This document shows, one piece after another, positions 1 to 39,123 of a stretch of DNA of 39,123 nucleotides. The notes under the pieces were generated by a model. That model was not told the origin of the DNA, made no database searches, and was given only the letters and a program-made list of their open reading frames with translations. Source of the DNA: Candidatus Dormiibacterota bacterium (lineage in GTDB: Bacteria; Chloroflexota; Dormibacteria; Dormibacterales; Dormibacteraceae); NCBI GenBank assembly GCA_003151935.1, contig PLYZ01000020.1:1-39123 (forward strand), written 5' to 3'. A program made the translations under genes and the position numbers. Numbering within the stretch: the first letter of the stretch is position 1; every line of letters begins with the position of its first letter.

Positions 1-407
1 GCGCAGGAGCGGTTGCGGACATCGCATGCGTCGTGGGTTTCTACTGCAGATTCCTCACCCTCGACCCCAGCGCGTTTGGGCTGGCGCGCTCGACCGACAT
101 GATGACCGTGGCGTTGACCTCCGCCAGCCACTGGATCGAATTCGTCAGTCCTTGGGTAGGCATCGCTCTGGCCGCCGGCCTCATATACGGCAGCCTGGGT
201 CGTTGGTGGGGACGATCGCGGTCGTTCGTCGCCGGGGCCGCGGTGGCTGTGCCCTTCATCGCGGAGCCCTGGCTGTGGCCGCTCTATGTCGGGTTCTACA
301 AGGGCCCAACCGTCCTGTGGGTTGCCGAGATCGCCGTCGGCTTGCTCGTCCTGGTGTGGGTCGTGACCGCCTGGCGGCGAACGCGCTCAACACACGTCGC
401 CCCATGA
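1..407 (+). CDS. Partial integral membrane protein, function unknown
   Basis: The reading frame is open from the left edge, so the N-terminus probably lies outside the window; a GTG at 33 is the first possible internal start. The visible part has about four hydrophobic segments, including one around the SPWVGIALAAGLIYG stretch and a last one near WVAEIAVGLLVLVWVVTAW, followed by a short basic tail (RRTRS). No catalytic motif or named family was recognised. It lies on the 5' side of a 3'-half tRNA at 512-559; if that is an attR scar, this gene would belong to the integrated element rather than to the chromosome. The coding call rests on the clean hydrophobic pattern and the open frame. Confidence 0.5.
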   Translation, partial: AGAVADIACVVGFYCRFLTLDPSAFGLARSTDMMTVALTSASHWIEFVSPWVGIALAAGLIYGSLGRWWGRSRSFVAGAAVAVPFIAEPWLWPLYVGFYKGPTVLWVAEIAVGLLVLVWVVTAWRRTRSTHVAP

Positions 408-511
408 GGGGCGAGGAGTTGCGCGACTCGTCAACCTTGAACCGGATCATTCGAGTTCAGCGGGGGCCGTCTATCCAGTCGGAGGCACATCAACGCGAGG
501 ACATGGTTCGA

Positions 512-559
512 CCACGGTTCGGGACCGTGAAGTCGCGGGTTCAAATCCCGCGCCCCCTC
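512..559 (+). other. 3' half of a tRNA-Pro(CGG), probable attachment-site scar
   Basis: An anticodon arm (stem CACGG/CCGTG, 513-529) with loop TTCGGGA gives anticodon CGG. It is followed by a 5-nt variable loop, a perfect T arm (GCGGG-TTCAAAT-CCCGC, 535-551) and an acceptor 3' strand GCCCCCT. The 26 bases upstream cannot form the matching acceptor 5' strand or a D arm, and no D-arm sequence is visible between 1 and 511. It is therefore a 3' fragment, not a working tRNA. Tyrosine recombinases commonly target tRNA 3' halves and duplicate them, so an att site is the most likely reading. Confidence 0.7.
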
Positions 560-616
560 AGCATCCTGAACTGCCCTGGGTTTGATGGAGGCTGACGAGA
601 CAGCCCTATGTACTGG

Positions 617-650
617 TGTAGCAACCGATGTAGCAACCCGGACGGTTGCT
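617..650. repeat. Tandem TGTAGCAACC repeats with an inverted copy
   Basis: TGTAGCAACC occurs at 617-626 and 629-638, and GGTTGCT at 644-650 forms a 7-bp stem with the second copy. The cluster lies about 60 bp from the tRNA-Pro fragment. Its spacing and position resemble recombinase arm-binding sites next to an att core, but that role is inferred. Confidence 0.5.
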
Positions 651-841
651 GTCCAGCAAATTGGCTCTTAGGGTTCTCAGTTGATAACAAACTCTTCCGA
701 CCCCTTAAGCCCAGTCGCCGGCACATCGTCCAAGCCGCCGCCTGGACCGTTGCAGAAACCCACCTGAAGCCCTGGCCAGTGAAACCCTGACACGCCGGTC
801 GGCCACCGCCTCAAGGATTGTTTCGTATCCTCGGGAGTGTC

Positions 842-2065
842 ATGACGCTCACATTTCACGCAGCTAACTCATGGCCCCCGAGTACTGAGGAAGCGCTGGC
901 CGCTGCAGCCAAAACGGGCCTCCTTAATGAGACGCACACGGTGGACATCAAACGCGAGCTACCGGCTGGCGACGCAGCGAACAAGGAACTGGCGGCGGAC
1001 ATCGCTTCCTTTGCCATTGACGGCGGCTACATCTTCATTGGTGTCGATGAAGACCATGGGGCAGCCCTGGCGCCGGTGCAGCTAGACGGCCTAGCCGAAC
1101 GGATCGAGCAGGTTGCCCGGACCCGCATAGACGAACCCGTGAATGTCACGTCGGCATCAATTGCGAGCATCACGCAGCCAGGCCGCGGCTACCTGGTGGT
1201 CCGAGTGCCGGCGAGTCCCCGAGCTCCGCACATGGCATCTCATCGGTACTGGGCTCGCGGCGACAAGACCAAGTATCCGATGTCTGACTCGCAAGTCGAG
1301 CTCCTGATGGCGCAGCGCGCCGCTTGGGCTGCAAACGCGGGGGACCTTTTACTGGAGTGGATGGCGCAAGACCCGATTGCGGAAAAGAGTCGCGAGAACG
1401 GTCACCTGTTCGTGGTAGCAAGCCCGGTGCCGCCGCGCGAGCGATTCTTGCTGCCCGTGTTTACTGCGCCCTGGCTCGATCCTTTCAAGGAACTGCTCTC
1501 GGCGACTAAGCGCGCAGGTCCACAGTTCCAGCCTGACTTTCCCGACAGCCTTAGTAACTTCTCGCGAACGCCGAACGGCTGGGCGGGATCGAGCTACGCA
1601 GTATTCGTTCAGCGCGACGGAGGGAGAGGACGAGAGGACGGCATGCTAAAGGTTGAGATCAGCGAGGATGGCGTGCTCAGGCTGATGTGCGGAAGGGCAA
1701 CCGTTGACCAGCAACACACGCCGTTGGACAGCACACGACTTGTGTTCGACGAATTGTGTCTAGGTTTGACCGCCCGGATGGTGTCGCTTGCGGGTCGCGT
1801 AAGCGAGAAGGCTGGGTTTCTCGGGAGTTGGGATTTCGGCGTAGGCCTCACAGGTCTCACGAGCACGGTGTCGGCAGTCCAATGGAGCCGAACACATTGG
1901 CGGCCCGAAAACTTTTACCCAGACGATCGATACTCCGCCACGACGCGAGCAGACGTGACACAGATTGAGGCCAGCGCTGGCCACGTAGTCGAACAGCTCT
2001 TGGGCCGGTTGATGCGTGCTCTATCCTGCGATGACTTTCCGGACGTTAAGCGGCACTTCGCCTGA
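842..2065 (+). CDS. AlbA_2 / Schlafen-type divergent AAA-4 domain protein
   Basis: The N-terminal 120 residues match the AlbA_2 (Schlafen-like, formerly AAA-4) pattern. An ETHTVDIKREL strand is followed by a helix (NKELAADIASFAIDGG) and then GGYIFIGVDED, the usual E..x.DxK plus GG.(I/L).(I/V)GV(D/E) arrangement. The C-terminal 280 residues are not recognisable. The ATG at 842 is preferred to the TTG at 818. Proteins with this domain are found as regulators and as parts of phage-defence or mobile-element modules; which applies here cannot be decided. It sits between an att-like tRNA fragment and an integrase remnant, so an accessory origin is likely. Confidence 0.65.
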   Translation: MTLTFHAANSWPPSTEEALAAAAKTGLLNETHTVDIKRELPAGDAANKELAADIASFAIDGGYIFIGVDEDHGAALAPVQLDGLAERIEQVARTRIDEPVNVTSASIASITQPGRGYLVVRVPASPRAPHMASHRYWARGDKTKYPMSDSQVELLMAQRAAWAANAGDLLLEWMAQDPIAEKSRENGHLFVVASPVPPRERFLLPVFTAPWLDPFKELLSATKRAGPQFQPDFPDSLSNFSRTPNGWAGSSYAVFVQRDGGRGREDGMLKVEISEDGVLRLMCGRATVDQQHTPLDSTRLVFDELCLGLTARMVSLAGRVSEKAGFLGSWDFGVGLTGLTSTVSAVQWSRTHWRPENFYPDDRYSATTRADVTQIEASAGHVVEQLLGRLMRALSCDDFPDVKRHFA

Positions 2066-2290
2066 ACTCCAACGGGTCCATCGTCAACTCCCATTCGAAG
2101 CGGCGCGCGCGTATCGCGAGTTGGCGGTGCCAGTTTTGCGAACTGATGAACGCGGCGGCGCCAGCGCAGTTGCCGTCGGCCTCTTCCTGGCAGTTGCGGT
2201 AAATCCACAACTCCCGCGCCCGCTGCTCGAGCGGTGGATTGCCCCAACTCGGGGAATAATCGAGACAGGCTCGGCGATTGAGCTGTGCGA

Positions 2291-2426
2291 ATTCGGGAGT
2301 CACGGCTCACGGCAATCCTGGGCCACTCCGACGTGCGCATGGACCATGGAAACTTACGGTGACATTCACCCGGAGCTGCTGGGCGATGCCGCCGATGCTA
2401 TGCAGAGGGTGCTTGCTGGCGGCTAG
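2291..2426 (+). pseudogene. Tyrosine recombinase (integrase) C-terminal remnant, frameshifted
   Basis: Frame 2 reads LTAILGHSDVRM (the LGHS box with the second catalytic His) up to 2341. One extra base then shifts the frame, and frame 3 continues TMETYGDIHPE, which contains the catalytic Tyr, to a TAG at 2426. Together these give the standard C-terminus of a phage-type integrase broken by a single-base insertion. The rest of the enzyme is not visible upstream. The remnant supports past integration activity near the tRNA-Pro scar. It may be a decayed integrase of a second element, because it points away from the scar. Confidence 0.75.
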
Positions 2427-2977
2427 ACCGGGCCCATTTCTTCGGGTTGGACGAAGCCTCCCTCGACTAGCTTCTCCTTAACCTCATCCAGGGCTGTGCG
2501 CCCAAAATTACGAATTTGGAAAAGCTCCTCTTCCTTCATCGACAGGAGTTGGTCGACGGTGGCAACTCGCCGATTGCGGAGCATCTGGGTTGTGCGACTC
2601 GATAGCCCAAGTTCGGAGATATCTCGATGCGAGTCCACGCGGAAAACACTTGGATCAACGAACAATTTCAAGGTAGCCACGGTCCGTCCACGAGCGCGTG
2701 ACGCCGTGTCGCGCAGGGCGAGGACGGGCGCGCTGACAAGGCACGACATGGCATGCCCCAGGCCAGAGACTCCTTCGACATGTTGCTGGTATTGGAGATC
2801 CGCCCACCACTGCTCCCTGTGCGACCGGCTAATGAACCCTGCGCCCCTGACCCACAGACGAGCGAGGGCCGCCGACCAACTCGTGTACTCCTTTTCAATG
2901 ACAACTTCTATGGCCTTCGTTGCGATGAAAAGGAACACGCTGAACAACGCCACCACCACCCAATTGAGCTGCGACAT
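2423..2977 (-). CDS. Membrane-anchored protein with RNA polymerase alpha-CTD-like domain
   Basis: The protein has 184 residues. The start at 2977 makes an ATGA overlap with the upstream padR gene; an ATG at 3004 is possible but less attractive. Residues about 3-26 form one transmembrane helix (WVVVALFSVFLFIATKAIEVV). A central cytosolic part with Trp-rich helices follows. The last 60 residues match the alpha-CTD of RNA polymerase closely: ISELGLSSRTTQML, then TVDQLL, EEELFQIRNFGR and LDEVKEKL. The DNA-contact Arg (R265 in E. coli), Asn294 and Gly296 equivalents are present; the N268 position is Gln. The helix-hairpin-helix fold suggests DNA or protein binding. Co-transcription with PadR suggests a shared regulatory unit. 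Confidence 0.75.
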   Translation of the reverse strand: MSQLNWVVVALFSVFLFIATKAIEVVIEKEYTSWSAALARLWVRGAGFISRSHREQWWADLQYQQHVEGVSGLGHAMSCLVSAPVLALRDTASRARGRTVATLKLFVDPSVFRVDSHRDISELGLSSRTTQMLRNRRVATVDQLLSMKEEELFQIRNFGRTALDEVKEKLVEGGFVQPEEMGPV

Positions 2978-3297
2978 CAGGATGGCTCCAGCCGTGGCAG
3001 CCATCGCGGAGCAGGCTCGAGGTCGCGATAGAAGTCGGCTACTGCCCGAGTAGCTTCCGTCTGGCCCATGCCAGTCAGCCGGTAGAGCTTGCGTTTCGGC
3101 CGCCCGACGACCCGCTCGTCGATGTTCTCCATATGGCTCTCGATCCAACCGTGCCGCTCCAACCGATCCAGAATCGGATAAAGCGATCCGCTCTTGACTC
3201 CGGTCTCACCCATCAAACCAAAGCCATATTGGTCCCGAGAGGGATGGTCGAGGAACTCGATCAGCACCTTCGTAATAGCCTTGCTTCCAACCTGCAT
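2977..3297 (-). CDS. PadR family transcriptional regulator
   Basis: This 106-residue winged-helix protein carries the PadR signature. YGFGLMGETGVKSGSLYPILDRLERHGWIES is the recognition helix and turn, followed by a wing (GRPKRKLYRLTGMG). A short C-terminal helix replaces the long dimerisation helix of full-length PadR-s2 proteins. Members repress neighbouring genes and respond to small ligands or membrane stress. It is the first gene of a two-gene operon with the alpha-CTD-like membrane protein, joined by ATGA. A TATACT box ends 7 bases before the start codon, so its mRNA is probably leaderless. Confidence 0.9.
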   Translation of the reverse strand: MQVGSKAITKVLIEFLDHPSRDQYGFGLMGETGVKSGSLYPILDRLERHGWIESHMENIDERVVGRPKRKLYRLTGMGQTEATRAVADFYRDLEPAPRWLPRLEPS

Positions 3298-3304
3298 CTT
3301 ACCG

Positions 3305-3333
3305 AGTATACAGAAACCTACATAGGGTGTCGC
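3305..3333 (-). promoter_or_regulatory. padR promoter, probably leaderless
   Basis: On the minus strand, GCGACA (3333-3328), a 17-nt spacer and TATACT (3310-3305) form a sigma-70-type promoter. The expected transcription start falls at or next to the ATG (3297), leaving no room for a Shine-Dalgarno sequence. Confidence 0.55.
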
Positions 3334-3856
3334 AGAGTCGCCACAGCCCCAAAATAGCCCCAGTCACAAAGGCTCGAATCCGAGTTCGGTGGCTTAACGG
3401 CGAAGCAGGCTTGCGCTGATACCTGTCACGCCGTGACAAGAGGGCGATGAGTTCGCCGTCTAGTTCCCTGAGCTGATTGGCGGCGGCGCCGTCACCGGGC
3501 GAGTGGGATATCTCGCCCGTTAAGTTCTGTTAATTGGTTCGACCGCTGTAAGCCTGGGTCCACCACCCTAGGTCGGCCGGGATTGACTGCTGCGCTGCTT
3601 CGCCCGAAGCGAGTTTTGCCGACATCCAACCCTCGGGCCGAGTTCAAGTTGATGCACTTATAGCGAATACGGGGCACCCTGCGGATCGTGTGAATCAACC
3701 GAGGTTGGAATCGCTCGGACAGTGGCTGTGCTTTCGATACGCGACCGATCAGAGGTCGAGCTGACTTCGCCAAAAGGGGATGGTTTGACAGACCTCGCTA
3801 TGCGCCACCTTCATTGCATCGCTTGAGCTGAGTCCCGTGATACCATTTCGCTATTC
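3334..3856. other. Gene-free intergenic region between divergent padR and gntR operons
   Basis: No convincing gene is visible. A 93-codon minus-strand open frame (3492-3773) has no recognisable domain and no good start. The region contains a short repeat cluster (3666-3713) related to sequences at 9820-9953, described separately. Confidence 0.5.
3666..3713 (-). repeat. Copy C of a dispersed intergenic repeat
   Basis: On the minus strand GGGTGCCCCGTATT matches 9922-9935 exactly and 11183-11170 with two mismatches. TGAATCAACCGAGGTTGG and the following AATCG at 3691-3713 match 9820-9842 at 21 of 23 positions. The two motifs lie close together here and within about 100 bp of each other upstream of the FKBP gene. 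Confidence 0.45.
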
Positions 3857-3872
3857 CACTAGAGGAGTAGTG
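3857..3872 (+). promoter_or_regulatory. Probable GntR autoregulatory operator over the ribosome-binding site
   Basis: A perfect inverted repeat CACTA-GAGGAG-TAGTG occupies 3857-3872. Its spacer is the Shine-Dalgarno sequence of the gntR gene (GTG at 3877). A repressor bound here would block transcription just before the start codon. The binding protein is inferred from gene context. Confidence 0.5.
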
Positions 3873-3876
3873 AAAA

Positions 3877-4272
3877 GTGATTCATTTCCATCTCGACGCT
3901 AGATCGGGCATGCCGACTTATATGCAGCTCGTGAACCAGGTCAGGCGCGCTGTGCGAAATGGGACTTTGCGAGCCGGCGACCGACTTCCGACTGCGCGTG
4001 AGATGGTGGCTCGCCTCGCCATCAATCCAAACACCGTGCTCAAGGCCTACGGACACTTGGAAGTCGAGGGCTTGGTCACTAGCCGGCCCGGGTTGGGCAC
4101 CTTTATCACGCAGGGCATCAAGGCACAGCTAGAGCCCGCAGTGCAGCGTCACCTTCGCCGTGGCCTTGACGCTTGGCTGAAGCGGGCGGCCGAAGCCGGA
4201 CTCGACCAAGAAGGCATATTGGCGATTGTCAATCTGGCTATCGAAGAGACACAAAGCGCGCGTGTGGCATGA
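3877..4272 (+). CDS. GntR family (YtrA-type) transcriptional regulator
   Basis: This 131-residue protein has an N-terminal GntR winged helix: PTYMQLVNQVRRAV, LRAGDRLPTAREM, NPNTVLKAYGHLEVEGLV and the wing RPGLGTFI. A short C-terminal helical region follows, with no UTRA, FCD or aminotransferase domain. This is the YtrA architecture, which usually represses its own operon of ABC transporter genes induced by cell-envelope antibiotics. The GTG at 3877 has an AGGAG 9 nt upstream. The stop overlaps the ABC ATPase start (ATGA, 4269), so the three genes form one operon. Confidence 0.9.
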   Translation: MIHFHLDARSGMPTYMQLVNQVRRAVRNGTLRAGDRLPTAREMVARLAINPNTVLKAYGHLEVEGLVTSRPGLGTFITQGIKAQLEPAVQRHLRRGLDAWLKRAAEAGLDQEGILAIVNLAIEETQSARVA

Positions 4273-5168
4273 ACGTTGCGATTCGTGCGGCCGGTCTGGG
4301 AAAGCGGTACCGCACTGGATGGGCGCTGCGCGATTGTTACCTGCAGATCCCAGCCGGTCGGATCTGCGCCTTGGTTGGGCCGAACGGAGCTGGAAAGACA
4401 ACGCTTCTGCGTTTGGCTCTTGGTCTCCTGAAGCCCAGTGCCGGCGACATCAGCGTTTTCGGTTGGTCGCCGACCACTAACGCAACCCTGGTGCTCGCCC
4501 GTGTGGGCTTTGTGCCTCAAGACCGTCCGTTGTACCGCAGATTCACAGTTGCCGAAATGCTCCACTTGGGCCGCAGTTTGAATCCCCGCTGGGACCAAAT
4601 TGCCGCGGCCGGGCGCTTGCGCAGACTCGAAATCCCGCAAGATCGACAGCTTGGCCAACTGTCTGGCGGACAGCAGGCGCAGGTAAGCCTTGCGCTTGCG
4701 CTCGGCAAGCGACCAGACCTGCTTCTACTCGACGAGCCCGTGTCGAACCTTGACCCGTTGGCAAGGCGCCAGTTTCTCAGCGAGTTGGTCCAAGTTGTTG
4801 CCACCGATGGATTGACAGTTGTCCTTTCATCCCATGTGGTCGCCGAACTGGAGCGGGTCTGTGATCATCTCGTGATCCTCAATGCCGGCCGCGTCCAGGT
4901 GATGGGGGAGATCGAGGCTCTCCTCGAGATGCACAAATTGCTCATCGCCCCCAGCCTCGATCCAGCCGACCTAGCGGGCGACCAGAGTGTCGTCCAGGCG
5001 ACTCACACAGAACGACAATCGGCGCTGTTGGTGAAGGTAGGCACACACCCTGTGAGGTCCGACTGGGAGACCCATTCGGTGTCGTTGGAAGACATGGTGC
5101 TTGCCTACCTCGGGAATCCATCGGTTTCGACGTTGCCTGCGCCAGCTCTCGAGGAGGCCGCGGGATGA
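4269..5168 (+). CDS. ABC transporter ATP-binding protein
   Basis: This 299-residue nucleotide-binding subunit has all core motifs in order: Walker A GPNGAGKTT, Q-loop FVPQDRPLY, signature LSGGQQAQV, Walker B LLLLDEP, D-loop NLDP and the switch His in LSSHVVAEL. A C-terminal extension of about 80 residues follows, typical of the ABC-2 (CcmA/YtrB/NatA) class. The start ATG overlaps the gntR stop, and its own stop overlaps the permease start (ATGA at 5165). It probably powers an exporter with the next gene; the substrate is not deducible, although YtrA-type operons often respond to envelope-active peptides. Confidence 0.93.
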   Translation: MNVAIRAAGLGKRYRTGWALRDCYLQIPAGRICALVGPNGAGKTTLLRLALGLLKPSAGDISVFGWSPTTNATLVLARVGFVPQDRPLYRRFTVAEMLHLGRSLNPRWDQIAAAGRLRRLEIPQDRQLGQLSGGQQAQVSLALALGKRPDLLLLDEPVSNLDPLARRQFLSELVQVVATDGLTVVLSSHVVAELERVCDHLVILNAGRVQVMGEIEALLEMHKLLIAPSLDPADLAGDQSVVQATHTERQSALLVKVGTHPVRSDWETHSVSLEDMVLAYLGNPSVSTLPAPALEEAAG

Positions 5169-6094
5169 CCTGGCTGGTCTGGCGCCAACACCGCATGGAA
5201 GGGTTGGTGGCGACGCTTCTCGTCGTCGCGACCCTGGTGTTTGTCGCCATCTTTTTCATCATGTCCCAGCCGCTGGTTCATCTAGTAAACACCGCGTGCC
5301 CCGGCGATTCTTGCGACTCGGCCGGTCAAGCATTCCTCAACCGATTCGGAACTCTGCGCTTGTTGATCAAGGGAATCCTGATTGGGCTGCCAGCCCTATC
5401 CGGAGTGTTCATCGGCGCCCCTCTGCTAGCACGCGAGTTTGAACAGGGCACAGACCAACTCGTCTGGAGCCAAGGCATTACGCGACAGCGTTGGCTGATT
5501 GCGAAGTTAGGTCTGCTGAGTGCGGTTACCGTTCTCCTCGCCGTTTCGCTTGCGGTTGCCGGCCGCGTCTGGTTCGAAGCACAACCAGTTGTGAATTCCA
5601 GCCAGTGGCAGGAATATGACATCCAGGGCCCCGCCTATGCCTCCTATGCCTTCTTCTCGCTCGCCTTAGGCATCGCAGCGGGCGCGATGATTGGCAGGAC
5701 TGTGCCGGCTATGGCCGTAGCTCTTGTCGGTTATGTCGGACTTCGACTGGCTGTCGTCTTTCTAGCAAGACCGAACTTCCTACCCCCGCTGCAATGGGAT
5801 GTCAGTACAAACCTCGCAGGCCAGATGGACGCCTGGATGTTGGGCGACCAGCGTCACTTTGACCTGACGGGTCATGCGCTCAGCGATTCGCAATGGCAGG
5901 CTGCTGTCAACACATGTAGTCAGATCCAAGGCGATTGGGGATCGTGCCTCCGCGACCACGGAGCCGTGGTCCTGCAGGCCTATCAGCCAGGCGACCGCTT
6001 CTGGCTCTTCCAAAGTATCGAGGCGACCATCTTCAGTTTGTTGGGACTCTTGCTTCTTGGGTTGACACTGTGGCTAGTCGGTCGCCGTGCCTAG
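5165..6094 (+). CDS. ABC-2 type transporter permease
   Basis: This 309-residue membrane protein has about six predicted helices: residues 14-36 (VATLLVVATLVFVAIFFIM), around GILIGLPALSGVFIGAPLL, LGLLSAVTVLLAVSLAVAG, FFSLALGIAAGAMIG, the following AMAVALVGYVGLRLAVVFL, and a C-terminal LLGLLLLGLTLWLVG. A stretch LAREFEQGTDQLVWSQGITRQRW between helices 2 and 3 is the cytosolic coupling motif typical of ABC-2 permeases. It is the third gene of the gntR-ABC operon, joined by an ATGA overlap, and is the probable partner of the ATPase at 4269. Confidence 0.85.
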   Translation: MTWLVWRQHRMEGLVATLLVVATLVFVAIFFIMSQPLVHLVNTACPGDSCDSAGQAFLNRFGTLRLLIKGILIGLPALSGVFIGAPLLAREFEQGTDQLVWSQGITRQRWLIAKLGLLSAVTVLLAVSLAVAGRVWFEAQPVVNSSQWQEYDIQGPAYASYAFFSLALGIAAGAMIGRTVPAMAVALVGYVGLRLAVVFLARPNFLPPLQWDVSTNLAGQMDAWMLGDQRHFDLTGHALSDSQWQAAVNTCSQIQGDWGSCLRDHGAVVLQAYQPGDRFWLFQSIEATIFSLLGLLLLGLTLWLVGRRA

Positions 6095-6251
6095 CCAAAC
6101 TACACTTCATCCACCCATCGTGTCGCCTTCCACCTCCACGTGGGTCCGAGCCCGCCCCCGCGGCTCGCTAGATCGTTGTTTTAGGTCGAGGTGGGGAGGA
6201 GAGCGCACGGGCCCTCGATGCGATGAATACCGGGCAGGCGGCCGATGGCGA

Positions 6252-6299
6252 CGACTCGAAGGCAAGGTGGCCGTCATCACGGGTGGCGCGAGTGGCATC
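6252..6299 (+). pseudogene. Fragment of a short-chain dehydrogenase/reductase N-terminus
   Basis: Sixteen codons read RLEGKVAVITGGASGI, the diagnostic first strand and TGxxxGI cofactor-binding motif of the SDR family. The match stops at 6299, where a different sequence leading into a lipoprotein signal begins in the same frame. Nothing further of an SDR is visible, so this is a recombination remnant. Confidence 0.55.
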
Positions 6300-6914
6300 C
6301 GTCTTTCCGGCAGGCCACGGTCTCTACTCTGGATCCTAGCTTGGACTCTTGCTGTCGGTGCGGGCTGCGGTAGCGAAGGTCAAGCGAGCTTAGAGAACTA
6401 CATCGTGTCCGCGCCGGTCGTCGCGGTGGCAGGAGGCCCCGCGAAAGCATGTGCTGGAATTCCCCTCAGTTCTTCCCCTGGCGATTGCGGAGGCGTCGAA
6501 CTCGACGGAATCGATATCCATGCCATTAAGGGGATCACCATTTACCCTAATGGGACCGTCGAGACTCCCGTTCTACGCTTAGCTGGCAAGTGGGATGGAC
6601 GCCGGCTGATGCTGACTAGCTCGCCAGTGGTCATTGACAACTCCGCTGTTACTCGCCTCCCAGACTGTGCAAACGGGGCATCCCAGCCAAGTCCGGCTCT
6701 GAGTCAGATCCAAGCCGCAATGCAGCAGGATCGACAGGTGCTTACCAGCCGAGGCATCCTCGTCCTCAAAACTGCGCCATGTGTCGACCATCTCTTGGTA
6801 GTGGAGTTGACCCGGTTACGTGGACACCTTGACACTTGGGACCATGAGTCCCACAAGGAGGCCCACTATGCCCCGGAAGTTCACCCCGGAGTACCCGCCC
6901 GAGTTCCGTGCTGA
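6267..6914 (+). pseudogene. Putative lipoprotein, 3' end replaced by IS3-family insertion
   Basis: From about 6300 the frame encodes a signal sequence (SLLWILAWTLAVGAGC) with a lipobox Cys, then about 145 residues of a secreted protein with no recognised domain and two Cys-containing loops. At 6802 it runs into the terminal inverted repeat of the IS element and stops at 6914 inside the IS. The native C-terminus is therefore lost or altered. The in-frame GTG at 6267 lies inside an SDR remnant and may not be the original start. The continuation is not found in frame to the right of the IS. Confidence 0.5.
6803..6830 (+). repeat. IS3-family left inverted repeat
   Basis: This 28-bp sequence starts GGAGTTGACCCG and ends GTGGACACCTT. 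It matches the reverse complement of 8323-8350 at about 24 of 28 positions. Confidence 0.85.
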
Positions 6915-7170
6915 GGCCGTGCGTTTGGTTCGTGAAGGCGGCCGCCAGGTAAGCGTCGCGGCCAAAGATCTAGGCGTTTCCGCGGAATCGCTGCGTCACT
7001 GGGTGGCGCAAGCCGAGCTCGACAGCGGACGGCGCAAGAACGGTCTGACGACTGACGAGCGCCAGGAACTGGTCCGCCTGCGCCGGCGGGTTCGCGACCT
7101 GGAAGAGGACAAGGTAATCCTAAAAAAAGCCACCGCCTTCTTCGCCGCGGAGACCCGAAAGACCCGATAG
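6868..7170 (+). CDS. IS3-family transposase OrfA
   Basis: This 100-residue protein has the OrfA/HTH_Tnp_1 layout: YPPEFRAEAVRLVREGGRQV, then a helix-turn-helix (VAAKDLGVSAESLRHWV) and a C-terminal leucine-zipper-like helix (RLRRRVRDLEEDKVILKKA). The ATG at 6868 has AAGGAG 7 nt upstream; the longer upstream frame enters the inverted repeat and is unlikely. OrfA binds the terminal repeats. The zipper ends at the frameshift site that fuses it to OrfB. Confidence 0.93.
   Translation: MPRKFTPEYPPEFRAEAVRLVREGGRQVSVAAKDLGVSAESLRHWVAQAELDSGRRKNGLTTDERQELVRLRRRVRDLEEDKVILKKATAFFAAETRKTR
7122..7128 (+). promoter_or_regulatory. Programmed -1 ribosomal frameshift site (A AAA AAA)
   Basis: Seven A residues sit in phase as A AAA AAA in the orfA frame (CTA AAA AAA GCC). 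A -1 slip places the ribosome in the orfB frame, which is open from here into orfB without a stop. This would give the OrfAB transposase as known for IS3 elements. Confidence 0.8.
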
Positions 7171-7184
7171 AGGTCTTCCGGTTC

Positions 7185-8072
7185 ATGGAGCGAGAGAAGG
7201 CGAACCACGAGGTGCGGCGAATGAGCCGGCTGCTCGGTGTCTCCCCGAGTGGCTACTACGCCTGGCGGACCCGGCCGGAATGCCCGCGTAAGAAAGAAGA
7301 CGCGCGACTGCGCGCGCTCATCGCTGCCATTCACACGCGCTCGCGCGGCAATTACGGAATGCCGCGAATCTGGGACGAGCTCCGATACGACCACGACGTT
7401 CACTGCTCCGGCAAGAGGGTGCGCCGCCTGATGCACCAGCTGGGGATCAAAGGCACGCACCGGCGCCGCTATCGAAAGACCACCAAGCGCGACGCTTCTT
7501 TGGCCGTGGCGCCCGATCTCATGAACCGTGACTTCAGCGCGAACAAGCCAGATGAGAAGTATGTCGGTGACATCACCTACATCCGGACCTGGGAGGGTTG
7601 GCTCTACCTGGCCATCATCCTCGACGTCTTCTCTCGCCGCATTGTCGGGTGGGCCATGGGCACCACCCTCCACACCGAGCTGGTGGTCCAAGCCTTCGAG
7701 ATGGCGGTCCGCCGACGCCAGGCCCGGGGCGCCATCGCTCACTCCGATCAGGGCTGCCAGTACACCAGCCTGACCTACGGTCGGCGCATCCGCGAGGCGG
7801 GCCTGGTCCAGTCCATGGGCAGTCGCGGCGATTGCTTCGATAACGCGATGGCCGAGTCCTTCTTCGCCACCCTCGAGTGCGAGCTGCTCGACCGCCAGAC
7901 CTTCCACATTCGAGCCCAAGCACGCATGGAGGTCTTCGACTTCATCGAGGGCTACTACAACACCGAGCGCCGCCACTCCTCGCTCAGCCTGCCCGGCCTC
8001 GGCATGCAATCGCCAGCCAAGTTCGAACTCCAATGGTTGAAGGCTCGGGAAGCGGAGCGGGTTACGAAATGA
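7185..8072 (+). CDS. IS3-family transposase OrfB (DDE integrase core)
   Basis: The protein has 295 residues. A HTH_21 region (SRLLGVSPSGYYAW, then YGMPRIWDELR) is followed by an rve integrase core. The catalytic triad is D129 (GDITYI), D188 (HSDQGCQY) and E224 (AESFFATL), with the D-35-E spacing of IS3. The C-terminal YYNTERRHSSL motif is intact. The frame is open upstream to the A7 slip site, so the active enzyme is probably OrfAB made by -1 frameshifting. The element looks functionally intact. Confidence 0.95.
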   Translation: MEREKANHEVRRMSRLLGVSPSGYYAWRTRPECPRKKEDARLRALIAAIHTRSRGNYGMPRIWDELRYDHDVHCSGKRVRRLMHQLGIKGTHRRRYRKTTKRDASLAVAPDLMNRDFSANKPDEKYVGDITYIRTWEGWLYLAIILDVFSRRIVGWAMGTTLHTELVVQAFEMAVRRRQARGAIAHSDQGCQYTSLTYGRRIREAGLVQSMGSRGDCFDNAMAESFFATLECELLDRQTFHIRAQARMEVFDFIEGYYNTERRHSSLSLPGLGMQSPAKFELQWLKAREAERVTK

Positions 8073-8091
8073 ATACGATTCGTAACACGCA

Positions 8092-8295
8092 GTGGTCTGC
8101 ATCATCTGCGGCCGGCCGATCCAGCGATCAGGGCAGGGACGTCGTCGCCTCTACTGCTCGAACCTCTGCCGCCAACGCGCCTGCCGGCAGCGTGACGAAG
8201 CAAGAATGTGGCGCGCCACCAATCCGAACCTCGACGACCTCGTCGACGTCACTACCATTCTCAACGCGGCTCTCAAGCCGCAACGCAGGAGGTGA
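8092..8295 (+). CDS. Small Cys-rich (zinc-finger-like) passenger protein of the IS
   Basis: The 67-residue frame starts with GTG at 8092, 19 nt after orfB, and ends before the right inverted repeat. The N-terminal half has CIICGRP ... YCSNLCRQRACRQR, a CxxC-CxxxC pattern followed by a basic helix, as in small treble-clef DNA-binding or transposon-associated proteins. The C-terminal half (LDDLVDVTTILNAAL) may be a helical interaction segment. IS3 elements normally carry only orfA and orfB, so this is an unusual third gene. It could be an accessory or an acquired cargo; function is unknown. Confidence 0.6.
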   Translation: MVCIICGRPIQRSGQGRRRLYCSNLCRQRACRQRDEARMWRATNPNLDDLVDVTTILNAALKPQRRR

Positions 8296-8322
8296 TGCGC
8301 AACACTGTCGCCGTCAACCCAT

Positions 8323-8350
8323 AGGGTGTCCACCAAAGCGGGTCAACTCC
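8323..8350 (-). repeat. IS3-family right inverted repeat
   Basis: The reverse complement reads GGAGTTGACCCGCTTTGG and continues TGGACACCCT, pairing with 6803-6830. Mismatches are confined to the central bases and one near the inner end. Confidence 0.85.
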
Positions 8351-8432
8351 AAGCCGCATCCTGGACTCTCTTGGGAGCGCGGTTGCTCTCAAGTGGGGTG
8401 GAGATCTCGCTATTGGAGGCGGGACCGCCTAC

Positions 8433-9068
8433 GTGTTCGCCAGCTTGACTACGGAGCGCTGGCAGATTCTCACTCCAGACATGATCCGGCGCGAGTTGCG
8501 GCTTCCCGGCGATCCGGTCAAACGACCAAAGTGGAAGGTCACCCTACAAATCCCTCAAGGAACATCTCTGTTCGGTCAGCCGAGGCCGCGCGATCCGTTT
8601 CTGTTCCTCGGCGAGATCGTTCCCACCCGCAACCATGGCAGTCAGTCACTTGGGCAGATCACGAGCGCCAGGTGGGACGACTATCTACTAAAGCCTCGTC
8701 TGCCTCGGCAAATGTGGGCTCAGCTGCGGTTTCGGTGCGTCTACATAGACGAGAGGATTGTGCCAATCGACAGCTGGGTTGGTGGCCGGGATCCGAATCG
8801 CTTTATCGAGACCATCGAGCGCCTTCGCGGGCGGCGGAGAGTCGTGGCCAAGGTTTACCGCCGTGGCGGAGGGACCCTTACTTACACCAAGCAACAAGGG
8901 ACGCGCTCCCTCCTCTACGAGAGCGGCGCGACGAGGCGGCGCGCCATCCTGCCGTATAAGAGTTGGCCCAAAGGAGCCGCTGCCGATGAGCAAACTGCAC
9001 TCGAGGCCTTGATGGTCTTCTGGTCGTATGGCACCTTCCTCCCGTCGATCCGTTGGCATAAGGGCTGA
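8433..9068 (+). CDS. Hypothetical protein, possibly 5'-truncated by the IS
   Basis: The frame of 211 residues starts with GTG at 8433 and belongs to no family I recognise. It is mostly soluble and rich in Arg and Trp, with a segment PRDPFLFLGEIVPTRNHG and a later RVVAKVYRRGGGTLTYTKQ stretch. The same frame remains open leftward with plausible coding sequence (LGSAVALKWGGDLAIGGG) up to the IS end at 8351, so the original N-terminus may have been removed by the insertion. No Shine-Dalgarno sequence is obvious at 8433. The next gene begins 10 bases after its stop. Confidence 0.5.
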   Translation: MFASLTTERWQILTPDMIRRELRLPGDPVKRPKWKVTLQIPQGTSLFGQPRPRDPFLFLGEIVPTRNHGSQSLGQITSARWDDYLLKPRLPRQMWAQLRFRCVYIDERIVPIDSWVGGRDPNRFIETIERLRGRRRVVAKVYRRGGGTLTYTKQQGTRSLLYESGATRRRAILPYKSWPKGAAADEQTALEALMVFWSYGTFLPSIRWHKG

Positions 9069-9078
9069 CGTTCTCGAA

Positions 9079-9753
9079 ATGCCAGACGATCTCGTCTTGC
9101 ACTTCCAGGGCCAGGACCGCCTTCTTGGGTCACCGGCGCGACTTGATCGCGCGATTCCCATCGTCGCCGGGGTCTTGGTGCTGGCTGTCGCCGTCCGGCT
9201 GCTGATCGGCGCTCGCGGGACAGGCGACCTAGCGGTGTTTGCGGCCGGCATGTCGGCGCTCGTCCTGGTGATGCTGGGTTACGCCCGGCTCCGGTTTGCA
9301 AACGCAGGCCTGTTCCTGGCGGACGGCCGGGTTGGCGTGATCGGGGCACTGGGCCGCCGGACTGGAGTCGATGCATCCCAGGTCGATCATCTCCAGCTGT
9401 GCACACTGACGCCAGCAAGCGGTCGCCCCTATGGATTACTTCTGTTCATCGACAGCTCGGACCGGGCCATCCTTCGACTCTCGTCTGCGGACCTGATTCC
9501 GGCAGAGGGGCTCGAGGAGCTGAGTCGAAAGGCGGGCGTCCGGTTGCTGGGATCCTGGCAAGACACTTACGCGCCGGCCGATCTCAACCGTCGCTTTCCC
9601 GGTTCTGTCGCCCGGGCGACCCAGGCTGGGAACAGTGTGCTTGCACACCCGTGGCGGACGCGCCTGATCACCTTTCGTTGTCACCGTGCTGGTGTTCGTG
9701 GGTTTGCTGATCGCTTTGCTCGTTCGGTCCGGACGGTGAGTAGGCCGGGCTAG
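9079..9753 (+). CDS. PH-like-domain membrane protein with C-terminal frameshift
   Basis: The ATG at 9079 starts a protein with two early helices (AIPIVAGVLVLAVAVRLLIG and DLAVFAAGMSALVLVMLGYA). A beta-rich region (FLADGRVGVIGALGRRTGVDASQVDHLQL) follows, resembling the bacterial PH domains of YdbS/YdbT-type proteins. Near 9676 one extra C shifts the frame. In frame 2 the sequence would continue VVTVLVFVGLLIALLVRSGR and stop at 9739, a clear transmembrane helix. The actual frame instead reads an Arg-rich tail to 9753. This is a recent frameshift or a sequencing error. Function is unknown. Confidence 0.6.
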   Translation: MPDDLVLHFQGQDRLLGSPARLDRAIPIVAGVLVLAVAVRLLIGARGTGDLAVFAAGMSALVLVMLGYARLRFANAGLFLADGRVGVIGALGRRTGVDASQVDHLQLCTLTPASGRPYGLLLFIDSSDRAILRLSSADLIPAEGLEELSRKAGVRLLGSWQDTYAPADLNRRFPGSVARATQAGNSVLAHPWRTRLITFRCHRAGVRGFADRFARSVRTVSRPG

Positions 9754-10136
9754 TCGCACGCAGCGCTCATATAGCAGCCAAGTCGGGAAAGGTCGGGAAA
9801 AGTCGGGATCGGTTGGTGGTGCATCAACCGACGTTGGAATCGTCACCAGCTGAGAAGTGCCTGCCCTCACGGAGGCCACGAGCCCGTTCTTCCCAGCCGG
9901 TCTGGACTCGCCACGATCGCTGGGTGCCCCGTATTTCCTTAAGGTGTACGGACGCCAGCCTCATCCCCAAGCGTTTTCGGGTCCGTCCGGGTGGGCCCCG
10001 GCAGGATCATCTTCACTCGCACCGGGTCAGGCCCTCAGCCCCATACATGCATCGTCAACGGGAAGACCTGGTCAGCGGTTACAGCTGACGCGTCGACGGC
10101 TCGGGCCCACCTTCAGGTGGTCGTAAGGGAGGAAAT
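9754..10136. other. Gene-free region with short repeats upstream of the FKBP gene
   Basis: No convincing gene is present. The stretch has three tandem GTCGGGA units (9782-9808), a copy of the ATCAACCGA...TTGGAAT motif (9820-9842) and the left inverted-repeat blocks (9922-9953 and 9976-9994). The FKBP ribosome-binding site AAGGGAGG is at 10126-10132. Confidence 0.5.
9922..9994 (+). repeat. Left inverted repeat (copy A) flanking the FKBP gene
   Basis: Block 1 (9922-9953, GGGTGCCCCGTATTTCCTTA followed by AGGTGTACGGAC) and block 2 (9976-9994, TTCGGGTCCGTCCGGGTGG) both recur in inverted orientation at 11183-11152 and 11088-11070. Block 1 differs at 3 of 32 positions; block 2 is identical. Spacing between the blocks is 22 nt here and 63 nt in the right copy. 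Confidence 0.75.
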
Positions 10137-11003
10137 TTGACGTCAGACGTCTATGGTGTGGGCGTCTTGTGGCGCGCAGTCGGGGCGGTACTCCTGGTCC
10201 TCTGCGGCGCATCTGGGATCCCGTTCGGGGCCTGGGTGATTGCCAAATCCAGGCTGCCCTCCTGGATGAAAGGCATTTGGAAATGGCCGCTCGGAAACAA
10301 CATCTCACCCGAAGTCGCGAATCTTCAGGGGTGGGCGAGCGCACTGGTAGGCGCTGGTTCGCTCGTCCTCCTGATACCGCTACTTCTTCTCCCAACACGG
10401 GACGCCGTCTCGCGGGTTGGACTGGTGGTCGCCGTGCTCTTTGTGCTCGTCGGCCTGGTGGCCTACGTCCGTAGCATTGTCGTTTCGTACAGGTCCACAG
10501 CTGAACCCGCTGACTCAACGCCAACACTCATCATGCCGAGGCAGACTCAGCTGACGGTTGGTTTGGTAGCAGGTCTTGCGGCCGGCGCGCTACTTGCCGC
10601 ATCGGTTGTCGACGCGTTCCCAGGACCCAGCGACACGAGTGGCGGAGCAGTCACGTCGCAAGCGAATGGCCTGCACTGGACAGACGTCAAGGTCGGATCC
10701 GGAGCTGCCACTGCAGATGGAAAGCTGCTCACCGTTCGCTACACGCTATGGCTTGGCGACGGGACTCGCATCGATTCGAGCGCAGACCATGACCAGCCTT
10801 TCACCTTCACCTTGGGAAAGGGCGAGGTGATCAAGGGACTGGACGAAGGTGTGGTTGGAATGCGCGTTGGCGGCATCCGATGGCTGACCGTCCCACCAGA
10901 TCTCGCATACGGCGCCGGCGGGGAGACCAATCCCAGTGGGCCGAGCATCCCGCCGAACTCGACTTTGATCTTTGTAATCGAGCTGCTCTCAGTGAGCACG
11001 TGA
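10137..11003 (+). CDS. Membrane-anchored FKBP-type peptidyl-prolyl cis-trans isomerase
   Basis: The start is TTG at 10137 with AAGGGAGG 4 nt upstream. The first half has four membrane helices: VGAVLLVLCGASGIPFGAWVI, ALVGAGSLVLLIPLLLLP, VGLVVAVLFVLVGLVAYV and LTVGLVAGLAAGALLAASVV. The last 110 residues are an FKBP domain: VKVGSG, LTVRYTLWLGDGTRIDSS, FTFTLGKGEVIKGLDEGVVGM, GGIRWLTVPPDLAYG and STLIFVIELLSV. The active-site residues usual in FKBPs (Tyr in VRYT, Asp in IDSS, Phe in FTF, VIKG, Tyr in AYG) are present. It likely folds exported proteins outside the membrane. Four helices are unusual; most bacterial FKBPs have one anchor or a lipoprotein signal. Confidence 0.88.
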   Translation: MTSDVYGVGVLWRAVGAVLLVLCGASGIPFGAWVIAKSRLPSWMKGIWKWPLGNNISPEVANLQGWASALVGAGSLVLLIPLLLLPTRDAVSRVGLVVAVLFVLVGLVAYVRSIVVSYRSTAEPADSTPTLIMPRQTQLTVGLVAGLAAGALLAASVVDAFPGPSDTSGGAVTSQANGLHWTDVKVGSGAATADGKLLTVRYTLWLGDGTRIDSSADHDQPFTFTLGKGEVIKGLDEGVVGMRVGGIRWLTVPPDLAYGAGGETNPSGPSIPPNSTLIFVIELLSVST

Positions 11004-11069
11004 CCGATCGAGTTCGTTCGAGGGGGCTCTTGGCCGCTCAGCTCGCCCATTAAGGCTCGACCTGTCACA

Positions 11070-11183
11070 CCACCCGGACGGACCCGAACCGCCTGCGGAT
11101 GATCAGAAATCGGCGGCTAGCTCGAGCTCTCGGGCAGCTGGGATAGTCCGAGTCCGTACACCTTAAGGAAATACAGGGCATCC
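11070..11183 (-). repeat. Right inverted repeat (copy B), abutting truncated cpaF
   Basis: The reverse complement carries block 1 at 11183-11152 and block 2 at 11088-11070, matching copy A. The outer end (11183) is immediately followed by codons GSICTLHAD of cpaF, so the repeat end marks the breakpoint. Confidence 0.75.
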
Positions 11184-11184
11184 G

Positions 11185-11583
11185 GGCTCCATTTGCACGC
11201 TGCACGCTGACAGCCCACGCGAGACCCTGCCGCGATTGGTCCGGCTCGCGCTTCGCAACCCGCAAGCGCCGCGCTCCGAGGCTGTGCTTGCAGAGGTCGT
11301 GAACACCGTTGACCTTGTTCTGCACGCCGCGATCGTTCGGGGCGGCGCCAACCGCTCGCAAAGCGAGCCGACCTTGTCGGAAACCAGGAAACGAAAGCTG
11401 CTTTCGGTGAGCTGCGTCGCCGGTCTCGACGACGGGCGGCCGCTTTTGCAGGAGCTGGTCGCGCTGCGCCCGGACGGCCGCTGGCATCGGGTCGGCTCTC
11501 CCGCGGCGATGCCCGAACGCGTGTGGGCGAAGCTCGCCGACGTGAGCGATCCGTCGCGGCTGCTGGACGGCTTCGATGATTGA
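11185..11583 (+). pseudogene. CpaF/TadA-type pilus ATPase, 3' fragment
   Basis: The frame opens directly at the repeat border with GSICTLHADSPRETLPRL, the His-box region of CpaF/TadA secretion ATPases. It then reads VVNTVDLVLHAAIVRGG and RKLLSVSCVAGLDDGRPLL, which match the C-terminal beta strands of that family. The Walker A and B regions are missing, so no ATPase can be made from this locus. A TTG at 11236 is the only start-like codon. The stop overlaps tadB (ATG at 11576). Loss of cpaF would inactivate the Tad secretion apparatus unless another copy exists. Confidence 0.8.
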
Positions 11584-12454
11584 AACGGCGGCCGCCTTGA
11601 GCGCAGGACTCGGGGTGCTAGCCGCGATTCTCGCGGTGGGCGCGCCCGCGCCGGTCGTTCCGGCGTGGCTCTGGCGCCCACTTGCCAGGTGGTGGTCGCG
11701 ACAGCTCAGCCTTTCGGCAGGGACAGGCTGGGCGTGGCTCGACGGACCGACCCTGGTCGCCGGCGAGTGCTGTGCGGCGCTCGCGGCAGCCGTGACGGCG
11801 ACGGCGATGACAGGACTCGTAGTGCTGGCCGTTCCCGCTGCGGCCGGTGGCGCGTCAGCGGTTCGGGCCGTGGTGACGGCTCGTTTGCGGGCTCAACAGG
11901 TCATGCGCCAGGACGCGGTGCTGGAAGCGACGAGGATGCTGCGGCAGCTCCTGGAGACAGGGGCTCCGAGCGTGAACCAGGCGATTGCGGTGCTGGCCGA
12001 GCGCGGGCCCGTTCCTCTCAGGGGCGAGTTCCGCCTCATCGCCGCCAGGTCGATCGGCCGGAGACAGGCATGGAAGGAGGCGCGCGAGCGCATCGGCGAG
12101 CCGCTGTTCGACATGCTTGCCGCCGCGGTCCTTATCCAGCGTCCAGGCGGCGGCGAGCTGGTACCCCTATTCGCCGACCTCGAGTCGTCCGTCACGACCG
12201 CGCAGGAGGTTGAGCGTGAGGCCCGCGCGCTGCAGGCGCAGGCGCGCTCTGCGTCGACCATCATCGTTGCGCTGCCAATCGCATTCCTGTTGATTCTCTC
12301 CACCTTCCACTCGCCTTATCTCGACGCGTTCCACCAACCCACGGGGTCGGCGTTCCTCCTCGCGATGCTCGGTGTGATGGCTGCTGGTTACGCGTGGATG
12401 CGCCGGCTGCTGGAGCTGCCGGGCCTGCAGCGCGTGCGGTTGACCGATGCCTGA
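11576..12454 (+). CDS. tadB: Tad pilus assembly inner-membrane protein TadB
   Basis: This 292-residue protein has an N-terminal pair of hydrophobic segments, a cytosolic T2SSF domain (MLRQLLETGAPSVNQAI ... GGGELVPLFADLESSV) and two C-terminal helices (STIIVALPIAFLLILSTF and AFLLAMLGVMAAGYAW). TadB forms the inner-membrane platform with TadC, on which the CpaF/TadA ATPase acts to assemble Flp pili or secrete pseudopilins. The start ATG overlaps the cpaF remnant stop by 8 nt, and tadC overlaps its end by 8 nt, so the genes are one transcription unit. Confidence 0.85.
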   Translation: MIETAAALSAGLGVLAAILAVGAPAPVVPAWLWRPLARWWSRQLSLSAGTGWAWLDGPTLVAGECCAALAAAVTATAMTGLVVLAVPAAAGGASAVRAVVTARLRAQQVMRQDAVLEATRMLRQLLETGAPSVNQAIAVLAERGPVPLRGEFRLIAARSIGRRQAWKEARERIGEPLFDMLAAAVLIQRPGGGELVPLFADLESSVTTAQEVEREARALQAQARSASTIIVALPIAFLLILSTFHSPYLDAFHQPTGSAFLLAMLGVMAAGYAWMRRLLELPGLQRVRLTDA

Positions 12455-13253
12455 CCTATGGATAGTCGTAGCTTCGATCGGAGCAGGCGCGTTCTGTTCA
12501 GGCGCGGTGCTGGTGGCCGCGCACGAGCCGGCGGCCCCTGACCTCACATGGCTCAAGCAGCAGCAAAACAAAATCAGTGCCGCCGTGCCCGTAGGCCTCG
12601 TCCGCCGGCGGCTCGCTCGCGATCTGGAGCTTGCCGGCTGGCAGGAAACCCGAGAGCGCGTCGCAGTTTTGGCGATTGCGTTCGCGCTGTGCCTGGGCGC
12701 GCTTGGGGCCGCCGTCTCGGGCATCGTTGCGATGTGCGGATTCCTGAGCGGCTGCGTGGCATTCGCGGTCACGCTGAACGCGGCTGTCGAAAAGCGTCGC
12801 CGGCGCATGTCAGGGGAGCTGGTTCCTCTTCTGGAGCTCTTCACGCTGGAGTTGAGCGGCGGAGGCAGCGCGCTCGCAGCTCTGGGATCAGTGTGCGTCC
12901 AGGTCGAGAGCGAGCTTGCGATCGATCTTCGTCGCATGCTCATCGCGTCGCAGGTCGTCGGCTCGGCGTCTTTCGAGGCTCGGTTGATCGACTACGCCGA
13001 CCAGCACGAGATCGCCGCTCTGAGCAGCCTGGCCACGATCCTGGCCGCCAGCCGTGACTACGGCACCGCCGCCAGCCAGGGCGTCCGCGCCCTTGCGACC
13101 GATTTGCGACGCGCTCAGCGGCGCGAGCTGATCGCTCAGAGCAGGCGCGCGCTGAACCATGTGCTGCTGCCGGCGGCGGTCGCGGTACTGCTGCCGTTCC
13201 TTGGAGTCCTGATGTTCCCCGCGGTCTCTGTCCTTCAGAGAAGCCTCCGTTGA
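12447..13253 (+). CDS. tadC: Tad pilus assembly inner-membrane protein TadC
   Basis: This 268-residue protein starts with a membrane helix, then a pair around VAVLAIAFALCLGALGAAVSG. A T2SSF domain (LVPLLELFTLELSGGGSALAAL ... ALSSLATILAASRDYGTAASQGVRAL) follows, with a final helix LPAAVAVLLPFLGVLMFPAV. It pairs with TadB to form the platform of the Tad apparatus. The stop TGA overlaps the TTG start of the next gene (TTGA at 13250), so translation is coupled to the TadE-like genes downstream. Confidence 0.85.
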   Translation: MPDLWIVVASIGAGAFCSGAVLVAAHEPAAPDLTWLKQQQNKISAAVPVGLVRRRLARDLELAGWQETRERVAVLAIAFALCLGALGAAVSGIVAMCGFLSGCVAFAVTLNAAVEKRRRRMSGELVPLLELFTLELSGGGSALAALGSVCVQVESELAIDLRRMLIASQVVGSASFEARLIDYADQHEIAALSSLATILAASRDYGTAASQGVRALATDLRRAQRRELIAQSRRALNHVLLPAAVAVLLPFLGVLMFPAVSVLQRSLR

Positions 13254-13672
13254 GACTCGCTTGTCGGAAGCGCGGCGCGGCCATCATGGAGTTCGCCTTG
13301 GCGTGGCCGGTAGCGCTCCTGCTGGTGCTCGGCTCAGTCGAGCTCGCCGTGTGGGGGGAGGAGTCGTTTGCGGCGAGGTCGGCAGCGCTGGCGGGCGCCC
13401 GCGCCGCGTCGGTCGAGGGCTCGAGTCCTCGAGTCGCGGAAATCGTGACCATGCGTGTCCTTACGCCCAGCCTGGTCGGCGCGCGAGCCGGCGCCTGGTG
13501 TCCCGCAGAGGGCGGAGCGCGACCGCCGGTCTGGGTGTGCGCGACGGACCTTGGCTCGGCGATGCAGGTTGACGTCGGCGGCTCGGCGCCTGCACTCGTC
13601 CCCTTCGGACCACCAGAAGGCTTGCCTCTGAGCGCCCACGTGGTAATTCAGAAAGAGACGTTCAACCGATGA
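13250..13672 (+). CDS. TadE-like pseudopilin
   Basis: This 140-residue protein starts at TTG in a TTGA overlap with tadC. It begins with a short basic leader (RLACRKRG), then AAIMEFALAWPVALLLVLGSVELAVWG, the TadE pattern of a Gly/Ala cleavage site followed by a Glu at +5-like position and a hydrophobic helix. The remainder is a periplasmic/extracellular domain with two Cys residues (WCPAE and VCATD). TadE-type minor pilins are processed by a prepilin peptidase and help assemble the pilus. It is the first of three such genes in series. Confidence 0.75.
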   Translation: MRLACRKRGAAIMEFALAWPVALLLVLGSVELAVWGEESFAARSAALAGARAASVEGSSPRVAEIVTMRVLTPSLVGARAGAWCPAEGGARPPVWVCATDLGSAMQVDVGGSAPALVPFGPPEGLPLSAHVVIQKETFNR

Positions 13673-14064
13673 GTCGAGGCCAGTCGCTCGTCGAGCTGGC
13701 GCTCTGCGCGCCGGTTGTTCTTCTCTTGACGCTTGGCGCGGCCGCCGGTGTGCAAGTCGTGGATGCGCGGGCGGGCCTCGAAGCCGCGACACAGGCTGCC
13801 GCCGCCGAGGCCTCTCGCGCGCCAGATCCCGTAAGCGCCGAGAGCGAAGCTCAGGCCAGGTTCGCCTCGATGGCCGCCGGCTATCCACTCAGCTCCCCGC
13901 ACTTGAGCATCTCCGTTGGCAAGTTCAGCCGGACCGGTGAGGTCGAGGCAACGGCCTCGGGCACCGTCGACATCTCGTGGGCGGCGCCTGTCTTTCCCAG
14001 GCAGCTGACGCTTGTATCTCACGCCGCCGTCCCGCTCGAGTCGTGGCGAAGCCACCGGCCGTGA
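13669..14064 (+). CDS. TadE-like pseudopilin
   Basis: The protein has 131 residues. The start ATG overlaps the previous stop (ATGA). The N-terminus SRGQSLVELALCAPVVLLLTLGAAAGVQVV is the classical TadE motif (G-Q-S-L-V-E-L-A), with the conserved Glu in the pilin helix and a prepilin-type cleavage site after the Gly. A short globular region with many Ala and Ser residues follows, with no Cys. It is cotranscribed with its neighbours and probably serves as a minor pilin of the same apparatus. Confidence 0.78.
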   Translation: MSRGQSLVELALCAPVVLLLTLGAAAGVQVVDARAGLEAATQAAAAEASRAPDPVSAESEAQARFASMAAGYPLSSPHLSISVGKFSRTGEVEATASGTVDISWAAPVFPRQLTLVSHAAVPLESWRSHRP

Positions 14065-14483
14065 CCAATACCTCGAAAGAAGGCGGACAGGTGCTCGCGT
14101 TCTTCGCCCTCGTCCTTCCGGTCGTGCTGCTGCCGGTCGCGGCCTATGCCGTCGACGCCACGATCGTCGCCGGCCGCGAGGCCGGCCTACAGGCCGCGAC
14201 CGCGCAGGCCGCGGAGTCGGCGGCTCAGCAGCTGAACGCAGCCGCGCTCCGGTCAAGCGGGGCACTCACCCTCAACACCTCCGCGGTCAAGCTCGTCGCC
14301 AATCAGACGCTCGTCGATGAGGAGCCGGGCGCGACCGTTGACGCGTCCACAATCAGCGGCGTCGAGGTGGCGCTCGTCACAAGCGAGTCCGTGACGCTGC
14401 CTTTCAGCGTGTTCACTCGCACCGTCACAGTGCACGCAAGCGCGACGGCGCGGCTCGTGGCCGGCTACGACAATCCAGGTTAG
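14061..14483 (+). CDS. TadG/TadE-like Flp pilus-associated protein
   Basis: The GTG at 14061 forms a GTGA overlap with the preceding stop and is preferred over longer starts inside the upstream gene. The 140-residue product begins with KEGGQVLAFFALVLPVVLLPVAAYAVD, a Tad-like N-terminus (GGQ before a hydrophobic helix) similar to the Flp pilus-assembly TadE/G family. Ala-rich and Thr/Val-rich extracellular sequence follows. It is the last Tad gene of the run; a long inverted repeat and the convergent amidohydrolase follow. Confidence 0.72.
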   Translation: MTNTSKEGGQVLAFFALVLPVVLLPVAAYAVDATIVAGREAGLQAATAQAAESAAQQLNAAALRSSGALTLNTSAVKLVANQTLVDEEPGATVDASTISGVEVALVTSESVTLPFSVFTRTVTVHASATARLVAGYDNPG

Positions 14484-14491
14484 AGAACTTT

Positions 14492-14555
14492 GATGCCCGC
14501 GCGTGCCGGCTCCCGCGCGCTTAGTGCCGTCAGCAAACCCGCAATCGCGGGCATC
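14492..14555. terminator. Inverted repeat between convergent genes
   Basis: GATGCCCGCG (14492-14501) and CGCGGGCATC (14546-14555) are perfect inverted arms separated by 44 nt. A nested AACCCGC/GCGGGTT pair overlaps the right arm. There is no T-tract. It lies between convergent tad and amidohydrolase genes and may end transcription from one or both sides. Confidence 0.35.
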
Positions 14556-14578
14556 GGCGGGTTCCGGCCCCAAACGGT

Positions 14579-15421
14579 CTAGGAAAGGCCGAGCAGTCGT
14601 TTGCCGTTGCCTAGCAGCACTTTCTGAAGGACCTCGTCGGGTAGGTCGAGCCCGCTCAGCTCGTTGAGGCAGCGCTTCGGATCGATGAACGGATAGTCGC
14701 TGCCGAACAGGAACTGGTCTTGCAGCCGGCCCTTCATGTCGCGCATCACCTCGGCCGGGATGTAGCGCGGAGCCCAGCCGGAGATGTCGATGTAGATGTT
14801 GGTCTTGTGCAGCGCCATTGCGAGCAGCTCGAGGTGCCAGGGATAGCCGAAGTGGGCGGCGATGATCTTCAGGTCGGGGAACGAGGCGGCGGCGGCGTCC
14901 AGGCGGATCGGGCGCGCGTAGTCGAGGCGGATTCCCTGCCCGCCCGGCTGCCCGGCGCCGATGCCGCTCGTTCCGGTGTGGAACAGCAGCACCAGACCTA
15001 GCTCCTCGCACCGCTCGTACAACGGCCAGTACCGCTCGTCGTCGGGCGCGAAAGCCTGGAGGGAGGGGTGCAGCTTTACCCCTTTCAGTCCTAGCTCCGC
15101 GATGTGGTCAAGCTCGGCGACTGCGCCTTCTCCTTTCAGCGGGTCGACGCTACCGAAGCCGACGAAAGCCTTCGGGTGGTCTTTGCAGGCCTGTGCGACC
15201 AGCTCGTTCGGCACCCTCGGGCGGCCCGTCGCCGTCTCGGCGTCCCAGGCAAGAAGCACCGCGAGCATGTCCAGCTCCTCGTAGTCGCTTGCCAGCTCGT
15301 CGAGCGATCGCCGCGCAACCTTGGAGCGAAAGTAGGTCTCGGCCGCCTCGACGTAGCCCCGCATCGAGTTGTCGAGCCACTCGGGGGTGGGCAGGTGAAC
15401 GTGGAAGTCGATCGCTTTCAT
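14579..15421 (-). CDS. Amidohydrolase family (ACMSD-like TIM-barrel) protein
   Basis: This 280-residue protein starts with AIDFHVHLP, the HxH metal-binding motif of amidohydrolase-2 enzymes. Later conserved parts are GVKLHPSLQAF (Lys/His on the barrel), LLFHTGTSG (third His), IAAHFGYPW (fourth His) and LFGSDYPFIDP (the catalytic Asp). The family covers decarboxylases and lactone or ring hydrolases acting on aromatic or carboxylate substrates; the exact substrate is unclear. It is divergent from mobA with only 20 bp between the start codons, so both probably have leaderless or very short leaders. Confidence 0.85.
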   Translation of the reverse strand: MKAIDFHVHLPTPEWLDNSMRGYVEAAETYFRSKVARRSLDELASDYEELDMLAVLLAWDAETATGRPRVPNELVAQACKDHPKAFVGFGSVDPLKGEGAVAELDHIAELGLKGVKLHPSLQAFAPDDERYWPLYERCEELGLVLLFHTGTSGIGAGQPGGQGIRLDYARPIRLDAAAASFPDLKIIAAHFGYPWHLELLAMALHKTNIYIDISGWAPRYIPAEVMRDMKGRLQDQFLFGSDYPFIDPKRCLNELSGLDLPDEVLQKVLLGNGKRLLGLS

Positions 15422-15441
15422 CGCAGGACGATGATGAGCAT

Positions 15442-16017
15442 ATGCAAGCCTCGTTGCTGGTGCTGGCCGGCGGCGGCAGCCGGCGGATGGGCCGCCCCAA
15501 GGCCTGGGTGGAGGTGGGGGACACGTACTTGCTGCGCTTTGTGGCGGATCGCCTGGCTCCCGCGTTCTCCGAGGTGCTGGTCTCGTTCGGCGAGCCGGAG
15601 CAGCTCGAGGAGCCCGTACCGTACCGGGTCGTGTTCGACCGCAAGCCGTCGGCGGGTCCGCTGGGTGGCCTCGAGGCCGGGCTTGTCGCGGCGCGCAACG
15701 AGGTGATGTTCGTGGTCGCGTGCGACATGCCCTACGTGACGCAGGAAGTCGCTCAGATGGCGATCGCTGCCGCCCGTGGATGCGACGCTGCCATCCCGCG
15801 CATCGGGGGCCGTCCCGAGCCGGTTTGCGGAGCCTACAGGCGATCCGCTCTGCCTTTCATCACCGGCGCGCTCAACGCAGGCCGGTTCAAGGCCGCCGAC
15901 CTGGCCGCCGAGCTGGACGTCACGTGGCTCGAAGGCCTCGACTCGCAGCTGTTCAGGAGCCTAAACACGCCGCAAGACCTGGAGCGCTTCCATGCCGAAT
16001 TTGCGGGGCAGCGATAA
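15442..16017 (+). CDS. mobA: Molybdenum cofactor guanylyltransferase MobA
   Basis: This 191-residue protein begins SLLVLAGGGSRRMGRPKAWV, the NTP-transferase loop (LAGGxSxRMGxxKA) of MobA. KPSAGPLGGLEAGL and FVVACDMPYV (the metal-binding Asp) follow, then GRPEPVCGAY. It attaches GMP from GTP to molybdopterin to give the bis-MGD cofactor. The ATG at 15442 is the only start that retains the N-terminal nucleotide loop. It is the first gene of the rightward run that continues with etfB (whose TTG start follows its TAA directly). The operon link with electron-transfer flavoprotein suggests supply of redox enzymes. Confidence 0.87.
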   Translation: MQASLLVLAGGGSRRMGRPKAWVEVGDTYLLRFVADRLAPAFSEVLVSFGEPEQLEEPVPYRVVFDRKPSAGPLGGLEAGLVAARNEVMFVVACDMPYVTQEVAQMAIAAARGCDAAIPRIGGRPEPVCGAYRRSALPFITGALNAGRFKAADLAAELDVTWLEGLDSQLFRSLNTPQDLERFHAEFAGQR

Positions 16018-16787
16018 TTGACGAGCGCTTTGAAAATCGTCGTCACCGTGAAACAGGTCCCGGATCCTAATTCCGCCCTCACCCTGGAGGCGGACAACAC
16101 CCTTTCGCGCGAGAAGGAGGTGGTCCTCGATCCCGGCGACGAGTGCGGGGTCGAGGAGGCTCTGCAACTCAAGGAGGCTCATGGTGGCGAGGTCGTATTG
16201 GTCTCGATGGGGCCGGAGCGAGCAAAGGACGCCATACGCAAGGGCCTTTCGATGGGCGCCGACCGCGGCATCCTGATCACCGATCCTCAGCTCGCCGGGG
16301 CCGATGCGTTGCTCACGGCGCGGGCGCTTGCCGCGGCGATCAAGGCCGAGAGTCCGGACCTGGTGATCTGCGGGACGGAGTCGTACGACGGAAGCACCGG
16401 CATGGTTCCGCCGATGCTCGCGGAGCTCCTCGGCATGCCCCAGCTCACCATGGCCAAGAAGGTGGAGGTCGACGGCTCCAATCTCAAAATCCATCGCCAG
16501 ACTGCCGACGGATACGAGGTCCTCGAGGCTGCGACTCCCGCCCTGATTACCGTCACCGCCGGCATTGCGGAACCGCGCTATGCCTCCCTGAAGGGGATCA
16601 TGGCCGCGCGCTCCAAGGAGATCAAGCAGGTCGGCCTGAGCGACCTGAGCATCGAGCGCGGCGAGGGAGCCGAGACGATCGAGGGACTCGCCGACGCCGA
16701 GACGCGTAAGGCCGGCGTCGTGATCCAGGACGACGGCGCGGCGGTCGATCGCATCATGCAGCTGCTCGCCGAGGCCAAGGTCATCTG

Positions 16788-16788
<1 letters not shown>
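16018..16788 (+). CDS. etfB: Electron transfer flavoprotein beta subunit
   Basis: This 256-residue protein matches EtfB along its length: KIVVTVKQVPDP, NPGDECGVEEALQLKE-like (DPGDECGVEEALQLKEA), VSMGPERAKDAIRKGLSMGADRGI, the ETF signature region CGTESYDGSTGMVPPMLAELLGMPQL and a GIAEPRYASLKGIMAA segment. It binds AMP and forms a heterodimer with EtfA, carrying electrons from acyl-CoA or other dehydrogenases to the quinone pool. The TTG start follows the mobA stop immediately. The stop overlaps the etfA start in TGATG. Confidence 0.95.
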
Positions 16789-17747
<959 letters not shown>

Positions 17748-17782
17748 ACCAACAAGAGGCCCACAAACTGCTCGTCGAGCGC

Positions 17783-18622
17783 GTGCGGCTCAGGCGGGAC
17801 AAGGACTTCGAAGCCGCCGACGCCATCCGCCAGCGCCTCCGCGCGGGCGGGTGGGACGTCGTGGACAGCGCCCAGGGGAGCGAGCTGCAGGCGCTGATCG
17901 CGCCGCCGAGCAAGGGCGAGCAGCCGGCTCCGCGCGCGGTCACCCTGCTCACGGTCGTGCAGGGCTGGAAGCCGGACGCCGAGCGCTGGCTCCTCTCCGT
18001 CTTTACCCACTGCAAGGCCGACTTCGAAGCCCTCATCGTTGACAACTCGGGCGACACCCGAATCGCGGCCTGGCTCGATAGCCGCGCCGCGGAGCGCTTC
18101 CGCTCGCTCCGCCTCGAACCTCCGCTTGGGTTCGCCGGGGCGGTCAACGCGGGCATCGAGGCGGCGGCGGGCGAGGTGGTGATTCTCTTCGACTCGGGCG
18201 TGGATCTGACCGGGGACGCCGTGTCGCCGCTCATCAAGGCCCTCGCAGATCCGTCCGTGGCGGTGGCCGGTCCGTACGGTCTGCGCGGCCAGGGGACGCC
18301 GAAGGAGTTTGCGGCCAGCGAGGGGCCGGAGGTGGACGCGATCGAGGGCTACTGCATGGCCTTTCGTCGCGCCGACGCGCAGGCGCTGGAGGGATTCGAC
18401 CCGAGGTTCCAGTTCTACCGGATCGCCGACATCGAGTTCAGCTTCCGGCTTCGGGACCGGGGCGGTCGTGCGTTGGTGGTACCGAACTTGCCGCTCGAGA
18501 AGCACGAGCACCGGCTGTGGGAGGCGACGGATCCGAAGGAGCGCCAGCGCCTATCCCGGCGCAATATGTACCGGTTCCTCGACCGCTGGGGGAATCGGCC
18601 CGACCTTTTGGTAGGCAAATAG
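17783..18622 (+). CDS. Glycosyltransferase (GT2-like) with CysS-tail-like N-terminal segment
   Basis: The first 35 residues, RLRRDKDFEAADAIRQRLRAGGWDVVDSAQGSEL, closely resemble the C-terminal tail of cysteinyl-tRNA synthetase (..KDFxxADxIRxxL...G..xxDxxxG). The rest is a GT-A fold: VTLLTVVQGWKP, FEALIVDNSGD (nucleotide-binding strand), GFAGAVNAGIEAAAGEVVILFDSG (the DxD-type region reads DSG) and GFDPRFQFYRIADIEFSFRLRDRG. The frame is open upstream to the etfA stop with CysS-like residues but no usual start; GTG at 17783 is the practical start. It probably transfers a sugar to an envelope or secreted acceptor. No CysS catalytic domain is present. Confidence 0.65.
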   Translation: MRLRRDKDFEAADAIRQRLRAGGWDVVDSAQGSELQALIAPPSKGEQPAPRAVTLLTVVQGWKPDAERWLLSVFTHCKADFEALIVDNSGDTRIAAWLDSRAAERFRSLRLEPPLGFAGAVNAGIEAAAGEVVILFDSGVDLTGDAVSPLIKALADPSVAVAGPYGLRGQGTPKEFAASEGPEVDAIEGYCMAFRRADAQALEGFDPRFQFYRIADIEFSFRLRDRGGRALVVPNLPLEKHEHRLWEATDPKERQRLSRRNMYRFLDRWGNRPDLLVGK

Positions 18623-18632
18623 AATTCCCCCG

Positions 18633-20195
18633 GTGGGCGAGGACTACGGGGCCGGGATCTCAGACCTGAAATCCAGGCGGGCCAAGAACCTCGCCATGGG
18701 CGGCGAGGCGAGGATCAAGAAGCAGCACGAGCGCGGCAAGCTGACTGTCCGCGAGCGGCTCGACCTGCTGTTCGACAAGGACACGTTCGTGGAGCTCGGA
18801 CTGCTCGCTCACCAGCAGCCGGTGCGCGGCGGCGAGTCAGACCCGGATGGAACCCCGGCCGATGGTGTCGTCACCGGCCACGGCCTGGTCGAGGGACGCC
18901 AGGTGTGGGTCATCGCTTACGACTTCACCGTAATGGCCGGATCGATGGGTGCGGTGGGGGAGCAGTTCAAGGCCGCCCGGGTCCGCGAGCTCGCGCTCCG
19001 CTATCGCAAGCCGATCGTATGGCTGCTGGATTCGGCCGGCGCCCGTATCCAGGAAGCCGCCGGCTCGACCTTTGCCGGCACGGGCTACCTGTTCGCCGAC
19101 CAGGTGGTGATGTCGGGCGTCATCCCGCAGGTCGCGGCCATGCTCGGGCCCTGCTCGGCCGGGACCGCGTACATCCCGGGTCTCGCCGACTTCGTTCCGA
19201 TGGTGAAGGGAACCTCGTCCATGTCGCTCGGCGGCGCGCGGTTGGTGAAGGCGGCGACTGGGGAGGACGTGACTGACCACGACATGGGCGGTTCCCAGGT
19301 CCACTGCTACGAATCGGGCGTGGGCGACAACGAGGTCTCTGACGACCGTGAGTGCATCGAGATGGTGCGACGTTTCCTGTCGTACCTGCCGTCCAGCAAC
19401 ACCGAGGCCGCGCCATTTGTCGACACAGGGGATCCACCCGATCGCTCGGTCGAAGGCCTCGACAAGATCGTCCCGGCCAGCCCGCGCACGGCCTATGACG
19501 TCAGGCGCGTGATCAAGGCCGTGTTCGACCAGGACACCTGGTTCGAGATCAAGCCGACGTGGGCCAAGAACATCGTGATCGGCCTCGCCCGCGCCGCAGG
19601 CCATGCGGTTGGTGTCGTGGCGAACCAGCCGATGCAGAAGGGCGGAATTCTCGACTCGGACGCCGCCGACAAAGCGGCCCGCTTCATCCGCATGTGCGAC
19701 GCGTTCAATGTGCCGCTGGTCTACCTGATGGACGTGCCCGGGTTCCTGGTCGGCTCGCAGGTCGAGAAGCAGGGCATCATCCGCCACGGCGCCAAGATGC
19801 TCTACGCGACGGCAGAGGCCACGGTGCCGAAGATCACCATCATCATGCGCAAGGCCTATGGCGCCGGCTACTACGTGATGTGCGGCAAGGGTTATGAGCC
19901 CGATGTGCTGGTTGCGTGGCCGCTGGCCGAGATCTCGGTGATGGGACCAGAGGGTGCCGTCAACATCATCTTCAACAAGCAGATCGAAGCCTCGGCGGAT
20001 CCAGAGACTGCGCGCGCTCAGATGATCGCGGCAATCCGCGAGCAGATCAACCCGTACCTCGCCGCGGGGTGGGCGATGATCGACGACGTCATCGACCCGG
20101 CCGAGACTCGGCGCGTCATCGTCCGGGGCATCGAGCAGGCGGGCGACAAGAGGATCGACCGGCCCTGGCGCAAGCACGGGAACATTCCGGTCTAG
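18633..20195 (+). CDS. Acyl-CoA carboxylase carboxyltransferase (propionyl/methylcrotonyl-type)
   Basis: This 520-residue protein begins with GTG at 18633. It has the ACCA/ACCD-fused carboxyltransferase architecture of propionyl-CoA carboxylase beta subunits. The N-terminal half has KKQHERGKLTVRERLDLLFD, DFTVMAGSMG and DSAGARIQEAAGS. The C-terminal half has VGVVANQPMQKGGILDSDAADKAARFIRMC, DVPGFLVGSQVEKQGIIRHGAKML and MCGKGYEPD. The GG/GA oxyanion-hole segments are present. Its partner should be a biotin carboxylase, not found here; the small biotin carrier protein at 21169 may serve it. BKACE (20196) follows without a gap. Confidence 0.93.
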   Translation: MGEDYGAGISDLKSRRAKNLAMGGEARIKKQHERGKLTVRERLDLLFDKDTFVELGLLAHQQPVRGGESDPDGTPADGVVTGHGLVEGRQVWVIAYDFTVMAGSMGAVGEQFKAARVRELALRYRKPIVWLLDSAGARIQEAAGSTFAGTGYLFADQVVMSGVIPQVAAMLGPCSAGTAYIPGLADFVPMVKGTSSMSLGGARLVKAATGEDVTDHDMGGSQVHCYESGVGDNEVSDDRECIEMVRRFLSYLPSSNTEAAPFVDTGDPPDRSVEGLDKIVPASPRTAYDVRRVIKAVFDQDTWFEIKPTWAKNIVIGLARAAGHAVGVVANQPMQKGGILDSDAADKAARFIRMCDAFNVPLVYLMDVPGFLVGSQVEKQGIIRHGAKMLYATAEATVPKITIIMRKAYGAGYYVMCGKGYEPDVLVAWPLAEISVMGPEGAVNIIFNKQIEASADPETARAQMIAAIREQINPYLAAGWAMIDDVIDPAETRRVIVRGIEQAGDKRIDRPWRKHGNIPV

Positions 20196-21110
20196 ATGCA
20201 TTCAGTAGGTCCCAACCTGCCCGCGCTTGCGCGCAGCAAGGTCATCGTCACCGCGGCGCTTACCGGGGTGCTGGCCACACGGGAGCAGTGTCCTGCCATC
20301 CCCTACACGCCCCGGGAGATCGGCGAGGAGGCGAGCCGCGCGGTCGACGCCGGTGCGGCCATCGTCCACATCCACGCCCGCAACCCTCAGGGTGGCGCGG
20401 AGTGGAGCGTCGAGACCTTCGCCGAGATCTTCAACGAGGTGCGTGCGCGCACTGACGTGATAGTCAACTTCTCGACCGGAGCCGTGGGCATCCCGGCCGA
20501 GGAGCGCGTCGCGCACATCCGCGAGCTGAGGCCGGAGATGGCCGCGCTGAACATGGGCTCGATGAACTACGCGATCTACTCTGAGAAGAAGAAGGCATTC
20601 TATCACGATCACGTCTTCGCGAACCCGTTTCGCGACATCCAGATGTTCCTGGAGACGATGAAGAGCGCGAAGGTCCGCCCGGAGATGGAGTGCTTCGACG
20701 CAGGCCATATCGGCAATACCCGTCCGCTCATCGACATGGGGGTGCTCGACGCGCCCTACCAGTTCAGCCTCATCATGGGTGTCCTCGGCGGCATCCCCGG
20801 CACGACGCGCCACCTGGTCGACCAGGTCGATTCGCTGCCGCAGGGCTCACATTGGCAGGTGATCGGCATCGGTCTCAACCAGTGGCCGCTGGTGGCGGCG
20901 GCGATCGCGATGGGAGGCAACGTGCGCGTCGGGCTCGAGGACAACTTCTACGTGGAGCAAGGAAAGATGGCGAAAAGCAACGGAGACCTGGTCGAGAAGG
21001 CGTGCCGCCTGGCCCGCGATCTGGGCCGCGAGGTGGCAAGCATCGCCGAAGCCCGAGAGCAGCTGGGCCTGGAGAGGATTTCTCTCTCCCCATCGGGGAG
21101 CAATCAGTGA
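20196..21110 (+). CDS. BKACE family beta-keto acid cleavage enzyme (DUF849)
   Basis: This 304-residue protein starts directly after the carboxylase stop. It contains the family metal-binding motif VHIHARNPQGG (two His), NFSTGAVG, EMECFDAGHIGN, PGTTRHLVDQVDSLPQGSHWQVIGIG and GLEDNFYVEQG (conserved Glu). BKACE enzymes cleave beta-keto acids with acetyl-CoA, giving acetoacetate plus an acyl-CoA. Its adjacency to an acyl-CoA carboxylase and EtfAB points to catabolism of an amino acid or carboxylic acid through a CoA-dependent route; the substrate is not determined. Confidence 0.9.
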   Translation: MHSVGPNLPALARSKVIVTAALTGVLATREQCPAIPYTPREIGEEASRAVDAGAAIVHIHARNPQGGAEWSVETFAEIFNEVRARTDVIVNFSTGAVGIPAEERVAHIRELRPEMAALNMGSMNYAIYSEKKKAFYHDHVFANPFRDIQMFLETMKSAKVRPEMECFDAGHIGNTRPLIDMGVLDAPYQFSLIMGVLGGIPGTTRHLVDQVDSLPQGSHWQVIGIGLNQWPLVAAAIAMGGNVRVGLEDNFYVEQGKMAKSNGDLVEKACRLARDLGREVASIAEAREQLGLERISLSPSGSNQ

Positions 21111-21168
21111 GTCCTAATCCTTATCGCCGCTTTGCGCGCAGGGCCAGGGTGAGGGGCCTAAGCAGGCA

Positions 21169-21384
21169 ATGACCGTCGAAGTAAAAGCAGAGTTGGTAGG
21201 CAGCGTCTGGAAAATCACCGCGAAGCCGGGCGACCAGGTCGCCGAGGAGGACGTGCTCCTCATCCTCGAGTCGATGAAGATGGAGATCGCGGTCACCGCG
21301 CCGCGCGCAGGCACGGTCAAAGAGATCCGGGTGAAAGAGACGGACGTGGTCAAGGAAGGCCAGGTGCTGGTGGTGCTTGAGTGA
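21169..21384 (+). CDS. Biotin carboxyl carrier protein (biotinyl/lipoyl domain)
   Basis: The 71-residue protein is a single biotinyl domain with the ILESMKMEIAV motif, whose Lys37 is the predicted biotinylation site. Flanking hydrophobic strands (VWKITAKPGDQVAEEDVLL and GTVKEIRVKETDVVKEGQVLVVLE) complete the barrel. It would carry carboxybiotin between a biotin carboxylase and the carboxyltransferase at 18633. Its stop overlaps the GTG of the following zinc-ribbon gene (GTGA at 21381). A stand-alone carrier this short fits a multi-subunit acyl-CoA carboxylase. Confidence 0.9.
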   Translation: MTVEVKAELVGSVWKITAKPGDQVAEEDVLLILESMKMEIAVTAPRAGTVKEIRVKETDVVKEGQVLVVLE

Positions 21385-22076
21385 CACGACCTGCCCAGCT
21401 CCTGCTCGACCATCAGCGCCTGGTCGAAAGGGAACGAGGTCTTCGCGACAATATCGAGCGCGCCAACTCGCGCCTAGAGTCAGATCCCGAGATCGTCGAG
21501 CGAGAGGAGACGCTGGTGGAAGCCCGTGCGGCGCAAGAGGTGACGGCGGCCCGCGTTCGCGAGTCGGACCACGAGCGCGAGGCGCATCGCTCGCGGCTTC
21601 GCACCCGGGAGAAAGAGCTGATGAGCGGCCGCATTCGCAGCCCCAGCGAGCTGCTGCAGATGTCCGAAGAGGTGAAGCACATGAAAGAGCGCTTTGCCGA
21701 GGAGGAGGATGCGGAGCTGAAGCTGATGGAGGACGCGGACGCCGCCGACGAGGCCGTCCGCGAAGCCACGAACCAGCTCGAGCAGGCTCGTAAGCAGTCC
21801 GCGTCCGAGGAACCTGAGATTCGGTCGGAACTTGAGACGTGGACGACGGAGCTGGCCGAGGTCGAGGCCGAGCGCGACGCGATCTGGGAGCAGGCGCCTC
21901 CGGCGGCGCAGGCGGCCTATTCGCGTATGCGCATGAGACCGGCGGTCGCCCAGGTCGTCAACAACCAGTGCTCCGCGTGCCACGTCACGGTCACGTCATC
22001 CGGCATGCAGCTGCTGCGCAAAGGCGATGAGCTCGTGCACTGCGAGAACTGCGGCCGCATCCTGGTCCGCGACTGA
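21381..22076 (+). CDS. C4-type zinc ribbon, coiled-coil protein (DUF164)
   Basis: The protein has 231 residues. The first 180 are an almost continuous coiled coil rich in Glu/Arg (REETLVEARAAQEVTAARV, SPSELLQMSEEVKHMKERF). The final 45 form a four-Cys zinc ribbon: CSACHVTVT ... CENCGRILV. This is the DUF164/zf-RING_7 family, conserved in many bacteria and often next to an RNase H gene, as here. The biochemical role is poorly defined. Start is GTG in a GTGA overlap with the carrier gene; the stop overlaps the CTG of RNase HI. Confidence 0.9.
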   Translation: MTRPAQLLLDHQRLVERERGLRDNIERANSRLESDPEIVEREETLVEARAAQEVTAARVRESDHEREAHRSRLRTREKELMSGRIRSPSELLQMSEEVKHMKERFAEEEDAELKLMEDADAADEAVREATNQLEQARKQSASEEPEIRSELETWTTELAEVEAERDAIWEQAPPAAQAAYSRMRMRPAVAQVVNNQCSACHVTVTSSGMQLLRKGDELVHCENCGRILVRD

Positions 22077-22480
22077 AAACTCTTCACCTACGTGCAGACG
22101 GAGGCGCTCGGGGCAATCCCGGTCCGGCGGCGATTGGGGTTGTGATCGAAGATGAGGAGGGGACGCGGCTGCGCACGTTCCACCGCTTCATCGGCCATGC
22201 GACAAACAACCAGGCTGAGTATCACGCCCTTATCGACGGGTTGAAGGCGATCGCTGACTGGAAGCCCGACCACCTTGACGTCTACCTCGACTCAAAGCTG
22301 GTAGTCGAACAGGTGAACGGCAAATGGAGGGTCAAAGAGCCGGAACTCAAGGAGCTTCACCGCCAGGTGGTCGAGCTGCTCAAACCGTACGCAGGCAGAG
22401 TCAGCCTCCGACACGTGGACAGAAGCCAGAACAAGGCCGCGGACAAGTTGGTCAACATGGCGCTCGACGAGCGCGCTTAG
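22073..22480 (+). CDS. Ribonuclease HI, probable CTG start
   Basis: Reading from CTG at 22073 gives 135 residues, normal for RNase HI: KTLHLRADGGARGNPGPAAIG, then the NQAEYHAL helix, DVYLDSKLVVEQV and QNKAADKLVNMAL. The catalytic acids are D9, E49, D73 and D124. It hydrolyses RNA in RNA-DNA hybrids. Between the upstream in-frame stop (22028) and the DGGARGNPGP motif there is no ATG, GTG or TTG; the first conventional start (GTG 22142) would delete the first strand and D9. CTG overlaps the preceding stop (CTGA), matching other couplings in this region. The zinc-ribbon/RNase HI pairing and the adjacent rnpB put RNA-processing functions together. Confidence 0.85.
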   Translation: MKTLHLRADGGARGNPGPAAIGVVIEDEEGTRLRTFHRFIGHATNNQAEYHALIDGLKAIADWKPDHLDVYLDSKLVVEQVNGKWRVKEPELKELHRQVVELLKPYAGRVSLRHVDRSQNKAADKLVNMALDERA

Positions 22481-22510
22481 AAGCCCAAGGCGTCTGGGTA
22501 GACTTAACCC

Positions 22511-22893
22511 GGGCCGAGGCGGACGGGTGACCGCCGACCACCTAATAAGCGGTTGGAGGAAAGTCCGGGCTCCAAAGAGCAGGGCGCTGGGTAACACCCA
22601 GTCGGGGCGACCCGAAGGAAAGTGCCACAGAAAATTACCGCCGGGCAGTGCGTGTCTCCGGAGACGGGCTGTCAGGTAAGGGTGAAAAGGTGGGGTAAGA
22701 GCCCACCGGCGGCCGGGTGACCGGCCGGCCAGGCAAACCCCGCCCGGAGCAAGACCAAATAGGAGGGCGTTCACGGCGGCTCGCCGAGCCCTCGGGTATC
22801 GGTCGCTAGAGGCGCCGGGCAACCGGCGTCCCAGACAGATGGTCACCATCCCGCAAGGGATACAAAACCCGGCTTACAGTCCGCCCTCGACCC
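22511..22893 (+). ncRNA. rnpB: RNase P RNA (bacterial type A)
   Basis: The 383-nt RNA has the conserved core GAGGAAAGTCCGGGCTCC (22556-22573), ACAGAAA, the GTAAGGGTGAAAAGGTGGGG segment, AGAGCCCACCG and the 3' CCCGGCTTACAG near P4. The 5' end GGGCCGAGGCGGAC and 3' end GTCCGCCCTCGACCC pair as helix P1. The catalytic RNA removes 5' leaders from pre-tRNAs with the RnpA protein. It lies in the same orientation 30 nt after RNase HI. Confidence 0.95.
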
Positions 22894-22915
22894 ACCTACG
22901 CCAGTTTTGAATACG

Positions 22916-22948
22916 AAAAGAGCCCGCGGCCGCGAGACCGAGGGCTCT
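22916..22948 (-). terminator. Probable minus-strand intrinsic terminator
   Basis: AGAGCCC (22919-22925) and GGGCTCT (22942-22948) form a stem. On the minus strand the hairpin is followed by TTTT (22919-22916). It could end transcription coming from 23273-23683. An 8-bp direct repeat AGTACGCA lies beside it (22951-22969). From the plus strand there is no T-tract to end rnpB. Confidence 0.5.
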
Positions 22949-23272
22949 CCAGTACGCATTTAGTACGCAGCTCGGCCAGGTCTTCCATTGCCGCTGTAAT
23001 AGTCGATTGCGTGATCTGCGACGGCGTGTTGCAGACATTCCACCAGCTTCGACCGACGTTAGTTTGCCAATGGAAATCACGCCCGGGTTTCTACACGTCG
23101 ATGTTCACGCCTTGGTCACATCATCGGTAGGCGAAACTCTGTGCTGTTGATATTTCGCGTGCAGACAAGAGTGTGTTGGGCGGTTACTACTGATGTTTGA
23201 GCGGCGGATGGATTGCTAGACACTCAGGGTTCGTGGTTTTGCGTAGAGGAGTTGGATAGCAGTATCCAGGGG
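22949..23272. other. Gene-free stretch downstream of rnpB
   Basis: No supported gene. A 68-codon minus-strand open frame over rnpB's 3' side translates hairpin and repeat sequence and has no domain. The two AGTACGCA copies are the only notable element. Confidence 0.4.
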
Positions 23273-23683
23273 CTAGCGGGACGAGGACTCATTCAGGCTA
23301 ACGGCAGCTCGAATGAGGGTTGCGAAAGCCTTCTCATCGATTTCATCGTCCTCGTGGAAGTCGATTGCGCGCCGGGTGTTGCCTTCGAGGCTTGAGTTGA
23401 ACAGTCCCGAAGGGTCCTTCAGCGAGGCCCCCTTGAAGAATGTAAGCTTCACGACGCTCTTGTACGTCTCGCCGGTGCAGATCGGACCTTGGTGAGACCA
23501 CACCGGAACCCCTGGATGAGAAGGCTTTCTCCACTTCCACTCCTCGACCACTTCGGGTTCGGCCTGTTTGATTAGGGCGCGAAGCCTGGAGAGAGTCTTG
23601 CCCCGCCAGTCGCCCAGTTCTTTGATCCTTGCGCCTATTAGCTGAGATGGAGCCTCGACCTTCTGCGCGGAGCTCTTCTTCAT
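23273..23683 (-). CDS. DUF1801 domain protein
   Basis: This 136-residue protein fits DUF1801 (YdhG/YjhX-type small alpha/beta fold). It has IKELGDWRGKTLSRLRALIKQAEP, EVVEEWKWRKPSHPGVPVWS, YKSVVKLTFFKGASLKDPSGLFN and NTRRAIDFHEDDEIDEKAFATLI. The W-G...P hydrophobic core and the NTRRAI(D/R)F tail are family features. Members are cytosolic and thought to bind ligands or iron; no activity is assigned. Start is the ATG near 23683, on the minus strand. It is isolated, with the nearest genes on the plus strand. Confidence 0.85.
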   Translation of the reverse strand: MKKSSAQKVEAPSQLIGARIKELGDWRGKTLSRLRALIKQAEPEVVEEWKWRKPSHPGVPVWSHQGPICTGETYKSVVKLTFFKGASLKDPSGLFNSSLEGNTRRAIDFHEDDEIDEKAFATLIRAAVSLNESSSR

Positions 23684-23839
23684 GTTGTAGACGTGCCGCT
23701 CCTTTGCTGTTATGTCGTCCTATTTTACTGGTTTAAAAAAGTCCTTTGGAACAGCACAGTCCGGGTTACACAATTTTGTAGGGTTCACGTGGCACCATGG
23801 CCGCCCGCGTGACGAACGCGTGAACAAGTAACCCCACGA

Positions 23840-24070
23840 TTGTGTGGTGAAGACGGCTATCTGATCTTCAGGTCGACATTCATGCCGCGCGTTCTGGGTG
23901 TGCTGATGGCGATTGCAGGGTTGCTCTGGCTGATCTTTCTCTACCCGCTGCTCGCAAACCGCATGTTGGTCGAGATCGAGGCCCCCGGCTTCGTCGCGGA
24001 ACTGGCGCTAATGCTGTGGCTCCTCATCCGCGGCGTGAACGTTCAACGCTGGAAGGAGCGAGCCTTGTGA
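23840..24070 (+). pseudogene. DUF4386 membrane protein, C-terminal remnant
   Basis: The 76-codon frame reads GYLIFRSTFMPRVLGVLMAIAGLLWLIFLYPLL and then APGFVAELALMLWLLIRGVNVQRW, the last two helices and C-terminal signature (GVNVxRW) of DUF4386 proteins, which are normally about 220-240 residues. Only the last third is left. The start codon (TTG 23840) is arbitrary, and the upstream 150 bp do not supply the rest in any frame. Confidence 0.65.
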
Positions 24071-24089
24071 CGCCCGCTGCTAGTTTTGG

Positions 24090-24118
24090 TCGACAAGACA
24101 AGAACTTTCTGCTAGGGT
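24090..24118 (+). promoter_or_regulatory. Promoter of the NrtR-like operon, probably leaderless
   Basis: TCGACA (24090-24095), a 17-nt spacer and TAGGGT (24113-24118) form a sigma-70-type promoter 7 nt before the GTG start at 24126. The transcript would begin at or next to the start codon. Confidence 0.55.
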
Positions 24119-24125
24119 AACAGTC

Positions 24126-24890
24126 GTGACGACCAAAACCGGAGGAGGGCAGGTGCCGGCAGGCTACGACCCGTCAAGGTTCCCGGCGTTCGCGGTGACG
24201 GTGGACGTCGTGATCCTGACGATGTCCGGCGGCCGGCTTCACGTGCTCCTCGTGCGTCGTGGGGTGGCGCCGTACAAGGGGATGTGGGCGATCCCGGGGG
24301 GCTTCAAGCGTCCGACCGAGACGCTGGGCGAGGCGGCGAAGCGAGAACTGGCCCAGGAGACCGGCGTCGACAGCGCGAGCTTGCTGACCCAGTTCGGCGC
24401 CTACGGTGATCCTGGGCGCGACCCTCGCATGAACGTCGTGACGGTCGCCTATCTCGCGGTGATTCGCGAGGTGGGCGCGGTCGTCGCGGGCACCGACGCC
24501 GCAGAGGCCGCTCTGATTCCGGTATCCGAAGCGCTGAACGAGCAGATCGAGCTGGCGTTCGATCACGCGCAGATCGTGCGCGATGCGGTCGAGCGAGTCC
24601 GCGCCGACCTCGACCTCACGGGCATCGCAACGGCATTTGTCGGACCGACCTTCACCCTGGCCGAGCTGAGGACGGTGTACGAGGCCGTCTGGGGCGTGCA
24701 GCTCGACGGCGCGAACTTCCGCAGGAGCGTCGTCACGGTAGACGGCTGGGTGATCCCGACCGGGCGCCGAGCTCGGCCCGGTGCGCCCGGCGGCAAGCCT
24801 GCGGAGCTCTATCGAGCAGGTCGGATGTGGAAGTACAGCAGTCCGATCCGGCGCTCGCAGCCAAACGAGAGGAGAAAGGCAGACTCATGA
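24126..24890 (+). CDS. NrtR-like Nudix transcriptional regulator
   Basis: The protein has 254 residues. The N-terminal Nudix domain (FAVTVDVVILTMSGGRLHVLLVRRG, PGGFKRPTETLGEAAKRELAQETGV) is followed by a winged helix (FTLAELRTVYEAVWGVQLDGANFRRSVV). This is the NrtR architecture, in which the Nudix part senses ADP-ribose or a related ligand. In the Nudix box the first Glu of REUxEExGU is Gln (RELAQETG), consistent with a regulator that has lost hydrolase activity. It is joined by ATGA to a quinone oxidoreductase, so it likely controls that operon and itself. Confidence 0.88.
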   Translation: MTTKTGGGQVPAGYDPSRFPAFAVTVDVVILTMSGGRLHVLLVRRGVAPYKGMWAIPGGFKRPTETLGEAAKRELAQETGVDSASLLTQFGAYGDPGRDPRMNVVTVAYLAVIREVGAVVAGTDAAEAALIPVSEALNEQIELAFDHAQIVRDAVERVRADLDLTGIATAFVGPTFTLAELRTVYEAVWGVQLDGANFRRSVVTVDGWVIPTGRRARPGAPGGKPAELYRAGRMWKYSSPIRRSQPNERRKADS

Positions 24891-25864
24891 GAGCAGTTGT
24901 CTACGACAGGTACGGGCCGCCAGAGATTCAGCGGCTCGAAGACGTCGAGCGGCCCGTCCCCAAGGCGGACGAAGTCCTCGTGAGGATTCACGCCACCACT
25001 GTGACCCGGACCGACTGCGGGATTCGTGCAGGCAAGCCCATCCTCGCCCGCTTGTTCTTCGGCCTGCGCGGGCCGAAGCAGCGGATCCTCGGCACCGAGC
25101 TGGCGGGAGAGGTCGAAGCGGTCGGCGCAGCGGTCGGCGAATTCGCGGTTGGTGACCAGGTCTTCGGCAGCACCGCAGGATTCAGGTCTGGTGCGCACGC
25201 GGAGTTCATCTGCATGCCTGAGACTGCGCCGCTGGCGCACATGCCTGTCGGCATGACATTCGAAGAGGCTGCCGCGGTTTCTGACGGGGCAATCCTGGCC
25301 TTGATGGGCCTGAATTCGGTACACCCCCAGAGGGGGCAGACGATTCTCGTTTACGGGGCTTCAGGATCGATCGGCACCGCAGGGGTGCAGCTGGCCAAGC
25401 ACTTCGGCGCCGACGTCACCGCTGTCTGCAGCACCAAGAACCTCGAGCTCGTGAGGTCGCTCGGAGCAGACAGGGTGATCGACTACACGCAGGAAGACTT
25501 CACCAAGAACGGCCAAACGTACGACGTCATCTTCGACGCAGTCGGCAAGCACTCGTTCGCGAGGTGCAAAGGCTCACTGAAGCCGGGCGGCGCCTACGTG
25601 GCGACTGATGGCCTCTTCCGGAATCTCACCCTGGCGCTGTGGACCTCCCGGATCGGAGACAAGAAAGTCCTGTTCCCGATACCACCTCACTACACGAAGG
25701 CGAACGTGCTCTTCCTCAAGCAGCTGATCGAGGCCGGCAAGTACCGGGCTGTCATCGATCGGTGCTACCCGCTCGAGGACGTGGTCGAGGCGACCAGGTA
25801 CGTCGAAACGGAGCAGAAGACCGGGAACGTCGTCCTGACCGTCATCGGCGATCGGGCTTCATAG
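24887..25864 (+). CDS. NADPH:quinone oxidoreductase / MDR-type zinc-free alcohol dehydrogenase
   Basis: The ATG at 24887 (ATGA with the NrtR stop) gives 325 residues of the medium-chain dehydrogenase superfamily. The GroES-like domain (VYDRYGPPEIQRLEDV, VLVRIHATTVTRTDCGIR, LGTELAGEVEAVG, VGDQVFG) precedes a Rossmann domain (ILVYGASGSIGTAGVQLAKHFGADVTAVCSTKNLELVRSLGADRVIDY). The catalytic Zn Cys/His set is absent, as in quinone oxidoreductases of the QOR/MDR type. It reduces quinones or enones with NADPH. Coupling to a Nudix regulator suggests control by redox or nucleotide state. Confidence 0.88.
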   Translation: MRAVVYDRYGPPEIQRLEDVERPVPKADEVLVRIHATTVTRTDCGIRAGKPILARLFFGLRGPKQRILGTELAGEVEAVGAAVGEFAVGDQVFGSTAGFRSGAHAEFICMPETAPLAHMPVGMTFEEAAAVSDGAILALMGLNSVHPQRGQTILVYGASGSIGTAGVQLAKHFGADVTAVCSTKNLELVRSLGADRVIDYTQEDFTKNGQTYDVIFDAVGKHSFARCKGSLKPGGAYVATDGLFRNLTLALWTSRIGDKKVLFPIPPHYTKANVLFLKQLIEAGKYRAVIDRCYPLEDVVEATRYVETEQKTGNVVLTVIGDRAS

Positions 25865-25871
25865 GCCCACG

Positions 25872-26438
25872 ATGGCCAGGCTGATCTACTCGGCGATCAC
25901 GTCGCTCGACGGCTATGTGGCTGACGAGAAGGGCAACTTCGACTGGGCGGCGCCCGACGAGGAGGTCCACGCGTTCGTCAACGACCTCGAGCGGCCGGTT
26001 GGCACCTATCTCTATGGGCGCCGGATGTATGAGGTGATGGTTTTCTGGGAGAGCCCGGATCTCCTCGCCGACAAGGCGCCCGTGGTTCGGGACTTTGCCC
26101 GGATCTGGCAGGCGGCCGACAAGATCGTGTACTCGAGGACGCTGGACACGCCATCCAGCGCGAGGACGCGTATCGAGCATGACTTTGAGCCCGAAGCGAT
26201 CCGGCAGCTGAAGATGGCAGCCGGACGCGATATCACGGTGGCCGGTCCCGACCTTGCCGCCCAGGCGATCAAGGCGGGGTTGGTCGACGAATTCCAACTC
26301 TTCTTCGCGCCGATCCTGGTTGGAGGTGGCAAGCAGTCCCTTCCCGAAAATGCCCTGCTGACGCTCGAGCTGCTGGACGAGCGTCGTTTCGCGAGCGGGG
26401 TCGTTTACCTCCGCTACGGCACAGCGACCACCGGCTGA
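25872..26438 (+). CDS. RibD C-terminal / dihydrofolate reductase-like protein
   Basis: This 188-residue protein follows the oxidoreductase by 7 nt. It contains the family signature LIYSAITSLDGYVADEKGNFDW, YLYGRRMYEVM (NADP loop), GRDITVAGPDLAAQAIKAGLVDEFQLFFAPILVGGGKQSLP and a final FASGVVYLRYG. These match the RibD-C/DHFR-like family, which reduces a carbonyl or dihydro-pteridine substrate with NADPH. It is not a standard FolA. It is the third gene of the NrtR operon by spacing. Confidence 0.88.
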   Translation: MARLIYSAITSLDGYVADEKGNFDWAAPDEEVHAFVNDLERPVGTYLYGRRMYEVMVFWESPDLLADKAPVVRDFARIWQAADKIVYSRTLDTPSSARTRIEHDFEPEAIRQLKMAAGRDITVAGPDLAAQAIKAGLVDEFQLFFAPILVGGGKQSLPENALLTLELLDERRFASGVVYLRYGTATTG

Positions 26439-26477
26439 AGTCTTTCTCGGTCGGCTGAAATCGGTCAACTTCGGGAC

Positions 26478-26505
26478 TTGACACGGCCTAGGCGCTGTGT
26501 ATTCT
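26478..26505 (+). promoter_or_regulatory. arsR-type promoter with AT-rich operator
   Basis: TTGACA (26478-26483), a 16-nt spacer and TATTCT (26500-26505) form a strong consensus promoter. The following TTAGTTAATTAG (26511-26522) is an AT-rich partial palindrome that overlaps the transcription start and may be the ArsR-family operator. The start codon is at 26526. Confidence 0.65.
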
Positions 26506-26525
26506 TCTATTTAGTTAATTAGCCA

Positions 26526-26897
26526 ATGAGCAGAATAAGCCCATCCGACCAGTTGAGCGTCACCTTTGGCGCCCTCGCCGACCCCACGCGGCGGGCGATC
26601 CTGGCCCGGCTCGCCGCGGGGGAGGCTTCGGTGACGGAGCTGGCCCAGCCGTTCGAGTTGAGCCTGCCGGGGGTTTCGAAGCACCTGAAAGTGCTGCAGC
26701 GGGCGGGGTTGATCACGCAGGGGCGCAACGCCCAGTGGCGGCCCTGCCGCCTCGAGGCACCGCGCTTGAAAGAGGTATCCGACTGGGTGGGGGAGTACCG
26801 GCGGTTCTGGGACGAAAGCTTCGAGCGTCTCGACGATTATCTTGAGCAATTGAAAAAGGAGAAGAGATCAGATGGAAGACAAGAAGACGGAAGGTAG
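26526..26897 (+). CDS. ArsR family transcriptional regulator
   Basis: This 123-residue winged-helix protein carries LSVTFGALADPTRRAILARLAAGEASVTELAQPFELSLPGVSKHLKVLQRAGLI, the ArsR HTH, and a wing (GRNAQWRPCRLEAPRLKEV). No metal-binding Cys pair (ELCVC) is present, so it is not an arsenic sensor. Proteins of this type paired with SRPBCC genes repress their own operon. The downstream SRPBCC gene starts inside its 3' end. Confidence 0.92.
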   Translation: MSRISPSDQLSVTFGALADPTRRAILARLAAGEASVTELAQPFELSLPGVSKHLKVLQRAGLITQGRNAQWRPCRLEAPRLKEVSDWVGEYRRFWDESFERLDDYLEQLKKEKRSDGRQEDGR

Positions 26898-27387
26898 CAC
26901 CATGTCAAAGACCGAGTACGTGATCGACCCCGGAAAGTTCGACATCGTGATGACGCGGGTGTTCGACGCGCCGCGCGAACTGGTGTTCAAGGCGTACACC
27001 GATCCCAAGCTGTTCGCACAGTGGTGGGGTCCTCGTGAGTACACGAACCGGATCGACAAGTTCGATGCGCGCCGAGGCGGCGAGTGGCGAATCGTCCAGA
27101 GCGACGGCAGCGGCCACGAGTTCGCTTTCCGCGGCGTCCACCACGACGTGGTTGCGCCAGAGCGCACCGTCACGACCTTCGAGTTCGAAGGCGTCCCGGG
27201 TCACGTCGTGCTTCAAACCGCAACCTTCGAACCTATGGGCGACAAGACCCGGCTGGTCCAGCAGGCCGTCTTCCAGTCGGTTGAGGACCGCGACGGAATG
27301 ATCGCCTCCGGCATGAAGAGGGGATCCGACGACTCGATGGATCGCCTCGCCGAGCTCCTCGAAAAGATGAAGGCCGGAAAGGCGTAG
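26872..27387 (+). CDS. SRPBCC / AHSA1 domain protein
   Basis: The ATG at 26872 is preceded by AAAGGAG about 9 nt upstream and overlaps arsR by 26 nt; ATG 26902 is a shorter option. The 171-residue product has the activator-of-Hsp90 (AHSA1) helix-grip fold: IVMTRVFDAPRELVFKAYTDPKLFAQWWGP, GGEWRIVQ, FRGVHHDVVAPERTVTTFEFEG, TRLVQQAVF and a final GSDDSMDRLAELLEKM. It binds hydrophobic ligands in a deep cavity. Pairing with ArsR is a common bacterial arrangement whose ligand is usually unknown. A strong terminator follows. Confidence 0.92.
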   Translation: MEDKKTEGSTMSKTEYVIDPGKFDIVMTRVFDAPRELVFKAYTDPKLFAQWWGPREYTNRIDKFDARRGGEWRIVQSDGSGHEFAFRGVHHDVVAPERTVTTFEFEGVPGHVVLQTATFEPMGDKTRLVQQAVFQSVEDRDGMIASGMKRGSDDSMDRLAELLEKMKAGKA

Positions 27388-27402
27388 CGAGAACCGTGGG
27401 CA

Positions 27403-27435
27403 GGCCGGGCGGATCCGCCCGGCCTTTTCCTTTTT
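27403..27435 (+). terminator. Intrinsic terminator after the ArsR/SRPBCC operon
   Basis: A perfect 22-bp palindrome (27403-27424) formed by GGCCGGGCGGA and its complement is followed by TTTTCCTTTTT. The T-tract also overlaps the stop codon of the convergent gene at 27434. Confidence 0.9.
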
Positions 27436-27859
27436 AGCCGGCGACCACGACCGTGATCGTGAAGTTCCGGTCAGGGCAGCTCCGTTTGGCCATCGCCTCG
27501 CAGCTCGTCGCACCATGTGCATTGAGCATGGCCTGGCCCGCGCCGCCGGCGTTGAAAAACGCCGTGTAGGTGTCGCTTCTGCCCGGACCGCTGTGAACCT
27601 GCGGCGTGCGCTCCGTCGTCACTCTCGCCAGGACCGACGCGTCGGTGCTGGCGGCGTCCCAAACCAGGGACGAGCCTGGCACCGGGAAGCTCTCCACCAG
27701 CTGCATCTGTACCGAGTCGCCCACCCGCACCTGGATCGTCCTCCCCGCGTCCTTCTCGCCCAGGGTCACGGTCTGGGCGGCCGGGGCGGCTGTCGCTGCT
27801 CCACACGCGAAGATGATTAGAGCGAGCGGCGCGGCCAGGAATGGCATGAAACGGCGCAT
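27434..27859 (-). CDS. Secreted lipoprotein, chagasin-like inhibitor (I42) fold
   Basis: The ATG at 27859 is preferred because the protein then begins RRFMPFLAAPLALIIFACGAA, a signal peptide with a lipobox (IFAC); the longer frame starting at 27943 is unlikely. The mature part, about 120 residues, carries VTLGEKDAGRTIQVRVGDSV, LVESFPVPGSSLVWDA and GGAGQAMLNAHG, which resemble chagasin/I42 family protease-inhibitor repeats (GD.(V)..L..NPTTGY.W). Two Cys residues near the end may form a disulfide. It would sit on the outer face of the membrane, possibly acting on proteases. The S9 peptidase gene is divergent 71 bp away. Confidence 0.6.
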   Translation of the reverse strand: MRRFMPFLAAPLALIIFACGAATAAPAAQTVTLGEKDAGRTIQVRVGDSVQMQLVESFPVPGSSLVWDAASTDASVLARVTTERTPQVHSGPGRSDTYTAFFNAGGAGQAMLNAHGATSCEAMAKRSCPDRNFTITVVVAG

Positions 27860-27930
27860 CAGAGATAAGACGGTCCGCGCGCTTTCGGGGTAACGCAGCG
27901 GCCACCGACCCCGCCTAGACTCGATCGAGG

Positions 27931-29985
27931 TTGAAAGCTCCACAGACCGCCCCCGAACCGCCGTTCGCCCAGCGCCGCCCGAGGGTGCTGGCAGCGCACG
28001 GAGATCGCCGTGTCGACCCGTACTACTGGCTGCGGGAGAAGGACAACCCCGAGGTGATCGCGTACCTGGAGGCGGAGAACTCGTACGCCGATGCCGTCCT
28101 GGCGCCCACGCTCGCGCTTCAGGAGACCATCTACCGGGAGATCGTGGGCCGGGTCCAGGAGACGGACACCTCCGCGCCGACTTTATACGAGGGCTGGTGG
28201 ACGTACACGCGCACCGTCGAGGGGCTGGACTACGAGATCTACTGCCGGCGACACAGGACCATGGAAGCGCCGGAGGAGGTGCTGCTCGATGGCAACGAGC
28301 TTGCTAAGGGGCATGAATACTTCGATCTCGGCTACGTCGAACGCAGCCTGGACGACAAGCTGCTCGCTTACGCGGTGGACCTCGACGGCTCGGAGCGTCA
28401 CGAGCTCCGCTTCCGCGACCTTGCCACCGGCGCGGACCTGGACGATGTCATCCGCGGCGTCTACTACGGCTCCGCCTGGTCAGCCGACAGCCGGACTTTC
28501 TTCTATGTGATGCCCGACGTCGCGGTGCGGCCGTACCAGGTTTGGCGCCACGTGCTCGGCACTCCAGCGAAAGACGACGTGCTGGTGATGCAGGAGGATG
28601 ACGAGCGCTTCGAGCTGAGCGTCGAGCAGACCAAGAGCGAGCGCTATGTGATCTTCACGAGCACGAGCCAGGTGACCAGCGAGAGCCGCTTCATTCGCAG
28701 CGACCAGCCTGAGGCGGAGCCCGAGCTCGTCGAGGCCAGGCGTCACGGAATCGAATACAACATCGACCACCAGGGCGATCGGTTTCTCATCCTCACCAAC
28801 GACGGTGCGCGAAACTTCAGGCTGATGGCGGCACCGGTGTCCAGCCCGGGCCGCGCTTCCTGGGAAGAGGTGGTCCCCGAACGCGCCGGAGTCCGCCTCA
28901 ACTTCACGGACGTGCACATCGACCACGTCGTGCTGGGCGAGCGATCCGAAGGGCTGCAGCTCCTTGAAGTGCTCGACTCCAACACCGGCGACCTGCATGT
29001 CGTCACCCAGCCGGACCCCGCTTACACCGCGTTTCCAGGCTCAGACCCCAATTACGACAGCCCCGTCATGCGGTTCTACTACACGTCCCTGACCGTACCG
29101 TTTTCCGCGGTCGACTACGACATGCGCACTCGCGATCGGACCGTGGTCAAGGAGCAACCGGTGCGCGGCGGCTACGACCGGGCCAACTACGTGACCGAGC
29201 GTCTGTGGGCCGTTGCGAAGGATGGAGTTCGCGTGCCGATGGCAATCGTGTATAGACGCGGGATAAGGCGCGATGGCTCGAGTCCGGCGCTGCTCAACGG
29301 TTACGGTGCTTACGAGCTGTCAAGCGACCCGATGTTCGACCCGGCCCGCCTGACCATGCTCGACCGCGGCTTCGTCTTCGCTATCGCACACGTGCGTGGC
29401 GGCGGCGAGATGGGGAGGGAGTGGTACGAGGACGGCAAGTTCCTCCACAAGACCAACACTTTTACCGACTTCATCGCATGTGCCGAGCAGCTCGTCGAGC
29501 TGGGCTACACGAATCCGCGCCGGCTGGCGATTCGCGGCCGCAGCGCGGGCGGCCTGCTCATTGGCGCCGTGTTGAACATGCGGCCCGACCTGTTCGCGTG
29601 CGCCGTCGCGCAGGTGCCTTTCGTCGATGCGCTGACCACGATGCTCGACGACAAGCTGCCCTTGACCGTCAACGAGTTCGACGAGTGGGGTAACCCGGCC
29701 GACGCCGATTTCTACCGGTACATGAAGGCGTACTCGCCCTACGACAATGTGCGGGCGGCGGCCTACCCCGCTTTGCTGGTGACCGCGGGCCTCAACGATC
29801 CGCGCGTCTCGTACTGGGAACCCGCGAAATGGGTCGCCAAGCTGCGGTCATTGAATCACGGCGACCGCGCGGTGCTGTTGAAGACCGAGATGGGATCGGG
29901 CCACTCGGGCCCATCCGGGCGTTACGACTCGTGGCGCGAAGAGGCCTTGATCACGGCGTTTGTGCTCGACCAGGTCGCGTCTTGA
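27931..29985 (+). CDS. ptrB: S9 family oligopeptidase B (protease II)
   Basis: This 684-residue protein has an N-terminal beta-propeller (VDPYYWLREKDNPEV, DYEIYCRRH, FDLGYVERSLDDKLLAYAVDLDGSE) and a C-terminal alpha/beta hydrolase. The catalytic triad is S538 in GRSAGG, D623 in LNDPRV and H658 in GSGHSG. HVRGGGEMGREWYEDGKFLHKTNTF is the usual oxyanion region. It cleaves short peptides after basic residues. No signal peptide is visible, so it acts in the cytosol. The TTG start at 27931 lies 71 bp from the divergent lipoprotein start. The stop codon overlaps the -35 box of the next promoter. Confidence 0.93.
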   Translation: MKAPQTAPEPPFAQRRPRVLAAHGDRRVDPYYWLREKDNPEVIAYLEAENSYADAVLAPTLALQETIYREIVGRVQETDTSAPTLYEGWWTYTRTVEGLDYEIYCRRHRTMEAPEEVLLDGNELAKGHEYFDLGYVERSLDDKLLAYAVDLDGSERHELRFRDLATGADLDDVIRGVYYGSAWSADSRTFFYVMPDVAVRPYQVWRHVLGTPAKDDVLVMQEDDERFELSVEQTKSERYVIFTSTSQVTSESRFIRSDQPEAEPELVEARRHGIEYNIDHQGDRFLILTNDGARNFRLMAAPVSSPGRASWEEVVPERAGVRLNFTDVHIDHVVLGERSEGLQLLEVLDSNTGDLHVVTQPDPAYTAFPGSDPNYDSPVMRFYYTSLTVPFSAVDYDMRTRDRTVVKEQPVRGGYDRANYVTERLWAVAKDGVRVPMAIVYRRGIRRDGSSPALLNGYGAYELSSDPMFDPARLTMLDRGFVFAIAHVRGGGEMGREWYEDGKFLHKTNTFTDFIACAEQLVELGYTNPRRLAIRGRSAGGLLIGAVLNMRPDLFACAVAQVPFVDALTTMLDDKLPLTVNEFDEWGNPADADFYRYMKAYSPYDNVRAAAYPALLVTAGLNDPRVSYWEPAKWVAKLRSLNHGDRAVLLKTEMGSGHSGPSGRYDSWREEALITAFVLDQVAS

Positions 29986-30010
29986 CTTGATCCCTAATGG
30001 CGATTAGGCT
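29982..30010 (+). promoter_or_regulatory. Promoter of the attenuated ABC transporter operon
   Basis: TTGACT (29982-29987) overlaps the ptrB stop. A 17-nt spacer is followed by TAGGCT (30005-30010). The predicted start is near 30017, about 48 nt before the leader ORF. Confidence 0.6.
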
Positions 30011-30021
30011 ACGCGGCGTAT

Positions 30022-30039
30022 TACACCCACCCGGGTGTA
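30022..30039 (+). promoter_or_regulatory. Palindromic operator candidate
   Basis: TACACCC-ACCC-GGGTGTA is a perfect inverted repeat with 7-bp arms, centred about 13 nt after the predicted transcription start. A repressor bound here would block elongation; the regulator is not identified. Confidence 0.5.
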
Positions 30040-30064
30040 TCCACGTTTGTTCAGGAGTGAGCTA

Positions 30065-30130
30065 ATGGGCGGCATCAATGAAGGGACTTTCGCCTTTGAG
30101 GGCGGAGTCTGCCTTCTTGCCGCACATTGA
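30065..30130 (+). CDS. Leader peptide (21 residues) of a probable attenuator
   Basis: ATG 30065 has AGGAG 7 nt upstream, in the same AGGAGTGAG context as the transporter start. It encodes MGGINEGTFAFEGGVCLLAAH and stops at 30130. It is 45 nt before a strong terminator. The last codons (GCC GCA C at 30119-30125) can pair with the 5' terminator arm (GTGCGGT, 30182-30188). A hairpin (30086-30108) lies inside the ORF. Ribosome position would therefore decide whether the terminator forms. Homology to a known leader was not recognised. Confidence 0.6.
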   Translation: MGGINEGTFAFEGGVCLLAAH

Positions 30131-30175
30131 GTCTGTTCAGGTAGCCAGCACCTAGAAACCAAAAAGCACCGACAG

Positions 30176-30218
30176 AGGACCGTGCGGTAGTTGGGCCACC
30201 GCACGGTCCTTTTTCTTT
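30176..30218 (+). terminator. Attenuator terminator before the ABC transporter
   Basis: A perfect 13-bp stem AGGACCGTGCGGT / ACCGCACGGTCCT (30176-30188 and 30198-30210) with a 9-nt loop is followed by TTTTCTTT. Its position 26 nt before the ABC start, not after a gene, indicates conditional premature termination. Confidence 0.85.
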
Positions 30219-30243
30219 GTCTTGACGAATTGAGGAGTGAGTG

Positions 30244-31068
30244 ATGACCGCGATCGAGATCCACGGAATCAGCAAAGCGTTCCGGCGCCGCGAGCGCGAA
30301 GCCGGCGCGCCCTGGTGGCGCCGCGAGTGGAAGGACAAAGTCGCCCTGCACGAGCTCGACCTCGTGGTGGAGGCGGGCGGCGTGACCGGGATCCTGGGGC
30401 CGAACGGAAGCGGCAAGTCGACGCTCATCCGCATCCTCGGAACCCTGCTCACGCCCGACTCGGGCACGGCAACGGTGTTCGGCTGGGATGTGGTCGCACA
30501 ACCGCTGTCGGTGAGGCGTCACGTCAATCGGGTCTCGGTCGAGGCCGCGTTCTTCAAAGAGCTGAGCCCCTGGGAGAACATGCTCTACGCCGCGCGTCTT
30601 TACGGAGGCGGAGCCGCCGGCACGCGGCTGCGCGTCATGGCGATCCTGGAAAAGCTAGGTCTGCCACTGGACACCGTCGACCAGCCCATGAAACAGCTTT
30701 CACGGGGACAGCAGCAGAAGGTCGCCATCGCGCGCAGCTTTTTCACCGCGCCTTCGCTGCTCCTGATGGACGAGCCCGCCACGGGGCTCGATCCTCGATC
30801 CAAGAAAGAGGTGCAGGCATTGCTGCACATGCTCCGCGCCGAGCGCGAGGTCACGGTCCTGCTGTGCACTCATGACATGGCCGAGGCCGCCGAGCTGTGC
30901 GACCGCGTGCTGATGATGGACGGTGGCCGCGTGCTGGCGGACGGCAGCCCGGATGAGCTGTGCCGGCTGTATGCAGACGGGAAGGCCGACCCGACCCTGG
31001 AGGACGTCTTCATGCACCTGACGGGGAAGAGCTTCGCGGTCGCTGAAGGGAAGGAGGACGCGACATGA
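30244..31068 (+). CDS. ABC transporter ATP-binding protein
   Basis: The ATG at 30244 (GAGGAG 6 nt upstream) is preferred over the GTG 3 nt earlier. The 274-residue ATPase has Walker A GPNGSGKST, signature LSRGQQQKV, Walker B LLLMDEP, D-loop GLDPR and switch His in LLCTHDMAEA. At the Q-loop position the Gln appears replaced: VSVEAAFFKELS. The family is the ABC-2/drug-exporter (CcmA) type. It is joined to the permease by ATGA. The leader/terminator upstream suggests induction by a ribosome- or translation-affecting compound. Confidence 0.92.
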   Translation: MTAIEIHGISKAFRRREREAGAPWWRREWKDKVALHELDLVVEAGGVTGILGPNGSGKSTLIRILGTLLTPDSGTATVFGWDVVAQPLSVRRHVNRVSVEAAFFKELSPWENMLYAARLYGGGAAGTRLRVMAILEKLGLPLDTVDQPMKQLSRGQQQKVAIARSFFTAPSLLLMDEPATGLDPRSKKEVQALLHMLRAEREVTVLLCTHDMAEAAELCDRVLMMDGGRVLADGSPDELCRLYADGKADPTLEDVFMHLTGKSFAVAEGKEDAT

Positions 31069-31907
31069 GCGTCGGAGTCGGGATCCGGCACACGGAGCTG
31101 AACGCGCTCTACGGCTTCGCCGAGCGGCAGCTCCACGTCGTCAAGCGCTACTGGCTCTGGGAGCTCGTGTGGCTTTTCTACAGCCTTGTCAGCGTGCTGT
31201 CGATCGGCTTTCTGGCCTCCGGGCTTGGCACTCTCGGCGGGCATAACGGCTCGTTCGACCTGAGCAAGGCGCAGCTCTACCTGCTCATCGGCGCGCTGCT
31301 CTGGGGCTACCTCTCCCTGGTTTTCATGGAGGCCGCCTACGCGATCGCCTGGGAGAGATGGGAGGGCACCATCGAGTACACATTCATGGCGCCGGTGAGA
31401 CGCGTCACGCACCTTTTCGGCATCTGCCTGTTCGCCATCGGCTATGGCCTGATCCGCACGTTCGTGGTGCTGCTCATCGCGGCGTTCATGTTCAACCTCG
31501 ATTTCTCCCACGCCGACATTCCCGCCGCGCTCGCGGTGCTTGCCGCCTCGACCGTTCCGCTGATCGGCCTCAGCATCCTGACGTCGGTCCTGCCGCTCCT
31601 CTCACCTCAGAAGGGCGAGCAGATGTCGGTCGCGCTGCAGGGCTTCCTGCTGCTCGTCTCCGGCGTGTACTACCCGCTCAGCGTGCTGCCGGTTCCGATG
31701 CAGATCGCGGGAGCCGCGAGCCCGCTCACCTATGCGCTGTCAGGCATCCGCCGCAGCCTGCTCGACGGGGCGCGGCTGCCGGACCAGCTGGCGACGATCG
31801 GCGTCCTGCTGGGCATGGGCGCGGTGATGATCCCGCTCAGCATCCTGGTCTTCAGCTGGGCCGAAAACCGCGCCAAAAGGTTGGGTCTGCTGAAGCGAAG
31901 CGGTTAA
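31065..31907 (+). CDS. ABC-2 type transporter permease
   Basis: This 280-residue permease has about six helices: the first at LVWLFYSLVSVLSIGFLASGL, then YLLIGALLWGYLSLVFMEAAY, LFGICLFAIGYGLIRTFVVLLIAAFM, VLAASTVPLIGLSILTSVLPLL, FLLLVSGVYYPLSVLPV and the final LGMGAVMIPLSILVFSW. The ERWEGTIEYTFMAPV segment is the cytosolic coupling motif of ABC-2 proteins, and the YYPLSVLP loop before the LTYALSGIRR helix is typical. With the ATPase it forms an exporter under attenuator control. The substrate is unknown. Confidence 0.9.
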   Translation: MSVGVGIRHTELNALYGFAERQLHVVKRYWLWELVWLFYSLVSVLSIGFLASGLGTLGGHNGSFDLSKAQLYLLIGALLWGYLSLVFMEAAYAIAWERWEGTIEYTFMAPVRRVTHLFGICLFAIGYGLIRTFVVLLIAAFMFNLDFSHADIPAALAVLAASTVPLIGLSILTSVLPLLSPQKGEQMSVALQGFLLLVSGVYYPLSVLPVPMQIAGAASPLTYALSGIRRSLLDGARLPDQLATIGVLLGMGAVMIPLSILVFSWAENRAKRLGLLKRSG

Positions 31908-32010
31908 GAAAACCATTCAAAGGCGTCCTCGAGCCCTCTGGCCATATCCAAACTAATGTTCGGCGCTATCAAGTTTCGCCGCACCATCTAGGGACTCTCG
32001 CACGAGCGGG

Positions 32011-32067
32011 CACAAGATGTCGTGGGCGCCCCCTCAAAGAGCTCTCCGAGCCTCTCTACATCTTGTG
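32011..32067 (+). promoter_or_regulatory. Two NrdR-box-like sites upstream of the dcw promoter
   Basis: CACAAGATGTCGTG (32011-32024) and CTCTACATCTTGTG (32054-32067) each match about 11 of 14 positions of the NrdR box core (CACWATATATWGTG). Their centres are 43 bp apart, near four helical turns. They also form a long inverted repeat, CACAAGATGT/ACATCTTGTG. The assignment is by motif only. Confidence 0.4.
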
Positions 32068-32076
32068 GTAAGGGTA

Positions 32077-32105
32077 TTGACAGGCTGAGCGTGCGTGGTT
32101 AGTGT
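32077..32105 (+). promoter_or_regulatory. Promoter of the mraZ/dcw operon
   Basis: TTGACA (32077-32082), a 17-nt spacer and TAGTGT (32100-32105) form a near-consensus sigma-70-type promoter about 35 nt before the small upstream gene. No TGGG-type MraZ repeats are evident nearby. Confidence 0.6.
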
Positions 32106-32140
32106 TCGCGGCGAATCGCGGTGATCAGTGGGGAGAAGTG

Positions 32141-32368
32141 GTGAGCCAAAGCAACGCTGAAGCATACGTCGCACCCTACGTCCAGGTACAGCACGCCATA
32201 CACCTCCTCTATGCCACTTCTCCCCGCAGCCGCGATGGACGCCCGGTGCCGGCGAACCACCGCTTCGACAAAGACGGCAATCGCCTGCCGCTCGAGCTCC
32301 ACGGCTGCGGATGCAGCCTGTGCGCCCGGCGGCAGCGTGACCGTCGCAGCTTCTGGGAGGCCCGATGA
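32141..32368 (+). CDS. Small Cys-containing protein, first gene of the dcw operon
   Basis: The GTG at 32141 has GGGGAGAAG upstream and gives 75 residues. The N-terminal half (AYVAPYVQVQHAIHLLYATSP) is helical; a basic, hydrophilic middle follows (GRPVPANHRFDKDG). The end carries CGCSLCARRQRDRRSFW, a C-x-C-x2-C cluster that could bind metal. No family is recognised. Its stop is directly followed by the mraZ start (TGAGTG), so it is translationally linked to mraZ and cotranscribed with the division genes. It may be a regulator or a chaperone of the cluster. Confidence 0.6.
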   Translation: MSQSNAEAYVAPYVQVQHAIHLLYATSPRSRDGRPVPANHRFDKDGNRLPLELHGCGCSLCARRQRDRRSFWEAR

Positions 32369-32800
32369 GTGTTCACCGGGGCACACAGGGTGAGAGTCGA
32401 CGACAAGGGCAGGCTGGCCATACCGGCAGCTTTTCGAAAGCAGCTGGCGGAGGGCAGCTTCGTGTCGGTCAGCCAGGACAACGTCCTGGCGATCTACCCT
32501 CCGGACCTCTGGGCCGCCCTGGCGCAGGAGCTGCGGAGCCCGCTGCCCGGACCGGACCAGCGCGCTCTGGCCAGGACTCTCTACCCGATGTCGGACCCCT
32601 TCGAGCCGGATGGGCAGGGACGGATCAGCCTGCAGCCGGAACAGCGCCGGTTGGCGGGGATCGAATCCCCCTCGACGGTGGTGGTGATCGGCACGGGGTC
32701 CCGGGTGGAAATCTGGCCCGAGGGCCGCTGGGACAGCTACAACGCCGACGCGCAAGGTCGCTTTACCGAATTCGCTGACAGGGTGATCTCAGCGCACTGA
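32369..32800 (+). CDS. mraZ: MraZ transcriptional regulator
   Basis: This 143-residue protein has two MraZ/SpoVT-AbrB-like domains, VRVDDKGRLAIPAAFRKQL and EPDGQGRISLQPEQRRLAGI, each with the DxxGR motif. It binds TGGG-type repeats and regulates the dcw operon. The GTG at 32369 directly follows the stop of the small gene. Its own stop overlaps the CTG of rsmH. The N-terminal FTGAHRVRVDDKGR is typical of the family. Confidence 0.95.
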   Translation: MFTGAHRVRVDDKGRLAIPAAFRKQLAEGSFVSVSQDNVLAIYPPDLWAALAQELRSPLPGPDQRALARTLYPMSDPFEPDGQGRISLQPEQRRLAGIESPSTVVVIGTGSRVEIWPEGRWDSYNADAQGRFTEFADRVISAH

Positions 32801-33720
32801 GTCCGCACCAACCCGCACTTTTACAAGAGGTAATAGAGCTGCTCCAGCCCCACCTCAGGGCGGTCGCGATCGACTGCACTGTGGGGCAGGCGGGCCATGC
32901 CCGCCAGATCCTGGAGAGGATTACACCCGGTGGCCGGCTGCTCGGGATCGACCGCGATCCCGCCGCCGTCGAAGCCGCGCGGGTGGCCCTGGCCCGGTTC
33001 GGGCCAGCCGCGGTCGTAGTTCAAGGGCGCTTCTCCGAGCTCGGTTCGATCAGCGTTCAGAACGGATTTGACAAAGCCGACCTGGTCCTCTTCGACTTCG
33101 GTCTCTCCAGCAACCAGATCGACGACCCCAAGCGCGGGTTCAGCTTCCAGAGGGAAGGCCCGCTCGACATGCGGATGGATCCAACCGCCGGCGTGACGGT
33201 GGCGAAGATCATCAACGAGTCGGATGTCCGCGAGCTCGAGCGGATCATCCGGGAATACGGCGAAGAGCGTTGGGCTCGCCGGATCGCACAGTTCATCGTG
33301 GCGCGGCGTCCGCTGCGCACCACAGGCGATCTCGCCCAGGCCGTCGAGGCCGCCATTCCAAAAGCGGCATGGCCGCGCGACATCAACGTTTCGACCCGAA
33401 CGTTCCAGGGTCTCCGCATAGCCGTCAATAACGAGCTGGGCGAGATCGAAGCAGGATTGCGAGCAGCTCTTACGACACTTAATCCCGGTGGTCGTATGGC
33501 GACGATCAGCTTCCACTCCCTGGAAGACCGTTTGGTCAAGTCATTCTTCAACGTCGAGTCGAAAGACTGCATCTGCCCACCCCAGCAGCCAGTCTGCACC
33601 TGCGGCCACCGGGCAACCCTCCGCATCGTCACCCGCCGTCCTGTGCGCCCCTCCGAAGAGGAAATCGCGGCCAACCCGAGAGCGCGATCGGCGCGCTTGA
33701 GAGTGGCGGAAAAACTTTGA
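32797..33720 (+). CDS. rsmH: 16S rRNA (cytosine(1402)-N(4))-methyltransferase RsmH, probable CTG start
   Basis: The protein must include the N-terminal HQPALLQEVIELL, CTVGQAGHARQIL motif region. Reading from CTG at 32797 (CTGA overlap with the mraZ stop) provides this and gives 307 residues, normal for RsmH. An in-frame stop at 32776-32778 blocks longer forms; the first GTG (32881) would remove the first 28 residues. Motifs: LLGIDRDPAAVEAA, DLVLFDFGLSSNQID, GFSFQREGPLDMRMD, and the late ISFHSLEDRLVK. It methylates 16S rRNA C1402. The gene keeps its usual dcw position. Confidence 0.95.
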   Translation: MSPHQPALLQEVIELLQPHLRAVAIDCTVGQAGHARQILERITPGGRLLGIDRDPAAVEAARVALARFGPAAVVVQGRFSELGSISVQNGFDKADLVLFDFGLSSNQIDDPKRGFSFQREGPLDMRMDPTAGVTVAKIINESDVRELERIIREYGEERWARRIAQFIVARRPLRTTGDLAQAVEAAIPKAAWPRDINVSTRTFQGLRIAVNNELGEIEAGLRAALTTLNPGGRMATISFHSLEDRLVKSFFNVESKDCICPPQQPVCTCGHRATLRIVTRRPVRPSEEEIAANPRARSARLRVAEKL

Positions 33721-33730
33721 CTCCACAAGT

Positions 33731-33764
33731 CCTGGTGGCCGAGCTAACCCCCCCGGCCACCAGG
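33731..33764 (+). repeat. Intercistronic hairpin between rsmH and ftsL
   Basis: CCTGGTGGCCG (33731-33741) and CGGCCACCAGG (33754-33764) form a perfect 11-bp stem with a C-rich 12-nt loop. There is no T-tract, so it may stabilise mRNA ends rather than terminate. Confidence 0.6.
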
Positions 33765-33817
33765 CACCAATCCCCAGCGTCGCAGCCCACGTCCAAGAAA
33801 CAAATGAGGCATACGTC

Positions 33818-34342
33818 TTGATATCGACCCGAATCCTGGCGCGACGCCGCCTGAGCGTCTCAGGCGCGCAGCACGCACCCGCCCCGCGGCGCAGGCGGCG
33901 CACGCGCGGCTTCATGCAGGTTGCGAGCGCGACCGCGGCCGAAAGGCTGCATCTGAGCTCGTTCGGTCACGCCTACCTCGGCCTCGGCGCGGTGCTGATC
34001 GTCGTGCTGTTCTACCTCGGCATCGCCGCCCAGATCACGCAGTCCTCGTACGACATCGCGCGCCTCCAGGACCAGCAACGCCAGCTCCTCGCCGAGCAGG
34101 ACCAGCTCCGGTATCAGGAGGTGACGCTGCACGCTCCAGCGCAGGTCCAGCAGCAGGCGGCGCAGAGCGGCATGCAGCGCGTCGTGCCTTCGGGCTACGT
34201 CAGCGGCCAGCCGGTCGCGATCGACCTCACCGCACCCGTCGGCGCCACCGCCGGTGACTCCACGCCTCTGTGGGCGCGAGCCGTCGCGGCGGTGATCAAC
34301 ACCGTTGGCGGCACGCGCGACGTGCTGGCGGCGACCAGGTAG
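33818..34342 (+). CDS. ftsL: FtsL-like septum-formation initiator protein
   Basis: The TTG at 33818 is weakly supported; a later ATG at 33914 (MQVASATA) is possible. The product has a basic N-terminus, one transmembrane helix (YLGLGAVLIVVLFYLGIAAQI) and a coiled coil (ITQSSYDIARLQDQQRQLLAEQDQLRYQEV) leading into a low-complexity tail. This matches FtsL/DivIC-type division proteins by topology and by location between rsmH and ftsI. The stop codon TAG is made from the TA target of a mobile element plus its first G; without it the stop would be TAA. Confidence 0.75.
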   Translation: MISTRILARRRLSVSGAQHAPAPRRRRRTRGFMQVASATAAERLHLSSFGHAYLGLGAVLIVVLFYLGIAAQITQSSYDIARLQDQQRQLLAEQDQLRYQEVTLHAPAQVQQQAAQSGMQRVVPSGYVSGQPVAIDLTAPVGATAGDSTPLWARAVAAVINTVGGTRDVLAATR

Positions 34343-34575
34343 TGTCCCGGCCCCCGAGTTCCTTGGATCTTCGCGGCCTAGACGGGCGGGCGCCGACTCA
34401 CCCCACGAAATCTGGCGATTTCGCGGGGACCCCGAGAAGGGCGCTGAAGCCGGCGTCGAGGGGCCTGGCGCTGCGTCGTCACGCATCAACGGATGCGCTC
34501 CTCCTGGCGCCACACTCTCCTTGGCTCCGCCCGTCGATGCCGCGAAATATCCGGCGGAACTCGGGGTCGGGACAC
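34342..34575. mobile_element. MITE-like element with ~48-bp inverted repeats and TA target duplication
   Basis: The element begins GTGTCCCGGCCCCCGAGTTC and ends with the near-complement GAACTCGGGGTCGGGACAC. The terminal repeats (34342-34389 and 34527-34575) agree at about 40 of 48 positions by eye. It is flanked by TA on both sides (34340-34341 and 34576-34577). A central hairpin (34401-34428) lies inside. It has no transposase. Removing it gives AGG TAA GTG, a direct ftsL stop/ftsI start junction. Confidence 0.85.
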
Positions 34576-34578
34576 TAA

Positions 34579-36330
34579 GTGTCGCTCGGGGTCCGCGGAA
34601 GGGCCCCGCGTTTGGAGCACGTCGGTTCAACGCGCCTCCGCATCCTCGCAATGGTTGTGGTGGCGCTGGTCCTGGCCGGGATGGTCTGGTCGCGCCTCGC
34701 CTACTGGCAGGTCGCGCGCCACGGCCAGCTCGCCATGCAGGCCCAGGCGCAGTACCGCGAGGTCGTCGACCTGCCCGCCGTCCGCGGAGCCATCTTCGAC
34801 CGCAACCTCACGCAGCTGGTCGTCAACACGACCGTGTACTCGGCCTTCGTCTCCCCGGACCAGGTGCCTTCGGCCTGGCGCCAACGTGTGACCAGCGCTC
34901 TTGTCTCCGTCCTCGGCGCCGATCAGACCACCGTGACCACAATCCTCGCGTCCCCCGCCAAGTTCGCGTACATCTCTCCGCGCCGCTTCACAAAGGAGAA
35001 GGCCGACAAGCTGACGGCGCTCCAGCTGCCCGGGGTGGGCCTCGAGCCTGAGACGCAGCGCTCCTACCTTCCCGGCATCGGCGCCGGCACGACCCTGGCC
35101 GCGAACCTGCTTGGCTTCGTCAACTACAGCGGCGATGGCCAGTACGGCCTGGAGGCTTATTACCAGAAAGCTCTGGCCGGGACCCCCGGATACATCTCGA
35201 GCTATCGCGATCTGGCCAACCGAGAGATCGTGCTCGGCTCGCATACCCACCAGGACCCGGTCAACGGCTCAGACCTCGTGCTTTCGCTCGACGCCAACAT
35301 CCAGTACGCGGCCGAGCAGGCTCTGGCCGACGGCGTGAAGAAGGACAACGCCGAGAGTGGCAGCGTGCTGATCATGGACCCGACCACGGGCGGAATCATC
35401 GCGTCGGCGGATTACCCGAGCTATAACGCCAACGACTTCACCCACACTGATCCGGCGCTCTTCAAGGACAACGTCTCGAGCTACGTCTACGAGCCAGGGT
35501 CTGTGATGAAAGTCGCCACGCTGGCTGGGGCCATCAACTCAGGGGCGATCACACCCAGCACGGTGATCAACGACCCCGGATACCTGAACGTGGGCGGCTA
35601 CCGGATCTACGACTGGGATCGCAAGAACCACGGCAACATCACCTACAACTACGTCCTTCAGGACTCGCTCAACGTGGGCGCGATGAAGGCGATGCTGGCG
35701 GAGGGCCACGACGCCTTCTACAGCTACCTGCAGGGCTTCGGTCTGACGAAGGCAAGTGGGATCGACGTGGCCGGCGAGACGACCGTGCCGCCGCCGCCGG
35801 CCGCACAGATGGCCGATGCGCAGTACGCCACCGCCTCGTTCGGCCAGGGCATCGACGTCAACATGGTGCAGATGCTCGCGGCGGTCAACGTGATCGCCAA
35901 CGGCGGAAAGTACGCGCCGCCACACGTGGTGGACAGGGTCGGCACGGCGATCAACCCGCTACTGCTCCAGCCGCAGCGCCAGGTGATCAGCCCGAGCGCC
36001 GCTGCGCAGATGACCGCGATGATGGAAAACGTCGTGCAGCACGGCTCGGGATTCACTTCGCGGGTGAAGGGCTTCGAGCTAGACCAGACCGGCAAGACCG
36101 GCACGTCGCAGATCCCGGTCAACGGGCAGTACACGCAGGACGTGTGGGCATCGTTCGTTGGCTTCCTGCCGGCGCAGAATCCGAAGTTCACGATGCTGGT
36201 CGTCGTGCGCAAGCCCCACGCCGCCGGCAGCAGCAGCGACTGGACGCTGAACGACGGCTACATCACCGCCGGGCCGATCTGGCAGAAGATCGCCCAGGCC
36301 ACGGTCGTGGACTGGCACATAACGCCGTAA
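34579..36330 (+). CDS. ftsI: Peptidoglycan transpeptidase FtsI (PBP2/3-type)
   Basis: The 583-residue protein has a short cytosolic segment and one transmembrane helix (residues about 17-36, LRILAMVVVALVLAGMVW), a dimerisation domain beginning with VVDLPAVRGAIFDRN, and a transpeptidase domain. The active-site motifs are S308 in PGSVMK, S363 in DSLN and K506 in KTGTSQ. It cross-links septal peptidoglycan. No PASTA domains follow. The GTG at 34579 is right after the mobile element. The native Shine-Dalgarno, if within ftsL, would now be displaced by 234 bp. Confidence 0.94.
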   Translation: MSLGVRGRAPRLEHVGSTRLRILAMVVVALVLAGMVWSRLAYWQVARHGQLAMQAQAQYREVVDLPAVRGAIFDRNLTQLVVNTTVYSAFVSPDQVPSAWRQRVTSALVSVLGADQTTVTTILASPAKFAYISPRRFTKEKADKLTALQLPGVGLEPETQRSYLPGIGAGTTLAANLLGFVNYSGDGQYGLEAYYQKALAGTPGYISSYRDLANREIVLGSHTHQDPVNGSDLVLSLDANIQYAAEQALADGVKKDNAESGSVLIMDPTTGGIIASADYPSYNANDFTHTDPALFKDNVSSYVYEPGSVMKVATLAGAINSGAITPSTVINDPGYLNVGGYRIYDWDRKNHGNITYNYVLQDSLNVGAMKAMLAEGHDAFYSYLQGFGLTKASGIDVAGETTVPPPPAAQMADAQYATASFGQGIDVNMVQMLAAVNVIANGGKYAPPHVVDRVGTAINPLLLQPQRQVISPSAAAQMTAMMENVVQHGSGFTSRVKGFELDQTGKTGTSQIPVNGQYTQDVWASFVGFLPAQNPKFTMLVVVRKPHAAGSSSDWTLNDGYITAGPIWQKIAQATVVDWHITP

Positions 36331-36340
36331 CGGTTCTACG

Positions 36341-36358
36341 TAAGTGGCGCGACACTTA
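36341..36358. repeat. Near-palindrome between ftsI and murF
   Basis: TAAGTGGCGCGACACTTA is an 18-bp palindrome with one mismatched pair. Its rc begins TAAGTGTCGC, identical to 34576-34585 next to the MITE. It lies directly before murF (start 36363), where no Shine-Dalgarno is visible. Confidence 0.4.
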
Positions 36359-36362
36359 GCTG

Positions 36363-37700
36363 ATGAAGCTCAGCCTCCTCGAGATCCTCGAGGCGACCGG
36401 GGGCGGCGAGGTCGGCGGGACCCAGGTCGGCAACACGTTCTCGACCTTCCACACGGACTCGCGCGAGGTCGTGCACGGAGGTGTCTTTTTCGCCTTGCGT
36501 GGCGCGGAGATGGACGGACATCGGTTCGTCGACGACGCGCTCAAGCGCGGAGCCACCGCGGTCGTGGTCGAGCGGCGCACCGACGTCCCGACCGGGATCG
36601 CCGCGATCCGTGTGCCGGATACGTGGGCGGCCCTGTACGCGCTTGCGTCCTACACGCTGGGACACGTCATGCCCCTGGTGGTAGCCGTGACCGGCAGCAA
36701 CGGCAAGACCTCCACCAAGGAGATGATCGCCGCCATCCTCGGCAGGCGCTTCAACGTCATGCGCACGATCGGCAACCTCAACACCGAGACCGGCGTCCCG
36801 CTCACCGTCCTGGCGCTTCAGCCGCACCACACGGCGCTCGTCCTTGAGATGGGAATGCAGCATCCGGGCGACATCGCGCGGCTGGTGGCGCTGGCGCGGC
36901 CGTCGATTGGCGTCATCACCAACATCGGGACCGTTCACATGGAGTTCTTCAAGTCGCGCGAGGAGCTGGCGCGCTCCAAGGGTGAGATGGTCGCGGGCCT
37001 CCCCGAGCGTGGCACCGCCATCCTCAACGCAGAGGACCAGTTCTTTCCGATGCTGGTGGCGATGACCTCCGCGCGGGTGACCAGCTTTGGCGTGGCCATC
37101 GGTGATTTTCGGGCGGAAGGGTATCGCGCATTGGACGGTGGCGGCGGCCAGTTTTCAGTCCGCGGAGTCGACGTCCTGCTCGGGCTCGAAGGCCGGCACC
37201 AGGCGGTCAATGCCGTGGCGGCGCTCGCGGCGGGAGTGGCGGCGGGCATCACCCTCGAAGACGGCGCTGCGGCGCTCGAGCACGTTGCGGTCGAGCACCG
37301 TCTCCAGGAGCTGCCTGTCGCGGCCGGTTACTCGATCATCGACGATGCCTACAACGCCAGCCCGGAATCCATGATCGCGGCGTTCGAAGCGCTCGCCGAG
37401 AGTCCCCGACGCGGGCGCCTGCTAGCGGTGCTCGGACAGATGGGCGAGCTCGGTGTGGTGTCCGAGGAGTCGCACCGCCGCGTGGGTCGCCGCGCCGCGG
37501 AGGTGTTCGACGCGGTGTGCGTCGTGGACGGGGAGCGGGCGCGAGTCCTGGCCGAATCGGCCGGTGCCGAGCTTGTGCCGGACCGGCCGGCAGCGGTCGA
37601 CTGGGTGCGCCGCAATGCGCGCGAGGGCGACCGGGTCCTGGTCAAAGGGTCGCATGGCGTCCGGCTCGACGAGGTGGTCCGGGAGCTGACCTCGAATTGA
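36363..37700 (+). CDS. murF: UDP-N-acetylmuramoyl-tripeptide--D-alanyl-D-alanine ligase MurF
   Basis: The 445-residue protein has the Mur ligase three-domain structure. FHTDSREVVHGGVFFALRG belongs to the UDP-binding domain; VTGSNGKTSTKEM is the ATP loop; IGNLNTETGVPLTVL, EMGMQHPGDI and TNIGTVHMEFF are central-domain motifs; DDAYNASPESM is the MurF-specific segment. It adds D-Ala-D-Ala to the UDP-MurNAc-tripeptide. It follows ftsI by 32 bp where murE is normally found. The stop overlaps mraY (TTGA). Confidence 0.95.
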   Translation: MKLSLLEILEATGGGEVGGTQVGNTFSTFHTDSREVVHGGVFFALRGAEMDGHRFVDDALKRGATAVVVERRTDVPTGIAAIRVPDTWAALYALASYTLGHVMPLVVAVTGSNGKTSTKEMIAAILGRRFNVMRTIGNLNTETGVPLTVLALQPHHTALVLEMGMQHPGDIARLVALARPSIGVITNIGTVHMEFFKSREELARSKGEMVAGLPERGTAILNAEDQFFPMLVAMTSARVTSFGVAIGDFRAEGYRALDGGGGQFSVRGVDVLLGLEGRHQAVNAVAALAAGVAAGITLEDGAAALEHVAVEHRLQELPVAAGYSIIDDAYNASPESMIAAFEALAESPRRGRLLAVLGQMGELGVVSEESHRRVGRRAAEVFDAVCVVDGERARVLAESAGAELVPDRPAAVDWVRRNAREGDRVLVKGSHGVRLDEVVRELTSN

Positions 37701-38638
37701 TTCTCGACCTGATCACTTTCGTGGTGACGTTCGTCATCGCGCTCATCCTCTATCCGCCGGCCATTCGCGTCCTGCGAAGGATGAAGGCCGGGCAGGTCAT
37801 CCAGGACGAGCTGCCGGACTCACACCAGAAGAAGGCGGGCACACCAACTGCCGGCGGCGTGCTCTTCATCGCGATCGCGATCGTCGCGGGCGCGCTCGCG
37901 TTCCTCGCGGGTCACAACGGCGCCTTGCCCGCGGTGTCCGGCCTGGTGCTCGGCGGGCTCATCGGGTTCGCCGACGACCGCAGCAAGCTCGTTGTGGGCA
38001 CCCGGGGAATACCTGCGCGCCTCAAGTTCCCGATCCAGTTTGTCCTGGCCGTCCCGGTCGCGTGGCTCGCCACCGTCCAGGGCACGTCGCATCAGCTGTT
38101 CCTGCCGGCCACGCCGTGGGTGGTGTTTCCGCTCGCGGTGGTTGCGATCGTCGCCACCGCCAACGCGGTCAACCTCACCGACGGCATGGATGGGCTGGCG
38201 GGCGGCCTCTCGGTGATCGCGGTCGCGGCGCTCGTACTGCTGCTACCTGGCGCTCCCGCGGGCGAGAAGGCCGTGGCGATGAGCCTGTGCGGCGCGCTGG
38301 TCGCGTTTCTCGTTTTCAACCGTTACCCCGCGCGCGTCTTCATGGGCGACACCGGAGCGCTCGCGATCGGCTACGCGCTCGCGGCGATGGCGATTCAGCA
38401 GGGGATGCTGATTCTGTTGCCGCTGGTCGCACTGGTGTTCGTACTCGAGACGCTGTCTGTCATCATTCAGGTGGCCTATTTCAAGGCCAGCGGCGGACGC
38501 CGAGTTTTCACGATGACCCCAATTCACTACACGTTCCACCACGCGGGTTGGTCTGAGAACCGCATCGCGCTCTCCTTTTGGGGCGCGGGGCTAGTCTCGG
38601 CGCTGGCTGCTGTCGGGGTGGCGCGGCTGGTCGCTTGA
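37697..38638 (+). CDS. mraY: Phospho-MurNAc-pentapeptide translocase MraY
   Basis: The TTG at 37697 (TTGA with the murF stop) gives 313 residues, typical of MraY. About ten helices are predicted. The conserved motifs are KKAGTPTAGG, GFADDRSK, NAVNLTDGMDGLAGG, FMGDTGALAIGYALA and TPIHYTFHHAGWSE. It attaches phospho-MurNAc-pentapeptide to undecaprenyl phosphate, making lipid I at the inner face of the membrane. The stop overlaps murD in the same TTGA form. Confidence 0.95.
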   Translation: MILDLITFVVTFVIALILYPPAIRVLRRMKAGQVIQDELPDSHQKKAGTPTAGGVLFIAIAIVAGALAFLAGHNGALPAVSGLVLGGLIGFADDRSKLVVGTRGIPARLKFPIQFVLAVPVAWLATVQGTSHQLFLPATPWVVFPLAVVAIVATANAVNLTDGMDGLAGGLSVIAVAALVLLLPGAPAGEKAVAMSLCGALVAFLVFNRYPARVFMGDTGALAIGYALAAMAIQQGMLILLPLVALVFVLETLSVIIQVAYFKASGGRRVFTMTPIHYTFHHAGWSENRIALSFWGAGLVSALAAVGVARLVA

Positions 38639-39123
38639 CCGCTCTGGTCGTGGGCGCGGCCCGCAGCGGGATCGCCCTGGCCAACCACCTCACCCGCGCA
38701 GGGGAGACCGTGCGCGTGGTCGATCGCAAGCCGGCACGGGAGCTGCGCGAAGCGATTTCGCTGATGCCCGCCGGTGTCGACTTCCACCTCGGCGACGAAT
38801 CGGGGGCTCTAGATGGCGTCGACGTGGTGTACGCGAGCCCGGGCGTGCCGTGGGACGCGCAGCTCTTGAACGACGCCCGCGCGCGCGGCCTACGGGTCTC
38901 GAGCGAGATCGATCTCTTTCTCAAGCTCTGTCCAGGCTCGGTGGTCGGAATCACCGGCACCAATGGCAAGACGACCACGACCGCTCTCACCGGGGTCGTG
39001 CTCGGTGCTGGTGACCGGCCGGTGGTGGTCGGCGGCAACATCGGTGACACGGTGCTCGACCGGCTCGACGAGATCACCCCCAACCATTGGGTCGTGCTCG
39101 AGCTCTCGAGCTTCCAGCTCGAG
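38635..39123 (+). CDS. murD: UDP-N-acetylmuramoylalanine--D-glutamate ligase MurD, partial
   Basis: The TTG at 38635 in a TTGA overlap with mraY starts the gene; 163 codons are inside the window and the frame is open at the right edge. N-terminal domain: VVGAARSGIALANHL, ASPGVPW. The ATP loop VVGITGTNGKTTTTALTG and GGNIGDTVLD plus VLELSSFQLE are typical of MurD. It adds D-Glu to UDP-MurNAc-L-Ala. About two thirds lie outside the window. Confidence 0.93.
   Translation, partial: MTALVVGAARSGIALANHLTRAGETVRVVDRKPARELREAISLMPAGVDFHLGDESGALDGVDVVYASPGVPWDAQLLNDARARGLRVSSEIDLFLKLCPGSVVGITGTNGKTTTTALTGVVLGAGDRPVVVGGNIGDTVLDRLDEITPNHWVVLELSSFQLE

Follow-up and report, generated by a model that had tools for sequence, protein, structure and literature searches.

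The 238-bp sequence between ftsL and ftsI in a soil Candidatus Dormiibacterota bacterium (GCA_003151935.1, contig PLYZ01000020.1) is probably a non-autonomous small mobile element, belonging to a MITE-like family of Candidatus Dormibacterota in which a folded single strand is conserved. The family is repetitive, mobile, folded and asymmetric between its strands. The main point missed by the initial annotation of this DNA is that the terminal inverted repeats form the foot of a long, branched fold; it also passed over the compensatory changes in these repeats, the bias in strand and orientation, and the nesting of a second repeat. In what follows ‘the window’ is the whole stretch analysed, 39,123 nt of the contig; its features are collected in Table 1.

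The initial annotation placed the element correctly, with the stop codon of ftsL on one side and the start codon of ftsI on the other. Two TA dinucleotides bound 234 bp running from GTG to CAC (34342-34575). BLAST reports 51-bp terminal inverted repeats with an 83% match between the two ends, and alignment of the ends gives 43 identities in 52 columns (score 31; the best of 2,000 shuffles reached 16), bearing out an earlier estimate by eye of about 40 matches over some 48 bp. Coding capacity is lacking, as had been claimed: no open reading frame of at least 60 aa is confined to the element. A consensus scan found no promoter or intrinsic terminator within it. Short, without a protein of its own, ending in inverted repeats, flanked by a target-site duplication and present as dispersed copies at polymorphic sites, the element has the properties of a MITE.

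Table 1. Features of the element and its flanking genes (window positions)
Feature	Position	Strand	Basis or remark
ftsL	33818-34342	+	Stop TAG overlaps element edge; FtsL models 6.1e-12, below cut-off
Whole element, both TA edges included	34340-34577	- (best-conserved fold strand, antisense to ftsL-ftsI)	Covariance model; copies elsewhere
Left TA, target duplication	34340-34341		With the element's first G forms the ftsL stop TAG
Left terminal arm: outer stem P1 and stems P2/P3	34340-34389	+	83% match to right-arm reverse complement; helices 1-3 covary across copies
Side hairpin P4 (GCGCC..GGCGC), nested insert in loop	34390-34444	+	100% paired in 36 copies; C-G/G-C exchange in 9
45-base insert in P4 loop	34395-34439		Absent from most copies, e.g. 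G000:C91
35-nt hairpin CACCCCACGAAATC..GATTTCGCGGGGACCCC, its own dispersed repeat family	34399-34434		Copies outside the element, 91-100% identity
Apical hairpin P8 (CGCATC..GATGCG on plus)	34482-34497	-	Covaries; at another locus, orthologous copies differ by a C-G to T-A double change
Right terminal arm	34527-34577	-	Arm match and covariation
Right TA	34576-34577		Followed by one extra A, then ftsI GTG at 34579
ftsI (PBP transpeptidase)	34579-36330	+	GTG start; N-terminus collinear with G002

The window's own genome holds one near-full copy at 85% and many partial copies, and matches to the element were found in 25 of 31 genomes searched. In a census with a covariance model, copies occurred in 37 of the 42 genomes of the taxonomic family and in 10 of 68 other genomes of the class (47 of 110 for the class as a whole). 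A strict core pattern applied to 84,980 species matched 35 stretches, all from entries titled Candidatus Dormi(i)bacterota, Ca. Dormiibacter or soil ‘Chloroflexi bacterium’ MAGs, some of the latter being relatives of the window. The viral contigs searched with this pattern gave no match, and viral carriage of the element was rejected on that ground.

Comparison with orthologous empty sites reveals clean TA duplications at rplR-rpsE (copy L036, empty in G006), L052, L111 and L003. The clearest is rplR-rpsE, where TTC TA GAAA has become TTC TA[GTG..CAC]TA GAAA. Both the multi-copy, mobile character and the TA duplication that had been proposed from the single ftsL-ftsI copy are thus supported at other loci. 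TA is not the sole target, however, since the empty fabG-accD junction reads TGATG; G010 and G096 have the element there, and other congeners lack it. Edges read TA..TA in 31 of 98 copies, so two-thirds are without a plain TA..TA, and the next classes, GA..TC and CA..TG, are also complementary.

Several observations bear on how copies change. The G000 copy L002 (G000:C69) has one flank from each of the G002 copies L030 and L053, which suggests chromosome rearrangement through recombination between element copies. A subfamily (L061, L086, L087, L094, L111, L021) has the same or similar arms around a replaced central domain (GAGCACGTGAGGGAG..), suggesting exchange between copies. G028 carries a second family (L309-L326) of about 179 bp with different ends (AGCCCGGATCC..), in some 30 copies, which appears to share the apical motif (GCGCATC..GATGCGTGAC). 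The internal hairpin described by the initial annotation is real, but it belongs to a dispersed repeat of its own that lies nested in one loop of the element. This 35-nt hairpin is scattered through Dormibacterota genomes, other families of the class included (L007, L013, L043, L044, L218); in L218 a 90-bp tandem duplication (915-1039) contains two copies of it.

At the ftsL-ftsI junction itself, the reading of the ftsL stop as target TA plus the first G of the element holds. An empty site also exists in relatives, as had been deduced, but its sequence in the close relatives G001, G002 and G005 (the first two of the window's genus) is TAGTG, a stop and start overlapping by one base, and not the predicted TAAGTG. 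Simple duplication of TA at a TAGTG target would give one A fewer than the window junction holds; an ancestral TAAGTG junction is possible, though none was seen in these three relatives. Because the junction is empty in the genus-mates G001 and G002, the insertion appears to postdate the split of the window lineage from them. Against mobility, the initial annotation had envisaged a sequence conserved here in all relatives. The genus-mates depart from that pattern, but G003 and G011, of two other genera, do carry an element at the same junction. Their subfamilies differ, and with three occupied genera holding different subfamilies and the window's genus-mates empty, a single ancestral insertion was rejected. 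Copies L061 and L064 have similar arms and so are possibly related to each other. On a rough estimate, each genome has about 20 copies and harmless sites are limited in number, so a junction that is used more than once does not call for a special explanation. The fabG-accD junction is likewise occupied in two genera by different subfamilies (L097 in G010, L122 in G016).

The course of events at ftsL-ftsI would then be as follows. After the split from G001 and G002 the element, moved in trans by an enzyme whose existence we infer, would have inserted at the TA of the ftsL stop codon and duplicated it; its first G would have regenerated the stop as TAG, leaving ftsL and ftsI both intact.

The fold comprises one long stem (P1-P3), the side hairpin P4 and an inner arm (P5-P8). 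In the alignment of copies the outer arms vary from copy to copy yet pair inside each copy, and the ends are among the most variable parts of the element while still complementary; the core and internal loops, including inner loop sequences, are conserved. A covariation search with no preset structure ranks the stems top, above the column-shuffle maximum; this search and manual stems replaced a structure-free alifold run, which gave a poor consensus on the first alignment. In the 68-pair model 42 pairs change on both sides, with 203 such cells against 51 after shuffling and 38-53 in slid controls, counted on an alignment built without structure and with a significance inflated by kinship among copies. 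Folding of single strands relative to shuffles gives z of -10.6 for minus and -8.6 for plus. Rfam gave no match to the element above gathering score or noise, and known RNA families were rejected as its identity. Since the copies have a folded shape in common and vary in their end sequences, the comparison suggests that the fold, and not the end sequence, is what is kept. The two arms would pair as the basal stem of a long fold that has a single side hairpin, their complementarity maintained as their sequence drifts.

Wobble asymmetry and covariance-model scores point to the minus strand, antisense to ftsL-ftsI, as the conserved single strand. On the plus strand (the ftsL-ftsI orientation), in an alignment not fitted to structure, A.C outnumbers G.U by 71 to 35, a count that leaves out three end pairs almost always A.C; these A.C cells read as G.U on the minus strand. 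With 98 copies fitted to the model, the minus strand has 465 G.U against 88 A.C, although fitting itself favours G.U. The covariance model scores the window at 183.8 bits on minus and 46.7 on plus. What is conserved would accordingly be a folded minus strand, whether as RNA or as single-stranded DNA.

Two orthologous pairs bear on selection in place. The copy shared by G000 and G002 is 97% identical, against 88-92% in its coding flanks (p = 0.002), and its stem changes are one C-G to T-A double change, one change to G.U and one repaired mismatch. The fabG-accD copies of G010 and G096 are 91% identical against 83% in the flanks (p = 0.03), but here the stem changes mostly weaken pairs (three to G.U, three to A.C, four other mismatches). 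Some copies are thus likely to be under constraint where they stand, but this does not hold generally.

Copies lie inside operons, at rplR-rpsE, pntA-pntB, fabG-accD and ftsL-ftsI. Between tandem gene pairs, as called by a simple codon-usage gene finder, the folded strand is antisense in 41 cases and sense in 15 (p = 7e-4, a significance inflated by kinship of copies); for genes reading into copies the figures are 50 and 20. In 35 of 70 genes reading in, the stop lies at the element edge and is mostly TAG, which an open reading frame reading in can meet by chance in one of three frames. TA is scarce in the window, with 634 occurrences against 1,247 predicted by base composition (about half), and 10 of the roughly 630 are located in stops. 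The first base of the element is G, so that an insertion into the TA of either TAA or TAG restores TAG and is silent for the upstream gene, which accounts for the survival of copies in stop codons; a true target preference for stop codons is also possible. Copies would thus persist mostly at harmless places, namely stop codons and the stop/start junctions of operons, and the excess of antisense over sense orientation of the folded strand relative to host genes probably reflects a greater disturbance of operon transcripts by sense insertions.

The initial annotation took the TA duplication to indicate IS630/Tc1-type mobilisation and suggested looking for an IS630-type transposase with matching ends. 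None was found. The DDE_3 (IS630) transposase has 0 matches in the window genome, a MAG rated 99.6% complete in which assembly loss is possible; it occurs in 3 of 20 genomes searched, and most copy-rich relatives are without it. ISAzo13-type transposase is also absent from the window genome. In G006 an IS630 (L220, G006:C34) lies exactly at the TA edge of one copy, but its own ends, CCTGTACCAG, are unrelated to the element. No end-matching autonomous element was found among DDE_3 and ISAzo13 matches (the two families searched) or among end-only matches, and the latter, considered as a possible autonomous parent among the partial copies, are variant or deletion-derived copies. IS630 and ISAzo13 were rejected as the source, given their absence from the window genome and the other ends of the lone adjacent IS630.

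It is nonetheless conceivable, if unlikely, that the family is a plain IS630/Tc1-type MITE whose arms are recognised by sequence, whose transposase has been lost or left unassembled and whose fold is incidental. Pneumococcal RUP is mobilised in this way (PMC2229807), TA duplications occur at several loci, and the recent G028 copies have one common end sequence with TA edges. The distribution of DDE_3 and the different ends of the G006 IS630 argue against it, as do ends that rank among the most variable parts and yet stay complementary. Such complementarity could instead arise by mutation and not by selection. Template switching at quasi-palindromes, a process known for bacterial hairpins, copies one arm onto the other, and copies within one genome do have individually different but matched arms. 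It does not predict the strand asymmetry in wobble pairs or the conserved inner loop sequences, and stems inside the branched core covary too, so we consider it a doubtful account of the arms.

Two further explanations give the fold a role as RNA. Adoption by the host as an inter-cistronic RNA that tunes operon transcripts, like ERIC and NEMIS, would fit the copies within operons, their orientation bias, the slower change than flanks in both orthologous pairs and the orientation-dependent effects of ERIC (PMC2229807). But sites are mostly not common to relatives, and the better-conserved strand is the untranscribed one in most operons, which makes adoption very unlikely. A mobile non-coding RNA gene, its minus-strand RNA transcribed and active in its own spread, would explain strand-specific wobble, the conserved core and internal loops and the apparent retention of the apical motif in the diverged G028 family with its other ends; with no Rfam match and no promoter-like site by consensus scan, it is quite unlikely. 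A bolder reading is a selfish mobile non-coding RNA element, in which the minus-strand fold, as RNA or single-stranded DNA, serves as transposition substrate or guide and the ends are read by shape and complementarity and not by sequence. We regard this as speculative; if true, the ends of each copy would be free to drift while staying paired.

Small repeats that insert at TA, among them ERIC, RUP and Correia, are a known kind (PMC2229807, PMC3049150). Enterobacterial ERIC/IRU (~127 bp) resembles the element as a small non-coding repeat with TA ends in transcribed intergenic regions, and it yields a long stem-loop transcript with an orientation-dependent effect (PMC2229807). It belongs to a different phylum, has a 7-bp inverted repeat against about 50 bp here and differs by description; in the present element, unlike ERIC, the arms covary and copies sit in stop codons. 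RUP of Streptococcus pneumoniae (107 bp) shares the TA target, the folding, the paired ends and the lack of autonomy, but its ends match IS630-Spn1 (PMC2229807), and no such partner was found here. Pneumococcal repeats are described as preferring sites downstream of CDSs to the gaps that separate cotranscribed genes (PMC3049150), whereas operon junctions are frequent for the element. Correia/NEMIS of Neisseria likewise has inverted repeats, TA ends and a stable stem-loop RNA (here a predicted fold), which acts on neighbouring transcripts (PMC2229807); its inverted repeat is 24 bp, and sequence and host are different. Pneumococcal BOX is similar in its modular small repeats with a conserved fold within transcripts (PMC3049150), but is built of boxA, boxB and boxC modules, whereas the element has one core with an optional nested hairpin. 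Set apart by description from ERIC, RUP and Correia, the family appears to be new in the literature searched, as do its covarying ends and strand bias.

With this large and apparently undescribed family, a phylum of which few members have been cultured gains a small and widespread mobile element. Its insertion into stop codons of core operons, rplR-rpsE and ftsL-ftsI among them, leaves both genes unbroken. Recognition by a sequence-specific transposase predicts conserved end repeats, and here they covary instead, so the family offers a case for testing whether transposon ends can rely on structure in place of sequence. The natural insertions are also a ready set for measuring the effect of a large hairpin between two coupled genes.
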